A stretch of 64,000 nucleotides of DNA from an uncultured Bacteroidales bacterium (GTDB lineage: Bacteria; Bacteroidota; Bacteroidia; Bacteroidales; FEN-979). The notes below the pieces were generated by a model. The model did no database searches and was not told the DNA's origin. It was given only the letters and a program-made list of their open reading frames with translations. Of the stretch, positions 1 through 64,000 are shown in pieces (position 1 is the first letter of the stretch; every line of letters starts with the position of its first letter). Made by a program: the position numbers and the translations under genes. Where the stretch lies: contig CAIVAT010000116.1 in the NCBI GenBank assembly GCA_903903985.1, positions 62,001-126,000 of the forward strand, read 5' to 3'.

Positions 1-820
1 ATGGTTGACCATTTTGAGTAATGGGAAATCCCGAGAATGTCGAAATTGGTGCCCCCCCCCTTCCTGGTGATCCCTTCAATAAACCATATTGCATTCTGAA
101 ACTGGGCAACATGCAGGATGATTCTGGGCTTGATCTCCGATGCAGCCGAGAAATCCCTCACAGCCTTTATCCCGGCATTCAGTAATACTCCGAATGATTG
201 CCAGTTATCGTTTTTCACCTCACCTGCCGGGAACAACATCCCCGAATTTGTTTCATTGCCCACCTGGACCATTTCCGGTGTGAGTCCCTTTGTTTTCAGG
301 TATTCAAGAACACCCGTGGTATAATGATAGACTGAATCCTTCAACGCACTCAGCGACAGGCCAACCCATGCGGCAGGGGTTTCCTGGTGGGTTGGATCAA
401 CCCAGGTGTCGGAATAATGAATGTCGAGACTGACTGCCATTCCTGCATTTTTTGCACGCCTGATGGTTTTTTCTACATCATAAAGGTCGCTGTATAATTT
501 TCCACCGGTTATTGCAGCGATCCAGGTGGGATTGTGCCACAACCGAACCCTGACGGTGTTGGCCCCATGGTTTTTCATGATCACGAAGGGATCGGCCTTT
601 TTTCCTGAATCACTGTAATGACCTCCATAATCCTCAATTTCATTCACATAGGAAAGGTCTGTTCCCATGCAGAATTTATCCCACTGATAAGGAACTTTAA
701 CAGGAACACGACCGGACCCGGATCGGAACTTTTCTGACTGCACGACAGGATCAAAAAGCAGGTGGTTGTAAAGAGTACGATTGCCCGCAATGCCCATGAA
801 GTAATTTTTTCCGGCCTCAT
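1..820 (-). CDS. GH53 arabinogalactan endo-beta-1,4-galactanase, partial, probable 5' frameshift
   Basis: Secreted endo-galactanase that cuts beta-1,4-galactan, the backbone of type I arabinogalactan and pectin side chains. Reading leftwards, the GH53 domain is recognisable from CMGTDLSYVNEIEDYGG through VRVRLWHNP, DIHYSDTWVDP and MVQVGNETN (acid/base Glu codon at 252-254) to GISHYSKWS at the window edge. The nucleophile and C-terminus lie outside. Two frames compete at the 5' end. ATG 820 opens a typical lipoprotein signal (hydrophobic run, then LILSCSQKS), but this frame stops at 644 after 58 codons. The catalytic frame is open through the same stretch; its first ATG is at 797 and it has no signal peptide. 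Loss of one base between roughly 760 and 690 would explain this. The family is firm; whether the gene is intact is not. Confidence 0.85.
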
Positions 821-1054
821 TTTCTTCTTTTGTTATTTAATTCACATTCTTAATTGTTGTACAAAATTACGATTTAATTCCGCTTCTGAAAAAAAAGCAC
901 TGATAACATCCAATGTGTCCTTTTCAATCTTATTTTTGTTCTGGCACAATCATACCGGTTACGATCAAGAAACCTTTGTCTGCATGTAAAGGACCCTTTA
1001 GAATCAAAATTCCATCAATTAATAACTACTGGTGTCATTTTGCCTAATCCTTCT

Positions 1055-1062
1055 TATTTTTG
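1055..1062 (+). promoter_or_regulatory. Candidate promoter -7 box (TATTTTTG)
   Basis: The sequence matches the Bacteroidota -7 consensus TAnnTTTG and lies 24 nt before ATG 1087. It overlaps an in-frame TTG at 1060 that would otherwise lengthen the protein, which favours the ATG. I see no -33 TTTG at the usual 19-21 nt spacing. Confidence 0.5.
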
Positions 1063-1086
1063 TCAAATGTTGTTAATTCCCGAATC

Positions 1087-3933
1087 ATGTATAAATTTTT
1101 TGTTGTATGTCTTGGATGCCTTTTGTCGTTTGCGACCGGAAGCACCGTTCAAAGTCAGCCTGAGGTGAACGACCCGTTTCAAACCATTGGACCGGTTTCA
1201 CAACAAATGACACTACTCCCGTTCGGGGAGATCTTACCCCTGGGATGGATAAAAGCACAGATGCGCAAGGACCTTGACGGGTTCGTCGGTCATCTTGACG
1301 AACTGGTTCCTGATCTCATGCACGACAGCATTTACGGGAAAGACAGGCTGACACAATCAGTAAAATCCAAAGACATCGGCAACATCGGGCAGAAACTGGA
1401 CCCGCAATACCTTTGGTGGAACAGTGAAACCCAATCGAACTGGCGGGATGGTTACATCCGCAATGCCATCCTGCTCGACGATCAGGTTCATTTGAGGAAA
1501 ATTGAAAAATATATCCGCTATATCCTGTCATCACAGGATAAAAATGGTTACCTGGGTATCTATTCCACAGACCTCCGCTATCATTTCAAGGATGAAAACG
1601 GTGAATTATGGGCCAAAACAACCGTGTTGAGAGGGTTGCTTGCATGGTATGAATACACCGGAAACAAGGATATCCTTACCAGCATTGAAAAAGCAGTGGC
1701 AGATGTGATGGCCAATTACCCTGCTGGCAAGTCATCTCCGTTCCGGTCGGAAAAACCATTTGCAGGTGGTTTGACGCACGGGCTTGTGTTCACGGATGTA
1801 CTCGACCGGCTCTACCAGGTCACAGGCGATAAAACTTACTTGCAGTATGCATTGTTTCTTTACCAGGATTTTTCGGGAAATGTCCTGAACGAAGATGCCC
1901 GGTATCCTGAAATCATAGACCCCTCCTATAAATTAAAGGAGCATGGCGTTCATACCTACGAGCACCTGCGCCCGCTTACCGTTGCCTGGTTTGCCTCCGG
2001 GAATCCGAAACTGAAAGACGCGCTGGACATTTATCTTCAACGCATCCAGGACTGTATCACACCGGCCGGCGGTCCCATCGGCGATGAATGGATCGGCGGA
2101 AGAAAGGCAGATGCAACAAACACAGGATATGAATACTGCTCCATCCAGGAATTGATGGACGGGTATTGCAGCCTCCTGCAGAAAACAGGGGACGCTGCAT
2201 TCGGTGACCAGGTTGAAAACATCTTTTTCAATGCAGCCCAGGGAGCAAGGCATCCCGATCAAAGCTGCATTGCCTATTGCAAAACCGACAATTCATTTTC
2301 CATGGATGGTTCGAAAAACGGGGAACCAGATGATGACGGCAGGCAAACCCGGTTCAAATATTCACCAGCCCATCAGGATGTGGCTGTTTGCTGTGTTCCC
2401 AACGCCGGGCGGATCACCCCGTATTATGTCAGGTCCATGTGGATGAAGGATTCCGATGGGCTTGTAGCAACGCTTCCCGGACCTTGCGAACTGCATACGC
2501 AGGTAAACGGCGAAAGCGTAAGCATCATTGAGGAAACCGGGTATCCCCTCGGTTATTCCATCCGGTACCATGTTTCGGTAAAAAAGCCATTGGCCTTCAT
2601 GATAAAAATCAGAAAACCATCATGGGCAAAGGGAATAAAAATGAACTGTGATTACATTGAACGCAACGGGTACATCCTCGTCAGTAAAACCTGGACCGGA
2701 ACCGAGGTCATCCAACTGGAACTGCAGGCTGAACCAGAGATCAAACAGGATCTGCAGCACAACTATTACTACAAATACGGCGTGCTTGTTTTCGCCCTGC
2801 CCATCGACAGCCGGGAAATTGTTGCCAGAGTTTTCCCGATTGAAGGCTTCCGTGATCTGAAATATGAGCCCATCAGCAGGGTGAGGTACCGGTATTGTTC
2901 AGGAAACAAGCCGGAAATCGTTTGGACCGATCCGGTCGGAACCGGGAATAACTGGCAGCGGATCGCATTGAAAACGACTTTGATCAATGAAACAAACGGC
3001 CAGGCAGAAAATGTGATGCTGCAACCCATCGGCGCTACCATCCTGCGGCAGATGACATTTAAACCACCGATGCCGCACCTTTCATCAGGCACCGTCAAAC
3101 GGTTTGAAAATTTCCCTTCTGCATTCGTTGCTGCCAGAAATGTGGATGTATGGCTGCCCGACGGGTATGATGCCGGTAGAAAATATGCCGTGTTATACAT
3201 GCATGACGGGCAGATGCTCTTTGATTCAACGACAACCTGGAACAAACAGGATTGGGGGGTAGATGAAGTCGTGGGAAACCTGCTCGCTGAAAAGAAGATC
3301 AGGGACTGCATCATCGTGGGAATATGGAACACTGGAGAATACCGTCACACTGAATATTTTCCACAGAAAGCGCTGGATTATCTGACACCCGGTGAAAAAT
3401 CAGACCTGTTAAACTATACTGTCGGCGAAGGGAAAAGTAAGTTACTGGCAGGCATACCTGTCTCCGATCATTACCTGAAGTTCCTTGTCAGGGAATTGAA
3501 GCCCTTCATCGACAGCAGTTTCTCCACATTGCACGATTGTGCAAATACTTTCATTGCAGGCTCGAGCATGGGTGGCCTTATTTCGATGTATGCCATTTGT
3601 GAATACCCTGAAGTCTTTGGTGGCGCGGCCTGCCTTTCAACCCATTGGCCCGGATCCTACAAAACATCGGAAAATCCTGTTCCCCAAGCCTTTGTGAAAT
3701 ACCTGGAAGGCCATCTGCCATCGGCCGCCAATCATAAAATATATTTTGACTTTGGGACCGGAACACTGGATGCCACCTACAAACCATACCAGCAGCAAGC
3801 CGACCTGGTGATGAAGGCAAAAGGATATACATCAAAAAACTGGGTTACCCTTGAATTTCCGGGGGAGGACCACAGTGAGCGGGCATGGAGCAAAAGGCTG
3901 GAGATTCCGGTGGTTTTTTTGCTGGGGGAATAA
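1087..3933 (+). CDS. GH127 beta-L-arabinofuranosidase fused to a CE1-like esterase
   Basis: Predicted exported bifunctional enzyme of 948 residues. Residues 1-24 are a signal peptide (MYKFFVVCLGCLLSFATG...). Residues about 35-650 are the GH127 (DUF1680) fold, which releases terminal beta-L-arabinofuranose. The family's zinc/cysteine site is visible as E349-x-C351 (YEYCSIQ) and the C435-C436 pair (AVCCVPN). Residues about 670-948 are an alpha/beta-hydrolase of the enterochelin-esterase/CE1 type, with DVWLPDGY, LYMHDGQ, the nucleophile elbow GSSMGG (S827) and a C-terminal His (H929, GEDHSER). ATG 1087 is preferred over TTG 1060 because the signal peptide starts there and a -7 box overlaps the TTG. 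GH127 enzymes usually end after the first part, so the fusion could remove an acyl group and arabinose from one side chain. Neither the substrate nor the ester is shown by the sequence. Confidence 0.85.
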   Translation: MYKFFVVCLGCLLSFATGSTVQSQPEVNDPFQTIGPVSQQMTLLPFGEILPLGWIKAQMRKDLDGFVGHLDELVPDLMHDSIYGKDRLTQSVKSKDIGNIGQKLDPQYLWWNSETQSNWRDGYIRNAILLDDQVHLRKIEKYIRYILSSQDKNGYLGIYSTDLRYHFKDENGELWAKTTVLRGLLAWYEYTGNKDILTSIEKAVADVMANYPAGKSSPFRSEKPFAGGLTHGLVFTDVLDRLYQVTGDKTYLQYALFLYQDFSGNVLNEDARYPEIIDPSYKLKEHGVHTYEHLRPLTVAWFASGNPKLKDALDIYLQRIQDCITPAGGPIGDEWIGGRKADATNTGYEYCSIQELMDGYCSLLQKTGDAAFGDQVENIFFNAAQGARHPDQSCIAYCKTDNSFSMDGSKNGEPDDDGRQTRFKYSPAHQDVAVCCVPNAGRITPYYVRSMWMKDSDGLVATLPGPCELHTQVNGESVSIIEETGYPLGYSIRYHVSVKKPLAFMIKIRKPSWAKGIKMNCDYIERNGYILVSKTWTGTEVIQLELQAEPEIKQDLQHNYYYKYGVLVFALPIDSREIVARVFPIEGFRDLKYEPISRVRYRYCSGNKPEIVWTDPVGTGNNWQRIALKTTLINETNGQAENVMLQPIGATILRQMTFKPPMPHLSSGTVKRFENFPSAFVAARNVDVWLPDGYDAGRKYAVLYMHDGQMLFDSTTTWNKQDWGVDEVVGNLLAEKKIRDCIIVGIWNTGEYRHTEYFPQKALDYLTPGEKSDLLNYTVGEGKSKLLAGIPVSDHYLKFLVRELKPFIDSSFSTLHDCANTFIAGSSMGGLISMYAICEYPEVFGGAACLSTHWPGSYKTSENPVPQAFVKYLEGHLPSAANHKIYFDFGTGTLDATYKPYQQQADLVMKAKGYTSKNWVTLEFPGEDHSERAWSKRLEIPVVFLLGE

Positions 3934-3948
3934 GGGATTGGAAAATTT

Positions 3949-3983
3949 AAAATGCAAAATGCAAAATGTAAAATGCAAAATGC
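3949..3983. repeat. Heptamer tandem repeat (AAAATGC x5)
   Basis: Five head-to-tail 7-bp units, AAAATGC with one AAAATGT, in the short gap between the GH127 fusion and the GH13 gene. It has no coding or terminator character. Similar 7-8 bp arrays occur in other gaps (8460, 21623, 24811). Confidence 0.9.
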
Positions 3984-4027
3984 AAATTAAAAAGTAAAAA
4001 GTTACAATGATAATAAACAAATGAATT

Positions 4028-5884
4028 ATGAAACGTTTCCTGGTAATTCTGCTGATTTTGACCAGTTGCAACCTGGCGATGATGGCACAAACGAATGCCC
4101 TCGGGTTCAATCAGCCGCCGGCCTGGGCTCAGCGTGCGATCTGGTACCAGATTTTCGTAGAACGCTTTTACAATGGTGACAAGACCAATGATCCCCGTCC
4201 GGAGAATATCAACATCCCGCCATTGAAAATGATTGCTCCTGCCGGGTGGGCCATTACACCATGGACCCAGGACTGGTACCAGCAGGAGGACTGGGCCCTG
4301 AAAACGGGGAAACCATTCAGCGAGATGGCTCAGTACCGCCGGTACGGGGGTGATTTGCAGGGAGTGCTTGACAAGCTAGATTACCTGCAGGAACTTGGGA
4401 TCACGGCAATTTTCATGAATCCGCTGAATGATGCACCCTCCCTGCACAAATACGATGCCCGGAACTACCATCACATCGATGTTAATTTTGGCCCAGATCC
4501 GGTGGGTGACAACAAAATCATTGCAGGCGAAAAACCAAACGATCCTGCAACATGGAGATGGACCGCAGCAGATAAACTATTCCTCAAACTGGTTAAAGCG
4601 GTTCATAAGCGCAACATGAAGATCATCATGGATTATTCGTGGAACCACACCGGGGTCATGTTCTGGGCCTGGCAGGATATTCTGAAAAACCAGGAGAAAT
4701 CTGTATATAAAGACTGGTATGCCATCAAATCATTTGACAATCCATCCACACCGGAAAATGAGTTTTCCTATACCGGGTGGGCTGGTGTCGACAATCTCCC
4801 GGAACTCAGAAAGGTGGATATGAAATTCCCGCGGATCAGCGGTTATCCCTATGAAGGGAATATCAATGAAGGCGCCAGGCAGCATATTTTTGCAGTGACC
4901 AAACGCTGGCTGGCCCCGGATGGGGATGTATCAAAAGGAATTGATGGCTTCAGGCTGGATGTGGCCGACCAGATCGGACTTGGGTTCTGGCGTGATTTCC
5001 GGAAATACGTTCTTTCAATACAGCCGGAGGCTTACCTTGTTGGGGAAATCTGGTGGGCAAAATGGCCCGTTAAAATGATGGACCCGGTTCCTTATGCCAG
5101 CGGAGATGTATTTGATGCCGTGATGTTTTACCAGGTGTATAAGCCTGCGCGGTACTTCTTCGCCGGGACCAACCCGGCCATGAAGGCCCAGGGCGAGGCC
5201 GGGGCGCTGAGGGACAGCCTTGAATTTCAATGGAACAGGCTGCCTGTTGCCAACCTCCATGCCATGATGAATGTTTCGTCGTCGCATGACGGGCCAAGGT
5301 TGCTCACCGACTTTTACAATCTGAACAATTACAAATACAAGGCGACTCCAAATGATGATCCGGAATATAAGACAGGAAAACCGGATCAGGAGACCTACCG
5401 GCGGCTTCAGCTTTACCTTGTGCATGAATTCACCACCATCGGTGCACCCAATATCTGGAACGGGGAAGAGATGGGCATGTGGGGCGCCGATGATCCACAT
5501 TGCCGTAAACCGCTGTGGTGGAAAGAATTCACTTTTTCGCCGGAGACCCGGAACAATTTTCAGCCTGGTCCTAAATCATTTGATCCGATCGGCTTCAATC
5601 AGCAACAGTTCGACTGGTACAGGAAACTCATCCGGATCAGGAAAGAAAATCCGGTGCTGGCAACCGGGGAAATTGCTTTCCTGACGGCAGAGGGAAAAAA
5701 ATTGGTCTATAAAAGATTTGACACCGGCAACGAGATCGTGGTGCTCTTTAACCTGGAACAAACCGATCAGAATTTTCCGCTGACGGAAACGGGCGAATTT
5801 CTGAACCTGTTAACCGATAAGGCAATAAAGGGGCAAATTAATCTTGCTCCCCTCTCTGCCGCTATATTGCGGAAGATAAAATGA
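4028..5884 (+). CDS. Secreted GH13 alpha-amylase-family enzyme
   Basis: A 618-residue alpha-glucan hydrolase or transferase. The N-terminus is an export signal; it could be a lipoprotein signal (LILTSC) or a plain one cleaved after AMMAQ. The (beta/alpha)8 domain starts at WAQRAIWYQIFVERFYNGD. The GH13 conserved regions are in order: MDYSWNHTG, GIDGFRLDVAD (nucleophile D311), YLVGEIWW (acid/base E340) and SSHDGPR (D421), followed by a C-terminal beta domain. The inserts and the W-rich start resemble cyclomaltodextrinase/neopullulanase-like Bacteroidota enzymes, but the exact specificity cannot be read. Its stop overlaps the next ATG (ATGA), so it is translationally coupled to the GH2 gene. 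Confidence 0.9.
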   Translation: MKRFLVILLILTSCNLAMMAQTNALGFNQPPAWAQRAIWYQIFVERFYNGDKTNDPRPENINIPPLKMIAPAGWAITPWTQDWYQQEDWALKTGKPFSEMAQYRRYGGDLQGVLDKLDYLQELGITAIFMNPLNDAPSLHKYDARNYHHIDVNFGPDPVGDNKIIAGEKPNDPATWRWTAADKLFLKLVKAVHKRNMKIIMDYSWNHTGVMFWAWQDILKNQEKSVYKDWYAIKSFDNPSTPENEFSYTGWAGVDNLPELRKVDMKFPRISGYPYEGNINEGARQHIFAVTKRWLAPDGDVSKGIDGFRLDVADQIGLGFWRDFRKYVLSIQPEAYLVGEIWWAKWPVKMMDPVPYASGDVFDAVMFYQVYKPARYFFAGTNPAMKAQGEAGALRDSLEFQWNRLPVANLHAMMNVSSSHDGPRLLTDFYNLNNYKYKATPNDDPEYKTGKPDQETYRRLQLYLVHEFTTIGAPNIWNGEEMGMWGADDPHCRKPLWWKEFTFSPETRNNFQPGPKSFDPIGFNQQQFDWYRKLIRIRKENPVLATGEIAFLTAEGKKLVYKRFDTGNEIVVLFNLEQTDQNFPLTETGEFLNLLTDKAIKGQINLAPLSAAILRKIK

Positions 5885-8454
5885 ATCAATCAGTAATAAT
5901 GACAGCCAACATGAAAAATATTACCGATAGCCATTATTTTGCTAACCACCGGCCTTCCATGACACCACCCCTGCACCCCTCCCCATGCGGGGGAGGGGTA
6001 TCCTGCCTGCCGGCAGATCAGGCCCCTGCATTCCGTGTATTGTTTGCATTGTTTTCATTCCTCCTTCTCACCTATTCATTGAGTGCCAGAGAGGTTTACA
6101 CCCTCCAGTCCAACTGGCGATTTGCAAAAGGACACTTTGAAACCGCAAACCAGGTGAAGTTTGATGATTCTCAGTGGCAACCGGTTTCCATCCCTCACGA
6201 CTGGGCGATCACCGGGCCTTTTGTCACAGGTGGCGACGGGAATACCGGGAAATTGCCCTGGAAAGGTGAAGGATGGTACCGCTGCAAACTCGATATTCCT
6301 CCAACCTTTGAAGGCAAGCGCATTTACCTTCTTTTCGATGGCATCATGTCCTCTCCTGAAATTTTCATCAATGGCCGACCGGCCGGAAGCTGGGATTATG
6401 GTTATAACTCGTTTTATCTCGATATCACCGGCCTGGTTATGGTAAATGCCCCCAACACCATCGCCATTCACGCAGATACCCGCAACCACGACAGCAGGTG
6501 GTATCCCGGGGCAGGAATTTTTCGTAAGATCCGGATGTTCGTCGTGAACCCTGTGCATGCGGACATCTGGGGAACTTATATCACTACGCCGGTCGTACAG
6601 CCAGGAAAGGCCGATGTGAAGATCATCACAACGGTTTCAAATAAATCGGGAAAACCGGCAAATGGAATCCTGGTCGAACAATGCCTCATCAGCCCTTCCG
6701 GGAAAGAGATTTCCAGGAAAAAGGTCATGGGCAACATTCCGGCCGGCGGAAATACAGATTTTGAAGCGACCATCCAGGTGATGAACCCTGAAAAATGGGA
6801 TGTTAACCATGGCGTGCTGTATTCGGTCAAAACAATTGTCAGTTCGGGGACAGAAATACTCGATACCCTGTCGACACCATTCGGAATCCGTACCATCCGG
6901 TTCACTGCTGATGACGGGTTTTACCTCAATGAACGGCGGGTTCAGCTCAAAGGGGTGAACCTTCACCACGACCTTGGTCCTTTGGGTGCCGCCTTCAGCC
7001 TCAGGGCGATGGAACGGCAGCTTGAATTGCTGAAAGCGATGGGATGCAACGCGATCCGTACAAGCCACAATGCTGCCGCACCTGAAGTGCTGGATCTCTG
7101 TGATAAAATGGGCTTGCTGGTTTTTGATGAAGCTTTCGACAAGTATGACTCAAAAGCAGACATTACAGAAAAAACTGATTTTGAGGAATTTGCCGCAAGG
7201 AATATCAAAAATTTCGTGCTTCGTGACCGGAATCACCCTTCTGTTTTTATCTGGAGCATCGGCAACGAAATGGGCGATGTGCAGATGAACATCAACAATG
7301 GTTTTCAGCGCATGAACACGATGTTCAAATATGTCAGGCAATATGATGAAACCCGCCCGGTAACCATGGTGTGCGATAACCGCAACAGTGCGGTGAAGCG
7401 TCACTTCGACTATTATGATGTGCATTGCTGGAACTACGGCCGAAGGTACGACCTGGCCCGCCAGATGGAACCAGCCAAATCAGTGATCATCAGCGAATCG
7501 GCTTCAACAGTAAGCACCCGCGGTTTTTATGAATTGCCCCTGCCCGGCAGGAAGACGGATTTTACCAATTCGTTGCAGGTAAGTTCCTATGATCTGAATG
7601 CTCCTTCCTGGGCGGAAATAGCAGACGATGATTTCATGTGGCAGCAGGATGAGCCCTATGTTGCAGGCGAATTTGTGTGGACAGGGTTTGATTACCTCGG
7701 CGAACCCACTCCATACAACAATGAGTGGACAAAAGAACATGGGTTGACCGACAAGGATGCGGCACACAGTTCCTATTTCGGCATCCTGGACTTATGCGGC
7801 ATCCCCAAGGACCGGTACTACCTGTATAAAAGCTACTGGAATCCGCAGGAAACAACGGTACATATCCTGCCGCACTGGAACTGGCCCGGCAAGGAGGGCG
7901 CCAATATCCCGGTTTTTGTTTATACCAGCGGCGATTGTGCAGAACTGTTCCTGAATGGGAAATCACTGGGGAAAAAGTGTAAAATACCAGGTTCAACTAA
8001 TTCCGTGGAAAGGTTCCGGCTGATGTGGAATGAAGTGAAGTATCAGCCGGGAACCCTGAAAGCTGTTGCATCCATGGACGGCAAGATCATCGGTGAATCA
8101 GAAATTAAAACCGCCGGGGAGCCCTATCGGCTTAAACTCACGCCCGACCGCCAGACCATCCGGCCCGACGGGAATGATCTGTCGTATATTTTAATTGAGG
8201 CATTGGATAAGGATGGAAACCCCTGCCCGCTGGCGGATAACCTGGTAAACATGGGTTTAACAGGTCCCGGAACGATTGCCGGCGTAGGGAATGGCAACCC
8301 CTTGTCGCTGGAACCATTCCAGGCCAGCCAGGTTCACCTGTTTTTCGGGAAAGCGATGCTGATCATCCGGTCTGGACATGAAATTGGGTCGGTTGCAATC
8401 AGCGCATCAGGTGACAGGTTGACCGGGGATGCTGTGACCGTTTCCGTGAAATAA
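5881..8454 (+). CDS. GH2 beta-galactosidase-type enzyme with an unusual N-terminal extension
   Basis: An exported glycoside hydrolase family 2 protein, 857 residues from ATG 5881. The domain order is sugar-binding (SNWRFAKGHF...PHDWAITGPF), Ig-like, TIM barrel, then extra C-terminal beta domains of the DUF4982 type. The acid/base Glu is E463 (FIWSIGNEMGD) and the nucleophile is E539 (IISESAST), so the catalytic pair is intact. Beta-galactosidase fits the galactanase upstream, but GH2 has other specificities. The hydrophobic signal segment begins only near residue 51 (RVLFALFSFLLLTYSLSA). Residues about 26-50 are encoded by a GC-rich palindromic element. The true start may be ATG 5881 (coupled to the GH13 stop), a later ATG, or an in-frame TTG just before the signal core. 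Confidence 0.88.
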   Translation: MNQSVIMTANMKNITDSHYFANHRPSMTPPLHPSPCGGGVSCLPADQAPAFRVLFALFSFLLLTYSLSAREVYTLQSNWRFAKGHFETANQVKFDDSQWQPVSIPHDWAITGPFVTGGDGNTGKLPWKGEGWYRCKLDIPPTFEGKRIYLLFDGIMSSPEIFINGRPAGSWDYGYNSFYLDITGLVMVNAPNTIAIHADTRNHDSRWYPGAGIFRKIRMFVVNPVHADIWGTYITTPVVQPGKADVKIITTVSNKSGKPANGILVEQCLISPSGKEISRKKVMGNIPAGGNTDFEATIQVMNPEKWDVNHGVLYSVKTIVSSGTEILDTLSTPFGIRTIRFTADDGFYLNERRVQLKGVNLHHDLGPLGAAFSLRAMERQLELLKAMGCNAIRTSHNAAAPEVLDLCDKMGLLVFDEAFDKYDSKADITEKTDFEEFAARNIKNFVLRDRNHPSVFIWSIGNEMGDVQMNINNGFQRMNTMFKYVRQYDETRPVTMVCDNRNSAVKRHFDYYDVHCWNYGRRYDLARQMEPAKSVIISESASTVSTRGFYELPLPGRKTDFTNSLQVSSYDLNAPSWAEIADDDFMWQQDEPYVAGEFVWTGFDYLGEPTPYNNEWTKEHGLTDKDAAHSSYFGILDLCGIPKDRYYLYKSYWNPQETTVHILPHWNWPGKEGANIPVFVYTSGDCAELFLNGKSLGKKCKIPGSTNSVERFRLMWNEVKYQPGTLKAVASMDGKIIGESEIKTAGEPYRLKLTPDRQTIRPDGNDLSYILIEALDKDGNPCPLADNLVNMGLTGPGTIAGVGNGNPLSLEPFQASQVHLFFGKAMLIIRSGHEIGSVAISASGDRLTGDAVTVSVK
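5976..5998. repeat. GC-rich palindrome inside the GH2 5' coding region
   Basis: CCCCTCCCC pairs perfectly with GGGGAGGGG across a 5-nt loop. The element is in frame and encodes Pro/Gly-rich residues upstream of the signal core. It resembles intergenic palindromes at 33195-33211 and 38454-38516. Confidence 0.85.
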
Positions 8455-8459
8455 AAAAA

Positions 8460-8487
8460 TTGGATTTCGGATTTTGGATTTTGGATT
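8460..8487. repeat. Heptamer tandem repeat (TTGGATT x4)
   Basis: Four 7-bp units, TTGGATT with one TCGGATT, directly after the GH2 stop. The unit length is the same as in the array at 3949, but the sequence differs. Confidence 0.85.
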
Positions 8488-8532
8488 TCTCCTTATCACC
8501 GATACTATTATTAAATTGAACTTCATTTTATT

Positions 8533-8540
8533 TAACTTTG
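8533..8540 (+). promoter_or_regulatory. Candidate promoter -7 box (TAACTTTG)
   Basis: Exact match to TAnnTTTG, 19 nt before ATG 8560. It suggests the T9SS GH13 gene has its own promoter, separate from the GH13-GH2 pair. No clear -33 element. Confidence 0.5.
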
Positions 8541-8559
8541 CGATTCAAAACCCCTTCCC

Positions 8560-11418
8560 ATGAAACGGTTCCTCCTTGCTATTTCAATGCTCGCCAGCGG
8601 CCTTATTTCCGCAGTGAGCCAGGCCCAGGTAATCACCACTACCCCGGTATTTCCGATCGACAGCGACTCAGTTACGGTGATCTTTGATGCAGCCCAGGGC
8701 AGCGCCGGCCTGTTGAATGTGGCTCCCCCCATTTACGCCCACACCGGGGTAATCACCAACCTGAGCACCTCCGGTTCCGACTGGAAATATGTGGTTGCCG
8801 CATGGACTGAAAATATTCCAAAGGCACTGTTGACACCTCTTGGGAACAACAAGTACAAACTCACGATCAAACCCTCGATCCGCGAATACTATGGTGTTCC
8901 TCCCACTGAACAAATTCTTAAAATGGCCTTTGTTTTCCGCAATTCGGATGGTTCTAAAACCGGTAAGAATGCCGATGGAAGCGATATTTTTGCTGATGTT
9001 TATCAAAGTTCCATTTCCGTGAACATTACGCTTCCGACCAATAAAACACTGTTCCTCAAGCAAAATACCCCGATCCCCATTTCGGCAATCAGCCCCACCG
9101 CCGAATCAATGAAGTTGTTTGTCAATGGTACCCTCATCAAAACCGCCGCCGGAAATAAGATCACGGATACCATCCTTGCCGATAATTTCGGAATGAACTG
9201 GATGAAACACTGGGTAAGGATCGAAGCCCGGAATACCCTGGGATCTGCGGCCGATTCATTCTCCTATACGGTCATTCCTCCCGCGCATGTCGCCGAGCTT
9301 CCGGGAGGAATGATTGATGGCATTAATTACCTCAGTTCAACCTCGGTGCTTTTATGCCTTTTTGCCCCAAACAAGGACAATGTTTTTGCGATCGGCGACT
9401 TCAATAACTGGCAAATTGATTCCTCCCTCTACATGAACGTCACCCCCGATGGCAGGCGTTTCTGGCTGAACATCAACAATCTTGTACCAAAACAGGAGTA
9501 TATCTTCCAGTACCTGGTCGATGGATTCCTGCGCATTGGCGATCCTTATGCCGACAAGGTCAGCGATCCCGATGATCAATACATTTCTCCAGCCACCTAT
9601 CCAAACCTCAAACCGTACCCATCGGGAAAAACAACAGGCGTTGCCACCTTCCTTCAACCGGGCCAGGATCCCTACCAATGGAACGAAATGCTGTTTACGC
9701 CGCCTGCAGTCACCGACATGGTGGTGTATGAACTGCTCATCCGCGATTTTACCGTTGCCCATGACTATCCGTCGCTGATCGACACCCTCGGTTACCTGAA
9801 AAACCTGGGCGTCAATGTCATTGAACTCATGCCCGTCATGGAATTTGAGGGGAACATCAGCTGGGGATACAACGTTGATTTTTCATTTGCCCCGGATAAA
9901 TATTATGGCACCAAAAACGGGTTGAAACAATTTGTGGAAGCGGCCCATGCCAGGGGAATCGCCGTGGTTCTCGACATTGTATGCAACCAGCATTTCGGCA
10001 ACTCCCCGCTCGTAAGGCTTTACTGGGATTACAATTTGCAACGGCCTGCCGCCGACAATCCCTGGTTCAACCCGGTCGCAACCCACCCTTACAGCGTCGG
10101 GTACGATTTCAACCACGAAAGCCCGTCAACCAAAACGTATATGGAGCGGCTCATCAGCTACTGGCTTACGGAATATCACGTTGATGGCTACCGGTTCGAT
10201 TTGTCAAAAGGATTCACGCAGAAAAATTCCTATCCCGATAACGTTTCCCTCTGGGGACAATACGATGCAAGCCGTATTGCCATCCTGGAGAACTATGCAA
10301 CGGTGATCCATTCGGTCAAACCGAACGCATATGTCATCCTTGAACATTTTGCCGACAATTCTGAAGAGAAAGTGCTCGCCGCAAATAACATGCTGCTCTG
10401 GGGAAATTTGAACGGCAAATACATACAGGGCGCAGGAGGATGGAATTCTGGCACCAATTCCGATTATTCCTGGGGTTCATACCAGAACCGCTCATGGACC
10501 CAACCCAACCTGGTGACCTATATGGAAAGTCACGACGAAGAAAGGGTCATGTATAAAAACATCACATCGGGCAATGCCAGCAAACCTCCATACAATGTGA
10601 AAGATTCCACCACCGGGTTCAAGAGGATTGAACTGAATGCCAATTTCTTTTTCACCATCCCCGGGCCAAAAATGATCTGGCAGTTCGAAGAGCTCGGATA
10701 CGATTTTTCCATCAATTACCCTTCCGGAACTTCGGCATCGCGGCTTGACCCGAAACCCATTCGCTGGAATTACCTGAACGACTGGCGCAGGAGGTATGTA
10801 AAAAATGTTTTTGCCACCCTCGCCAACCTGAAAGTAACACAACCGGTTTTTTCCACAACAACTTATTCCATTGATGTAGTGGGCGCAATCAAGCGGATCT
10901 GGCTGCAACATTCCACCATGGATGCAACCGTATTGGGGAACTTCGATGTAATTGACAGGAGTGTAACCCCGAATTTCACCAAAACCGGAGCATGGTACGA
11001 ATTTTATTCCGGCGATACGCTGAATGTGACGAATGTGGCTGCCGCTCTTGCCTTCAAACCCGGAGAATACCGGCTGTATACCACAGTTAAAATTCCCAAG
11101 CCACAGTTCACAGGGATTGACGAGAACACGCTGATTGACAATCTGAAGGAAAACCATGTGCTGGTCTATCCGAATCCTTCAAACCGACTGTTCAATCTCG
11201 TTTTTAATTTACCCCAACCATCATCCGTGGTGATAAGTGTTTATAACATCTATGGCAGCCTCGTGAAGCAATTCACCCCGGGCCATTTCATCCAGGGAAC
11301 GAATACGTATATCCTGGATCTCGGTCCGGTGAAAGAGGCTAAAAATCTCACCGGGATCTATTTTTACAAGCTTGATGCAGGTAGCTTTCATGCCAACGGA
11401 AAACTCGTTGTAGAATAA
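8560..11418 (+). CDS. T9SS-exported GH13 amylase with N-terminal beta domains
   Basis: A 952-residue cell-surface or released alpha-glucan-active enzyme. The order is: signal peptide 1-22, N-terminal beta-sandwich domains, a CBM48-like glycogen-branching/pullulanase N domain (VFAIGDFNNWQ...YIFQYLVDG), then the GH13 barrel from VYELLIRDF. Catalytic residues are D547 (VDGYRFDLSKG), E595 (VILEHFAD) and D659 (ESHDEER). The last ~85 residues are a T9SS sorting domain (VYPNPSNRLFNLVF ... GIYFYKL ... GKLVVE). Such domains direct export through the outer membrane and attachment to the surface. The CBM48-GH13 order resembles pullulanase or branching-type enzymes; linkage specificity is unproven. Confidence 0.9.
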   Translation: MKRFLLAISMLASGLISAVSQAQVITTTPVFPIDSDSVTVIFDAAQGSAGLLNVAPPIYAHTGVITNLSTSGSDWKYVVAAWTENIPKALLTPLGNNKYKLTIKPSIREYYGVPPTEQILKMAFVFRNSDGSKTGKNADGSDIFADVYQSSISVNITLPTNKTLFLKQNTPIPISAISPTAESMKLFVNGTLIKTAAGNKITDTILADNFGMNWMKHWVRIEARNTLGSAADSFSYTVIPPAHVAELPGGMIDGINYLSSTSVLLCLFAPNKDNVFAIGDFNNWQIDSSLYMNVTPDGRRFWLNINNLVPKQEYIFQYLVDGFLRIGDPYADKVSDPDDQYISPATYPNLKPYPSGKTTGVATFLQPGQDPYQWNEMLFTPPAVTDMVVYELLIRDFTVAHDYPSLIDTLGYLKNLGVNVIELMPVMEFEGNISWGYNVDFSFAPDKYYGTKNGLKQFVEAAHARGIAVVLDIVCNQHFGNSPLVRLYWDYNLQRPAADNPWFNPVATHPYSVGYDFNHESPSTKTYMERLISYWLTEYHVDGYRFDLSKGFTQKNSYPDNVSLWGQYDASRIAILENYATVIHSVKPNAYVILEHFADNSEEKVLAANNMLLWGNLNGKYIQGAGGWNSGTNSDYSWGSYQNRSWTQPNLVTYMESHDEERVMYKNITSGNASKPPYNVKDSTTGFKRIELNANFFFTIPGPKMIWQFEELGYDFSINYPSGTSASRLDPKPIRWNYLNDWRRRYVKNVFATLANLKVTQPVFSTTTYSIDVVGAIKRIWLQHSTMDATVLGNFDVIDRSVTPNFTKTGAWYEFYSGDTLNVTNVAAALAFKPGEYRLYTTVKIPKPQFTGIDENTLIDNLKENHVLVYPNPSNRLFNLVFNLPQPSSVVISVYNIYGSLVKQFTPGHFIQGTNTYILDLGPVKEAKNLTGIYFYKLDAGSFHANGKLVVE

Positions 11419-11488
11419 TTTGTTTCCCTGGCTGTCAATGGTCAGATACCGTACCAGGAAAATTTTATAAAAACAGCAACAGGAAAAG

Positions 11489-12730
11489 ATGACAACCCGA
11501 ATTTCACTCCTGAGTTTCATCGCTTTCCTGTTGTGTATGAAAGTATATAGCCAGGAGTGCTCACTGGACAAATACCTGAACCAGGGGATATCAAGCAATC
11601 CTGTATTAAAAGATCTCTCGAACCAGATCCTGTCAACCCGCTACGACAGCCTGATCGCTCGGGCAGCGATCCTGCCGCAGGTAAATTTTAACGGTTACCT
11701 GATGTATGCACCCACGATAAACGGATGGGGATACAGCGAAGTGATCACCAACGGCCAGAACCTGTCGGGGACGATCAACATCAGCCAGCAGATCTTTAAT
11801 AAAAAAACCAGGGAAGCGACCATTCAAAAATATGGACTGGAGTCGGGCGACCTGGCCAACACACGGAATATCAGCATCAATGAATTGAAAAAAGCGATCA
11901 CTGCACAATACCTTGCGGCTTTCGCTGCTCTGGAAGAGAGAAAGTTTCAGCAGGAGGTGCTTGCCAGCCTTGCGAATGAAGCAAAGGTTGTCAAAATCTG
12001 GACTGAAAAAGGAATCTACAGGCAAACCGATTATCTTTCATTGCAAATCGAAATACGGAACCTGGAGCAAAACATCCGTGACCTCGATCTCCAATACCGG
12101 AAAGAATTCTGGAACCTCACCCTGATTTGCGGCATCGATGATACCACTTCATGCGATCTTCAGTTACCGGTAATCATGGATACGGTGGCGCGAAAAATAG
12201 AGAACTCCTTGCTTTTCAGGCATTTCCTCCTCGACAGTCTCTTGATAAAAAACGAGAAACTGCAGTACGACAACAAATACAAGCCTGCTTTAAGCTGGTT
12301 TGCCGATGGAGGGATCGTCAACAATGAACCTCGACTCATCTATCAAAACATAGGGGTCAGCGGTGGTTTGAGCATGACACTCCCCCTATTCGACGGAAAT
12401 CAGCGGAAGATCAACTACGACAAGATCCGGATGCGGGAGGAAACAAGGATAAGTTACCAGGAGAATTTCCGTTTCCGGTACCACGCTCAGCTGAGACAGT
12501 TGCAGCATGAACTCGAAACAACGCGTTCGTTCATGAAGGAAAACGAAAAGCAGGTTTCACTGGTTCAGGAACTGGTGGATGCCGATAAAGCCTTGTTAAA
12601 CATCGGGGCCCTGCCGATATCAGATTATATCCTTGCCTTAAAAAACCTGATGATGGTCAAACATAACGGACTGCAAAACCAGATCAGGGTACAATATATT
12701 TTAAACGAGATCAACTTCTGGAAACAATGA
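11489..12730 (+). CDS. TolC-family outer-membrane efflux protein
   Basis: Outer-membrane channel of a tripartite RND pump, 413 residues. It has a signal peptide (SLLSFIAFLLCMKVYSQ), then the long alpha-helical periplasmic repeats and beta segments of TolC-like factors. Visible signs are the QISQQIFNK-like first repeat and, in the second half, GLSMTLPLFDGNQRKINYDKIR, the usual xPLFDxGxR turn. No lipobox is seen. The stop overlaps the adaptor ATG by four bases (ATGA), so the three genes form a coupled operon in the order outer-membrane factor, adaptor, pump. Confidence 0.85.
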   Translation: MTTRISLLSFIAFLLCMKVYSQECSLDKYLNQGISSNPVLKDLSNQILSTRYDSLIARAAILPQVNFNGYLMYAPTINGWGYSEVITNGQNLSGTINISQQIFNKKTREATIQKYGLESGDLANTRNISINELKKAITAQYLAAFAALEERKFQQEVLASLANEAKVVKIWTEKGIYRQTDYLSLQIEIRNLEQNIRDLDLQYRKEFWNLTLICGIDDTTSCDLQLPVIMDTVARKIENSLLFRHFLLDSLLIKNEKLQYDNKYKPALSWFADGGIVNNEPRLIYQNIGVSGGLSMTLPLFDGNQRKINYDKIRMREETRISYQENFRFRYHAQLRQLQHELETTRSFMKENEKQVSLVQELVDADKALLNIGALPISDYILALKNLMMVKHNGLQNQIRVQYILNEINFWKQ

Positions 12731-13650
12731 CCGACAAAGTGTTCAACTTATTCCTGACCGGGTTCATTTGCCTGATAACCCTTTCATCCTGCAACGAGCG
12801 TGCGGGCCAGGATGAAAAGGCATTGAGAACAGTTGTCCCGGTGACTTTGACCTCCCCGCGAACAGGTGAAATGGCCGAATATACAGAACTGATGGCCACC
12901 TCGGCTTTCCTGGTGAAAGCCGCGGTAAAGTCACCTGTAACCGGGTATGTTGATCAGTGTTCCCTTTCACCGGGGGATAAAGTGCTTAAAAATCAAGTCG
13001 TGTTCCTTGTCCGTACGAAGGAATCTGCAGCTTTGCAACCGGATAGCGCAGGCGCTATGAATATCAGCGGTACCGTTGAAGTGAGGGCATCTCTTGATGG
13101 AGTTGTTTCTGTGATTGACCATCCTCAGGGGGATTTTGTCCAGGAAGGCGACGCATTGTGCACCCTGGTCCAGCCGGGAAGCCTTGTATTTCTGCTGGAG
13201 GTACCTTATGAAATGAAAAAATTGATCGGCACGGGTCAGGATTGTAAGCTGATTTTACCTGACAACACCGAGATACCAGCTTTCGTCAAATCCCTCCTTC
13301 CTTCCATGTCGGGGGCATCCCAAACTCAGCGCATGGTGCTGCAACCCCGTGCCGCAACCGGTATCCCCGAGAACCTCCTTGCCAGGGTAAAAATCGTTCG
13401 AAAGATAAAACAAAATGCTGTGATCTTCCCCAGGAGCTGCCTGCTCACAGATGAAATCATGGAAAAGTTCTGGGTAATGAAAATGATCAACGATACCATG
13501 GCAGTGAAAGTTCCCGTGGTAACAGGGATCACCGGTACAGACAGCATCGAGGTGGTTTCCCCCGTATTTACCACAACTGACCGGATCCTGACCAGCGGAA
13601 ATTACGGGTTGGGAGATACAGCCATCGTCAGCATTATCAGGCACGAATAA
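12727..13650 (+). CDS. RND efflux adaptor lipoprotein (HlyD/AcrA family)
   Basis: Periplasmic adaptor linking the pump at 13650 to the channel at 11489. At 307 residues it is short for the family. A lipoprotein signal ends at LSSC. The barrel-sandwich (lipoyl-like) halves are seen as KSPVTGYVDQCSLSPGDKVLKNQ and RASLDGVVSVIDHPQGDFVQEGD, with only a very short hairpin between them (no long coiled coil). A beta-barrel and a membrane-proximal domain follow. It overlaps both neighbours, by 4 nt upstream and 1 nt downstream (TAATG). Confidence 0.85.
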   Translation: MTDKVFNLFLTGFICLITLSSCNERAGQDEKALRTVVPVTLTSPRTGEMAEYTELMATSAFLVKAAVKSPVTGYVDQCSLSPGDKVLKNQVVFLVRTKESAALQPDSAGAMNISGTVEVRASLDGVVSVIDHPQGDFVQEGDALCTLVQPGSLVFLLEVPYEMKKLIGTGQDCKLILPDNTEIPAFVKSLLPSMSGASQTQRMVLQPRAATGIPENLLARVKIVRKIKQNAVIFPRSCLLTDEIMEKFWVMKMINDTMAVKVPVVTGITGTDSIEVVSPVFTTTDRILTSGNYGLGDTAIVSIIRHE

Positions 13651-16600
13651 TGGAACGATACACCAAACCAACGATTTTCGTTCTGCTGGTGATTCTTTTC
13701 CTTGGCGGATTCGCCTACCGGAAAATGGAAACCCTCCTGTTCCCGGATGTGGTATTCCCCAAGATACGGATCATTGCAGATAACGGGGAACAGCCCATCG
13801 ACAAGATGCTGATCACCGTGACCAGGCCGCTGGAAATTGCCATAAAACGTGTAAACGGCATCGAAACGGTGCGCAGTTCCACAAACCGCGGAAGCTGTAC
13901 CATCGAAGCGTTTTTCGAATGGAAAACTGACATAGATATTGCCAGGATGCAACTGGAGGCAAGGATCAATGAAATTAAAAACACCCTGCCCTCAACCACC
14001 AACCTGACCATCGAGGCCATGAGCCAGAATATTTACCCGGTGATCGGTTATACGCTTGAAAGCGATCAATACGGCCAGGTGGAGTTGCGCAATGCAGCCA
14101 TGTTCTTTGTACGGCCTCGTTTTTCAGAGGTTACCGGCATTTCCAATGTGGTGGTCAGGGGTGGCAAGACCAAGGAATTTGTGATCATCCCCGACCCTTT
14201 TAAGATGGCCCAGTTTGGTTTGACCCCACAAAATATCATTGATGTGCTCGGTGCAACAAATTTCATCGAATCCAGCGGGTTGCTCTCCGATTACCGCAGA
14301 TTGTACCTCACGGTGACCGACAGCCGCATCGGATCGTTGGAGGATCTGCGGAATGTTGTTATCCGGAACGATCGCAACCGCGTGATCCGGCTCTCAGATT
14401 TTGCACATATCGAATTCCGGGAACAGCAGGAGTTCATCCGTATCAATGCAAACGGGCATGAGGCAGTTATTCTCGACCTTGTAAAGCAAAAAGGGACAAA
14501 CCTCCTGGATTTTACGGAAAAGGTATTGGAAAAAGAGAAGGAGATCCGGGAACAACTGCCTCCCGGAATGATCCTGAAACCCTATTACAATCAATCAGTA
14601 TTTGTCAGCGATTCAATCAACAGTGTTCTGCGGGCCATATACGAAGGACTATTCCTGGCATTGCTGGTGGTGATCGTGTTCCTCCGCTCCTTCCGCGCAA
14701 GCCTGAACGTCATCATCATCATTCCGGTCACGCTGACCCTCACCCTGGCGGTGCTTTATCTCGCTGGAATTACGCTCAATATCATGTCGCTGGGTGCAAT
14801 TGCCGCTTCGATCGGCCTGATCATCGATGATGCCATTGTGGTGATCGAGCAAATCCACCGGGTTCATGAAGAGGACCCCGGAAAAGATGTGCGTACCGTT
14901 GTCAGGGATACCATCCGGATGCTCTTCCCTGCCATGGTTGGCTCGTCGCTGAGCACCATCGTCATCTTCATTCCATTTGTGTTGATGAGCGGGGTTGCCG
15001 GGAGTTTCTTCAGGGAGCTAACCACAACCATGGAAATCACCCTGGTATGCAGCTTTTTTGTTACATGGCTTGGCTTGCCGGCGCTTCACCTGGCTCTTGG
15101 TTACAAACACCGGAAACATGCTTCGGCACAGGGCGAAAAAAAGACCGGGAACCATTTATCCTGGCTGATCTGGTTCTTCAACAAACCAGCCTATGCGCTT
15201 GGTTTCATCGTACTGCTTGCCGGAAGCGCCCTGCTTCTCATCCCGCAATTGAATACCGGTTTCCTTCCGGTGCTGGATGAAGGCACCATAGTACTCGATT
15301 ACCTTACCCCGCCAGGCACGGCGCTCGACGCATCCGATGCCATGATGCGCAGGGTTGACACGGTTGTGCTTCATCACCCGGATGTGGCAACATACATGCG
15401 GCGGACAGGCACGAACATGAGTTCCAGCATCAGCATGGCAAGCGGGGTCATCCCTCCCAATGAAGGAGACTATCTTATTCAGCTCAAACCAGGAATTAAC
15501 CGTTCGACTGAAGAGGTGATCACCGAATTGAGGGAGAAAATTTCCGCCCGGGAACCCGCGTTGACCATCGAATTCGGGCAGCGTATTGCCGATCTGCTCG
15601 GAGACCTGATCGGCCGGCCTGAACCGGTTGAAATAAAAATTTTCGGAAACGATAAAGCGGTACTGGAGACCCTGGCAATCCGGGCACAGGGCCTGCTTGA
15701 GAACGTCAAAGGCATTGCAGACCTTAAGAATGGCATTGTGAACGAAGGGCCGGCAATCTCCATCATTCCCGACGAAGCCAAACTTGCCCAGTTCCATCTG
15801 AGTGCGAATGACCTGCAGATCCAGCTGAAATCATATAATGAAGGCGTGAAGGTCGGAGAAGTACAGTCGGGCGAACAGATGTTACGGATCCTCCTGCGTT
15901 TTAATGATTTTAAAGAGAATTCACTGGAGAAGATCCTGGGTCAGCCGATCTTTGCCCCGGATGGCGCCTTCCGCCCGCTGAAGGATTTCGCAAGGGTTGA
16001 ACTTTCAAAAGGAACGCCGGATATCACGCGGGAGGATCTCAAATCGAACATCGTGGTCACCGCAAGGCTTGAAAACCGTGACCTGGGCAGTGCGGTCAAA
16101 GACATTAAAAACACCCTTGAACAGCATCTGATGCTGCCTTCAGGGTATTACCTTGTATATGGCGGCACCTGGGCCCAGCAGCAATCTTCATTCAGCGAGT
16201 TGCTGCTGATCCTGCTGGCTGCAACCATACTGGTATTTTCAGTTCTGCTCTTTCTTTTCCGCGATTTCCGCATCTCATTGCTGGTCATCTTTGTATCTGT
16301 GCTCGGCACATCCGGCTGTATCTGGGCCTTGTATATTACCGGGATCCAGCTCAATGTGGGCAGTTATACCGGGATCATCATGATTGTCGGCATCATTGCC
16401 GAAAATGCAATTTTTACGGTTAACCAGTTTTGGGTGAACATGAAATCATCGAATGGCGATGTAGATGCATCCATTCAATATGCCATTTCCCTGCGCATCC
16501 GTCCCAAACTGATGACTGCCATTGGTGCAATCCTGGCGCTGACACCGCTGGCGCTGGGAATGGGCGTGGGTGCCCAGATGCAGCAGCCTCTTGCAATCGC

Positions 16601-16688
16601 GGTGATTGGTGGGTTCGTGATGGCCATGCCGATATTGCTTTTTGTATTTCCTTCGTTGCTGAGATGGATTTTCATCGCCAAGACTTAG
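13650..16688 (+). CDS. RND efflux pump, AcrB/CusA superfamily, with atypical TM10
   Basis: Inner-membrane proton-driven exporter, 1012 residues, with the usual two halves of six membrane helices and two large periplasmic loops. TM4 carries the proton-relay pair D393-D394 (GLIIDDAIVVIEQ), as in HAE-type drug pumps. In TM10 the lysine normally found in AcrB-type pumps is replaced by E918 (VGIIAENAIFTVNQF), a feature closer to CusA-type metal pumps. The substrate therefore cannot be named. It is the third gene of the operon and starts within the adaptor's stop. The next gene is convergent, 28 nt away. Confidence 0.85.
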   Translation: MERYTKPTIFVLLVILFLGGFAYRKMETLLFPDVVFPKIRIIADNGEQPIDKMLITVTRPLEIAIKRVNGIETVRSSTNRGSCTIEAFFEWKTDIDIARMQLEARINEIKNTLPSTTNLTIEAMSQNIYPVIGYTLESDQYGQVELRNAAMFFVRPRFSEVTGISNVVVRGGKTKEFVIIPDPFKMAQFGLTPQNIIDVLGATNFIESSGLLSDYRRLYLTVTDSRIGSLEDLRNVVIRNDRNRVIRLSDFAHIEFREQQEFIRINANGHEAVILDLVKQKGTNLLDFTEKVLEKEKEIREQLPPGMILKPYYNQSVFVSDSINSVLRAIYEGLFLALLVVIVFLRSFRASLNVIIIIPVTLTLTLAVLYLAGITLNIMSLGAIAASIGLIIDDAIVVIEQIHRVHEEDPGKDVRTVVRDTIRMLFPAMVGSSLSTIVIFIPFVLMSGVAGSFFRELTTTMEITLVCSFFVTWLGLPALHLALGYKHRKHASAQGEKKTGNHLSWLIWFFNKPAYALGFIVLLAGSALLLIPQLNTGFLPVLDEGTIVLDYLTPPGTALDASDAMMRRVDTVVLHHPDVATYMRRTGTNMSSSISMASGVIPPNEGDYLIQLKPGINRSTEEVITELREKISAREPALTIEFGQRIADLLGDLIGRPEPVEIKIFGNDKAVLETLAIRAQGLLENVKGIADLKNGIVNEGPAISIIPDEAKLAQFHLSANDLQIQLKSYNEGVKVGEVQSGEQMLRILLRFNDFKENSLEKILGQPIFAPDGAFRPLKDFARVELSKGTPDITREDLKSNIVVTARLENRDLGSAVKDIKNTLEQHLMLPSGYYLVYGGTWAQQQSSFSELLLILLAATILVFSVLLFLFRDFRISLLVIFVSVLGTSGCIWALYITGIQLNVGSYTGIIMIVGIIAENAIFTVNQFWVNMKSSNGDVDASIQYAISLRIRPKLMTAIGAILALTPLALGMGVGAQMQQPLAIAVIGGFVMAMPILLFVFPSLLRWIFIAKT

Positions 16689-16716
16689 CATTTCTTTTAT
16701 TTATCCCTGGTAATCC

Positions 16717-19419
16717 TCAATTACCTGCCTTACCGGCAACTTTAACAAGCCTGTGCCATTCGTCAAGGTAAGAATCGCGGAATGAGTCAAACCATCCTTT
16801 CACTGCATTGTATTTTGCAAGGTTTTCCAGTGCATCGTCCTGCGGGCTTTTCCTGTAATCATCCCGGGCGATTTTCTGGCCAAGCTGGTTCTGTATGCCT
16901 TTCATTGTGTATTCCTGAAATCCCTGGTCATGGACCAATTGTAAGAACCTCAATGCTTCCCCGTAATTTTCACCCGACAAATAATACATTGCTGCCTTTT
17001 CAGAAAGATAAGGATTGTTCCGTTCACGGATATAATCGTAAATTCCTTCCATTTCGAGGCCGAACCTGCCGAGGTGATAATTCAGAAAATCCTGTTGGTT
17101 ATCAACCAGTTCACGTATTGCTTCCGCATAATTCCCGGTAGCCACCAGCGATTGAATATCTGTCATTTTCTGCTGGAAACCGGCCGCATGGCTGTATTTT
17201 GAAATCGAATCCCTGATGGGCTCTTCCGCAATGCGGCATGCAGGCATCGACCGGGCAAAATCCAGGGCCTGGTTGAGGTAAACCGTGGCATTCACAAAAT
17301 TCCGGAGGGCAATGCCCCGGCCGGCCCTGATCATTCTCAGGTCAACTGAATCCTGCAGGTTCCTGCATTGCTGTTCCAGGATCTTCACCTTGAATTTTTC
17401 AATGGCGGATATAAAATCCGGATCGGTCAACAGCCCGTAGTCAAATCCCGATTCCTCTGTTTTTTGAAGCGCCATCTGCGCCGAATCAAACTGGTTCGCC
17501 CAGATCTTCTTTTGAGAAGCGCTTAACTGTACGATCAGCAAATTTTTCATGGCCTGCCGGTATATCGAATCAAACTCGCGGCCACAATCGAATTTATATT
17601 GCCCGCTCAGCAATTTTGCTTCATTCAACCGGGCTACTGCCAGGGTAAACTGCCGCTTCTCAAGTGCCCCGGCGCCCTCTTTAAAAATCTGCCCGAATTT
17701 GATCCGAGCCATGACAGGGGCAAGTGAATCAAGCCTGATGTCCTTAGGTTCCTGAATGCTGGCCTCATGGCGTAATGCAGTTGCCTTCTCGTAATAAAAA
17801 AGGGCTGTATCCGCCTCTTTGCGCTTCAGGGCATCTTCCGTAAGCATGGTTGACAGATTTCCCAGCCCGATCATGGCCATCGATTTCTTTTCATTCAGCC
17901 GGGTATTCACAAGTGCCAGATCATGCGATGAATAGGTCTTTTCAAACTGCTGATAACATTCAAGGGCTTCGCCATATTTTTTCTGCTCCAGTAGTTGGTC
18001 ACAATCCGCATTTCTCAAAAAGAAGAGTTCGCTGAACACCCTCCTGTACGAAGAATCGGAACGGATATATCCGGCATGGGTCACGGCGTACTGATCCGCT
18101 TTGTGAAGGTAGGTCTCGGCCATATGGAACTTATGGCTCGCGATGCACGATGAAGCAATACCGAGATAGGAATCGCATATTCCCTGTGCGGCTTTCGACT
18201 GCAGCAGGTCATCTGTGACAAAACCTGCCATGGATGGGTTCTTTGTTGCGAACAGATGCCCGTTCTCGATCACCGAGAATGCTTCGGCATACTGGCTTTG
18301 GTCCATGAGTTTCGCCGCCAGCCGCTGGTACGACGCATAAATCCGCGTGGAAACATACCGGGTGATGGTATCCTGCCGTGCATCCGGAAACATCTTTGCC
18401 AGCATCATCGCGGGAATGCTATCTTCCTGCGGAAAAGCGATGTGATCGAAAAAGTGGTTAAGGCAATCCCCGTATATCCGGCCCTGCTGCTGATCCATCA
18501 GGTAAGAGCGGCGAACATAGGAAAATATCCTGGATGTAAAATAATCAGCTAAAAGGTCTGCATTTCCATTCCATGGAATGGCGGCTGTTTTGTGCATCTC
18601 ATCCATGAAGTTATAGACCAGGCTTTTCGAGTGTTTGTATGTCTCCTGGTATTTCTTTACCAGGTACAGCGGATCATAATCATTGCGGAGCAACCTCCCT
18701 GGGAAGTCACGTGCATCGATCCGTTCTATCACGCTGTTCAGTTCTTCCACCTTCAAAAAATTAACCGGCAATAACTTATGGTTATCGAGCTGCAAGTCAG
18801 CCGTGAACCGCTGCAAGGAGTCGAGCAACGAAAGTGATGCATAATAGTCGTGGATGAGTTCAATGCGGCTGAGGAAATTCTGCAGCGCCAGGGAGTCATA
18901 AAAAAGCGCTACATCCCTTACCAGGAGGGTATCCACCTGCGGGTCAAAGGATGCAACGGGAAGGGTATCTACCAGGCTATCCTCTAAAGATATGTGTTTA
19001 AAGGAAAGTGCTTCTTCCGTGTACCCTGAGGTATCTGCCCTGTTTGCCCACCTCAGTTTCAGGCTGATGTGTGATGGAAATAATTCAGATGCAACCGGGA
19101 AGTGGCGATACATCGTGTCGCCGGAAATTCCAGGGCGCCGCAACGAAATGACAAGCTGGTTCCGGTCTCCTTCCTTAACCACATCCAGTCCAAGTTCAAA
19201 GGAAACGCGGACCGTCACCAGCCAGGGTTCGCGGAGCACATCTTTGGCCATTTCCCGCAGGATGGAATTACCGCAATCGTACACCTTGCCGTCTCCGGTG
19301 CGGTATGGTATCCTGAGATCTGCATGGTGCGACGTTTTCGAAATGGTGTCCCGGGCAGATAATAAACCAGGTATCAATACCAATAAAATCAGGAAGAGAG
19401 ATCTTTTTAAGGAAACCAT
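16717..19419 (-). CDS. Large secreted protein with helical (TPR-like) repeats, unknown function
   Basis: A 900-residue protein with a clear signal peptide (MVSLKRSLFLILLVLIPGLLSA). The first ~180 residues look beta-rich (DGKVYDCGNSILREMAKDVLREP...). The rest is helical with weak tetratricopeptide character: A/Y-rich helix pairs such as YGEALECYQQFEKTY, ADTALFYYEKATALRH and NFVNATVYLNQALDFA. I recognise no catalytic motif, lipobox or T9SS domain, so a periplasmic or envelope scaffold role is only a guess. It is monocistronic and sits between the two RND loci. A -7 box lies 21 nt upstream. Confidence 0.75.
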   Translation of the reverse strand: MVSLKRSLFLILLVLIPGLLSARDTISKTSHHADLRIPYRTGDGKVYDCGNSILREMAKDVLREPWLVTVRVSFELGLDVVKEGDRNQLVISLRRPGISGDTMYRHFPVASELFPSHISLKLRWANRADTSGYTEEALSFKHISLEDSLVDTLPVASFDPQVDTLLVRDVALFYDSLALQNFLSRIELIHDYYASLSLLDSLQRFTADLQLDNHKLLPVNFLKVEELNSVIERIDARDFPGRLLRNDYDPLYLVKKYQETYKHSKSLVYNFMDEMHKTAAIPWNGNADLLADYFTSRIFSYVRRSYLMDQQQGRIYGDCLNHFFDHIAFPQEDSIPAMMLAKMFPDARQDTITRYVSTRIYASYQRLAAKLMDQSQYAEAFSVIENGHLFATKNPSMAGFVTDDLLQSKAAQGICDSYLGIASSCIASHKFHMAETYLHKADQYAVTHAGYIRSDSSYRRVFSELFFLRNADCDQLLEQKKYGEALECYQQFEKTYSSHDLALVNTRLNEKKSMAMIGLGNLSTMLTEDALKRKEADTALFYYEKATALRHEASIQEPKDIRLDSLAPVMARIKFGQIFKEGAGALEKRQFTLAVARLNEAKLLSGQYKFDCGREFDSIYRQAMKNLLIVQLSASQKKIWANQFDSAQMALQKTEESGFDYGLLTDPDFISAIEKFKVKILEQQCRNLQDSVDLRMIRAGRGIALRNFVNATVYLNQALDFARSMPACRIAEEPIRDSISKYSHAAGFQQKMTDIQSLVATGNYAEAIRELVDNQQDFLNYHLGRFGLEMEGIYDYIRERNNPYLSEKAAMYYLSGENYGEALRFLQLVHDQGFQEYTMKGIQNQLGQKIARDDYRKSPQDDALENLAKYNAVKGWFDSFRDSYLDEWHRLVKVAGKAGN

Positions 19420-19439
19420 TCGGAAAAATTATAGAAGCG

Positions 19440-19447
19440 CAAAAATA
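19440..19447 (-). promoter_or_regulatory. Candidate promoter -7 box (TATTTTTG on minus strand)
   Basis: Exact TAnnTTTG on the minus strand, 20 nt before the ATG at 19419. No clear -33 element was found. Confidence 0.5.
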
Positions 19448-19662
19448 GCCAATTTATGCAAGAGGGAATCCCGCCTGGTATTTATATGAATCTCATTTTA
19501 TTGTAAATTGCTTCCAAATTCATTATAATTGCTCCAGGATTTCCAAGCACTGCCTGAAATAAACCGTTTGCAGTCAGGATCCCGGGGGTTGATCAGCACC
19601 TGGCGAAAATAAGGCTGACCTTGGCTGTTAAATTTTACTCAAACCATGTAACAATTATCATT

Positions 19663-20358
19663 ATGAAAATTGTTGATCTGATTGAAGAAAAGAAACAGAT
19701 CCTGTCCTTTTCCATGGCAAATAACTCACTGTTTGTTGTGCTTTTTATCACGTTGTTCCTTGTGCCGGTCATCCCGTCACACCTCTACCGTTTCACCTAC
19801 AGTATTCTTTTTTCAGGCATCATTATACTGGCAACCCAACTGATTTCAATAAACTGGAAGATGTTGTTTACCTACACCATCATAGCCATTGTGATGGTAT
19901 GGGTAGGTGATGTGATGGAATTGCGTATTATTACAAGTCTTTCAAAAGGCATCAATATTATCCTGTATATTTTTATTGTCGTTGACCTGGTCCGTCAGGT
20001 AAGCAAGGCCAAAACGGTAACGCCCACCGTCATTCTGGAATCCATTAACGCCTACCTGATGATCGGACTTGTATTTTCAATCATGATCGCTTTCATGATG
20101 GCTTTAAACCCCGGGGCGTTCAATTTCAACACTTTAGACAAAAATTGTTTGCCGACCGACACTTTCTACCACGAAATCATATATTATACGTTCATTACCC
20201 TTACAACCGTTGGCTATGGAGATGTTGTGCCACTTACATCCGTTGCAAGGTCACTGTCGATGATGATCGCCATCACCGGGCAGTTGTATATCGCCGTGGT
20301 CATTGCAACTTTGGTTGGAAAATATATCAGCCATGCGGCAGCCACAAAGGATAATTAA
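19663..20358 (+). CDS. Potassium-channel-family membrane protein
   Basis: A 231-residue inner-membrane ion channel. Six hydrophobic segments are visible. The last two flank a pore loop carrying the K+ selectivity signature TTVGYGDVVPLT near residue 182. The first four segments lack the regular Arg/Lys ladder of a voltage sensor, and no RCK/TrkA-N domain follows, so gating is unknown. ATG 19663 (MKIVDLIEEKK) is chosen over TTG 19621, which adds 14 residues of no family character. It is the only gene between the minus-strand repeat protein and the second RND operon, and it has its own spacing from both. Confidence 0.85.
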   Translation: MKIVDLIEEKKQILSFSMANNSLFVVLFITLFLVPVIPSHLYRFTYSILFSGIIILATQLISINWKMLFTYTIIAIVMVWVGDVMELRIITSLSKGINIILYIFIVVDLVRQVSKAKTVTPTVILESINAYLMIGLVFSIMIAFMMALNPGAFNFNTLDKNCLPTDTFYHEIIYYTFITLTTVGYGDVVPLTSVARSLSMMIAITGQLYIAVVIATLVGKYISHAAATKDN

Positions 20359-20405
20359 TAATTTGCGAATTAATTTTCATCTGTTTTATCATTTAAAATT
20401 TGTTT

Positions 20406-20413
20406 TATATTTG
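20406..20413 (+). promoter_or_regulatory. Candidate promoter -7 box (TATATTTG)
   Basis: Exact TAnnTTTG, 36 nt before ATG 20450 of the RND adaptor. It implies separate transcription of the pump operon from the channel gene. Confidence 0.5.
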
Positions 20414-20449
20414 TTAAATAATAATCAGATCCTTCAAAAAAATTTATCT

Positions 20450-21616
20450 ATGAACCGATTGTTCTCCGTAAAAATGTTGCTTTCTGCAACAACATTGATC
20501 CTCGCCATCGTCTTTATAACATCCTGCAAATCAAAAGAAAAGCAGGAAAGTACTCCACCGGTATTCAAAGTGATGGAGATCAAACCGACAAAAGTGCCCA
20601 TCTATATCCAGACGGTTGGACAGGCAGTGGGCATTCCAACGGTTGAGATCAGGGCACGCGTTGCAGGGTACCTTAGAACATGGGATTTCAAGGAAGGCTC
20701 CATGGTAAAAAAAGGACAGACCCTCTTTACGATAGAGCCGGATGAATATATCAATGATGTCGCTTCTGCAAAAGCAGACCTTGAAAACAAGACGGCAGCA
20801 TGGGAAAAAGCCAAGCTTGACGTGGCCAGGCTTAAACCCCTGCTCTCCACAAATGCCATCAGTCAGAATGACTACGACAAAGCGGTCACCACCGAACAGC
20901 AGGACCGTGCAGCCGTTGCTAACGCTAAAGCCAACCTCGACCAGGCCAAACTGAATCTTTCCTATACAACCATGGGGTCGCCAATAAACGGGGCTGTAGG
21001 CGCCTGTAATATCAATCCCGGTAACCTTGTAGGGAAAGGTGAATCAACACTCCTCACCACTGTTTCGGCGGTTGACCCGATGTATATCAATTTTCAGATG
21101 AACGAAACGGATTATCTCAAAATCATGCGATATATTGATGCTCATCCCGAACTGCATGGCAAGCCGGAGACATTTACCATATACCTGACCTTGTCGGACA
21201 AACAGGATTATGATCATCCCGGAAAAATTGATTTCATCGACCGGCAGGTGAATACTGCTACAGGAACCATTGCCATGAGGGCCATCCTTCCGAATCCCCA
21301 GGGGCTCATCAAACCAGGTAATTTTGCAACGGTTAACATCATTCTCATGGAACAGGAAAATGGAATCGTCATCCCGCAAAGCGCAACGACCCAGGTGCAG
21401 GGGAAAGTATTTGTATTCCTTGTCGACAAAGAGAACAACGTTACCAGGGTTCCGGTCGTTCTTGGCAGAAGCATCGGCCAGAATTTTATTGTACTCAATG
21501 GGTTGAAACCTGGTGACAAGATCATGCTGGAAGGCTTTCAGAAATTCAAGGAAGGGATGCAGATCAAGCCGGAACTGACACAGGATACCATTCAAGTTCC
21601 GGCAAGACCGGAATAA
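20450..21616 (+). CDS. RND efflux adaptor lipoprotein (AcrA/MexA type)
   Basis: Periplasmic adaptor of the second tripartite pump, 388 residues from ATG 20450. The upstream in-frame sequence overlaps the channel gene and is not protein-like. The lipoprotein signal ends at FITSC. Next come a lipoyl half (VEIRARVAGYLRTWDFKEGSMVKKGQ), an alpha-helical hairpin rich in A/K/D (ASAKADLENKTAAWEKAKLD), the second lipoyl half (SPINGAVGACNINPGNLV), a beta-barrel (VDPMYINFQMNETDYL) and a membrane-proximal domain. This is full-length AcrA-like architecture, unlike the short adaptor at 12727. It is first in the order adaptor, pump, outer-membrane factor. Confidence 0.9.
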   Translation: MNRLFSVKMLLSATTLILAIVFITSCKSKEKQESTPPVFKVMEIKPTKVPIYIQTVGQAVGIPTVEIRARVAGYLRTWDFKEGSMVKKGQTLFTIEPDEYINDVASAKADLENKTAAWEKAKLDVARLKPLLSTNAISQNDYDKAVTTEQQDRAAVANAKANLDQAKLNLSYTTMGSPINGAVGACNINPGNLVGKGESTLLTTVSAVDPMYINFQMNETDYLKIMRYIDAHPELHGKPETFTIYLTLSDKQDYDHPGKIDFIDRQVNTATGTIAMRAILPNPQGLIKPGNFATVNIILMEQENGIVIPQSATTQVQGKVFVFLVDKENNVTRVPVVLGRSIGQNFIVLNGLKPGDKIMLEGFQKFKEGMQIKPELTQDTIQVPARPE

Positions 21617-21622
21617 AACAAA

Positions 21623-21688
21623 GAAATGGTGAAATGGTGAAATAAGCCATGACGCGTTAGGACAATTTGTTTTTCGTAATTCGTAATT
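21623..21688. repeat. Two short tandem repeats between adaptor and pump
   Basis: GAAATGGT repeats 2.6 times at 21623-21644 (8-bp unit). TTCGTAA repeats 2.3 times at 21673-21688 (7-bp unit), ending 8 nt before the pump ATG. Confidence 0.8.
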
Positions 21689-21696
21689 AAAAAAAT

Positions 21697-24600
21697 ATGT
21701 TACAACAATTCATCACCCGCCCGATCCTCGCTTCGGTAATCGCAATCCTTATCGCATTGGTGGGTATCCTGAGCCTTTTCACACTGCCCATTGCGCAATA
21801 CCCGGATGTCGTGCCACCAACCATCCAGGTTACGGCCGTGTACCCCGGCGCCAGCGCCGAGGATGTGCAAAAGACCGTTGCGGTACCGCTTGAAGAGCAG
21901 ATCAACGGGGTCGACAACATGACCTACATGACCTCGCAGTGTGCCAATGACGGCTCCTGTACGATTACGGTCTATTTTTCGGTTGGTACCGACCCGGATA
22001 TGGCAACGGTCAATGTTCAGAACCGCACACAACGTGCCATGAATGTGCTGCCGCAGGAGGTCATCCAGAGTGGGGTCATCGTGATGAAAAAAAATCCGAG
22101 CATCCTCATGCTCTATTCGCTGGTATCTTCCGATACGGCATACGACACCAAATTCCTTGCAAATTACCTCAACATTAACATTGTCAACGTTCTCAAAAGA
22201 ATCAGGGGCGTCGGAGATGTCACCCTGTTCGGGGGGGATGATTATGCGATGCGCATCTGGCTGAACCCGGATAAAATGGCCGGCCTTGGGATCAGTGTCC
22301 AGGATGTTCAGAGTGCCATCAAGGATCAGAATGTGCAGGCCGCAGCCGGACAGATAGGGAAAAACCCGGCAGCAAAAGGACAGGAAATGTCGCTCGTGAT
22401 CCGTGTCCAGGGAAGGTTGCTGGATGAAAAGGAATTCGGACAGATCATCATCAAAGCCAACAATGATGGATCGCTGGTTCGCATGAAGGATATTGCCCGC
22501 ATCGAGATGGGATTAAAAACCTACGATGCCAATGGCAGGTTCAATGGCAAACCTGCTCCGGCCATTGCAGTTTACCAGGCACCAGGTTCCAATGCTGTGC
22601 AACTTAAAAAAACACTGGATGCAACCATGGAAGAACTTGCAAAGGAATTCCCGCTGGGAATAACCTATGTCAAAGGGCTTGATACGGTTGAATTCGTGAC
22701 GGCATCGGTTGAGGAGGTCATCACCACGCTGATCGAAGCATTTATCCTGGTTTTCATCGTCGTATTTATTTTTCTGCAGGATTGGAGAGCCACCCTGATA
22801 CCGGCCATTACAGTTCCGGTATCCCTTGTGGGGGCGCTTGCCGCTTTTTCCCTGATGGGCTTCTCCATCAATATGCTCACGCTTTTTGCACTCGTACTGG
22901 CCATTGGAATTGTGGTCGACGACGCTATCGTCGTCCTCGAAGCAATACAGGAAAAGATCGATGCAGAGGGATTGACTCCGCTCGAAGCCGCCAAACACAC
23001 CATGAAAGAGATCACCCCTGCAATCCTGACCATCACCATGGTGCTGTGTGCGGTTTTCATCCCGGTCTCGTTCCTTGGCGGCACCGTCGGTGTCATGTAC
23101 AAACAGTTCGCGCTGACCCTGATCTCATCCATCCTGATTTCGGCACTCCTGGCGCTTACCCTCTCTCCTCCCCTCTGCGTCATGCTGCTCAAACCCAAAA
23201 AAGAGAAAAAAGGATTGCTGGGGAAATTCTTCAGGGCATTTGACAGGGGATTCGATAAAACCACCAAAGGGTACCTGAAAATCTCCGATAATTTTACGCA
23301 CCACCTCTCAAAGCCGATCATGTTCCTGGCAATTGTTTGCGTATTGGCGGTAGTGGTCATGAAATTTTTGCCATCCGGCTTCCTGCCTCCCGAAGACCAG
23401 GGATATTTCTTTATCAATGTTTCAACCCCCAAGGCATATTCACTTCAAAAAACGGATGCGGTAATGCGTGAGGTTGAGGCGATCCTTGCCAAAACAGACG
23501 GGGTGGAATCTTATACCACTGTCCCCGGATTCAGCATCCTTGACAACACCGTCAGCACCACCAACGGGATGGCTTTTGTGAAACTCAAAGACTGGAAAGA
23601 ACGCGGCACCAAGCGTAATGTAGGTGTTTTAATCCGGGAAGTTCAGGCAAAATTCAATAAAATCCCCGGGGGGGTCTGCATGGCTTTCAATGCCCCTGCA
23701 ATTTCAGGATTGGGTAAAACCGGAGGGCTTGAATTCCAGTTGGAGGATAAAAATGGTGCAGGTATTGATAAATTGTCAGAGGTTGCGATTGCTTTCCAGG
23801 CTGAATCCATGAAACGGAAAGAGTTTGCAAGTATATTTACTCCTTTCAGGAATGATGTTCCCCAACTCCGGCTTGTGGTGAATAAAGAAAAAGCGAAAGT
23901 CCTCGGTGTTCCTGTCAATACCATCTATACCACCCTCCAATCGCTGTTCGGAAGCTTTTATGTCAATGATTTCAATAAATTCGGAAAATCCTACCGGGTA
24001 ATCATACAGGCAGAAGATATTTACCGGGCCAATAAAGAAGACATAGGCAAAGTATTTGTAAAAAGCAATTCGGGAATGATGGTGCCTCTGGGGACCCTGG
24101 TTGAGATTGTTCCCATCCAGGGACCTGATATTGTCAAACGTTTCAATTTATTCAGTTCGGCTGACTTTACCATTGCGGTCCCCCCCGGCTATTCTACCGG
24201 GCAGGCCATTGACGCGGTCAAAGAGGTAAGTGCAAAAGCCCTGCCATATGGTTTTGGTTATGAATATTCCGGGATGACAAGAGAGGAATTGATCTCTGGC
24301 GGACAGGCACCTTTTATCTTTGCCTTGTGTTTCATTTTTGTCTATTTCCTGCTGGCAGCCAAATACGAGAGTTGGCTCCTGCCGATCCCGGTCCTGCTTG
24401 CAATTCCTTTCGGCGTATTTGGCGCATTTGGCCTGCAATGGGTCAGTGGACTTCAGAATAATATTTACGCACAGATCGGATTGATCATGTTAATCGGTCT
24501 TGTTGCTAAAAACGCAATCCTGATCGTAGAGTTCGCCAAACTCAAACATGAAGAGGGCATGGATTTGTTCATGGCCGCCAGGGAAGGAGCAAAACTTCGC

Positions 24601-24828
24601 TTCCGGCCGATCCTCATGACATCCTTTGCGTTCATCCTGGGGGTGGTGCCGCTGGTGATCGCATCCGGGGCAGGCGCGGCCAGCCGTCATGCACTTGGAA
24701 CCTCGGTGTTTGGAGGAATGCTCGTTGCGACGATATGCGGTGTGATGGTAGTTCCGTCGCTTTATGTTGCGTTCCAGAAAATAGAAAATAAATTCAAACA
24801 TAAAAAAATTAGCGAGGTAGCGAAATAG
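21697..24828 (+). CDS. RND multidrug efflux pump (HAE1, AcrB/MexB type)
   Basis: Inner-membrane proton/drug antiporter, 1043 residues, matching AcrB length. The N-terminus is canonical (FITRPILASVIAILIALVG; LPIAQYPDVVPPTIQV). The proton relay is complete: D408-D409 in TM4 (GIVVDDAIVVLEAIQE) and K938 in TM10 (GLVAKNAILIVEF). The order with adaptor and outer-membrane lipoprotein is that of MexAB-OprM-like systems. The last residues (KKISEVAK) run into an AGCGAAAT tandem repeat at the 3' end. Substrates cannot be read from the sequence, and no TetR/AraC regulator is adjacent. Confidence 0.92.
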   Translation: MLQQFITRPILASVIAILIALVGILSLFTLPIAQYPDVVPPTIQVTAVYPGASAEDVQKTVAVPLEEQINGVDNMTYMTSQCANDGSCTITVYFSVGTDPDMATVNVQNRTQRAMNVLPQEVIQSGVIVMKKNPSILMLYSLVSSDTAYDTKFLANYLNINIVNVLKRIRGVGDVTLFGGDDYAMRIWLNPDKMAGLGISVQDVQSAIKDQNVQAAAGQIGKNPAAKGQEMSLVIRVQGRLLDEKEFGQIIIKANNDGSLVRMKDIARIEMGLKTYDANGRFNGKPAPAIAVYQAPGSNAVQLKKTLDATMEELAKEFPLGITYVKGLDTVEFVTASVEEVITTLIEAFILVFIVVFIFLQDWRATLIPAITVPVSLVGALAAFSLMGFSINMLTLFALVLAIGIVVDDAIVVLEAIQEKIDAEGLTPLEAAKHTMKEITPAILTITMVLCAVFIPVSFLGGTVGVMYKQFALTLISSILISALLALTLSPPLCVMLLKPKKEKKGLLGKFFRAFDRGFDKTTKGYLKISDNFTHHLSKPIMFLAIVCVLAVVVMKFLPSGFLPPEDQGYFFINVSTPKAYSLQKTDAVMREVEAILAKTDGVESYTTVPGFSILDNTVSTTNGMAFVKLKDWKERGTKRNVGVLIREVQAKFNKIPGGVCMAFNAPAISGLGKTGGLEFQLEDKNGAGIDKLSEVAIAFQAESMKRKEFASIFTPFRNDVPQLRLVVNKEKAKVLGVPVNTIYTTLQSLFGSFYVNDFNKFGKSYRVIIQAEDIYRANKEDIGKVFVKSNSGMMVPLGTLVEIVPIQGPDIVKRFNLFSSADFTIAVPPGYSTGQAIDAVKEVSAKALPYGFGYEYSGMTREELISGGQAPFIFALCFIFVYFLLAAKYESWLLPIPVLLAIPFGVFGAFGLQWVSGLQNNIYAQIGLIMLIGLVAKNAILIVEFAKLKHEEGMDLFMAAREGAKLRFRPILMTSFAFILGVVPLVIASGAGAASRHALGTSVFGGMLVATICGVMVVPSLYVAFQKIENKFKHKKISEVAK

Positions 24829-24863
24829 CGAAATAAAGTTCAGCAATCGTAAATCGTAAATCA
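24811..24863. repeat. Octamer and heptamer tandem repeats at the pump/OMF junction
   Basis: AGCGAGGT followed by two AGCGAAAT units at 24811-24834 covers the pump's last codons and stop. AATCGTA repeats 2.7 times at 24845-24863, ending 2 nt before ATG 24866. Confidence 0.85.
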
Positions 24864-24865
24864 TT

Positions 24866-26248
24866 ATGAATCATAGATATTCCAAAATCCCCATCCTGTT
24901 TCTCGTTCTCACCATACTCTTTGCATTGGGCAGTTGCAAAGTCGGCCCGAAATATGTGCGTCCTGCCGTGAAAACCGACAGCCTGTTCAGATTCGCACAA
25001 AGTGGTGATACGGCCAGCATGGCCAACATTGAATGGATCAAACTTTTTAAGGACACCGTCCTGCATCGGTTGGTGCAAACCGGTTTGAAAAACAATTACA
25101 ACATCCTGACCGCCTTTGCGCGCATCGAAGAGGCCCGGGCTGCGTTTAAACAGGCCAGGGGCCAGCAATGGCCGCAGATTTCAGCACAAGCTGCCGGCGG
25201 GTGGCAACAGTCGGCCCTTCCCGGAAAATCAGGCAATACAGTTGAATACAGTGCCATTTCAGCCACCGGGCAGATCAGCTGGGAAATCGACCTGTGGGGG
25301 AAGCTCAGGCGCACCAAAGAGGCAGCACGTGCAAACTTATTTGCCCAGGTAGCTTATCAGCAGGCAGTAAGGATCACACTGATCAATGAAATTGTTTCCA
25401 ATTATTTCAATCTCCTTGAATATGACAATGAACTGAGGATCACAAGGGAGAATATTGTGATCAGGCAGCAATCGCTGGAACTGGTCCGCAATAAAATGAT
25501 CGCGGGCACTGCATCGGGGCTGGTTGTCGCCCAGGCAGAGGCAGAACTGGCCCAGGCCATGACAAAAGTCCCGATGCTGGAAATGGGGATCGGGGAAAGT
25601 GAAAATTACCTGAGCATCCTTCTTGGGGAACCTCCCCATGCAGTCGTCCGTGGAAATAAAATGCTTGACCAGCTGAACACACCGGAGATGCATACCCCCG
25701 GTCTTCCTGCCCAGTTGATCCTGCGCAGGCCCGATATCATCCAGGCAGAACAAACCCTGGTAGCTGCAAATGCCAACATCGGAGTCGCCCGCGCCACCAT
25801 GCTGCCTTCGCTGGGTATCTCCGGAAGTATTGGTGCTGCTTTTAACCCTACAAACCTGGTTTACAGTGCATTGGGAAACCTGGTGGCGCCAATTTTCAAC
25901 GGCGGGCAATTGAGGCAGGGCGTTAAGAAAGCCGAAGCGCAAAAGCAACAAATGCTCTATGCTTACCAGTATTCCCTGATAACAGCCTTCAAAGAGGTCT
26001 CAAACGCACTTCTTGAATATACCAAGCAGGGTGAGATCGTCGTGAGCCAGCAAGCCACCGTCAGTGCGGCACAAACGGCGTTCGACCTCTCAAACCAGTT
26101 GTATAATGCAGGTTATGCGAGTTATCTTGATGTGATCAATGCCCAACAAATGCTGTTTTCCGCACAAATTGCCCTTTCACAGGCACAAAGCAATGAACTT
26201 ACCGGTATCGTCAACCTCTACACCGCTTTGGGCGGCGGATGGAAATAA
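24866..26248 (+). CDS. RND outer-membrane factor lipoprotein (OprM/NodT family)
   Basis: Outer-membrane exit channel of the second pump, 460 residues. The lipoprotein signal ends at LGSC, followed by the family start KVGPKYVRPAVKTDS. NodT-type landmarks are ARIEEARAAFKQARGQQWPQ, WEIDLWGKLRRTKEAARANL, AQLILRRPDIIQAEQTLVAANANIG-like sequence (split across residues 275-305) and LVAPIFNGGQLR. The gene closes the operon, and the next ATG is 57 nt away. Confidence 0.92.
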   Translation: MNHRYSKIPILFLVLTILFALGSCKVGPKYVRPAVKTDSLFRFAQSGDTASMANIEWIKLFKDTVLHRLVQTGLKNNYNILTAFARIEEARAAFKQARGQQWPQISAQAAGGWQQSALPGKSGNTVEYSAISATGQISWEIDLWGKLRRTKEAARANLFAQVAYQQAVRITLINEIVSNYFNLLEYDNELRITRENIVIRQQSLELVRNKMIAGTASGLVVAQAEAELAQAMTKVPMLEMGIGESENYLSILLGEPPHAVVRGNKMLDQLNTPEMHTPGLPAQLILRRPDIIQAEQTLVAANANIGVARATMLPSLGISGSIGAAFNPTNLVYSALGNLVAPIFNGGQLRQGVKKAEAQKQQMLYAYQYSLITAFKEVSNALLEYTKQGEIVVSQQATVSAAQTAFDLSNQLYNAGYASYLDVINAQQMLFSAQIALSQAQSNELTGIVNLYTALGGGWK

Positions 26249-26305
26249 CCTGGAAAGATCATGGAGAAAACGTTCAAACCATTGGTTAACTAAAATCCTC
26301 AGGCG

Positions 26306-27655
26306 ATGAGAAAAACAACTTCCCGTTTTTTAAGCGTGTTCGCTCTTGTATTTTCAGTCATATCGATTGCCAACTGTCAAACAATTCAGGGAATCGTATC
26401 AACCGGAAAACCTACGCCTTACCGGGTTGCCGAATGGCTTCCCTCCGATCAGGCAACACTGAACCTGTGGATGGAGGCACGTGTCAACGAGCTTGATACC
26501 AGTTCGAAACCGCTGCAGCCGGTGATAGCGGAATTTAAAAACCTCATTGAGAGTGACCCGGAGATCTATATGCTCTTTACTAAAATGTTCGAGCAGGTAT
26601 CGAGCCATTCACGGTTCAGCAAAACCCCCACCGGAACACCCCAGGTAAGGGATTACCTTCACATGCTTGAACTGATCAATGCCATCATGACCTCGGCCCC
26701 GGAATTTAATGAAACAGGCCTGGTGGGATTCCCCATCAATACCATTCTCGACTGGCCAATGGGAACCACAGCCGGATTTGCCGCTTTTATAAACGAAAGG
26801 GTAAATGCCCAGTTAAAGAAAATCCTGAATGAATGGGCTGAATTCCTTGGTTCACCGGCATCGTGTTACATTTTAAGCGATGATCCGCATCATGGCTGGT
26901 TTGGCACAGATGCCAAAAAGGCGATGCCTGATTTTGAAAAAGAGTTCAAATGCGACCCGGGTAAACCATACCATGGCTTCAAATCATGGGATAATTTTTT
27001 TACCAGGGAATTCAAAGACGGACTGCGTCCGATTGCATCCCCGGAAGACCCGTCAGTAATTATAAATGCCTGTGAATCTGCTCCGTATAAAATAGCGTAT
27101 GATGTAAAAAAGATAGACAAATTCTGGATCAAAGGTCAACCGTACTCCCTGCAGCACATGCTTGATAATGATGCTCTTGTGGATAAATTTGTCGGCGGCA
27201 CCATTTACCAGGCCTTTTTAAGCGCATTAAGCTATCACCGGTGGCACAGCCCGGTGAGCGGTAAAATTGTAAAGGCGTACGTAAAAGATGGAACCTACTA
27301 TTCAGAGACCTTATCGGAGGGTTATGACCCGTCAGGTCCAAACGAATCACAGGGATATATTACCGAAGTGGCAACCAGGGCCATGATTTTTATCGAAGCC
27401 GATAACCCGGCTATCGGTCTCATGTGTTTTATGGCTGTAGGAATGGCAGAGGTTTCCACCTGTGATATTACGGTGAAAGTCGGGCAGCATGTCAACAAGG
27501 GCGACCAGCTTGGAATGTTTCATTTCGGTGGTTCCACTCATTGCCTGATCTTCAGGCCCCAGGTGAAACTTGATTTCGACCTTCATGGCCAAAAACCGGG
27601 GCTTAATTCGAACAATATTCAGGTTAACTCAAGGATTGCAACGGTAAAGCCCTGA
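26306..27655 (+). CDS. Exported phosphatidylserine-decarboxylase-like (PsiD-related) protein
   Basis: Pyruvoyl-type decarboxylase of 449 residues. An N-terminal export signal is present (MRKTTSRFLSVFALVFSVIS, then IANCQ). Residues about 40-200 resemble the accessory domain found in PSD relatives such as fungal L-tryptophan decarboxylase PsiD. The PSD core follows (SWDNFFTREFKDGLRPI, INACESAPYKIAYDVK, GTIYQAFLSALSYHRWHSPVSGKI). The self-cleavage site is FHFGGSTHC (S410 would become the pyruvoyl group), equivalent to LGST in true PSD. Bacterial PSD is an inner-membrane, cytoplasm-facing enzyme of ~290 residues, so export and the extra domain argue against housekeeping lipid synthesis. The substrate may be an amino acid or a lipid; I cannot tell. 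Confidence 0.8.
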   Translation: MRKTTSRFLSVFALVFSVISIANCQTIQGIVSTGKPTPYRVAEWLPSDQATLNLWMEARVNELDTSSKPLQPVIAEFKNLIESDPEIYMLFTKMFEQVSSHSRFSKTPTGTPQVRDYLHMLELINAIMTSAPEFNETGLVGFPINTILDWPMGTTAGFAAFINERVNAQLKKILNEWAEFLGSPASCYILSDDPHHGWFGTDAKKAMPDFEKEFKCDPGKPYHGFKSWDNFFTREFKDGLRPIASPEDPSVIINACESAPYKIAYDVKKIDKFWIKGQPYSLQHMLDNDALVDKFVGGTIYQAFLSALSYHRWHSPVSGKIVKAYVKDGTYYSETLSEGYDPSGPNESQGYITEVATRAMIFIEADNPAIGLMCFMAVGMAEVSTCDITVKVGQHVNKGDQLGMFHFGGSTHCLIFRPQVKLDFDLHGQKPGLNSNNIQVNSRIATVKP

Positions 27656-28024
27656 AAAGGCAACCGTTCTGATTTTCACTGAATTCCCTGAATTTTTTTT
27701 GATTGCAAATCAGCTGATCTGTCTGAAAAATACGTTCTCCCAAAATCAAGATCTCCATCAATTTTGATGCATTTCCAGGTATCATCCTGCAGCACCGTTA
27801 CAGCCTGGCATACCGCCTGGTGGTAAAATATAAGATATCAGGTTTTTTTCGGTCCGGATTGTTTAATGACCAAGAGCAAACCAACGGGCGGCCGACCTGC
27901 GCTGAATGACCGGAGCATCAGTTATTCTATTGGTTATTCATTTTAAGGCAGGTATCCGCTTCATGAGCAGAAACCCCCACGGAGAATTGTTATGGCAAAA
28001 CTCAATACAGAAGCAATAAATCAT
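27656..28024. other. Intergenic region between convergent genes
   Basis: 369 nt. A weak palindrome (TTCACTGAATTCCCTGAA, 27675-27692) followed by eight T's could terminate the decarboxylase gene. No ORF, RNA gene or repeat is recognised in the remainder. Confidence 0.4.
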
Positions 28025-28840
28025 TCAGAAATGGAAACCAAGCTGAATACAGTAGCGGAATCCCGTACCAAAATGAAAATTTGATCTTGAAAATGTAGCC
28101 GTCTGACCTCCGAAAAGATAGCCAAGCACAGGAAAGCGGTTCAGGAGTTGATCGGCCAACTCCTGATCTATGTTGTCGATCATATCCTGATCCAGGTTGC
28201 CGGTAAACTTAAGATTCCTGGAAAAGTAGCTCAATGAAGGTCCGAATAACAACATATCAAGTGAAAACCTCTTCCAGAAAATAAACTGATATCCGATCTC
28301 AATCCCCAGGTTGATCATGTTCAGCCTGCCATTCATTGAACCAGACTGATCTGTTGATGTATTTAGTATGTCCAGTTTATTCGTGAATTTAAATCCATAA
28401 TAAGATAAATATCCCCCAAGGTACAAGCCATCAGGGGCAGGGCGCCGGTTTCTCAAACCGGGGTAATACCGGTAATCAAATGCAATATTAACTCCGTGCC
28501 GTGAATGCGAACTCAGGTTAACCACCTGAAGGAGGGTATCGCTGAGAAATTTCGGAAGAACCAGGTACCCGAGTTGTATAGCAATGGATTGATTTTTTTT
28601 GATAAGGCGCTCATAACTCAGGGTGATGTTCTTTCCATCACCCCACAAGAGCATGGGAGTCGGGTTGAACTTGATCACATTCCAATGAAAGGGTGTGAGG
28701 ACTGCCTGCTTTTCAGCCTTTCCGGTGTTTGATAAACTGTCACCCTGAATATGATTGGCATCCTGCTTTTCCCATGCCTTTAAATCCAGGCTGGTTAATG
28801 CAGAAAAAGCAATTATCAAAAACATCATTCTGATTCGCAT
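28025..28840 (-). CDS. Outer-membrane beta-barrel protein, unknown function
   Basis: 271 residues from ATG 28840, where a signal peptide starts (MRIRMMFLIIAFSALTSLDLKA). The frame is open further upstream, but that part overlaps the preceding gene. The mature part alternates aromatic/hydrophobic strands (VIKFNPTPMLLWGDGKNITLSYE, DGLYLGGYLSYYGFKF, LGIEIGYQFIFWKRF) and ends in aromatic residues (RYCIQLGFHF), as outer-membrane barrels do. It lies 28 nt downstream of the zinc-hydrolase gene on the same strand and is probably co-transcribed with it. No specific family is recognised. Confidence 0.7.
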   Translation of the reverse strand: MRIRMMFLIIAFSALTSLDLKAWEKQDANHIQGDSLSNTGKAEKQAVLTPFHWNVIKFNPTPMLLWGDGKNITLSYERLIKKNQSIAIQLGYLVLPKFLSDTLLQVVNLSSHSRHGVNIAFDYRYYPGLRNRRPAPDGLYLGGYLSYYGFKFTNKLDILNTSTDQSGSMNGRLNMINLGIEIGYQFIFWKRFSLDMLLFGPSLSYFSRNLKFTGNLDQDMIDNIDQELADQLLNRFPVLGYLFGGQTATFSRSNFHFGTGFRYCIQLGFHF

Positions 28841-28868
28841 AATAGAACGCCTTTTATTGTTAAAATGA

Positions 28869-30770
28869 TCACTTATTTGCAACATAATACCTCCAGTCAA
28901 AATAGACCCTGATTCCCATAAACCATATGTTTTTTAACTGCATGGCAGGTGCATCGGCCGGGTCGAGCATCGTTACCTTCCCGGGAATGTCGAGGCCGAA
29001 GTTGAATTGAAGGGCAAGACTCGTACTTTGATTCAGTGAGAAATTTCTGAACGGGCGGTATTCCAGGAATGGAAATTCAAGTTGAGTGGAGTGCATCGAG
29101 ATCAGGGAGGCTGCACCGTCGCCCCGGCTCTTATCAGGGACCACCATGGGTGAACCACCGAGGATGAATCCATTGAAAGTAACCCCGATCTCCCTGCCAA
29201 GGATGAACTGAAACCTCCCGATGGAAGAGACCAGGCCGGTTTGCCATGGAATGAGTCCTCCCTGTCCGGCTGAAGCAACCATTTTATTAAAACTTTCTTT
29301 TGAAGCCAGGTACACGACTGGTCCGGCAAGAAGGAGGTCTCCAGGGATGAGATAAAAGGGCATCCGGAACCGGAAATAAAAAGCATCCCTGCTGGGGATG
29401 ACCGATATAACTGAACCGTAAGGGGAATTTTTCGGATCATAATGATATTTAACGGTGGAAGGTCCGTCGATCCGGTACCCGAGGTCGAGAAAAACGAGTC
29501 CGTCGCCCGATTCGTTCAGAACCCCTTCCATTCCCAGACCAACATGCAGCGCCACTTCCAGCCCGGGAACAGTTCCAGTTGTATTTTGGTCAGTGCCAAA
29601 CCCACCGTTTAAAATATTGAGCCTGACAGCCGGGGCAAACCCGATAAAGGCTCCGAGTTCGGAACGGAAACGGGGAATCTCCCCATCACCTGTTGCCAGC
29701 CCGGGCATGGGGGTGGTGAACAACACCTGCTTAAACATCTCGGAGAAGGCAGGATCACCATGCCTGGCAGGCATGTGAATCGCTTTGGCAATGTTGAAGG
29801 TGTCGGGGGTAAGAAATCCCAACCGGTCATTGAGCGGCGACGGTTTATTCGTCAGGGTTGCCGCATCCACCAATTGAACCAGGCTCTGCCGAACGGTTTG
29901 GGCTGCTCTGTCAGCATCTTCCTGGCGCATCCAGGCATCCCCCTTGATCACCAGGCGGTCGCCATTCCAGGTCGAGACCTCCAGACCATGTTCATTGTAA
30001 TAATCATGCGTGCCTTTGCGCAAGGATGCGTTACCCCACACACCTGCCACATGACCTGATGCAAACCCGTCTTCAAGAAAATGTATGGCAAACGCTTCAT
30101 CTGCCAGTGCAGACAGGGCAAGTGATGACCGCTGTTCTGCTGTTAAACCTGCCTGCATGAGTTGCTGGGCCTTAAACATGGCACTTGTATGATACCACCA
30201 GTAGGTACCAACCAGGTTGACTTCACTGCTGTCTTCTTTTATGCAATGCAGCATATAGGGAATTACAGACGTTTTGACATCTGGCCTTGCCAGCATGAAA
30301 TGAACATTGTTCGCCCCGGCACGTGTCACATATTCGGGATCGGCCCGCATAAGTTTGATATCTGAATCCCTGAGGTACATTTCAACATCACTCCTGTTCT
30401 TTGATTTTGCGATCCCCGTTTTAAGGTTGGCGGTTATGTTTGCAACTTCCAGGATCCAATCGGTGTGAAGGATGTTGAATATCATGTTGTTTGCGGAAGT
30501 GGAATGATCTCCTGCAATACCTGGCCATGCTGCATAATCAAGATACTTCACATTTACCGTTTGATCAGGATCAATAACTGATGTATTAAGCCTTGATTCA
30601 TTGCCGGTTCTGGCCCAGGCATAGATGCGGTCAAGTGCTGCACGGTGAACCGAATCCAGTTTTTGAATGGCAAGTAACATAATATCCCGATGTTCAGGAT
30701 AAATCCAGGCACGGCCTTTAAATTGAAAGACTGGGATCAGCAGCAGTATTAATAATACTTTTTTCAACAT
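28869..30770 (-). CDS. Exported zinc-dependent PLC / S1-P1 nuclease-fold protein with C-terminal beta-rich region
   Basis: 633 residues. The signal peptide should be cut at KGRA|W, leaving Trp as residue 1 of the mature protein, which is required in this superfamily because its amino group binds zinc. From that Trp, His follows at +5 (W22, H27), the spacing of nuclease P1. The second metal cluster is H230-x3-D234-x5-H240 (HFLEDGFASGH), the spacing of both PLC and P1, followed by H255 and E260 (THDYYNEHG). The substrate could therefore be phospholipid or nucleic acid. Residues after about 380 are not part of the fold: they are Gly/aromatic-rich strands (EVALHVGLGMEG, FYFRFRMPFYLIPGDLLLAG, IWFMGIRVYFDWRYYV) resembling an outer-membrane barrel. 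The gene is first of a two-gene unit. Confidence 0.75.
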   Translation of the reverse strand: MLKKVLLILLLIPVFQFKGRAWIYPEHRDIMLLAIQKLDSVHRAALDRIYAWARTGNESRLNTSVIDPDQTVNVKYLDYAAWPGIAGDHSTSANNMIFNILHTDWILEVANITANLKTGIAKSKNRSDVEMYLRDSDIKLMRADPEYVTRAGANNVHFMLARPDVKTSVIPYMLHCIKEDSSEVNLVGTYWWYHTSAMFKAQQLMQAGLTAEQRSSLALSALADEAFAIHFLEDGFASGHVAGVWGNASLRKGTHDYYNEHGLEVSTWNGDRLVIKGDAWMRQEDADRAAQTVRQSLVQLVDAATLTNKPSPLNDRLGFLTPDTFNIAKAIHMPARHGDPAFSEMFKQVLFTTPMPGLATGDGEIPRFRSELGAFIGFAPAVRLNILNGGFGTDQNTTGTVPGLEVALHVGLGMEGVLNESGDGLVFLDLGYRIDGPSTVKYHYDPKNSPYGSVISVIPSRDAFYFRFRMPFYLIPGDLLLAGPVVYLASKESFNKMVASAGQGGLIPWQTGLVSSIGRFQFILGREIGVTFNGFILGGSPMVVPDKSRGDGAASLISMHSTQLEFPFLEYRPFRNFSLNQSTSLALQFNFGLDIPGKVTMLDPADAPAMQLKNIWFMGIRVYFDWRYYVANK

Positions 30771-31084
30771 AACGGGTTGTTTTAACAGGGTTTTGTTCCA
30801 TACTGTTTCCTCCCGGGTAAAAATAGTTCAATTTTCATTTATTCCGGAATATGGAATGCAAAAGTCTTATGTGCTTATGATCTTGATGGACTATTAACGA
30901 ATCTGTGCGAGAGACTTCTTGTTATAAAATCTGTAATCCTTACGAAGAAATCGTCGTACCTTAAAAACGCCGCAAGTGCGGTGAATAAAGAAAATCATGG
31001 AACGTTATGCATTTTCTGTACGCATCATTGAAATTATTTTGTAAATTTATGCGTGAATTCATTTATTATCTTAATCATCTTATC
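30771..31084. other. Divergent intergenic region
   Basis: 314 nt between divergent genes, so it must hold both promoters. On the plus strand TTATTTTG (31034-31041) misses TAnnTTTG by one base. A small perfect hairpin, CCGCA-AG-TGCGG, lies at 30970-30981. Nothing else is recognised. Confidence 0.4.
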
Positions 31085-32311
31085 ATGAAAAACAGTTTTT
31101 TATCAGTTTTCATACTGACGATGAGTTTACTTAGCTTTCCTGTTTTTTCTCAAACAGAGAATCCGGCGGTGAAGGATTCGACTTTACTTGGCTTGCCGGG
31201 TGACAACCTGAACCTTTATGCCGTATTGGATCTTTTTCAAAAGTCAAAGACCATTGAAGACTTTGAAAAATCGTTAAATGAAGAAAAAACGGGCATCAAT
31301 AACCTGGATTTGAATTTAGATGGGAAAGTCGATTTTATCAAGGTGGAGACGAAGAAAAAAGGAGAGGATTTCACATTTATCCTCCAGGTTGATGTCAGTA
31401 AAAGTGAAAAACAGGATGTTGCCGTCATTTTGGTATCAAAGGATAAAAACAAAAAAGTCACCATACAAATTGTGGGAGATAAAGCTTTGTATGGCAAGGA
31501 TTATATTGTTGAACCTAAAGGGACTGCAACTCCTTCGGTTACTGCTAATCCAGGATATACCGGCGCAGACCCCGTTACGGTAAATGTACCGGCATCAACA
31601 ACCACTGTGATTGTTGAGTCTGCACCAATTGTACAATATGTGTATTCACCTGCCTATGTGCCTTATATTCCGCCTTATTATTACGGTTATTATCCGCCTT
31701 ATTTTGCAGCATTTTCGGTAATGGCGGTTGGCATGTATTGGGGGATGCATGCTGCTTATTACCATGGAGGGGTATATGGTTATCATGGTAATACAACAGT
31801 CATTCATAATACAAACATTTATAATAATTACAATCATTCCAGAAATACATCCACTACGGTGAACCGCAACAATGCCAACGGAAACTATAACCGCAACAAT
31901 GCATCAACACGACCGGCAGGCGGCGCTTCCGCCTCAACACGTCCGGCAGGCGGGGCCTCCCCTTCGACACGTCCGGCAGGCGGGGCCTCCCCTTCGACAC
32001 GTCCGGCAGGCGGTGCTTCTGCCTCGACACGTCCATCAGGGGGAGCTTCACATTCAACGCGCCCGTCAGGCGGCGCTTCAGCTTCAACCCGGCAGTCTGG
32101 TGGAACTTCGGCATCGGCACGACCAGCGTCAACAGGCTCGATGGAATCCTCCCGTTCAGGTGGTGGCGGTGGTTCCAGGGGTGGCGGTGGTTACAATGGC
32201 GGTGGTGGTTCCAGAAGCGGGGGTGGTTACAGTGGCGGTGGTGGTTCCAGAAGCGGGGGCAGTTATAGTCGAGGCGGCGGCAGTCGCGGTGGAGGCGGCA
32301 GAAGACGATAA
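31085..32311 (+). CDS. Secreted repeat protein with Tyr/Pro- and Gly-rich regions, unknown function
   Basis: 408 residues from ATG 31085, where the signal peptide begins (MKNSFLSVFILTMSLLSFPVFSQ is cut after FSQ). Residues about 25-150 form a compact domain (NLDLNLDGKVDFIKVET...ILQVDVSKSEKQDVAVILV). Then come a Tyr/Pro-rich stretch (YVPYIPPYYYGYYPPYF) and an Asn-rich stretch. Next are about seven 10-residue repeats of the form (A/P)STRPAGGAS, and a C-terminus of GGGGSRGGGGY-type repeats ending RRR. The composition suggests a disordered, positively charged envelope protein. The repeats are nearly identical at DNA level and may vary in number between strains. It is convergent with the next gene, 17 nt apart. 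Confidence 0.75.
   Translation: MKNSFLSVFILTMSLLSFPVFSQTENPAVKDSTLLGLPGDNLNLYAVLDLFQKSKTIEDFEKSLNEEKTGINNLDLNLDGKVDFIKVETKKKGEDFTFILQVDVSKSEKQDVAVILVSKDKNKKVTIQIVGDKALYGKDYIVEPKGTATPSVTANPGYTGADPVTVNVPASTTTVIVESAPIVQYVYSPAYVPYIPPYYYGYYPPYFAAFSVMAVGMYWGMHAAYYHGGVYGYHGNTTVIHNTNIYNNYNHSRNTSTTVNRNNANGNYNRNNASTRPAGGASASTRPAGGASPSTRPAGGASPSTRPAGGASASTRPSGGASHSTRPSGGASASTRQSGGTSASARPASTGSMESSRSGGGGGSRGGGGYNGGGGSRSGGGYSGGGGSRSGGSYSRGGGSRGGGGRRR
31901..32130. repeat. 30-bp in-frame tandem repeats (about 7.5 copies)
   Basis: The unit encodes ten residues (GGASxSTRPA). Copies 31951-31980 and 31981-32010 are identical, and divergence increases towards both ends, as expected for slippage or unequal crossover. 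Confidence 0.95.
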
Positions 32312-32328
32312 AATTTCCTTATCCTGTT

Positions 32329-32820
32329 TTATTCATTTGGAACATCAGAAACACTCATATCCCTCAGACAGACATATTTACCATCTCTCTTTACAAACAG
32401 GCTCATATAGTTTCCTGTATTCACGGCGGTGTTGGCAGCGTCAAGTACTTTATAGTAGCCAATTTCAACCACCTGGTTCCCGTCATCAGACACATAAATT
32501 TCATTGGTTGTAAATGAAATTTTATTGGATTTTGAAAAGTCGGAGACATCACTTTTTAAAAATTCCACAATTGCTTCTTTGCCAACCAAGGGTGGTTTGT
32601 TTTGACGAAAAGTGGTCGCATCTTCAGCATAATAGCCTATATTTTTCACCTCCCGGGCATTATAGGTTTCAGCAAATTCATTTTCCTTGGCCTGGATTTC
32701 TTTTTTAATTTGTTCTTTGTCAACCACTACTGCAGCGGGTTCTTCTTTTTTGGGGCAGCAGGAAATTATGAATGTCATGAGGCATGCTACAAAAACTCCA
32801 TGTAAAACTTTGTTTTTCAT
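32329..32820 (-). CDS. Small lipoprotein with SnoaL/DUF4440-like fold
   Basis: 163 residues from ATG 32820. The signal ends in a lipobox-like stretch (FIISCCPKKEE). The mature part has the start of the NTF2-like fold: a long helix (IKKEIQAKENEFAETYNAREVKNIGYYAEDATTFRQNKPPLVG, read in segments), then GKEAIVEFLK and beta strands to the end (GKYVCLRDMSVS). This is typical of DUF4440/SnoaL-like proteins, which bind small molecules or have unknown roles. No catalytic residue can be assigned. The longer frame upstream (ATG 32847) lacks a better signal. Confidence 0.75.
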   Translation of the reverse strand: MKNKVLHGVFVACLMTFIISCCPKKEEPAAVVVDKEQIKKEIQAKENEFAETYNAREVKNIGYYAEDATTFRQNKPPLVGKEAIVEFLKSDVSDFSKSNKISFTTNEIYVSDDGNQVVEIGYYKVLDAANTAVNTGNYMSLFVKRDGKYVCLRDMSVSDVPNE

Positions 32821-33392
32821 AATAGTATATTTTTTTACAGTTAACAATATAGAGCTTGAACCCTGAAAGATAAAATTAATATAAAAACACTGTTGTCCGA
32901 TAAAAATACAAAAATATTTTCAGGCGACACAATTCAATGACCGGAAAGTTCGCCGCCGAAAATAATCCCGTATAAAAATGACCAATAAATAACCCTCCCC
33001 TCTTTGATCAAGGCCCGGGACCACCCTCAACTAAAACCATACCAACTGCAACAGCAGATCCAGACCTCCTGCCGTTCAGGACGCCCGGCTAAGGAAGATC
33101 GTTGCATGAAAATCCCATAAAAAAGCATTTAAAATCTAAGATAATTTAGAGCCTGGTATAATTTATTAGAATTCTGCATTCAAGGACGTTATCCCTCCCC
33201 TCCAAGGGGAGAGGATGGGAATTTTAAACATCCTCTTAAATTCATGAATAAAATTTACAGGAATTCATCGTGTCTGGATATTTTTACAATCGCATTTCAG
33301 GGATGTCGGAAAATAAAATTTATGTTGCCGCACCGGATATTTTTTTCAATATCTTTATCTTCAAAAAAAAACGTCCCTGTAATAGTAAAGCC
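32821..33392. other. Intergenic region with GC-rich palindrome
   Basis: 572 nt, AT-rich at both ends. The middle contains a CCCTCCCC-type segment near 32993-33030 and a perfect hairpin CTCCCCT-CCA-AGGGGAG at 33195-33211, related to elements at 5976 and 38454. No protein-like frame or RNA gene is recognised. The frame that continues upstream from ATG 33393 to 33270 lacks signal-peptide logic. Confidence 0.6.
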
Positions 33393-34532
33393 ATGAAAAG
33401 TTTTATAGCGGTCACTGTTTTCTTTTTAACCGTAATCCTCAGCATTTCCCATATTTCTGCACAGAATATTGCCGACAGCCTGACAGATGAAATGAGAAGC
33501 AAGATATTAAACACTTTTAAACACTTCACTTTCGATTTTTATATTGATGCCTATGAGAATTTTACATTAAATGACAGCAAGGATACCTCCAGCATTGTTC
33601 CCTTCTCCAGCAATTGCCCGGTGGCACAACAGACAAGACTGAATGTGGCTGCCCTGGAAATTTATTACAATGCAGAGAAAGTCAGGGGAAAATTTTCACT
33701 TCAATATGGTGACGCACCCAACTTGCTGGCATCAGCAAATTATCAGTGGATCAATACGATCCGACAGGCCAATTTTGGATTCAGGATTGTGAAGAATCTC
33801 TGGATTGATTTCGGCTACATTTTCAACCCGGTAGGATATGAATCATCCTGGTGCGTGCTCAACCAGATCAGTTTTGTTACCGTTGGCGGGTATTTTGAAC
33901 CCGGGAGTGTACTTGGTGCTAAACTTTCCTATAAATTTTCTGAAAAATTCAGCGGAGGAATCATGGTCGGTGATCCGTTTTCCATTGCCTATGCGCAGAA
34001 TACCCATAAAGCAGGGATCATGTTTTTCACTTATACCCCCTTGAATAATCTGTCGATCACCTACAACAACTTCTTTGGGAACCAGGCATTGAAAAATGCA
34101 CAAAGGAAAAACAATATATTATATAACAACCTGATCGTGACCTACGATCCGGTTAGAAATTTCGAACTGGTTGGTCAGCTTGATTTTGGAGCCCAGTCAA
34201 ATTCGCAAATGGCACCGGATACAAATGAAACTGCCTCCATGTTTTCGGGGTTTATACAGGCCAGTTATACCTTTAATCAACATTTCTCCGTATCCGGACG
34301 ATATGAGTTCCTCAACGACCCGGATGGATTCCTGACAGGAGTTAATGCCCTGACAAACCGGGGCCTCAGAACCAACGGGTTTGGATTGAGCTTTGAATAC
34401 AAGCCTGTTAAAATCGGATTTCTTCGCCTGGCATACCGGAATATGGAAAGTTATCCCGGCAGTCTTGAATTTTACAGCAATACCAGTGATGTCATGCAGT
34501 CTATTATAATTACGACCGGAGTCCGTTTTTAA
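33393..34532 (+). CDS. Outer-membrane porin-like beta-barrel (BBP2/OmpL-like)
   Basis: 379 residues from ATG 33393 (MKSFIAVTVFFLTVILSISHISAQ signal, cut after SAQ). The mature sequence starts with a short helix, then enters the barrel with FTFDFYIDAYENFTLNDSKD, and contains repeated amphipathic strands (KVRGKFSLQYGDA, NLWIDFGYIFNPVGYES, FSGFIQASYTFNQHFSVSGRYEFLND in part). It ends in aromatic GVRF. Putative beta-barrel porin-2 proteins share the WIDFGYIFNPVGYES-type 'placed outside' signature. It may admit solutes; the substrate is unknown. It stands alone before a promoter for the next gene. Confidence 0.75.
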   Translation: MKSFIAVTVFFLTVILSISHISAQNIADSLTDEMRSKILNTFKHFTFDFYIDAYENFTLNDSKDTSSIVPFSSNCPVAQQTRLNVAALEIYYNAEKVRGKFSLQYGDAPNLLASANYQWINTIRQANFGFRIVKNLWIDFGYIFNPVGYESSWCVLNQISFVTVGGYFEPGSVLGAKLSYKFSEKFSGGIMVGDPFSIAYAQNTHKAGIMFFTYTPLNNLSITYNNFFGNQALKNAQRKNNILYNNLIVTYDPVRNFELVGQLDFGAQSNSQMAPDTNETASMFSGFIQASYTFNQHFSVSGRYEFLNDPDGFLTGVNALTNRGLRTNGFGLSFEYKPVKIGFLRLAYRNMESYPGSLEFYSNTSDVMQSIIITTGVRF

Positions 34533-34536
34533 GTAT

Positions 34537-34544
34537 TAATTTTG
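34537..34544 (+). promoter_or_regulatory. Candidate promoter -7 box (TAATTTTG)
   Basis: Exact TAnnTTTG, 22 nt before ATG 34567. No -33 match at normal spacing. Confidence 0.45.
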
Positions 34545-34566
34545 CAGTTGCTGAAAAAAGTTGCTT

Positions 34567-36768
34567 ATGAACCGCAAGGAAATTGAAAAACGGTATCAAA
34601 AGGTGTGCGATTTGATTTGCACCCAACAGCTGAAAAATGCGCTGGATGAACTTGAAACATTATCACGGTCGTATACAAAATCGGATTATTATTACCAGCT
34701 GGAAACCTTTTCTGAAAATTATAAAACCCTTCTCCGCTATGCCTTTGAGGGTTACCATGATCCGCAACAACAGGATATACTATACGGGCTTTGTTCCGCC
34801 ATGCTGAGTATGGCCGATGATGTCAGGCAAGGGCTCCTTGATCCCGAACTTCCTGGAAAACGATTTGAAAAAAGTACCTTGCTGAATGAATTCGGCGATG
34901 ATCCGCAAAATATCGCAGGTAAGATCGAGGAGATGTTTTTTCATCGTGAAGTGAACAAGCTGATCGATGAAACTGACCTGTTGCCTTTAAAACAGACAGA
35001 CCAGATATTCAAACTGATCTGGCTCACCGGTAAATTGACCAACGAACATATCAAACTGATCCGTCAGATCAACCGGTCGGAACTGGTTCAATGGCATGAA
35101 AAATGCCTGGTTGTCAGCGCATTAACGCTGAGCGTACTGAATCATTTTGATCAACATAAGATGCTCCTGCTACTCGAATTTGTTGAAGAACGAGAAAACC
35201 AGGTATGCCAGCGCGCCCTCACCGGGCTGATCCTCGGTTTGCTGGTATACGACCAGCGGCTGCATTTTTATCCTGAACTGATGCTGAGGCTGAAGAACCT
35301 GTCGGATGAGGAGACGATCACTGCCGAAATCGAGCTGATCCTGATGCAGTTGCTCATGGCAAGGGAAACGGATAAAATTACCCGTGAATTTGAAGAGGAG
35401 GTTCTGCCCGAGATGAAAAAAATGATGCCTAAAATCGAAGACAAACTCCAGCTGAATGATCTTGCAGACGATGAAGAACTTGAAGGGAAAAACCCGGGCT
35501 GGAAGGACATGATCGAGGAAGTACCCGGGTTGTTTGAGAAAATTGAAAAATTTTCCAAAATGCAGATGGAAGGAGGAGATGTGTTTATGAGCACCTTCCA
35601 GATGTTAAAAAGATTCGATTTTTTTAACGGCATGAGCAACTGGTTTGTCCCTTTTCATCGAGACCACCCTGAAATAAAAAACAGTTTCTCCGAAAAAGAA
35701 GATATCAATACCCGCCTGCTCGAAAGTCTTGAAAAGGCATTTTACATATGCAACTCTGATAAATACTCGTTTGCAATTAATTTCAGGGCAATCCCCGATC
35801 AGCAAAGAACGATGATCGTGACAAATTTTGAAGCCGAATTCGCGCAAATGAAAGAGATGGCTTCTGAAGAACAATTGCTTGATCAATCGCTGCTCAATAA
35901 TTCCATTTTTATCCAGTATATCCAGGATCTTTATCGTTTTTTCAAACTTTTCCCTTCCAGGCATGAATTCGAGGATATTTTCCAGCTCAGGATCCGGATC
36001 GGCCACCTGTACTTCTATAAAACCTGCTTTGCACGCAATGTGTTTACTGAAAAAATCGCATCCTTTCATATTGACAATGAACACTATTATGATGCAATTG
36101 ATTCCTTTGAAGGCATCATGGAGACAAACGGACCCAGCCATGAATATTTCGAGAAAATAGGCTACTGTTTTCAAAAAACCGGCCGGTTTAAAAAGGCTGT
36201 TGAATACTACAAAAAAGCAGAACTTTATGATGCCGACCGCCAGTGGATCCTTAAAAAACTTGGATGGTGTTGCCTGAAGCTGAAGGACTTCCTGCAGGCA
36301 TTGATTTACTTTAAAGAGGCATCAGCGCTCCAACCCGAAGAAATCTCCCTGCAAATACAGGTCGGACAGTGCTACCTGTACCTCAAAGATTATGAACAAG
36401 CCTTGCACCAGTATGCAAAACTCAGGTTTTTTGCCCCCGACAACCTCAAAGTGCTGCGGCCCATTGCCTACTGTCAGTTTGTTCTTGGGAAACCGGATCA
36501 GGCTGTCGAATTATATGCCCAGATCATGAGCCTGAGTTCAAATCCGTCCGCTTACGACCTCATGAATGCAGCTCATGTGAAGTTATGCCTTGGACAGCGG
36601 CAGGAGGCATTGCATCTGTACAGGCAATCGCTGCTGCAAAGCTCGCCAGGCCAACCCGAACTCATGGAAGCATTTGATGAGGATTCGCAATTCCTCGTGA
36701 AAAATGGCATCCCTGCCATGGAGATCCCACTGATCCGCGATTTTTTGATGTTCCAAACCGAACAATAG
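34567..36768 (+). CDS. Cytoplasmic tetratricopeptide-repeat protein
   Basis: 733 residues from ATG 34567 (TTG 34561 would add two residues). There is no signal peptide or membrane segment. The first ~480 residues are helical with acidic stretches and no recognised motif. The C-terminal third has at least four TPR units: HYYDAIDSFEGIMETNG, GYCFQKTGRFKKAVEYYKKA, GWCCLKLKDFLQALIYFKEA and GQCYLYLKDYEQALHQYAKL. These form a protein-binding superhelix. Length and layout match a conserved Bacteroidota family of unknown function. It is 3 nt upstream of the GT-C-like gene, so the two are co-transcribed. Confidence 0.8.
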   Translation: MNRKEIEKRYQKVCDLICTQQLKNALDELETLSRSYTKSDYYYQLETFSENYKTLLRYAFEGYHDPQQQDILYGLCSAMLSMADDVRQGLLDPELPGKRFEKSTLLNEFGDDPQNIAGKIEEMFFHREVNKLIDETDLLPLKQTDQIFKLIWLTGKLTNEHIKLIRQINRSELVQWHEKCLVVSALTLSVLNHFDQHKMLLLLEFVEERENQVCQRALTGLILGLLVYDQRLHFYPELMLRLKNLSDEETITAEIELILMQLLMARETDKITREFEEEVLPEMKKMMPKIEDKLQLNDLADDEELEGKNPGWKDMIEEVPGLFEKIEKFSKMQMEGGDVFMSTFQMLKRFDFFNGMSNWFVPFHRDHPEIKNSFSEKEDINTRLLESLEKAFYICNSDKYSFAINFRAIPDQQRTMIVTNFEAEFAQMKEMASEEQLLDQSLLNNSIFIQYIQDLYRFFKLFPSRHEFEDIFQLRIRIGHLYFYKTCFARNVFTEKIASFHIDNEHYYDAIDSFEGIMETNGPSHEYFEKIGYCFQKTGRFKKAVEYYKKAELYDADRQWILKKLGWCCLKLKDFLQALIYFKEASALQPEEISLQIQVGQCYLYLKDYEQALHQYAKLRFFAPDNLKVLRPIAYCQFVLGKPDQAVELYAQIMSLSSNPSAYDLMNAAHVKLCLGQRQEALHLYRQSLLQSSPGQPELMEAFDEDSQFLVKNGIPAMEIPLIRDFLMFQTEQ

Positions 36769-36771
36769 GTC

Positions 36772-38403
36772 ATGGAAAATCAAAAAAAATGGCAGCGTGC
36801 TGAACTGTTGATTTTTACCATTTTCGCACTGATGAACCTGTTGCCTTTTGTGGCAACAAGATTCTTTCCAAGCATGGATGGGGCATCGCATCTTGCAAAT
36901 TCCAATATCATTAACCAGCTTTTAGTTCATAACAACAGCCTTTTTCATCAATTTTTCATCATCAACCCCGAACCGGTACCCAACTGGACCGCTCATCTCC
37001 TGATCTCCCTGTTCACGGTCGTGATGCCTGCTTTCCTTGCCGAGAAAATACTGCTGATCATTCTGTTGATCGGAACACCCTTTGCTTTCCGTATCCTGTT
37101 GCAAACAATTTCACCAAAAAACACCCTGTTCAGTTTCATGGTATTTCCCTTTACCCACTCCATGTTTTTTTTCTTCGGGTTCTTCAATTTCTGCATGGCA
37201 ATTCTCCTGTTCCTGATCACCCTTAATTACTGGTTACGTCATGAAAACCGCCCATGGAGCGTCAAACAAATCTCAACATTGACTTTCCTTGTTGCCATAA
37301 CCTATTTTTCACACATCGTTATTTTTGGCATCCTGCTGATTGCAATTGCCATGCACATCCTTACGGGAACGATCGCAGGCCTGATCTGCAAAAGCAACAG
37401 GAATAAAATCATTTTATGGAATTTCCTGAAAAAAGCGCTTGTTGTCACGGTTGCTGCCATGATTCCTTTAATTCTGTTCGCCTATTTTTTTTACTCCCGC
37501 CCCGGAACAAGGGATATCCTGTTTAAAGGCCGCGGCGAACTGATCAACTTCCTGGTAACCATCCGGCCCCTCATTTCCTTCAATGCCAGCGTTGAAGGAC
37601 GCCATACGGTCATTCTGTTCTACCTGTTCGTTGCGCTGATTGGGTTCGGGGGCCTTGCATTTCTTGCCAGGCTGATCCTGAAAATAAGTAAACGGTTTGC
37701 AGCAGGCCCGGAGGGAAAAGATCAACTCCTTCCCCGGTTAAACTTCTGGTGGCTGCTGGCTTCCATGGCTGTACTGCTGGCATTGTATTTCAAACTGCCG
37801 GATGCCTATGGAACCGCCAGTTATACGAACCTCAGGATCGGGTTCGTTATTTTTCTCCTGGCCATCCTGTGGATTTCAACCTTTCGCATCCCCTGGTATT
37901 TTGGCTTATTGGCGGCAACGGTCACGCTCTACGCGAACACCATGCTCCTTCATAATTATTCCTCTACCATTAAAAACCTGGCGAAATTGGCCGTAGCATG
38001 CAACAAGGCGGCTGATCATGTGGCGCCCAACAGCCTCGTTCTTCCGATTTATTGCATGGACAATTGGTTTACAGGCCATTTTGTTGATTACATTGCCGTG
38101 GATAAGCCGATTGTCATGGTGTATAATTATGAGTGCCAGTCGGGGTATTTCCCGGTGAAATGGAATGAAAAATCAAAACCGAACTATTACCTGGGCAATC
38201 CGGTAACCCCTGAAAAATATATCAATTTTGAATTAGTTAAAGGGAATCCATCGCTCAGGCTGGATTACGTATTTGTTATCGGACAATTTGACCCGAAGAA
38301 AGATTGGTTTTTCGCTACACTCCATAAATGCCTGACAGAGGATTTTATTCATGTTTATGAAGCGGAGAATTGCAATCTTTACAGGAATAAACTGTCAAAA
38401 TAA
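36772..38403 (+). CDS. Polytopic membrane protein, GT-C glycosyltransferase-like
   Basis: 543 residues with about ten to eleven hydrophobic helices, then a ~130-residue soluble C-terminal part. The first extracytoplasmic loop carries FPSMDGASHLANSNIINQL, an acidic residue just after TM1 as in GT-C enzymes that use polyprenyl-phosphate sugars. The C-terminal part is typical of periplasmic domains (NSLVLPIYCMDNWFTGHFVDY). This suggests a sugar transferase acting at the periplasmic face, but no named family is certain, and a polymer-export role is also possible. The ATG comes 3 nt after the TPR gene. Confidence 0.6.
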   Translation: MENQKKWQRAELLIFTIFALMNLLPFVATRFFPSMDGASHLANSNIINQLLVHNNSLFHQFFIINPEPVPNWTAHLLISLFTVVMPAFLAEKILLIILLIGTPFAFRILLQTISPKNTLFSFMVFPFTHSMFFFFGFFNFCMAILLFLITLNYWLRHENRPWSVKQISTLTFLVAITYFSHIVIFGILLIAIAMHILTGTIAGLICKSNRNKIILWNFLKKALVVTVAAMIPLILFAYFFYSRPGTRDILFKGRGELINFLVTIRPLISFNASVEGRHTVILFYLFVALIGFGGLAFLARLILKISKRFAAGPEGKDQLLPRLNFWWLLASMAVLLALYFKLPDAYGTASYTNLRIGFVIFLLAILWISTFRIPWYFGLLAATVTLYANTMLLHNYSSTIKNLAKLAVACNKAADHVAPNSLVLPIYCMDNWFTGHFVDYIAVDKPIVMVYNYECQSGYFPVKWNEKSKPNYYLGNPVTPEKYINFELVKGNPSLRLDYVFVIGQFDPKKDWFFATLHKCLTEDFIHVYEAENCNLYRNKLSK

Positions 38404-38404
38404 A

Positions 38405-38516
38405 ATTGAATATATGCAGGCCCTGCATTAAATTCAATGTATACCACCCTCAATCCCTTCCCGCAAAGGGAGGGACTTTTCCCCGTCCTTTGTGGGGGCC
38501 GGGGGATGGGGGAGCA
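38405..38516. repeat. Compound palindromes between GT-C-like gene and lpxD
   Basis: ATTGAAT...ATGCAGG (38405-38420) pairs with CCTGCAT...ATTCAAT (38422-38438), a 14-bp interrupted hairpin right after the stop. It is followed by TCCCTTCCCGCAAAGGGAGGG (about 38454-38474) and a G/C-rich ccccgtccttt/gggggccggggg stretch. There is no T-run, so a role as intrinsic terminator is doubtful. Confidence 0.7.
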
Positions 38517-38552
38517 ATAGTCACTTAACCTTTGAAAACTTAACCATTTGAT

Positions 38553-39584
38553 ATGATGAAATTCACAGCAGCACAAATTGCGGGCATGGTTGGCGGAACC
38601 ATTGAAGGCGACCCCGAAGCAATCATTACAAGTTTGTCTAAAATTGATGAAGGTGAACCCGGTTCAATTACATTCCTGTCAAATCCGCTCTATACCCCGT
38701 TTATCTATTCAACAAAGGCCTCCATCGTCATTGTAAACAATTCCTTTACACCCGAACATGCCATAAGCTCAACCCTGATCCGTGTGGGGAGCGCCGATGT
38801 TGCATTTGCCAAACTGCTTGAAGCATACAACCAGATTAAATATGATAAAAAAGGGGTGTCGGCACTAAGTTCAGTCTCTTCTTCCGCGACTGTTGGCGAA
38901 AATGTCTATATCGGCGAGTATGCCGTTATTGGCGACCGTTGTGTTATCGGGAATAATGTAAAGATCTTTCCTCATGTGGTTGTTGGTGAAAATTCAACTG
39001 TTGGCGATGACACCATGCTTTTTGCGGGGGTTAAAATTTATTCGGATAATGTCATCGGAAAGAATTGCATTCTTCATGCCGGAACGGTTATCGGGAGCGA
39101 TGGCTTCAGGTTCAACCAGCAGGATGGCAGGAATGTGAAGGTACCCCAGATCGGCAATGTAATCCTCGAAGATGATGTGGAAACCGGTGCCAACTGCACC
39201 ATCGACCGGGCCACCTTTGGGTCGACCATCATCCGCCGGGGAGTTAAACTTGACAACCTTGTTCACATCGCCCATAATTGCGAAATCGGCGAAAATACAT
39301 GTATTGCCGCTGCGACAGGGATTGCCGGATCGTGCAAAATCGGAAGAAATTGCTTTATCAGCGGACATGTGGCCATTGCCCCGCATCTCACTATTGCTGA
39401 CAATACCTCCATGGGAGGTGCTACCGGTGTGACAAAAAGCCTCGTAAAGTCAGGTATGTTCTTCCTTGGATCGCCCGCAATGGAAGCCACCAAATTCAGG
39501 AAATCCATCGCATGGTTCCGCAACCTGCCTGAACTGGCCGAACGGTTAAGCAAGTTGGAAAAAGAACAGAAAAACAAGCCCTGA
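38553..39584 (+). CDS. lpxD: UDP-3-O-(3-hydroxyacyl)glucosamine N-acyltransferase LpxD
   Basis: Third step of lipid A synthesis: it transfers a 3-hydroxyacyl chain from ACP to UDP-3-O-acyl-glucosamine in the cytoplasm. 343 residues, normal length. The N-terminal uridine-binding domain (GMVGGTIEGDPEAIITSLSKIDEGEPGSITFL, read in segments) is followed by many left-handed beta-helix hexapeptides and a C-terminal helix (NLPELAERLSKLEKE). The catalytic His is H241 (VHIAHNCEIG), and GSDGFRF and DRATFGSTII are family signatures. No lpxC, fabZ or lpxA is adjacent, so it is separated from the usual lipid A cluster. Confidence 0.97.
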   Translation: MMKFTAAQIAGMVGGTIEGDPEAIITSLSKIDEGEPGSITFLSNPLYTPFIYSTKASIVIVNNSFTPEHAISSTLIRVGSADVAFAKLLEAYNQIKYDKKGVSALSSVSSSATVGENVYIGEYAVIGDRCVIGNNVKIFPHVVVGENSTVGDDTMLFAGVKIYSDNVIGKNCILHAGTVIGSDGFRFNQQDGRNVKVPQIGNVILEDDVETGANCTIDRATFGSTIIRRGVKLDNLVHIAHNCEIGENTCIAAATGIAGSCKIGRNCFISGHVAIAPHLTIADNTSMGGATGVTKSLVKSGMFFLGSPAMEATKFRKSIAWFRNLPELAERLSKLEKEQKNKP

Positions 39585-39635
39585 TCAACAATTCTATCCA
39601 AACCGGAATTTTTTCAGCCGGTAATGATTTTTAAC

Positions 39636-39643
39636 TATATTTG
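39636..39643 (+). promoter_or_regulatory. Promoter of the aromatic operon (-7 box TATATTTG)
   Basis: Exact TAnnTTTG. A TTTC (39612-39615), one base off the -33 TTTG, lies exactly 20 nt upstream. Initiation around 39650 would give a leader RNA of about 205 nt that contains the leader peptide and terminator before the first gene. Confidence 0.65.
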
Positions 39644-39705
39644 CAGCTTCATTGAAAACAAGACCGTTAAAACAGGTGTACATTTAAAAAATTACAGGAC
39701 AGATC

Positions 39706-39786
39706 ATGGATTTATATTTCCCGACCTTCGCTTTTAGTTTTAATTTCTATTATTACTACCATAAAACAATGTGTTTGGATAGATAA
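39706..39786 (+). CDS. Phe/Tyr-rich leader peptide of the aromatic operon
   Basis: A 26-codon frame, ATG 39706 to TAA 39786. Ten of the 26 residues are Phe (5) or Tyr (5), including the run FAFSFNFYYYY at codons 8-18. No other part of this leader could justify such composition. It sits between the promoter and the intrinsic terminator ahead of pheA, where a ribosome-mediated attenuator needs its control peptide. Shortage of charged tRNA-Phe or tRNA-Tyr would stall the ribosome in codons 8-18. The peptide itself probably has no function. Its last codons (39771-39780) double as RNA segment 2 of the attenuator. Confidence 0.85.
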   Translation: MDLYFPTFAFSFNFYYYYHKTMCLDR

Positions 39787-39830
39787 AAATTGCATGACAA
39801 AATTTTAAATCCCGACACCTGAAGTCGGGA
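39719..39830 (+). promoter_or_regulatory. Transcription attenuator with four RNA segments
   Basis: Segment 1 is TCCCGAC (39719-39725), inside the leader peptide. Segment 2 is GTGTTTGGAT (39771-39780), the peptide's last codons. Segment 3 is ATCCCGACAC (39809-39818). Segment 4 is GTCGGGA (39824-39830). Pairing 3:4 makes the terminator. Pairing 2:3 makes an antiterminator of ten positions with one G.U and one mismatch (39776 x 39813). Pairing 1:2 is possible because segment 1 repeats the core of segment 3 exactly. A ribosome at the Tyr codons leaves segment 2 free (antitermination), and one at the stop codon covers it (termination). The pairings are read from the sequence; the mechanism is inferred from classical attenuators. 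Confidence 0.8.
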
Positions 39831-39839
39831 TTTTTTTTT
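39810..39839 (+). terminator. Intrinsic terminator of the attenuator
   Basis: TCCCGAC pairs with GTCGGGA (7 bp, loop ACCTGAA) and is followed by nine T's. It lies 226 nt after lpxD but only 26 nt (from hairpin end) before pheA, and downstream of the -7 box, so it acts on the aromatic operon's own leader. Confidence 0.9.
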
Positions 39840-39855
39840 AATACATTTCGGATCA

Positions 39856-40740
39856 ATGAATAATTTGAAATTAATAAAAGTTGCTATCCAGGGTATTTCA
39901 GGCGCATTCCACGAAATAGCAGCACGGGCTTATTTTAACAGCAAAGAAATAGAAATTACAGAATGTGACACATTCAAAGAAGTTGTTAATTCAGTAAAAA
40001 ACGGAATATCTGAATTTGGTATCATCGCCATTGAAAATTCAATTGTGGGAAGCATATTGCCAAACTATAAAATTATTCAGGAATCAAAATTGAATATTTC
40101 AGGCGAAATGTTTATTCCAATCCAGCAAAATTTAATGGCTCTTCCTGGTCAGAAGCTTGAAAATTTAACAGAGATCTATTCCCATCCGATGGCCATTCAG
40201 CAATGCGAGGAATTCTTTGCCCGGTATCCAGACATAAAAATAATTGAATCCATTGATACCGCCCTGAGTGCAAAAAAAATCAAAGTTGAAGGAATAACCG
40301 GCAGAGGCGCCATCGCAAGTAAACTGGCTGCATCCATTTATGGTCTTGATATCATCGCTGAGCGCATAGAAACCAATACCAGGAATTATACCAGATTTTT
40401 AATTGTTGAAGAAAAACCTGCGAATCAATCATCCGTTGTTCCTGTTCATATTGATAAATCATCGATCTGCTTTTCATTGACCCATGAATCCGGCAGCCTT
40501 TCAAACGTACTGTCTGTCCTCGCATTTTACAACATGAATTTGACAAAAATTCAATCGATGCCGATCATTGGCAGGGAATGGGAGTATTTATTTCATATTG
40601 ACCTGGTTTTTAACAACTATAAAAGATATACGCAGGCCCTCATTGCCATTGAGCCATTGACAAGCGACATGGAGATCCTTGGGGAATATCATGCGTATGA
40701 CAAAGCAAAAGAGATATTCAGCAGCAAAGATGAAAACTAA
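39856..40740 (+). CDS. pheA: Prephenate dehydratase
   Basis: Converts prephenate to phenylpyruvate, the committed step to phenylalanine, in the cytoplasm. 294 residues: catalytic domain 1-185 with the substrate motif NTRNYTRF (174-181; the TRF triad is essential in the family), then an ACT regulatory domain (about 205-280). The usual Phe-binding motif of the ACT domain, ESRP, reads QSMP here (LTKIQSMPI), so feedback inhibition may differ. There is no chorismate mutase domain; in this operon that activity is fused to DAHP synthase. It is the first structural gene after the attenuator and abuts the aminotransferase with no gap. Confidence 0.95.
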   Translation: MNNLKLIKVAIQGISGAFHEIAARAYFNSKEIEITECDTFKEVVNSVKNGISEFGIIAIENSIVGSILPNYKIIQESKLNISGEMFIPIQQNLMALPGQKLENLTEIYSHPMAIQQCEEFFARYPDIKIIESIDTALSAKKIKVEGITGRGAIASKLAASIYGLDIIAERIETNTRNYTRFLIVEEKPANQSSVVPVHIDKSSICFSLTHESGSLSNVLSVLAFYNMNLTKIQSMPIIGREWEYLFHIDLVFNNYKRYTQALIAIEPLTSDMEILGEYHAYDKAKEIFSSKDEN

Positions 40741-41904
40741 ATGAAAATAAAACCGGCAAACAGAACCGATTCCGTCCAGGAATATTATTTTTCAACCAAG
40801 CTCGCCGAAATTGCAACGATGAACCAGCAGGGCCTGAATGTGATCAATCTTGGGATTGGCAGCCCTGATTTGTCGCCCTCACAAAACACAATTGAAAAAC
40901 TTATTGAATCAGCCGGAAATCCTAAAAATCATGGATACCAGAGTTATAAGGGCATACCGGAATTGCGAAATGCTTTTTCAGCCTGGTACAAAAAATATTT
41001 TAATGTAACGCTGAATCCCTCAAATGAAATTTTGCCTTTGCTGGGATCAAAGGAAGGCATCATGCATATTTCTCTGGCATTTGTAAACGAAGGGGACGAA
41101 GTATTGATCCCAAACCCCGGATACCCGACCTATCAATCCGTTTCAAAGCTGGTCGGTGCCGTGATCAGGCCTTATCCTCTGGACAAACGAACCCATTGGA
41201 TGCCCGATCTGGTTGCACTGGAAAAGGAAAACCTGGAGAATGTCAAATTGATGTGGGTCAATTATCCCAACATGCCAACCGGCGCCAGGGCAACACGTGA
41301 ATTGTTTCAAAACCTGGTTGATTTTGGCTTAAGGAACAACATCCTGATCTGCAACGACAATCCGTACAGCTTTATATTAAATGACCGGCAGCTGAGTATC
41401 CTTGAAACCGAAGGGGCCAGAGAAACAGCCCTGGAACTCAATTCACTGAGCAAGTCACAGCACATGGCGGGCTGGAGAATTGGCATGGTTGCCGGAGATG
41501 CAGCGTTGATCGATGCGATTTTAAAAGTCAAGAGCAATATGGATTCAGGAATGTTCCTGCCGCTGCAATTGGCTGCAGTTGAATCATTGGGGAATCCTCC
41601 GCAATGGTACACAGAGATCAATTTAACCTATGCTCACCGCAGGGAGATGGTATATGAAATCCTCGATATTCTTGATTGTGAATATGAACCGGATCAAACT
41701 GGCATGTTCGTTTGGGCACGGGTTCCCGGGCGATTCGGAAATGGCATGGAATTATCGGATCTGGTTTTGAAGGATGCACGGGTGTTCCTCACTCCCGGGT
41801 TCATTTTTGGCACCCAGGGGGACGGGTATATCAGAATATCACTATGCGCAAATGAATCGCTGTTATTGGAAGCGAAGCAACGGATTTTGCTGATCAGCAG
41901 ATGA
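40741..41904 (+). CDS. PLP class I aminotransferase (probable aromatic aminotransferase)
   Basis: 387 residues, fold type I. It binds PLP through K238 (SLSKSQHMAGWRIG); the phosphate/substrate-handling motifs NLGIGSPDL, PNPGYPTY and ICNDNPYSF are present. The sequence resembles LL-diaminopimelate/aspartate-type enzymes. Its place between prephenate dehydratase and prephenate dehydrogenase indicates transamination of phenylpyruvate and 4-hydroxyphenylpyruvate. It starts at the base after the pheA stop. Confidence 0.88.
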   Translation: MKIKPANRTDSVQEYYFSTKLAEIATMNQQGLNVINLGIGSPDLSPSQNTIEKLIESAGNPKNHGYQSYKGIPELRNAFSAWYKKYFNVTLNPSNEILPLLGSKEGIMHISLAFVNEGDEVLIPNPGYPTYQSVSKLVGAVIRPYPLDKRTHWMPDLVALEKENLENVKLMWVNYPNMPTGARATRELFQNLVDFGLRNNILICNDNPYSFILNDRQLSILETEGARETALELNSLSKSQHMAGWRIGMVAGDAALIDAILKVKSNMDSGMFLPLQLAAVESLGNPPQWYTEINLTYAHRREMVYEILDILDCEYEPDQTGMFVWARVPGRFGNGMELSDLVLKDARVFLTPGFIFGTQGDGYIRISLCANESLLLEAKQRILLISR

Positions 41905-41937
41905 AGGTTAATCAGGCCCTAAAACGAAAAAAAACAG

Positions 41938-42780
41938 ATGAAAATAACAATATTTGGATTGGGTTTAATCGGCGGATCGGTAGCCAGGGATTTAAAAGAA
42001 CGAAAATTCGCAGATTATATCTATGGTGTTGAAACAAATCCTGAAAATGCAGGGATTGCCCTGAAAATGAAGATTGTCGATGAAATTGTCGGGACCGCCG
42101 AAGGCATAGATAACGCAGATCTCATCATTATTACCACGCCTGTTGATGCGACAATCTCAATTCTGCCTAAAATACTCGACAGGGTCACGACGCAAACCGT
42201 AACTGACATGGGTTCTACCAAGGAACGGATTGTAGAACGGGTAAAATTGCATAAAAACCGGAAAAACTTTGTAGCCGGCCACCCGATGGCGGGAACTGAA
42301 TTCTCTGGGCCGGCAGCATCACTTTCCGGCCTCTTTGAGAAGAAAACAACCATCCTCTGCAATATTGAAGACAGCAATGAAGAAGCCATCGGCATTGTCA
42401 GGAAAATGTATGCCGTTTTAAATATGAATGTTGTTGAAATGTCCGCAACCAGTCATGATGTGCATGTGGCTTATGTTTCACACATTTCCCATATCAGTTC
42501 CTTTGCACTTGCCCTGACGGTCATGGATATTGAGAAAGATGAAAAGAACATTTTCAACCTGGCCAGCGGAGGATTTGAATCGACGGTAAGACTTGCAAAA
42601 AGTTCCGCAGATACCTGGACCCCGATTTTCATGCAGAATAATAACAATGTACTGACCGCATTAAACAATTACATCGACAAACTGCAGGAATTAAAAATAT
42701 TCATAAAAGAGCACCGGGTTGCGGAAATGCATGGAGTGATCAAAAAATCAAACAGAATCAGGGAAATCTTAAACAAATAA
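41938..42780 (+). CDS. tyrA: Prephenate dehydrogenase
   Basis: NAD(P)-dependent oxidative decarboxylation of prephenate to 4-hydroxyphenylpyruvate, the tyrosine branch. 280 residues: Rossmann start MKITIFGLGLIGGSVARDL, the family sequence NFVAGHPMAGTEFSGP with the catalytic-region His, and a helical dimer domain (HVAYVSHISHISSFALAL). There is no ACT domain, so allosteric control by tyrosine may be absent and left to attenuation. It comes 33 nt after the aminotransferase and 4 nt before the next gene. Confidence 0.95.
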   Translation: MKITIFGLGLIGGSVARDLKERKFADYIYGVETNPENAGIALKMKIVDEIVGTAEGIDNADLIIITTPVDATISILPKILDRVTTQTVTDMGSTKERIVERVKLHKNRKNFVAGHPMAGTEFSGPAASLSGLFEKKTTILCNIEDSNEEAIGIVRKMYAVLNMNVVEMSATSHDVHVAYVSHISHISSFALALTVMDIEKDEKNIFNLASGGFESTVRLAKSSADTWTPIFMQNNNNVLTALNNYIDKLQELKIFIKEHRVAEMHGVIKKSNRIREILNK

Positions 42781-42784
42781 GCCA

Positions 42785-43876
42785 ATGAAAAATCCATATA
42801 TATCACCAAAATCTTCGGGTGGAATTAAAGTTGAAAAATCATTTATCATCGCCGGTCCTTGCAGTGCCGAATCGGAAGAGCAGGTGATGGTTTGTGCCAG
42901 GGATTTGGCCAAAACCGGGAAAGTGAATGCCTTCAGGGCCGGCATCTGGAAACCCCGTACCCGTCCGGGATCATACGAAGGCGTTGGAAGCGAAGGGTTG
43001 AAATGGCTCAAACAGGTGAAGCAGGAAACCGGATTGAAAACCGCAACAGAGGTGGCCACCGAGAAACATGTGTACGAAGCCCTGAAGTATGGGGTTGACA
43101 TTATGTGGATTGGTGCGCGAACAACAGGAAATCCGTTTTCGATGCAGGAAATTGCCGAAGCATTATCGGGAGTCGATGTGACCGTGTTCATTAAAAACCC
43201 GGTGAATCCTGATGTTGAACTGTGGCATGGCGCCTATGAACGGATTCAAAAGGTTGGTATTGAGCATATTGGATTGATCCATCGGGGCTTTACCAGCTAT
43301 GAAAAACTTCGTTATAAAAATCAACCATTGTGGCAGCTTCCAATTGAAATGAAACGCCGTTTACCAAATGTGCCGATGATCTGCGACCCAAGCCATATCT
43401 CAGGGACCCGCGAATACCTGTTGGAGGTTGCTCAAAAAGCCCTGGACCTCGATTACGATGGACTGATGATCGAGGTGCACCCGGCGCCGGATATGGCCTT
43501 AAGCGACGCCAAACAACAAATTACCCCGGTGCAACTTATCGAACTGCTTTCAAAGCTGATCCACCGTGACCGTAACTCGACCGATGTCAATTTCATTCAT
43601 ATCCTGGAAGAACTCAGGGCAAAAGTCGATCGTTATGATGAGAATCTCATAGAATTGCTCGGTCAGCGAATGGCCATTGCCAAGGAAATCGGAAAATATA
43701 AAAAAGAGAACAACATCACCATCCTGCAAAAAAACCGGTGGGAAGAGATCATCAGCAAAGCCGAGCAAAAAGCAGCTCAGTTCAGTTTGAGCAAGGAATT
43801 TATTGATATTGTATTCAATGCAATCCATATCGAATCGATCAACAACCAGAATACCATCATGAATAATCAAAGATAA
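42785..43876 (+). CDS. aroF: Bifunctional DAHP synthase (type I-beta) / chorismate mutase
   Basis: 363 residues joining the first step of the shikimate pathway with the branch-point enzyme. The N-terminal 3-deoxy-D-arabino-heptulosonate-7-phosphate synthase shows IAGPCSAES, RAGIWKPRTRPGSYEGVG, WIGARTTGNP and ICDPSHISGTRE with metal and PEP residues in place. There is no N-terminal ferredoxin-like regulatory domain. Residues about 265-355 are an AroQ-type all-helical chorismate mutase (EELRAKVDRYDENLIELLGQR, MAIAKEIGKYKKENN), fused at the C-terminus as in other Bacteroidota. The mutase domain may mediate feedback control. Gaps of 4 nt lie on both sides. Confidence 0.95.
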   Translation: MKNPYISPKSSGGIKVEKSFIIAGPCSAESEEQVMVCARDLAKTGKVNAFRAGIWKPRTRPGSYEGVGSEGLKWLKQVKQETGLKTATEVATEKHVYEALKYGVDIMWIGARTTGNPFSMQEIAEALSGVDVTVFIKNPVNPDVELWHGAYERIQKVGIEHIGLIHRGFTSYEKLRYKNQPLWQLPIEMKRRLPNVPMICDPSHISGTREYLLEVAQKALDLDYDGLMIEVHPAPDMALSDAKQQITPVQLIELLSKLIHRDRNSTDVNFIHILEELRAKVDRYDENLIELLGQRMAIAKEIGKYKKENNITILQKNRWEEIISKAEQKAAQFSLSKEFIDIVFNAIHIESINNQNTIMNNQR

Positions 43877-43880
43877 CAGG

Positions 43881-44918
43881 ATGGATGCGATAGAAATTAA
43901 ACACAACGATCAGATTTCCAATATTTTTGTCGAAAAATCCCTGGAGAGACTGGGTTCTTTGCTCCCATCATCGAACATCATTGTTTTGATCGATGAAAAC
44001 GTAAACAGGCTGTACGGAAACCTGTTCAGCCAATTCAAACTGATTTCCATCCGGTCGGGCGAACCCGAAAAAACATTGGATACCGTTGCGGGCATTTATG
44101 GCCAGCTCATTGAACTTGAAGCAGATCGGCACACTTTTATTCTTGGTGTGGGAGGTGGCATTGTGTGCGACATGGCGGGATTTATCGCCTCAACATACAT
44201 GCGTGGATTGCGATTTGGATTTATCCCAACCACCCTGATGGCCCAGGCCGATGCGTCGATAGGCGGTAAAAACGGCGTGAATTTTCACCGGTTCAAGAAC
44301 ATGATCGGAACCATCAACCAGCCTGAATTCGTACTGGCGGATGTTCGTTTTCTATCCACGCTCCCATTGCGTGAACTGAATGCCGGGTTTGCGGAGATCA
44401 TCAAGTACGGGCTGATCAGCGACAAATCGATTCTAGATGATTTCGATCTGAATATCAATCAATACCTGAAGGTCGATACAGATGAACTGGCAAAACTGAT
44501 TTTTAAATGTGCTTCGATCAAGGCGAACATTGTCAATATGGATGCCCGTGAACAGGGCCTCCGCAAAATACTTAACTTCGGGCATACCATCGGGCATGCA
44601 ATCGAAAGAATAAGTTCTGACCATAACCATGGGGAAGGCGTCAGCATGGGAATGGTTGCTGCGATGAAAATTTCCCAGGTTAAAGGTGATATTTCCATTG
44701 CCGAAACCGATCGTGTTTGTTCGCTGCTGCTTAAGTTGTATCTTCCTGTTTCGATCGGCAGGCAACTTTTTCCCGGAATAATAGAATCGCTGCGCGCCGA
44801 CAAAAAACGAAATCAGCAATTCATTGATTATATTATTCTTAAACGGTTAGGCACGGCAGAAATCATTCAAATGACCTTTGCCGAATTGTCGGCGTTACTA
44901 TTAAATATGAAATTGTAA
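43881..44918 (+). CDS. aroB: 3-dehydroquinate synthase
   Basis: Second shikimate step: DAHP to 3-dehydroquinate, using NAD+ and a divalent metal. 345 residues, normal length. Signatures are FILGVGGGIVCDMAGFIASTY (nucleotide loop), PTTLMAQADASIGGKNGVN, AGFAEIIKYGLISD and the metal ligands in NFGHTIGHAIE and HNHGEGVSMGM-like HNHGEGV. It starts 4 nt after the DAHP synthase gene. Confidence 0.97.
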   Translation: MDAIEIKHNDQISNIFVEKSLERLGSLLPSSNIIVLIDENVNRLYGNLFSQFKLISIRSGEPEKTLDTVAGIYGQLIELEADRHTFILGVGGGIVCDMAGFIASTYMRGLRFGFIPTTLMAQADASIGGKNGVNFHRFKNMIGTINQPEFVLADVRFLSTLPLRELNAGFAEIIKYGLISDKSILDDFDLNINQYLKVDTDELAKLIFKCASIKANIVNMDAREQGLRKILNFGHTIGHAIERISSDHNHGEGVSMGMVAAMKISQVKGDISIAETDRVCSLLLKLYLPVSIGRQLFPGIIESLRADKKRNQQFIDYIILKRLGTAEIIQMTFAELSALLLNMKL

Positions 44919-44934
44919 AATCGTTTTTTTTTCC

Positions 44935-45534
44935 ATGAAATCATCTGAACAACAGCCAATGATCAAATCCGGGAATCCGGAACAGATGGTTCGCTTTAAA
45001 AACAATGTGGCACTTGTCGGCTTTATGGGAACAGGAAAAACAACCGTTGGCAGGCTGCTGGCTGATAAATACGAACTCGCTTTTATAGACATCGACGAAT
45101 GCATCGCAAAAAAAGTTTCCATGGATATCCCAACCATATTCAGCCGGCATGGAGAAACATTTTTTCGTAATTTGGAGGAGGAAATTTTGAAAGAAATTTT
45201 AACGGGTGAGTTCCAGGTTGTTTCATGTGGCGGAGGAATTATAGTAAGGGAATCAAACAGGACCCTGCTGAAAAGAAATGCCGTAACCTGCTGGCTGTAC
45301 AATTCGGTGGAGACCTCCCTGTCAAGGATTTCAGGCACAGGCCGGCCCCTGATAAACAGGTCAGAACCTGTTCAGAAGGCGATGGATCTTTACCGGGAGC
45401 GGGAAGCCTATTACCGTGAAGTGGCCAGTTGCAGTCTTTGCACGGAAAACCTGGGCCAAGCGCAAATTGCAACGATGATCGGTAAAGAATTTTATACAAA
45501 TTATTTTTTGAATCCAAAGGATTTAAAACCCTAA
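44935..45534 (+). CDS. aroK: Shikimate kinase
   Basis: ATP-dependent 3-phosphorylation of shikimate. 199 residues with the Walker A loop GFMGTGKTTVGR (K35), shikimate-binding D and R residues in FIDIDECIAKK and FFRNLEEEIL, the glycine loop VSCGGGII, and the adenine-loop Arg in GTGRPLINR. An N-terminal extension of about 24 residues precedes the core. A later start at ATG 44959 (MIKSGNPEQ) is possible. Gap 16 nt upstream, 10 nt downstream. Confidence 0.95.
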   Translation: MKSSEQQPMIKSGNPEQMVRFKNNVALVGFMGTGKTTVGRLLADKYELAFIDIDECIAKKVSMDIPTIFSRHGETFFRNLEEEILKEILTGEFQVVSCGGGIIVRESNRTLLKRNAVTCWLYNSVETSLSRISGTGRPLINRSEPVQKAMDLYREREAYYREVASCSLCTENLGQAQIATMIGKEFYTNYFLNPKDLKP

Positions 45535-45544
45535 TAATAAACAG

Positions 45545-46516
45545 ATGAACCAGTTTGGAATGCAATTCAGGTTATCAATTTTTGGCGAATCGCACGGCAA
45601 CGGTATCGGTATGATCATTGACGGTTGTCCTGCCGGAATCATGATCACCACCACTGATTTTGAGGCCGACCTGGCCCGTCGCCGCTCCGGTGCGCCCGGG
45701 ACTACCGCCCGTGCAGAAAAAGATCAGGTTGCCATCCTGAGCGGAATCTGCAACGATAAAACCACCGGTGCCCCGATTGCACTGTTATTTCAAAATTCCG
45801 ATACCAATTCCTCCGACTATTCCCGTTTTATAACCATACCCCGGCCGGGACATGCCGATTTTGTGGCGCAAAAAAAATGGAATGGTAACAATGACAACCA
45901 GGGCGGCGGGCATTTTTCAGGCAGGCTGACACTTGGGCTGGTAGCCGCCGGAGTTATCGCCAAACGGATCATTCAGCCTGTTGCGATCACTGCAAGGGTT
46001 ATCGAAGCCGGGGGAGAAAAGGAAATTGATGCAGCAATCGCACGGGCCAAGGCAAACAACGATTCAATCGGGGGTATTGTGGAATGTTGTGCCACCCATC
46101 TTCCCATTGGTATTGGTGAACCATTCTTCAACTCCATTGAATCAGTCATCAGCCACCTGGCCTTTTCAATCCCGGCAGTCAAAGCCATTGAATTCGGAAG
46201 CGGTTTCAGTGCGGCAAAAATGACCGGATCAACACACAATGATGCGATCATTGCTGCCGATGGCACCACGGCGACCAACCATGCCGGCGGGATCAACGGA
46301 GGGATTTCCAACGGGAATGATATTGTTTTCCGAATTGCGGTGAAACCCACATCGAGTACCCCTGCAGTTCAAAAGACCTTCAATTTCGAAACAAACCAGG
46401 TTGAAGAACTTAAGGTTGAAGGACGTCACGACCTTTGCATTGCCCTCCGGATCCCTCCTATCCTTGAGGCTATTACGGCCATTGCACTTGCTGATCTTTG
46501 GTTGTCAAGGAAATAG
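45545..46516 (+). CDS. aroC: Chorismate synthase
   Basis: Final shared step, EPSP to chorismate, requiring reduced FMN. 323 residues, about 30 fewer than most homologues. Signatures are the N-terminal SIFGESHGNGIGMIIDGCPAG, RRRSGAPGTTARAEKD, PRPGHADFVAQKKW, DNQGGGHFSGRLT and ATNHAGGINGGISNG with FMN/EPSP residues intact. Shortening occurs in the middle loops and C-terminus (ends LADLWLSRK). Last gene of the operon; a compound hairpin follows. Confidence 0.95.
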   Translation: MNQFGMQFRLSIFGESHGNGIGMIIDGCPAGIMITTTDFEADLARRRSGAPGTTARAEKDQVAILSGICNDKTTGAPIALLFQNSDTNSSDYSRFITIPRPGHADFVAQKKWNGNNDNQGGGHFSGRLTLGLVAAGVIAKRIIQPVAITARVIEAGGEKEIDAAIARAKANNDSIGGIVECCATHLPIGIGEPFFNSIESVISHLAFSIPAVKAIEFGSGFSAAKMTGSTHNDAIIAADGTTATNHAGGINGGISNGNDIVFRIAVKPTSSTPAVQKTFNFETNQVEELKVEGRHDLCIALRIPPILEAITAIALADLWLSRK

Positions 46517-46546
46517 GCATTAATCCAACTTTTTTCACAGCAAAAG

Positions 46547-46605
46547 CGCGAAGACGAGAAAAATAATTATTGAATTTCAATAATTAGCACCCTGGCGTCT
46601 TGGCG
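46547..46605. repeat. Nested hairpin after aroC
   Basis: Outer arms CGCGAAGACG (46547-46556) and CGTCTTGGCG (46596-46605) pair with one mismatch. Inside is a perfect 10-bp stem TAATTATTGA/TCAATAATTA with a 3-nt loop (46564-46586). It could end the aromatic operon transcript or be an intergenic repeat; there is no T-run. A 16-nt relative of the right arm lies inverted at 47011-47026. Confidence 0.75.
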
Positions 46606-47278
46606 GTGAAGAAAAAGTTACATACCAATGTAAAAGTTCCTGCTATGTTCCTTTCTTAATCCGAAAATGAATACCTGAACTTCTTTCCTGGCTGATAAAA
46701 CCGTTGCTTTCCCTTATCCCGGCAGGAAAAATCAATTCACACTGTTTATTTTAAAATAGCTGAGCCTTGTGGTTGCTTCACAGGTTCATAAAAATTGTAA
46801 TGGGGTTCAGGTGCAAACAAGCTGATTGATCCCATCTATGCCCCTTAGTAAAATTCAGGTTAAAATCGGCTTAAGGGGGATTCTTTAGTAATTTTTGCAA
46901 TTAACCTGAAGATCGTCAGGAAAAATCAATTTTGAAATAGGCAGACCGGTCAATATTTTTGTTCCGGTATCCATGGAAAGATATATCGAGGCTGTATCAG
47001 GAGCCGGTATTCACCGCTAAGGCGCCAAAATGCAAAAGATAACTTAAGGAGATTCATTTTCATGTGATCCGGTTAAAATATTTGGAGTTTACATTGTCAT
47101 GCAGGCTTTTTTATATGTAATGCTGAGATAACCAATCAAATGAAATATTTCATCCTGTTTCATGGAATTCCATCAATAATGGCGATTACAACATCCGTTT
47201 ATCGCCTGCCAGCCAGCGAACATTTTGACCCTTCATATTTCACCGGATCGTTTTACATGAAATCATAAAAAAAAAGCC
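46606..47278. other. Long intergenic region upstream of the giant surface protein
   Basis: About 670 nt without a credible gene. It holds the promoter at 46931-46961 and the inverted copy TCACCGCTAAGGCGCC (47011-47026) of GGCGTCTTGGCGGTGA (46594-46609; 14 of 16 positions match). I see no riboswitch motif I can name. Confidence 0.6.
46931..46961 (+). promoter_or_regulatory. Full Bacteroidota-type promoter
   Basis: TTTG (46931-46934), 19-nt spacer, TATTTTTG (46954-46961): both elements and spacing fit TTTG-N19-21-TAnnTTTG. If it drives the gene at 47279, the mRNA has an untranslated leader of about 310 nt. Confidence 0.6.
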
Positions 47279-50200
47279 ATGAAAAAGCAATTATTCTTTT
47301 TGATTACGATCTTTTCAGCTGCTGCACTGTTTACGCAAACCACGTTAGCACAGGTTACCACAAACAGCGGGTCAGGGCTTTCTCCAACCTATCCCAGCCT
47401 GGCCACCGCCATTGCAGCGCTGAACAGTGCTACCATTACCGACCCTGTTACCATCACATTGACAGGGAATGAAACAGCGCCATCCTCCGGATACCTGATC
47501 ACCAAAGCCGGCACTAAAACAAATCCCATCATCATCGAGGGGAACACCGGCATTGTGACGGCATTTTCCCCGCAACCTGCCGGGAGCCGGCTCGATGCGA
47601 TTTTCAGGATCCTGGGAGGCGATTACATTACCATCAGGAATTTTACAATGCAGGAAAATGCAGGGAATATGGTTACGGCTGTAGGCAACAACACGATGAC
47701 CGAATTCGGGGTCGCAGTGTTTTATGGTTCTACCAGCAACGGTGCGCAAAACAATACCATTCAGAACAATACGATCACCCTTAGAAGCACCTATCAGAAT
47801 TCGATCGGAATTTATTCGACAACGCAACATTCATACAACAATTATTCCACGGTCGCGCCGGCCGTTTCAAACGGCGGGCTGAACAGCGGCATGAAAATTT
47901 ATGGGAACAATATATCAAATGTGGCCTTTGGCATACAGTATATTTCCACTCCCAATACTCCCTCCATCATCGATTCGGGTGTTGAAATCGGAGGCAATTC
48001 CAGCCTGACGGGAAACATGGTCACTTTCGAAAGTACGCTCTATTCCGATGCCGGGTGGGCAAGTTTCAACAACTATCCTACAGGAATCAAATATATGAAT
48101 GGAGTCAATATTAACATCCAGTACAATTCAGTAACGTCAACCAACATCCTGACATCTGTAACGGGAATCCGGATAGATAACAGTACTTCACCCTATGGAG
48201 TATACTACACGAACATGATCAGCAACAATGTGATCAATATTATCACCTACGCCACCGGTACTCCCTATTCAAGTTGTATCAATTTTGGCGTCGGTTCACC
48301 TGAAGGATCCACCGCATGTAATAATAATACAATGAGTATCACTCAAAGTGTTAATACCAGTGTTTCCGGCAGGGTTCAGGGAATCATCAATAGTCTGAAT
48401 GGTATTTCCTCGGAAGCGAATGGCAATTTAATCACACTCAGCCAGGCCACCTCGGCCGGTTCAAATTCATCATGGGTGTGTGCAATCAACAATGGCCCCA
48501 CGACCCCACCTGCAGCCAATTCCATTCAGAAGATCCAGGATAACATTATTACCATCAAACAAAATTCCACGGGTGGAACTTACACCGCCGACGTAGTTTA
48601 TCTCGGTGCCCATTGGGCCGGATCCGGCAACATCGGAACAGGCATCATTAGCAATAACCAACTGCTTACAACCGGTTCAACAATCAGAACTTCTACCTAT
48701 GTCTATGGGATCCATCACGATTACACATTCAGCAATATGTTAACCATTGATGGGAATACCATCAACTGGGACCTGACAGGTCCCTGCAACACGTATGTTA
48801 CCTATGCAACCTCTTCATCGGGTTCATCTTCGCAGATCAACGTAACAAACAACAACATCACTTTTACCGGACCCATCGCAGGCGGGTCGACCCACACCAT
48901 GTTTTTTGAACAGGATGGGATTGGCGCCACCCAGACCTATAAAAACATAAGCAACAACACCATTTTTGTAAATACCCCGAATATTTACTCAAGGGTCACC
49001 CTCTTTTCAAGTGCCAAAGCTTATGGAACCTTCTCAAATAACAACTGTAACGTGACCTGTGCGAGTTATATTACCGGTAGTTACCTATATGATCCCTCCG
49101 GTCCCTGGACCCTGGACCACAACACCTATTCCTTTACATCAACTGGTGTATCCGCCATGTCAAATGCCATTCTCCTCTCTGCTGGAAGTGGCCATGTGGT
49201 TTCGAACAACACGATAACCAACATCAATTTCAGCGCGGGAGGATCCAGTGGACCCTACATGTCAGCTATCAACATTGAATCCACTGATGCAACCAGCATG
49301 AATTACATTTTCGGAAATAAAATATACGGCATGTCGACCGGTGCCGGTTCCGGCAGTGCCCAGGTAACCGGTATTGTCGTTTCGGGGGGGATGAACAGCA
49401 TCTATAAAAACAAGATATACAACCTCACTTCTTCCTGCACAGGAACAGGCACATTCGTCGCGGGAATACGGGTTCTCGGCGGAGCTCAAAACAATGTTTA
49501 TAACAATCTGATCGGTCTTACGAATGCATTAACCGGCGTGAACAGCCCCGATGCCGTAAGGGGTATTGACATCAGCTCCACGACATTGAACTCCCTGAAC
49601 AAAGTTTATTACAACACCATTTTCCTAAACCTCAGTTCAACCGGAACGAATTTCGGAACCACCGGCATCGAACATACTGTCAGCGCCACACCAACAACAT
49701 CAACGCTGGATATGCGAAACAACATCATTGTGAATACCTCCACGGCAAAAGGAACCGGACTTAGCGCGGCATTCCGGAGGTCGGGGACAGCGCTGGCAAA
49801 CTATGCCTCCACCTCCGACCATAACCTCTTTTATGCCGGCACCCCCTCTGCAACCAACCTGGTATTTTATGATGGAACAAATTCCGACCAGACCTTGTTA
49901 AATTATCAAATGCGGGTCTCCCCTGCTGATGCATTTTCAGCCACCGAGAACCCGTTGTGGCTCAGCACCTCCGGTTCGGATGCAGGATTCCTTCATATCG
50001 ATCCATCGGTTCTAACTGCCATTGAAAGTGGAGGTACAAACATCGCAGGCTACCCTGATGATTTTGATGGTGATGTGCGCCAGGGAAACCCGGGATATAC
50101 TGGCACAGGGACAGCACCGGATATCGGCGCCGATGAATTTGAAGGCCAGCCATTGCCCTGGTGCGCAGGCCAGCCTGCAGCATCAACCATATCCGGACCT

Positions 50201-53200
50201 GCCGTTGTTTGCGCTTATTCAGGAACAACACTTTCACTAAGCCAAGCCTATGCAGGCCGCGGAATAACCTATCAATGGGGCTACTCAACCACGGCCGGCG
50301 GACCCTATTCCAACCTGGGAACTTTCTCTACACAAGCAACAGGAAATCTATCAGTCCCGACCTATTATATATGCACCATCACCTGTTCTTCCAGTAACTT
50401 ATCCTTCACAACAGCAGAAAAATCTGTTTTAATCAATGAATTACCCTATGTGGCCGTTACTCCGGCCTCTGCCTCCTATTGCATTCCCGGTCCGGCAATT
50501 ACTTTGACGGCAAGCGGAGCCAGCACCTATTCATGGAGTCCGTCAAGCGGCCTGGATGTTACATCTGGTGCGGTTGTCCATGCCTCCCCGGCAATAAACA
50601 CGGTGTATACGGTGACCGGCACCGGCAGCAATGGTTGCACCTACTCAGCCAGTGCTGCAGTCACTGTTGGCGCCGCCGTTACAATGTACAGTGTAACGGC
50701 TGCTCCATCCATCGTTTGCAGCAATGGGAGTACAACACTGCAGGCATATGCAACGCTACCGTATTCCTCTTATTGCACTGCATCTGCCTCCAATACATCA
50801 TATGAGAAAATAGCTAACGTAACCCTGAATAGCATTTACAATCCATCCAGTTCCACTGCTGGATACGAGAATTTCACTTCCGTCAGCACCATCCTGGACG
50901 CCGGCATTTCATACTGGATGACGGTCAGCGTTTCATTGGCCTATGCCAATGATGACCGTGTGCTGGTCTGGATCGACATGAACCAGGACGGTGTTTTTAC
51001 CGACCCGGATGAAAGGGTGTATTCGGCAGCGGTAAGTTCATTTTGTCCATCCTGTTCGGGAACAACTACTGCCATGTTGAGCGGCACTGTGATCGTTCCA
51101 TTTACCGCCCTGAATGGGAATACCCGGATGAGGGTAAGGTTATATGACAATGGTTATGGTCCGAACGCAACTCCCTGCGGTATCTCCACCTATGGGCAGG
51201 TTGAAGATTACACCGTAAGCATTCAAGGGGGCAGCGATCCATTCACCTATACCTGGAGTGAAATCCCAATGTCTGGAACCTTGACAGGCACAACCGCCAA
51301 CCCAACCACAGCGACCGGGATCACGGTTCCGCAAACCTATACAGTCATAGCCACTTCCTATGCCGGGTGCACGGCAACCGGAAGTGTACTTGTTCCGATT
51401 GCCACTCCTGTAACAGGCGTAAGCATCACCAGTTCACCTGCCTGTGATGGCGTTGATTTTATGGTCACGGCAAATACATCCGGTGGCGGAGTATCGTTGC
51501 ATTACGCCTGGAGCGATGGGGCAGGCGGAGTTTATCCCGATGCCCGGAATGTGACGGCCAACCTTGCCGGCGGATTCCATGATTTTTCAGTTACCGTTAC
51601 CGATGAATGCGGCAGCGCATGTACCATGAGCCAGGGGATTACCGTGAGTGCTTCTCCAGGTGGCATCGCTTCAGGCCCTTCCACCGGATACACCTATGAC
51701 AATTTGTCTTACACAGTTGCCGGGTTCGTTTCCGGAGCAACTTTTCAATGGCAAATTTCTACCTCCGGTTGCCTGTCAGGATATTCTGATATTGTTGGGG
51801 CGACAACAGAAATGGTGATCCTGCCCATGATTGTTGCCAGAATCTACTTTGTAAGGTGCCTTGTTACCGGGCCAAACGGTTGTACAGCCGCTACAAACTC
51901 TGTCACTACCCTGATTTCAGTGGGTGGCGATAACGTGTGCTCATCCCTACCCCTGTCAATCGGATTAAACGGTCCTTATACCAACTATGGCGCAACAACA
52001 GAAGCGGGCGAGCCGGTGCCGCCGGGAACAGGATGTACCACGCAAACAGGATGGTGCCCTGGACAAACCATGAGCAATACCATCTGGTTTCACTTCGTTG
52101 CCCCGCCATCGGGAAGGATCTCCATTGGGAATAATCCGCTATTAAACCAGTGGAACAACCAGTTTGCCCTTTACTGGGCAGAAACATGCCAGGACCTCTT
52201 TGGAGGAGGCGCCACCCTTATCGCAGCCAACGATGACTCGACTGTATCAACATCCCCTTACAAAGCATGGATTGCTCCTGTCTGCCTTATCCCGGGAGCC
52301 ACCTATTTTTTGCAGGTAGATGGCAATGGCACCACAACAAAAACCGGCTGGGGTATCAGGCTGAAGGAAGAGCCCAATGCCCCGCCGGTCATTTCAGGTT
52401 GCCCGGGGAATATGATTGTTCCGGTTAATGCCAGTAATTGCAGTGCGTTTGTAACATGGACGCTGCCAGTAGTTTCAGATCCGGATAATTGTCTCAGCCC
52501 GGTCAATTTTACCAGCAATTATAATCCGGGATCAAATTTCCCGATGGGTTCAACAACCGTTACCTACACAGCCTGTGATGGAATAAATCCTCCTCAAACA
52601 TGCAGTTTTACTATCACTGTGGTAAACGATAACAGGGTAAATATAAGCGGATCCAGGAGTATTTGCGTCAGGGGTTCAACAACGCTCGATGCAGGAACCG
52701 GATATTCAAACTATATCTGGTCGACCGGAGCAACGACCCAAACCATCACGGTCAACACGGCATCAACCTACACAGTGACTGCAACAGACATTTTCGGGTG
52801 TACCTCTTCCTCGTCAGCAACCACAGCAATTGTTCCTTTACCCATCTGCTTCGTTGTCACCGGCGGCGGCAGCTATTGTGCCGGCGGTACCGGTGTCCCG
52901 GTCGGTCTTTCCGGCTCGCAAACAGGGGTCAACTATACACTCTGGAGCTATTCCGGGGAGATTGCAGGACCGGTACCGGGTACGGGCGGCCCGCTTTCCT
53001 TTGGTCTCCAGACATTACCCGGGTACATCATGGCACGTGCTGAAAATATTGCAACAGGATGTACGAACTGGATGTATAATTTTATTGTGATCAGTATTAC
53101 CCAACCTGTACCGGTAAGTGTTTCTATAAATGCATCCGCCAACCCTTCAGTTGCCGGGGAGGATGTCACCTTTACAGCCACAGCGGTAAACGGAGGTGAC

Positions 53201-53902
53201 ACCCCTTCTTTCCAATGGCAGGTGAATGGCTTTAATGCAGGAATCAATAGTTCAGCGTATACCTGTCAACCAGTCAACGGTGATAGGGTGACCTGCGTGG
53301 TGACCTCGAGCAAAAACTGTGTTTTGGGCAATCCGGCTGCATCCGACACTTTGTTCATGATTGTGAATGGCATTTCCCCGCATATTACGATCATAGGAAC
53401 CATTGCGGGCGGACAAAGCAGATGCTTCAACGCCGCGGAGATCATCGCGGTTGGAGGAGGCGGGACTCGTTTCATGGTTGAAAATGAAGGCAGTGCTGTG
53501 ATGATCGCAGGGCAGAGCATCCATTTTCTGCCAACCAGCCTCGTAAAATCCGGAGGTTATTTGTGGGGTCATATTGCCCCAACCGGCCCGTTTTGCCAAC
53601 CTCCTGCCATGCCGGCAGTCGCTGCTGACCAGGAGGAACCGATAAACGCAATGACTGGATCCTTCTTTAAAGTATATCCCAACCCGACAAGCGGAAAATT
53701 TAACATTGAATTTGCTGGGGAAGCCATAGATGCCCCGGTGGTCGTGAAAATCTATAACATGACGGGTTCAATCATCGGGGAGAAAGTGATCCGGTCAGGC
53801 AAAATCCATGAATTTTCTTTAATCAACCAAAGTCCCGGCATCTACCTGATCAGAGTTGCCCAGGGAAAAGAAACCGGTATTGGAAAAATCATCAGGCAAT
53901 AG
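47279..53902 (+). CDS. Giant T9SS-exported surface protein with beta-helix, GEVED, PPC-like and HYR modules
   Basis: 2207 residues. Signal peptide 1-24 (LFFLITIFSAAALFTQTTLA). Residues about 30-950 are a right-handed parallel beta-helix with Asn-rich turns (NNTIQNNTI, ISNNTIFVNT, YKNKIYNLTS), ending in the common motif APDIGADEFEG. Then come Ig/PKD-like beta domains, a GEVED domain (about 1160-1315; DRVLVWIDMNQDGVFTDPDE ... GQVEDYTVSI), a pre-peptidase C-terminal-like domain (about 1550-1700), a HYR domain (about 1700-1784; PVISGCPGNMIVPV) and more Ig-like repeats. Last, from about 2132, is a T9SS sorting domain (VYPNPTSGKFNIEF ... PGIYLIRV). Beta-helix parts can be adhesins or polysaccharide-binding or lyase modules; no catalytic site is visible, so adhesion is only likely. 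Confidence 0.88.
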   Translation: MKKQLFFLITIFSAAALFTQTTLAQVTTNSGSGLSPTYPSLATAIAALNSATITDPVTITLTGNETAPSSGYLITKAGTKTNPIIIEGNTGIVTAFSPQPAGSRLDAIFRILGGDYITIRNFTMQENAGNMVTAVGNNTMTEFGVAVFYGSTSNGAQNNTIQNNTITLRSTYQNSIGIYSTTQHSYNNYSTVAPAVSNGGLNSGMKIYGNNISNVAFGIQYISTPNTPSIIDSGVEIGGNSSLTGNMVTFESTLYSDAGWASFNNYPTGIKYMNGVNINIQYNSVTSTNILTSVTGIRIDNSTSPYGVYYTNMISNNVINIITYATGTPYSSCINFGVGSPEGSTACNNNTMSITQSVNTSVSGRVQGIINSLNGISSEANGNLITLSQATSAGSNSSWVCAINNGPTTPPAANSIQKIQDNIITIKQNSTGGTYTADVVYLGAHWAGSGNIGTGIISNNQLLTTGSTIRTSTYVYGIHHDYTFSNMLTIDGNTINWDLTGPCNTYVTYATSSSGSSSQINVTNNNITFTGPIAGGSTHTMFFEQDGIGATQTYKNISNNTIFVNTPNIYSRVTLFSSAKAYGTFSNNNCNVTCASYITGSYLYDPSGPWTLDHNTYSFTSTGVSAMSNAILLSAGSGHVVSNNTITNINFSAGGSSGPYMSAINIESTDATSMNYIFGNKIYGMSTGAGSGSAQVTGIVVSGGMNSIYKNKIYNLTSSCTGTGTFVAGIRVLGGAQNNVYNNLIGLTNALTGVNSPDAVRGIDISSTTLNSLNKVYYNTIFLNLSSTGTNFGTTGIEHTVSATPTTSTLDMRNNIIVNTSTAKGTGLSAAFRRSGTALANYASTSDHNLFYAGTPSATNLVFYDGTNSDQTLLNYQMRVSPADAFSATENPLWLSTSGSDAGFLHIDPSVLTAIESGGTNIAGYPDDFDGDVRQGNPGYTGTGTAPDIGADEFEGQPLPWCAGQPAASTISGPAVVCAYSGTTLSLSQAYAGRGITYQWGYSTTAGGPYSNLGTFSTQATGNLSVPTYYICTITCSSSNLSFTTAEKSVLINELPYVAVTPASASYCIPGPAITLTASGASTYSWSPSSGLDVTSGAVVHASPAINTVYTVTGTGSNGCTYSASAAVTVGAAVTMYSVTAAPSIVCSNGSTTLQAYATLPYSSYCTASASNTSYEKIANVTLNSIYNPSSSTAGYENFTSVSTILDAGISYWMTVSVSLAYANDDRVLVWIDMNQDGVFTDPDERVYSAAVSSFCPSCSGTTTAMLSGTVIVPFTALNGNTRMRVRLYDNGYGPNATPCGISTYGQVEDYTVSIQGGSDPFTYTWSEIPMSGTLTGTTANPTTATGITVPQTYTVIATSYAGCTATGSVLVPIATPVTGVSITSSPACDGVDFMVTANTSGGGVSLHYAWSDGAGGVYPDARNVTANLAGGFHDFSVTVTDECGSACTMSQGITVSASPGGIASGPSTGYTYDNLSYTVAGFVSGATFQWQISTSGCLSGYSDIVGATTEMVILPMIVARIYFVRCLVTGPNGCTAATNSVTTLISVGGDNVCSSLPLSIGLNGPYTNYGATTEAGEPVPPGTGCTTQTGWCPGQTMSNTIWFHFVAPPSGRISIGNNPLLNQWNNQFALYWAETCQDLFGGGATLIAANDDSTVSTSPYKAWIAPVCLIPGATYFLQVDGNGTTTKTGWGIRLKEEPNAPPVISGCPGNMIVPVNASNCSAFVTWTLPVVSDPDNCLSPVNFTSNYNPGSNFPMGSTTVTYTACDGINPPQTCSFTITVVNDNRVNISGSRSICVRGSTTLDAGTGYSNYIWSTGATTQTITVNTASTYTVTATDIFGCTSSSSATTAIVPLPICFVVTGGGSYCAGGTGVPVGLSGSQTGVNYTLWSYSGEIAGPVPGTGGPLSFGLQTLPGYIMARAENIATGCTNWMYNFIVISITQPVPVSVSINASANPSVAGEDVTFTATAVNGGDTPSFQWQVNGFNAGINSSAYTCQPVNGDRVTCVVTSSKNCVLGNPAASDTLFMIVNGISPHITIIGTIAGGQSRCFNAAEIIAVGGGGTRFMVENEGSAVMIAGQSIHFLPTSLVKSGGYLWGHIAPTGPFCQPPAMPAVAADQEEPINAMTGSFFKVYPNPTSGKFNIEFAGEAIDAPVVVKIYNMTGSIIGEKVIRSGKIHEFSLINQSPGIYLIRVAQGKETGIGKIIRQ

Positions 53903-53926
53903 GGAATAATGTCTACGAATCAATTG

Positions 53927-54547
53927 TTAAAACTGCATCCCAACCTTCAGTGAGAAGATTTGCAGGTGCGAGCGTACATTAAATCCATAGGTTGTTGCAT
54001 TTTCGTCGAAAAACCTGCTCAGGGAGTAGTCGTACTCAATCAGGACCAGGAAATTCAAATACTGAATGCCGGTTTCACAGATTAACCCAAATTGAGGATT
54101 CAGGATATCCTGCCTGGTGAAATTAAAAGAATTAGATGTTACAATGGTATTTGTTCCTATAAACATGCCACCTCCTACCCTCCATTTGAACCTCGGCCTG
54201 TGAATGATCTCATACCCGGCTGTAAACGGAATTTTAAGGTTATGGAATGGAACATTGTCATGGGCAGTTTTGCCGGGTTTGACCTCGAACTTCATCTGAT
54301 TTGTTGAGAACAACCACTCGATTGCCAGCTGGTAATAGGGCCGGCTACCATAACGGATGAAGAATCCGAAACTTGTTCCTGCACCCGGCGATAACCGGAT
54401 ACTTTCCTTTCCCGGATTGGAAAACCATGACACACCTTCACCACCCTGGAATCCCAGCCAGAAAAACTGCCCCCTGCAAGATAAAGATGTAAGGCCCAAT
54501 AAGAGCGACAGCAATGACATCAGCAAAATTTTCCTGACCGGATCCAT
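53927..54547 (-). CDS. Outer-membrane beta-barrel protein (PorT/OmpW-like size)
   Basis: 206 residues with an N-terminal signal (ILLMSLLSLLLGLTSLSCRGQ; a lipobox-like SLSC is present but cleavage after GQ is as likely). Amphipathic strands follow (FFWLGFQGGEGVSWF, AGTSFGFFIRYGSRPYYQLAIEWLF in part), ending in the aromatic-ended strand LQIFSLKVGMQF. It is 15 nt downstream of the sulfatase on the same strand, so probably co-transcribed. No function is recognised. Confidence 0.7.
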   Translation of the reverse strand: MDPVRKILLMSLLSLLLGLTSLSCRGQFFWLGFQGGEGVSWFSNPGKESIRLSPGAGTSFGFFIRYGSRPYYQLAIEWLFSTNQMKFEVKPGKTAHDNVPFHNLKIPFTAGYEIIHRPRFKWRVGGGMFIGTNTIVTSNSFNFTRQDILNPQFGLICETGIQYLNFLVLIEYDYSLSRFFDENATTYGFNVRSHLQIFSLKVGMQF

Positions 54548-54562
54548 GACAGCATTTATTTT

Positions 54563-56191
54563 TCAGGCGGGGAAAAGGTATTCCTTCCCTCCGATAATGA
54601 TTTTATAATCCATGATACGGGGCCAAAGCGGCGGCATAAGGTCCTTATTCCAAATTTCAAACACTTCCTTCAGCCTGACCAGTTCTTCCGGTTTTATTTC
54701 ATGCAGATCGATGCTTTCATATCTGTCCTCCCTGAGATTATACAGCTCGATCCAGCCATCGCGAATACTCTGTATATACTTCCAGTCGCCCATGCGCATG
54801 GCCTTGATATGGTCGGCCTTCCAGTAAAATTGCTCATGGGGCATCCCTTCTTTACTGCCGGTGAGATAAGGCATCAGGTCAGTGCCGTCATATACCCGGT
54901 CATCAGGCAGTTCACATTCAGCGAGTTTAATGGTAGTCATGAAGATATCCATTGAACTGACAGGGTTTTTGTATATCGTTCCGGCCTTCAGCCTTCCTTC
55001 CCATTTCATTAAGAAAGGCACGTTAACTCCCCCTTCGAACATGGTCAGTTTTCCTCCTTTATAAGGTTTGTTATCCGTGGCCCTGGTGTATGCGGCTCCC
55101 CCGTTATCACTGATCAGGTAAATGATCGTGTTATTCTCCAGGCCAAGTGATCTGAGTTTTTCCATCATCTCGCCAACAGCATCATCCAGAGCCGATACCA
55201 TGGCATAATAGACCCTTTTATTCTCGTCCTTCACATCGTCGTATATCTCATAATAATACCTGGGCGCCTGGAAAGGAACATGCACTGCATTGAAGGCTAC
55301 ATAAAGGAAAAAGGGTTCCTTTTTATGGATGGCCATGTAAGAAATGGCTTCATCCTTGATCGCATCGGTAAGGTATCTTTTCTCTTTGATGATCTTGTCG
55401 TTCCGGCGGATGGCGCTGGTCTCCTTCCTGCCCTTTTTCCATTGATGCTTTGCGCTGTATGAGTCCTGGATATAGTTGACCATATTGGGATCTTTCCGCT
55501 TCTCAGAATAAAGTGAAAATGCACCGTAAAAACCATACTGGTAATCGAATCCCCGGTTATTCGGGATGTGGTCTTTGGAATATCCCAGGTGCCATTTGCC
55601 AATGCATGCGGTAGAATAGCTTCGCATTTTCAGGAATTCTGCAAGGTTTATCTCTGTGGGAAGGAGTCCCTGTTTTTGTATCTGCCATTCAGGGGGGAAC
55701 CTGGGTTTTTCATCGAGGACAAACTCCCCTGTATTCATCAGGTACTTTCCTATCCAGTAAGATGGCAGGTTGTTGGGATAGATCTCCATCGGCTGTGTCT
55801 CAAACCCGTAACGTTCATTGTAGCGGCCGGTAAGAAGTGCAGCACGCGACGGAGCACATACCGGGGCGGTTACATAGCAATCGTTAAACCGGATCCCCTC
55901 GGCGGCAAGTTGGTCCAGATGTGGCGTATTCACAGTAGTGGACCCGTAACACGAAATCTCTGATTTACCCAGGTCATCCACCACGATCAACAGGATATTG
56001 GGTGGCCGGCCGGCTGAACAGGGTGGCAATGCCTTTTGCAGGAACTTTTTCTTGAAGGCAAGCTTGTTTTTATCGTATTTGATATTCCATTTATAACTGG
56101 CTGTTGTAAAAGGGAATACGCATCCAAATGCCATGATGACTATGAACATCATGCCAATATACAAATTGTTGTGTCTCCTGATCCTGTTCAT
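54563..56191 (-). CDS. Exported sulfatase (S1 family, formylglycine type)
   Basis: Sulfate-ester hydrolase, 542 residues. An N-terminal hydrophobic segment (IGMMFIVIMAFGCVFPFTT) gives export, possibly as a lipoprotein. The core begins PPNILLIVVDDLGKSEISCYG with the metal pair D72-D73. The formylglycine motif is C112-A-P-S-R (APVCAPSRAALLTGR). Further metal and active-site elements are CIGKWHLGY and LISDNGGAAYTRA. Activation needs a formylglycine-generating enzyme or anSME, not present here. The substrate, perhaps a sulfated glycan, is unknown. Confidence 0.92.
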   Translation of the reverse strand: MNRIRRHNNLYIGMMFIVIMAFGCVFPFTTASYKWNIKYDKNKLAFKKKFLQKALPPCSAGRPPNILLIVVDDLGKSEISCYGSTTVNTPHLDQLAAEGIRFNDCYVTAPVCAPSRAALLTGRYNERYGFETQPMEIYPNNLPSYWIGKYLMNTGEFVLDEKPRFPPEWQIQKQGLLPTEINLAEFLKMRSYSTACIGKWHLGYSKDHIPNNRGFDYQYGFYGAFSLYSEKRKDPNMVNYIQDSYSAKHQWKKGRKETSAIRRNDKIIKEKRYLTDAIKDEAISYMAIHKKEPFFLYVAFNAVHVPFQAPRYYYEIYDDVKDENKRVYYAMVSALDDAVGEMMEKLRSLGLENNTIIYLISDNGGAAYTRATDNKPYKGGKLTMFEGGVNVPFLMKWEGRLKAGTIYKNPVSSMDIFMTTIKLAECELPDDRVYDGTDLMPYLTGSKEGMPHEQFYWKADHIKAMRMGDWKYIQSIRDGWIELYNLREDRYESIDLHEIKPEELVRLKEVFEIWNKDLMPPLWPRIMDYKIIIGGKEYLFPA

Positions 56192-56819
56192 CGGTTTCGG
56201 AAATTATCCAAAGCAGCAAGCCGGTAAGTTAAGCGTTTATTTGCAAATACGGATATAAAATGAACATCCTCGCTCCAAGCCAACGGGGTATTAACCCAAC
56301 CACCTCAACCCAGTGAGGCTTTTAAGACAGCCTCTGCAGGGGTTGAGGCAATAAAAAGTAAAAGTACGAATATTAATCAGGAACTTGAATTGTTGAATGA
56401 TGAAGCAAGAACCTACAAAGCCTCTATGGACCCATCATACTGTTAAAATGAAATTGTCCTGAATTATAATAAAAAATAGCCGGGTCATTTTGAAATAATT
56501 TTTCAACTTCAGGATTTCGACAGAATCACAATGCAACTTTGCAGCATCATTTTTTTATAAGTAATGATCAAATGAAAAAAAACTCTATCAGCAACTTTCT
56601 GCGGAGTTAGTTTATTTCAGATCGACACTAAGATGTAAGTTCCTGAAGTCTTGAAAATTTTAAAAGAATACATTGCGAAGAAGTTGCAGGCGGATTTGAT
56701 TGAAAACCTCCTCGGAATGAAAACGACCAGCATCCTGGAATGTTGCCAGGGAGCGGAAACCCAAAAGATACTTTTATTTTAATATTAACCTAAATTTCAA
56801 CCAATTTAATTTATCAGCT
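56192..56819. other. Intergenic region with large inverted repeat
   Basis: 628 nt. An interrupted hairpin, CCTCAACCC (56303-56311) against GGGTTGAGG (56340-56348) with inner TGAGGC/GCCTC, is the main structure. AACATCCTCGC at 56263-56273 recurs at 60793-60803. A short open frame at about 56652-56782 has no start context or family. TAAATTTC near 56792 misses the -7 consensus by one base. Confidence 0.55.
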
Positions 56820-57068
56820 ATGAAAAAAGTAATGTTATTTGCCCTGATGGGGATGTTCAGCCTTGCCATGTTCGCCCAGACACAAGAAAAAGCGAAACCC
56901 GCTGAAAAGAAAGCAGAACCTGTAAAAACCGAAACAGCAAAACCGGCTGCTTCAGCACCATCAACATCAAATAAACCGGCCACAAAGGAAGAAGCTAAAC
57001 CGGTAAAACATAAATCAAAAGATGCTGCAAAACCTGCAGAAAAGAAAGCTGAAACTCCTAAAAAGTAA
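56820..57068 (+). CDS. Small exported Lys/Ala/Pro-rich protein
   Basis: 82 residues: a clear signal peptide (MKKVMLFALMGMFSLAMFAQ) and a mature part made almost only of K, A, P, E, T and S (EKAKPAEKKAEPVKTE, KDAAKPAEKKAETPKK). It is low-complexity, strongly basic and likely disordered, resembling histone-H1-like tails. It could bind polyanions (LPS, nucleic acid) in the periplasm, but this is a guess. A strong terminator 24 nt downstream shows it is a single-gene transcript. Confidence 0.75.
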   Translation: MKKVMLFALMGMFSLAMFAQTQEKAKPAEKKAEPVKTETAKPAASAPSTSNKPATKEEAKPVKHKSKDAAKPAEKKAETPKK

Positions 57069-57091
57069 CCTTTTACAAAAACCGCTTAACG

Positions 57092-57126
57092 AAGCTGTCC
57101 TGATCATTCAGGGCAGCTTTTTTTTT
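57092..57126 (+). terminator. Intrinsic terminator
   Basis: AAGCTGTCCTGA pairs with TCAGGGCAGCTT (12 bp with one G.U, 4-nt loop TCAT), followed by T's to 57126. It ends the small basic-protein transcript. Confidence 0.93.
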
Positions 57127-57338
57127 CTATTGCAAATGAATCGCGAATTCACCTTTGAAATTTGAGCGAATGATTGGCTTTCAGCAATTCTCATTATCTC
57201 AAAGAAATGTCTGCCAGGAACATTGCCATCGTTGCCCTTTGCCGGTCAATCATTTTATGTTTCAGCATAAAACCACATCAACGCTGGTCTTTAGGACCAC
57301 AATAGACAAACAAACAATATGAGCATTGCTGCGGGTGA

Positions 57339-57653
57339 TTAATTATTGGGTGCCCCATTGTCAATCCAGCAAACAACACTGTTTTTCTGGATTGTGGATA
57401 GTGAACCGTTTTGGGGCATACTCCCATCAACTATTTTACTCCTGATGGCTGATTTATCTCCTGATATCAGAAAATAATTTGAAAAATTGGAATGGCATCC
57501 ATTACACGAACTTTGAAATACCGGGAAAACATCATTGCTGTATGATTTCACAGCTCCACTGCAGTCGGGCGTAAAACTTGGATTTGTGGAACTTTTACTG
57601 CAGGCACCTATCATGGCGGAGCAAACGATCAGGCCAAACATTATTTTTTTCAT
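57339..57653 (-). CDS. Mono-haem c-type cytochrome-like lipoprotein
   Basis: 104 residues from ATG 57653 (MKKIMFGLIVCSAMIGAC). The lipobox is IGAC, so it would be anchored to a membrane facing the periplasm. The mature part has one haem c site, CNGCH (FPVFQSSCNGCHSNFSNY), and a possible axial Met in VDGSMPQNG, as in small cytochrome c domains often described as Planctomycete-type. It probably carries electrons, but the partner is unknown and no oxidase or dehydrogenase gene is near. The longer frame from 57680 adds nine residues before the signal. Confidence 0.85.
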   Translation of the reverse strand: MKKIMFGLIVCSAMIGACSKSSTNPSFTPDCSGAVKSYSNDVFPVFQSSCNGCHSNFSNYFLISGDKSAIRSKIVDGSMPQNGSLSTIQKNSVVCWIDNGAPNN

Positions 57654-57914
57654 TGTGGGAAAGGTGTTGGGATAGTCCATGTAAACAGCAAACGAATATT
57701 ATATGATAAAATTACCTGCGGGCAAACTCATTTGGTTCGAATACAACAATCAGGTTAAACGACGGTACACATCATGTTGATCAAAGCCCGGAAGTGGCTT
57801 TTCAATACAATGATATGCTGCTTATTATTCCCGTGAAACGTGGGATGATCTTCGGAATCAATCAGTTCTTCCGTTGCGTCGTTCGCATATTAAGACCTCA
57901 TCGGTTCGGGCGAT

Positions 57915-58661
57915 CTACTTTTTATCTTTCTTTTTTAACGAACCAAGCTTAAAACTGAAGCCAATATTGGTGCTTATGTTGTTCCAGACAAATTGGGTTG
58001 TCCAGGTGTTCTGGTTTGATTTTGGCGTGCCAATCTTATAACCGGCCTGCGAGATTACATAATCGAGTGTATAATAAAATCCAAATCTTTCATTGTTGTC
58101 AAAGAACAGGTTATAGCCCAACCCAATCACATTGTTGATATAAACATTGGTTTCAGTAAAATGATACGGCTGAACAGTCCCCTGATAATATTTATCATAG
58201 GAACCCATAAATCTTAAATACTGGAAAGAGTAATGAACAAAGAGGTTTTCCCTGCCGTAAACATCAAAAATATAGAATTTATAACCTGCTTCAGCGCCTA
58301 ACCTGGGATGAATGTTGTCATCGCTGAAAAATAATCCATGGGTCTGCAACGGAAAAACAAAACCTGCAGAAAACTCATGTTTCCCTGTCTGAATATAAGG
58401 AGCAATGTAAAACACAGCCATGTTATCTTTAAGGTAATCCTGATTGGCAGGGAAGTTTGTAAATGCCCCCGCATTGATACCAAACGCCTGCACATCGCTG
58501 CCAGACTGAGAAAATATTTTTTCTGAAGCCACAAGTATAAACTGTGTTATCAACAGAATTGCCATGAACCATTTTAATCCTTGATGCAATGAGATACCCG
58601 TGGATTTTTTTAAAACTTCATGAAGCCACAGGTTTTCCCGAAATCCCGGTTCTTTTTCCAT
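57915..58661 (-). CDS. Outer-membrane beta-barrel-like protein with long N-terminus
   Basis: 248 residues. About 28 polar residues precede a hydrophobic segment (GLKWFMAILLITQFILVASEKIFSQ), an unusually late signal. An internal start may be used, but no better ATG lies in frame directly before it. The mature part shows barrel-like strands (NMAVFYIAPYIQTGKHEFSAG, NLFVHYSFQYLRFMGS, NNVIGLGYNLFFDNNERFGF in part), and the last barrel-like strand is STNIGFSFKLGSL with a KKKDKK tail. No family is recognised. Confidence 0.6.
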   Translation of the reverse strand: MEKEPGFRENLWLHEVLKKSTGISLHQGLKWFMAILLITQFILVASEKIFSQSGSDVQAFGINAGAFTNFPANQDYLKDNMAVFYIAPYIQTGKHEFSAGFVFPLQTHGLFFSDDNIHPRLGAEAGYKFYIFDVYGRENLFVHYSFQYLRFMGSYDKYYQGTVQPYHFTETNVYINNVIGLGYNLFFDNNERFGFYYTLDYVISQAGYKIGTPKSNQNTWTTQFVWNNISTNIGFSFKLGSLKKKDKK

Positions 58662-58802
58662 CTTGTAAAATTTTATTGTTTATCAATGGGTTGGACGCGA
58701 TTCGGCTGTTAAACAATTATTTTCCAGCGCGTCAAAGTGTTCATTTCATCATCGCAACCGTCATGTGATAATGCAATCTGATTCTGTTGAAACTTTGTAG
58801 TG

Positions 58803-59669
58803 TTATATTTCTTCCTCTTTCAGCCTGGAATTCAGTTCCCTCACAGCGGTAATGCTTTCCATCAGGCCAGGGATATAATCGGTTGAAGCGATGAAAGTCC
58901 AGATATAGGATACAATAGCATAAATTTTTCCGGTTGAAAAATTGTCGACATCCACGGCAATGAAGAGCACCCCGATAAAAATGAACATAAGGAGTACTTT
59001 GATGACCAGGAAATCGATGGAACTCCATTTTGCGATTTTTGACTGCGGTTGGACCATATTAAAAAAATATTCCCTGATGATGACCGGGTCGCCCGATTCG
59101 ATTATTCCGTATTGGTCCTCGCGCTTGTCATGAAGACTTTGTTGGATTTTTACCACATGTTTCCGGTAGACGTTGTTGATATGCCCGATGGGAAGGATTA
59201 CCAAAACGGCCAGTGCTGCGATCCGCCAGTCGTAGAAGAACAATGCAATGATGGCACCAAAAGTGGCAGACAATTGCCATATGACTTCCGGCAGCCGCTC
59301 CTTCAGGAAAACAATATATTCTTTAGCCAGGTCTGCCCGGGCAAAGACCGTTGAAGTCGGAAATCCTTTTTTTCTGGAGTAGTTAATTACATTGGTGGCA
59401 GTGTCAGCATATACCCTGGCATATACAATGCCACTGAAATACCGGTGAAGGGTGCCACCACCAACATTAAGCAAATAAATAGAGGCCCAGATCAGCAAGG
59501 GAAGGATATAGTTCACATTTTCTTTGTCATAAAACCGCTCGATCAGTGCATCAAGCAAGGTCCCAAAGAAAGTAGGTTCAATGATCCATGAAATGTTTTC
59601 AATCAAAACAAAGGAGAGTACCAGCGCAATCGAGACCTTGAATTTCCGAACAATATCAACAATAGTCAT
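58803..59669 (-). CDS. ABC-transporter membrane domain protein without ATPase domain
   Basis: 288 residues that resemble only the six-helix transmembrane domain of type IV ABC exporters. Hydrophobic helices are at about 12-32, 55-72, 130-165 (two) and 225-265 (two), with the coupling-region sequence FARADLAKEYIVFLKERLPEVIWQ typical of such domains. There is no Walker A, signature or Walker B. It corresponds to the stand-alone six-transmembrane ABC family, not to a truncated gene: start and stop are clean and a -7 box lies upstream. Its nucleotide-binding partner, if any, is not in this window. Confidence 0.75.
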   Translation of the reverse strand: MTIVDIVRKFKVSIALVLSFVLIENISWIIEPTFFGTLLDALIERFYDKENVNYILPLLIWASIYLLNVGGGTLHRYFSGIVYARVYADTATNVINYSRKKGFPTSTVFARADLAKEYIVFLKERLPEVIWQLSATFGAIIALFFYDWRIAALAVLVILPIGHINNVYRKHVVKIQQSLHDKREDQYGIIESGDPVIIREYFFNMVQPQSKIAKWSSIDFLVIKVLLMFIFIGVLFIAVDVDNFSTGKIYAIVSYIWTFIASTDYIPGLMESITAVRELNSRLKEEEI

Positions 59670-59686
59670 GAAAGATTAATTTGATA

Positions 59687-59694
59687 CAAAGTTA
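59687..59694 (-). promoter_or_regulatory. Candidate promoter -7 box (TAACTTTG on minus strand)
   Basis: Exact TAnnTTTG on the minus strand, 17 nt before the ATG at 59669. No clear -33 element. Confidence 0.5.
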
Positions 59695-59926
59695 ACAAAT
59701 GGAAACAGTATCATCGTGCTGATCTGTCCGGCCACCGAAATTAAAACCATCAACCGGATCATGAAAGGCAGGTACGCTGTCATTCCTGATCACAGGATAA
59801 CGATTATCAAAATCCCTGATAAAAGTTAAGCAGGCGAGATCTGGCCGGGATGCGCTTTGAATACATGATATTGCTTCTACAACTGGTTTCTATTGCCAGG
59901 GACAGGATGATGAATCTGCCAGACTC

Positions 59927-60529
59927 TTAAAGCGGAACAATTGTTAAGATGGGGTGTATTTCCCTGAAATACCGGCTTGAACCTGTCGGCCTGTTGTTGT
60001 GTTCACTGTCCCAGAAAGGAACACCGGTAATCTTTACTTTCACAGCCCCGCTATGCTCTTTCAATTCATCCCATATTTTATTGCCATTCTTTCTTGTTTT
60101 TTTTAATATTTCCCTCCAAACCGGGAATTCATCAAAGGTCGGGCAATTTGGATCAGGGATTTCTCCGATCATGGTGTTTCCGGAGGTTGTTGATTTTAGT
60201 ACAAAATGAAGGTCATGGTCATCTTTTTCATACTTGACTTTTATCACGTAGGCGATGATTTCCACCACCTGATTTTCATCAGGGAAACGTGGCAATTTAC
60301 TGTCGATACGACTATCATGATGTAAAATTTTCGGTGACGGTTCCTTGACCAATTCATCTATTGAGGACGGTAAAGGCCCTTTGAATAACAATGCGCTGCC
60401 ATGTTTATCGGTTAATGTTTTTATATCCCAGCGCCATTTTCCACACTTTGAGGGAGTTTGAAGTGAGCTAAACATGAAACCGGAGATCAGTAATAATAGA
60501 AAAATCCCAATTTTTATTCCAGTTTTCAT
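59927..60529 (-). CDS. Secreted protein, single copy of a shared uncharacterised domain
   Basis: 200 residues with a signal peptide (KIGIFLLLLISGFMFSSLQT). The mature part is one domain: CGKWRWDIKTLTD, then VVEIIAYVIKVKYEKDDHDLHFVL, TMIGEIPDPNCP, VKVKITGVPFWDSEH and EIHPILTI. The same ordered motifs occur in the 502-residue protein at 61643, so the two are paralogues of one domain. Similar sequences appear widely as hypothetical proteins. Conserved Cys, His and Asp residues could bind a ligand or metal, but no function is known to me. The frame lies opposite and 380 nt from the C39-like gene. Confidence 0.7.
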   Translation of the reverse strand: MKTGIKIGIFLLLLISGFMFSSLQTPSKCGKWRWDIKTLTDKHGSALLFKGPLPSSIDELVKEPSPKILHHDSRIDSKLPRFPDENQVVEIIAYVIKVKYEKDDHDLHFVLKSTTSGNTMIGEIPDPNCPTFDEFPVWREILKKTRKNGNKIWDELKEHSGAVKVKITGVPFWDSEHNNRPTGSSRYFREIHPILTIVPL

Positions 60530-60909
60530 CTTGAAAATTTAACAAATCGTTTTTTGGATGGTTGATATCCCGGGTTCATGTTACTGATCTGCAAATTGTT
60601 TTGCCCTTTTCATAATCACAGCGGGCAGGTATAATTGCATATGGATAAATTCGTCAGTTGATTAACGGAGCACAGTTGGCTCGTCTGCCGTAATCTACAA
60701 ATTTAATATAAACTTTAGATACCCAGCTTCCCGCATGGGTTAATCATATTGGTTTTGGCTGGAAATTAGTAATTTCGTCTCATGAACGAATAAACATCCT
60801 CGCCGCAGAGCAGCGAGGGATCAAATTGGTAAAATATTTCTCTTCCCGTCGCAAGCGACGGGGGATGAGCCCAATTAACGAAAATATAACCGGTGTCATT
60901 GTTTTAATC
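60530..60909. other. Divergent intergenic region with two small palindromes
   Basis: 380 nt between divergent genes. CCTCGC...GCGAGG (60798-60818) and CCCGTCGC-AA-GCGACGGG (60845-60862) are adjacent hairpins of intergenic-repeat character. An open frame from 60826 through the second hairpin joins the C39-like gene but is not protein-like. No strong promoter was found. Confidence 0.55.
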
Positions 60910-61506
60910 ATGAGAAAAATTCAATTATTCATTTTAATAGCCTGCGGGATAACCGGATGTTCAGAGAAAAAAGTTGAACTTCTTGATTTCCCGAATACAA
61001 GACAATCTTTTGAATATAGTTGTGGGCCAAGTGCTGTCCAGGCCGTCATGGCTTATTATGGGGAGGATTTCAGGGAATCTGAATTGATCGCCTTACTTAA
61101 AACGTCTAAAGATGAAGGAACCTACATTAAGGACATCGTGGCGTTTTTTCATTACAAGGGATTTTCGACCAAGGAAAAGCATAAAATGACAACGGATGAA
61201 TTGTTTGGCTATATTGACAAAAACATTCCGGTTATTGTGTTGATACAGGCATGGGGTTCAGAAAAGGATTTTCAAAACCATTACAGGGATTGTTGGAACG
61301 ATGGTCACTTTGTCGTTGTCATTGGCTACACCGAAAAAAAAGTACTGATCAGTGACCCGGCTTTATTCAATGTTGGATATATCCCTGTGGCGGAATTTGT
61401 CGACAGATGGCACGACATCGATGAAGTTAAAACATACCAGATTGGGATTGCCGTTTATGGTAAAGAGCCAAAATTCATCCATGAAAGTCTGGAAAGAATC
61501 AAATGA
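60910..61506 (+). CDS. C39-like cysteine-peptidase-fold lipoprotein
   Basis: 198 residues from ATG 60910 (RKIQLFILIACGITGC; lipobox ITGC). The mature part has the papain-like C39 arrangement: catalytic-type Cys in FEYSCGPSAVQAVMAYYG, His in DGHFVVVIGYTEK and Asp in LISDPALF. Bacteriocin-processing C39 domains sit at the N-terminus of ABC exporters; here the domain stands alone in the envelope. So it may be a peptidase or only a binding domain. It lies between the two paralogous secreted proteins (59927 and 61643). Confidence 0.82.
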   Translation: MRKIQLFILIACGITGCSEKKVELLDFPNTRQSFEYSCGPSAVQAVMAYYGEDFRESELIALLKTSKDEGTYIKDIVAFFHYKGFSTKEKHKMTTDELFGYIDKNIPVIVLIQAWGSEKDFQNHYRDCWNDGHFVVVIGYTEKKVLISDPALFNVGYIPVAEFVDRWHDIDEVKTYQIGIAVYGKEPKFIHESLERIK

Positions 61507-61590
61507 GACGGCTAAACCACTGCAATATCGACAGATGTTGACTTTACTCCATGAAAATCCTGGTGAATCAAAATCCGACTGATATGTTGG

Positions 61591-61598
61591 TACCTTTG
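61591..61598 (+). promoter_or_regulatory. Candidate promoter -7 box (TACCTTTG)
   Basis: Exact TAnnTTTG, 44 nt before ATG 61643. No -33 element at normal spacing. Confidence 0.4.
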
Positions 61599-61642
61599 CA
61601 TTCAATACTTTAATTTTTCAAATGTGACACTAAATTGAAAAG

Positions 61643-63151
61643 ATGAAATTTTTCCTGATTGCATTGCTCCTGCCTTTCATGATCCACAGTAGTCTTTTTG
61701 GACAAGAAAGCAGTAATCAAACCACAGAATATGAAGAAGATAATCAGGATGTTCTTTGCGGAGGCGTTGAACGGTGGTCGGTGAAAGTGTTTACCGATCC
61801 CCTGGCAAACACCATTGACTGGACTCCCAAAAGGACATCCATTGCGCATCTGGTGGCAATTTCCACACCCTCGCCAAGTGCCACCATGCCAAGGTACCAG
61901 CCTGTAGAAGATTCAACCTATATTGTTTCATGCACGATCACTATAAAAAAAGACGAGGATGACGATGATTTTCATCTCGTTTTGAGTGATGGGATAAACA
62001 CACTGGTTGGGGAGGTTCCCGATCCAACCTGTTCATCCGTCGCCTCCTCTCCCATGGTAACTCAATTCATCAGCGCAAGAAACTGGGTAGTACAAAACAT
62101 TGGGTACGGAAATGTTAACAATGTGAATCTTCCCCCGGTAACGGTGACAGGCGTCGCTTTTGTTGATCCACCCCATGGCCAGACCGGTGCTGCTCCGAAT
62201 CATTTGGAGCTTCATTCCATAATCGATATTCATTTTACTCCTGCCGGATCAGTTCCGGGTGTTACAACCCAGGCTGCGTCATCCGTAAATTTTACTGCTG
62301 CATTGCTCAATGGGACGATCAATCCAAATTCTCTGGAAACGAACTATCATTTTGACTGGGGATTGACAACCAGCTATGGGAATTCAACGACAACAACCGC
62401 CGCTGGTTCCGGTTCTTCGATCATCAATGTAATTGGCAATATTTCCGGATTATCCCCTGGCACCCTCTATCATTACCGCCTTGTTGCAGTGAACAGCCTC
62501 GGCACTTCAAATGGCAATGATCTCACCCTCACCACTCTTATTCCTTCATTATCAGTTGCTCCTGCAAATCAGCCAGTCACTGCGGCTGCAGGAGGTACAT
62601 CCTTTGCAGTTACATCCAATACCGGATGGACGGTTTCAAGCGATCAAAGTTGGTGTATACCGGCAATTTCAGGCACAGGAAACGGGATCATTACAGTAAA
62701 TTATATGCAGAACAGTACTTACCTTTCACGCGTTGCCAATGTGACCGTGTCGGCAACCGGGCTGACACCTGTTGTTGTTACGGTCACACAAGATGGTTTG
62801 CCGTTTTTACCCGAGCCAACAAACTATCCAAGCAATTTTTCAGGATGCAACATCCATGTGCATTGGATAGATGCCATCGGTAGCGTGGTGCCAACGGGAT
62901 ATCTGATCAGGATGAGCAACCTCGGATTTGGCAGTATTGAAACGCCGGTTGACGGAATACCAGTCCCAGACGGCCCAACCGATAAAAATGTTCCTGCCGG
63001 ATTGCAGGAAGCGGTGTTTTGGAATTTGAACCCTTATACGACTTACTACTTTATGATTTTCGGTTACCAGGGCTCAGGAACGTTGATCGACTACAAGGTA
63101 GATGGTGCAGTGCCTGATTTTCAGGAAACAACTCAACTTTGCAATCCCTGA
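61643..63151 (+). CDS. Secreted multidomain protein: shared domain + Fn3-like + BACON + Fn3-like
   Basis: 502 residues. Signal peptide 1-20 (FFLIALLLPFMIHSSLFGQ). Residues about 38-205 are the domain shared with the 59927 protein (CGGVERWSVKVFTD, KKDEDDDDFHLVLSDG, TLVGEVPDPTCS, VTVTGVAFVDPPHGQTG, LELHSIIDIHF). Residues 210-300 look fibronectin-III-like (LNGTINPNSLETNYHFDWG ... GLSPGTLYHYRLVAVNSLG). Residues 302-390 match BACON (GGTSFAVTSNTGWTVSSDQSW ... VTVTQDG). The C-terminus is another Fn3-like unit (YLIRMSNLGFG...LNPYTTYYFMIFGYQ). BACON domains are often glycan- or protein-binding. No T9SS domain, so probably periplasmic or released by another route. Confidence 0.75.
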   Translation: MKFFLIALLLPFMIHSSLFGQESSNQTTEYEEDNQDVLCGGVERWSVKVFTDPLANTIDWTPKRTSIAHLVAISTPSPSATMPRYQPVEDSTYIVSCTITIKKDEDDDDFHLVLSDGINTLVGEVPDPTCSSVASSPMVTQFISARNWVVQNIGYGNVNNVNLPPVTVTGVAFVDPPHGQTGAAPNHLELHSIIDIHFTPAGSVPGVTTQAASSVNFTAALLNGTINPNSLETNYHFDWGLTTSYGNSTTTTAAGSGSSIINVIGNISGLSPGTLYHYRLVAVNSLGTSNGNDLTLTTLIPSLSVAPANQPVTAAAGGTSFAVTSNTGWTVSSDQSWCIPAISGTGNGIITVNYMQNSTYLSRVANVTVSATGLTPVVVTVTQDGLPFLPEPTNYPSNFSGCNIHVHWIDAIGSVVPTGYLIRMSNLGFGSIETPVDGIPVPDGPTDKNVPAGLQEAVFWNLNPYTTYYFMIFGYQGSGTLIDYKVDGAVPDFQETTQLCNP

Positions 63152-63219
63152 TGATCTCTAAGCTTCCCCGATCTTCGGCCAATTAAAATTTTGTCCCAGG
63201 TGTGTATTTTATTACAAAA

Positions 63220-64000
63220 TTATTTGCGGGTGAGTTTTCTTGCATTTTCTTTTAACATGCTTCCAAGAGAAAACTGAGACAGATTGAGAAGCTTGTGGTT
63301 CAGTAAATAAGTAATGACTTTCTTCTCTGTTGCGTGATGTAATGGAAACAGGATTGCTATAAGGAAAATCTTGACAAGGATGATCTTCCATGGTTCATCG
63401 GCAGTAATCTCATAGATTTTATGGTCGGCCAGCAGGATGATGAATTCAAAAAGAAAAATGAAGTAAAAGAACCCAATTACACGGATAAGCCATTCTGGGA
63501 CACTAAAACTACCCAGCAAGATCAGGATTACAAATACCAGGAGGATACAAATGGTCATTGCCATATATTGCAAATTATGACGCCGTAGATTCTCCTGTTT
63601 TTCTTGTTCGATAAGCCATGCTCGCTGCTGGGATTCATGATCGATCTCCATCACTAAAATCTGATCTTTTTTCGCAAGGTTAGCAATACTATCTCCAAGA
63701 ACCTTATTCAAAACGGAATATTTGTATGCGTTCTTGAAGTCGTTTGATGCGGCATAAAGTGATTGAATTTGTGTAGATGCAACAAGCATATAATCAAAAA
63801 ATGCGACCTTGTCTGCCATTTCATATGATTTGATGAACTTGTTTAGTGCATTTTTTGTATTACCGTTCCGTAAAAGAAACTGCCCGAACCTGTAATAAAA
63901 TTTAGATTGAAAAATCATATTCTGATCGGAAACCACTATTTTTTCAGCCTTGTTGAAAAAATAAAGAGCTGAATCAGGCTGACGGTCCTCTTCATATAAA
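63220..64000 (-). CDS. TPR/membrane signalling-type protein, C-terminal part, cut by window edge
   Basis: The frame is open to the right edge (…LYEEDRQPDSALYFFNKAEK…), so the GTG at 63936 is not the real start. The visible 259 codons contain tetratricopeptide helices (GQFLLRNGNTKNALNKFIKSY, QSLYAASNDFKNAYKYSV), a coiled coil (LVMEIDHESQQRAWLIEQEK) and then three hydrophobic segments (MAMTICILLVFVILILLG, IGFFYFIFLFEFIILL, IILVKIFLIAILFPLHH). It ends with a basic cytoplasmic tail. This C-terminal membrane unit occurs on Bacteroidota TPR proteins related to sensor kinases, but no kinase domain is present at this end. Confidence 0.75.
   Translation of the reverse strand, partial: LYEEDRQPDSALYFFNKAEKIVVSDQNMIFQSKFYYRFGQFLLRNGNTKNALNKFIKSYEMADKVAFFDYMLVASTQIQSLYAASNDFKNAYKYSVLNKVLGDSIANLAKKDQILVMEIDHESQQRAWLIEQEKQENLRRHNLQYMAMTICILLVFVILILLGSFSVPEWLIRVIGFFYFIFLFEFIILLADHKIYEITADEPWKIILVKIFLIAILFPLHHATEKKVITYLLNHKLLNLSQFSLGSMLKENARKLTRK

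Follow-up and report, generated by a model that had tools for sequence, protein, structure and literature searches.

A candidate three-segment attenuator with Phe and Tyr codons ahead of an aromatic amino acid operon in an uncultured Bacteroidales bacterium and its relatives

The window, the whole 64,000-nucleotide stretch of DNA from an uncultured Bacteroidales bacterium that was analyzed here, contains seven closely spaced aromatic genes, all located on the + strand downstream of a short leader:

39856-40740, + strand: prephenate dehydratase (PDT), PF00800 with E = 1.3e-55
40741-41904, + strand: class I/II aminotransferase (AT), PF00155
41938-42780, + strand: prephenate dehydrogenase (tyrA), NF006307 above cut-off, PF02153 and PF20463
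42785-43876, + strand: DAHP synthase fused to type II chorismate mutase (DAHPS/CM), PF00793 and PF01817
43881-44918, + strand: 3-dehydroquinate synthase (aroB), TIGR01357 above cut-off
44935-45534, + strand: shikimate kinase (aroK), PF01202
45545-46516, + strand: chorismate synthase (aroC) of a short type, TIGR00033 above cut-off, matching model positions 1-149 and 175-348

Further downstream, positions 47279-53902 encode a 2207-residue protein with GEVED, HYR and C-terminal secretion sorting domains. The leader itself consists of the following elements:

39636-39643, + strand: likely -7 box TATATTTG, read directly from the window sequence
39696-39699, + strand: Shine-Dalgarno-like AGGA ahead of the leader ORF
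39706-39786, + strand: leader peptide ORF MDLYFPTFAFSFNFYYYYHKTMCLDR with 5 Phe and 5 Tyr among its 26 codons
39771-39780, + strand: segment 2, the antiterminator 5' half, overlapping the final codons of the leader ORF
39807-39816, + strand: segment 3, the terminator 5' arm, common to antiterminator and terminator
39824-39839, + strand: segment 4, the terminator 3' arm (39824-39833), with the T run to 39839

The Phe/Tyr run of the leader ORF ends at 39759 and its stop codon occupies 39784-39786. Terminator scoring returned a terminator-like hairpin at 39807-39833 with a 10-pair stem, 5 G-C pairs and a 7-base loop; nine T's are located at 39831-39839. Segment 2, GTGTTTGGAT (39771-39780), can pair with ATCCCGACAC (39809-39818) at 9 of 10 positions including one G-T, and the 2:3 pairing in the window extends to 39818. 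A previous sequence-only reading had claimed the box, the 26-codon ORF, the hairpin, the nine T's and the antiterminator, and reading and recomputation located each of them at the coordinates it gave. Two general features of an attenuator, a short ORF rich in codons for the end products of the operon and an intrinsic terminator, precede the first gene. No Rfam family reached its gathering score in the window. The Phe_leader family (RF01859) reached 22.8 bits (E = 0.11), below its gathering score of 55, hence the leader is not a member as judged by this model. A match to the P9 family covering 39746-39833 (28.5 bits, gathering score 43, E = 0.00023 in a 321-base search) was rejected as an identity and taken as chance.

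Of 295 genomes of the order, 126 (window included) had a match in a protein search with the PDT of the window. Two genomes with the match at a contig edge were left out; 124 loci were assembled and another three with less than 200 nt upstream were omitted, leaving 121 genomes for analysis. Conditions were set such that a terminator with a score of at least 8 and an ATG-initiated ORF with at least 5 Phe/Tyr within 10 codons had to occur within 350 nt upstream of PDT. A Phe/Tyr-rich ORF was found in 107 genomes (window included) and a terminator in 105; both were present in 101 of the 121 genomes, again including the window, and this joint test failed in 20. Dinucleotide shuffles never contained both elements (0/1210; 18 had a terminator and 90 a leader), nor did other gene starts of the same loci (0/382; 19 and 7, respectively). 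The putative attenuator is the usual arrangement in those genomes of the order which have the PDT gene, and not an isolated case.

Further properties were determined for a set of 96 modules in which each genome is represented once. Of the 96 leaders, 91 contain two or more Phe as well as two or more Tyr codons, and 78 contain three or more of each; 29 leaders also contained Trp codons and two lacked Tyr. Within the codon run, 17 close pairs of sequences differed by 8 synonymous versus 11 non-synonymous changes.

For each of the 96 modules, the best duplex of the stretch between codon run and terminator with the terminator 5' arm plus loop was calculated. The duplex with the module's own arm had a mean energy of -14.8 kcal/mol as compared to -10.1 kcal/mol with the arms of other genomes. 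In 90 modules the own arm was better than the mean swapped arm (P = 4e-17), in the other six it was not; it exceeded the mean of 20 region shuffles in all 96. For the window, the 2:3 duplex reached -10.6 kcal/mol with its own arm as compared to a mean of -6.0 kcal/mol with swapped arms, and it is weaker than the 96-module mean. Furthermore, at least 5 consecutive positions of arm 3 take part in both stems in 92 of 96 modules, with 69 distinct words of varying length. Thus, the predicted 2:3 and 3:4 stems covary across three segments. As is characteristic of attenuators, the antiterminator and the terminator are mutually exclusive, and the covariation shows that the antiterminator is conserved. 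The sequence-only reading had proposed to look in relatives for conserved Phe/Tyr codons and for covariation in both stems; the former was seen in 107 of 121 genomes and the latter in the preference for the own arm (90/96) and the shared positions (92/96).

The distance between the Phe/Tyr run and segment 2 is also conserved, with a median of 9 nt and quartiles of 7-11 nt, in agreement with the earlier claim that the spacing in the window fits a stalled ribosome. In all 96 modules, segment 2 starts before or at most 13 nt past the end of the stop codon. Assuming a ribosome footprint of 9 nt past the A-site codon, a ribosome in the run would leave segment 2 free and a ribosome at the stop codon would cover it.

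The window contains the heptamer TCCCGAC at 39719-39725, a copy of the terminator 5' arm; the longest shared word is thus 7 nt as compared to a mean of 4.5 nt in shuffles of its own stretch. This repeat had been proposed to act as a segment 1 competing for segment 2, as in a complete four-segment attenuator of the enterobacterial type, in which the 1:2 stem acts as protector. The copy is indeed present, but a competing 1:2 stem is at chance level: 1:2 pairing was better than shuffles in 49 of 96 modules (P = 0.35) and better than swapped regions in 52 (P = 0.06), and the 1:2 pairing of the window (-5.0) is weaker than both shuffled (-7.7) and swapped (-5.9) pairings. The longest word shared with the terminator 5' arm averaged 4.3 nt over the 96 modules as compared to 4.2 nt in shuffles, and a shared word of at least 7 nt occurred in only three of the 96, window included; hence, the repeat at 39719-39725 is probably a chance occurrence. 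The protector stem 1:2 of the classical four-segment attenuators of E. coli trp and pheA was thus supported neither across the 96 modules nor in the window, and a four-segment design is very improbable here. The design supported by the predicted pairings is one of three segments. Since a 1:2 stem lacks support, transcription may continue past a leader that is not translated; the folding results are in line with this for the window, but not for the family median. Without a ribosome, the terminator of the window had a probability of 0.05 and arm 3 was paired upstream with 0.72, whereas the median terminator probability of the 96 modules was 0.95.

Additionally, the start regions of the leaders were compared. 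Of the 96 modules, 75 carry the motif TAnnTTTG, which we take to be the -7 promoter element of Bacteroidota, no more than 120 nt ahead of the leader ATG, as compared to 9.2 expected from shuffles. In 50 of these 75 modules the box lies 18-30 nt ahead of the ATG; the TATATTTG box of the window ends 62 nt ahead of it, and its spacing is therefore atypical. A promoter scan with the E. coli consensus was uninformative for Bacteroidota. Shine-Dalgarno-like words were not enriched ahead of the leaders (4 of 95 modules, the window among them, versus 8.3 expected); the 14 nt preceding the leader ATG are A-rich, with 0.38-0.61 per position.

A named collection of 80 loci, which overlaps the order-wide genome set, was analyzed as well; two loci with 75 and 5 nt upstream were left out and one was dropped for its short upstream sequence. 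At least one module was found in 60 of 77 loci and none in 17. Carriers include Phocaeicola vulgatus ATCC 8482, in which GAAGCGGGA within the leader ORF faces TCCCGCTTC within the terminator, as well as Paraprevotella xylaniphila, Natronoflexus pectinivorans and Parabacteroides. In a wider sample, 215 of 247 genomes matched the PDT. The window and two members of the order were set aside, and the 27 loci with the next best scores, all from outside the order, comprised 26 of the same class and one of the same phylum; bifunctional and distant PDTs were left out. When the criteria were relaxed to 4 Phe/Tyr in 10 codons and a terminator score of 7, leader and terminator were found in 22 of these 27 loci and a leader alone in the remaining five. 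Shuffled stretches of the outside loci gave a leader in 102 of 270 cases and a module in none; therefore, the 22 modules count and the five bare leaders count little. Segment 2 preferred its own terminator arm in 22 of 22 outside modules (P = 4e-5).

When the region up to 900 nt upstream of PDT was considered, 86 of the 121 genomes (window included) had one module, 16 had two and 19 had none; shuffles of these stretches yielded a module in 0 of 363 cases.

L003, L013, L026, L027, L028, L044, L066, L067, L070, L074, L075, L079, L098, L106, L107, L109: a pair of complete Phe/Tyr modules, one after the other, ahead of PDT

In the 16 tandem genomes, segment 2 preferred its own arm over the arm of the neighboring module in 26 of 32 comparisons (P = 7e-6), with duplex means of -14.0 and -9.6, respectively. 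Both modules are retained in three species of one genus (G050, G262, G166) and in two genomes of another genus (G141, G240). A named locus (L176) also has two modules, and two more genomes gained a second module at looser thresholds. Five of the 19 module-less genomes gained a module when GTG/TTG starts or looser scores were allowed and 14 did not; a Phe/Tyr leader without a scored terminator was present in five (G175, G095, G200, G269, G147), and nothing convincing was found in nine after loosening the thresholds.

Modules of the same kind were found ahead of other operons of the order. A module with a His run was present in 20 of 28 hisG loci (L247-L274; three in tandem, L248, L271 and L274) as compared to 0 of 280 shuffles, and a module with a Trp run in 14 of 21 trpE-like loci (L277-L297; one in tandem, L291) as compared to 0 of 210 shuffles. 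These counts refer to 28 of 30 hisG loci, two partial matches being left out, and to 21 of 30 trpE-like loci, nine lower-scoring relatives being left out; trpE was assigned by best score only, because no match reached the curated cut-off of the family. In the genome of the window, hisG was not matched and the trpE family was matched only weakly, hence the his and trp modules of its relatives are uninformative on this genome.

In 74 loci that extend 6 kb or more downstream, the gene order PDT-AT-tyrA-DAHPS/CM-aroB-aroK-aroC was found in the window only; the commonest order was PDT-AT-DAHPS/CM-tyrA (27 of 74), in a survey which may miss divergent genes and in which several loci end near the expected place of aroC. 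PDT was absent from all 36 other genomes of the genus and family in the protein search and from 27 of 27 in a search with PF00800. The five genes through lpxD match two genomes of the genus (G013, G014) in the same order with 55-85% identity. None of the operon genes occurred in six lpxD neighborhoods, those of five relatives and of the second copy in this genome, which extend only a few kb past lpxD. The aroC of the window lacks about 25 model positions around 150-175. This two-stretch match is shared with G042, G043 and G050, where it lies on the same contigs as PDT, and the short type occurs in several genomes of the order; all 22 other family members searched have an aroC without such a break (that of G010 lies in pieces on two contigs). 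A second aroC was not found in the genome of the window, which is 87% complete. Horizontal acquisition of the operon together with its attenuator downstream of a genus-typical lpxD seems to be the simplest reading of these comparisons; alternatively, loss elsewhere or an assembly join may account for them. The right flank at 54563-56191, which encodes a sulfatase family protein, was rejected as an origin marker: it matched 13 of 25 genomes with at best 37% identity in the genus, so the origin of this flank cannot be told from it. Besides lpxD of the window (38553-39584), the genome contains a second close copy (C172, 69% identity) and another that is more distant (C187, 54%); the second close copy may have arisen by duplication or may indicate that the bin is mixed.

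We propose, with a probability of about 0.88, that the leader of the window is a ribosome-mediated transcription attenuator sensing charged tRNA-Phe and tRNA-Tyr. The leader RNA would be synthesized by RNA polymerase while a ribosome translates the 26-codon ORF. If Phe and Tyr are both plentiful, the ribosome would reach the stop codon and cover segment 2; segment 3 would then be free to pair with segment 4, and the resulting terminator would halt transcription. When either amino acid is scarce, the ribosome would stall in the run, with segment 2 lying beyond the ribosome edge; segment 2 would pair with segment 3 before segment 4 exists, and the polymerase would read into the operon. As both codons occur in one run, shortage of either amino acid should stall the ribosome. 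Translation of the ORF, stalling, read-through and transcription of the operon are predicted from the arrangement of the leader. Starvation for Phe or Tyr would accordingly be expected to raise expression, and the seven genes probably form one transcript.

In folding calculations with a stalled ribosome and arm 4 absent, arm 3 paired upstream with a probability of 0.86 in the window and of more than 0.5 in 92 of 96 modules. At equilibrium with the full hairpin, the terminator of the window prevailed in both ribosome states (0.96 and 0.96); among the 96 modules, it was favored by more than 0.05 with the ribosome at the stop codon in 34 and disfavored in none. Equilibrium folding was therefore rejected as a proof of switching. 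Since it does not separate the two ribosome states, switching would have to be kinetic and co-transcriptional.

The prevalence of the terminator at equilibrium in both states is also what would be expected of a constitutive or factor-controlled terminator, which trims transcription by a fixed fraction or under the control of a protein, the ORF being incidental. If the ORF were incidental, its retention in 107 of 121 genomes, together with a segment 2 that covaries with the terminator, would not be expected, and we consider this explanation very improbable. Conservation of the ORF, and the promoter-like box upstream of it, would equally suit a functional small protein next to a regulatory terminator of separate purpose. 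Across the modules, however, the leader ORF varies in length from 10 to 41 aa and in its end sequences, only the Phe/Tyr run recurs, and His and Trp runs take its place at hisG and trpE-like loci; a small-protein function is hence exceedingly improbable. Just as improbable is a T-box or riboswitch, i.e. a leader binding uncharged tRNA or a metabolite instead of sensing by the ribosome. Such leaders would account for the terminator/antiterminator pair, but they would give no reason for the codon run or for its regular spacing from segment 2, and no Rfam family was found at gathering score in the window.

Taken further, and with about even odds, an attenuator of three segments, lacking a protector stem and in most cases a Shine-Dalgarno sequence to guide leader translation, could be the default control of aromatic as well as his and trp operons in a broad part of Bacteroidota. 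The aromatic leaders would then act as two-input gates which stop transcription only if Phe and Tyr are both plentiful; in some lineages two modules for the same signal in series would provide two checkpoints, making the response sharper or wider, and unit and operon could be transferred horizontally together. In classical attenuation, the translating ribosome has to follow RNA polymerase closely. If control is exerted as proposed, such coupling would occur at the leaders of a large group of bacteria from gut and environment; little description of amino acid regulation in this group was found in the literature search. A clear copy of the attenuator is present in a named commensal, P. vulgatus ATCC 8482.

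The enterobacterial pheA leader is Phe-rich only and four-segmented, with alternative stems, and the textbook scheme of trp attenuation likewise has a 1:2 stem. The leader of the window resembles that of pheA in that a short Phe-rich ORF and a terminator precede a prephenate dehydratase gene; it differs by containing Tyr codons too, by the larger operon, by having no supported 1:2 stem and by the absence of Shine-Dalgarno enrichment. A Phe/Tyr leader of Bacteroidota was not found described in a literature search that was thin on subscription papers. A 2010 paper by Lopatovskaya et al. may cover Bacteroidota. PMC2864571 includes Bacteroid-trp (RF01692), which had no match in the window, among the likely cis-regulatory RNAs of Bacteroidetes; a term search of the main text of this paper returned neither 'attenuation' nor 'leader peptide'. 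The trpE-like loci studied here are similar to Bacteroid-trp in carrying Trp-codon leaders with terminators, but Bacteroid-trp belongs by name to trp operons, whereas the leader of the window precedes a PDT operon. For the same phylum, a study based on a transcriptome map of Flavobacterium psychrophilum reports, in passages that do not name the operons, strong clues that amino acid operons are controlled by leader peptide attenuation (PMC9723704); the earlier statement that no characterized example was known in the phylum thus has to be corrected, as such clues had already been published. Short ORFs reminiscent of leader peptides are also mentioned for Bacteroides thetaiotaomicron in PMC7366714.

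New here are the tandem modules in 16 of 121 genomes and the apparent horizontal acquisition of the window operon with its putative attenuator. Tandem attenuators for the same signal in a biosynthetic operon were not found described in the literature search, with the same thin coverage of subscription papers. According to PMC3641672, the Salmonella mgtCBR leader RNA contains two leader ORFs in series, which respond to different signals (ATP and proline) in a virulence/Mg operon, and nutrient-biosynthesis genes are normally under a single attenuator. The tandem modules described here differ from mgtCBR in that both contain Phe/Tyr runs and precede a biosynthetic gene; two attenuators in series for the same signal would provide a biosynthetic operon with a natural transcriptional gate of two steps.
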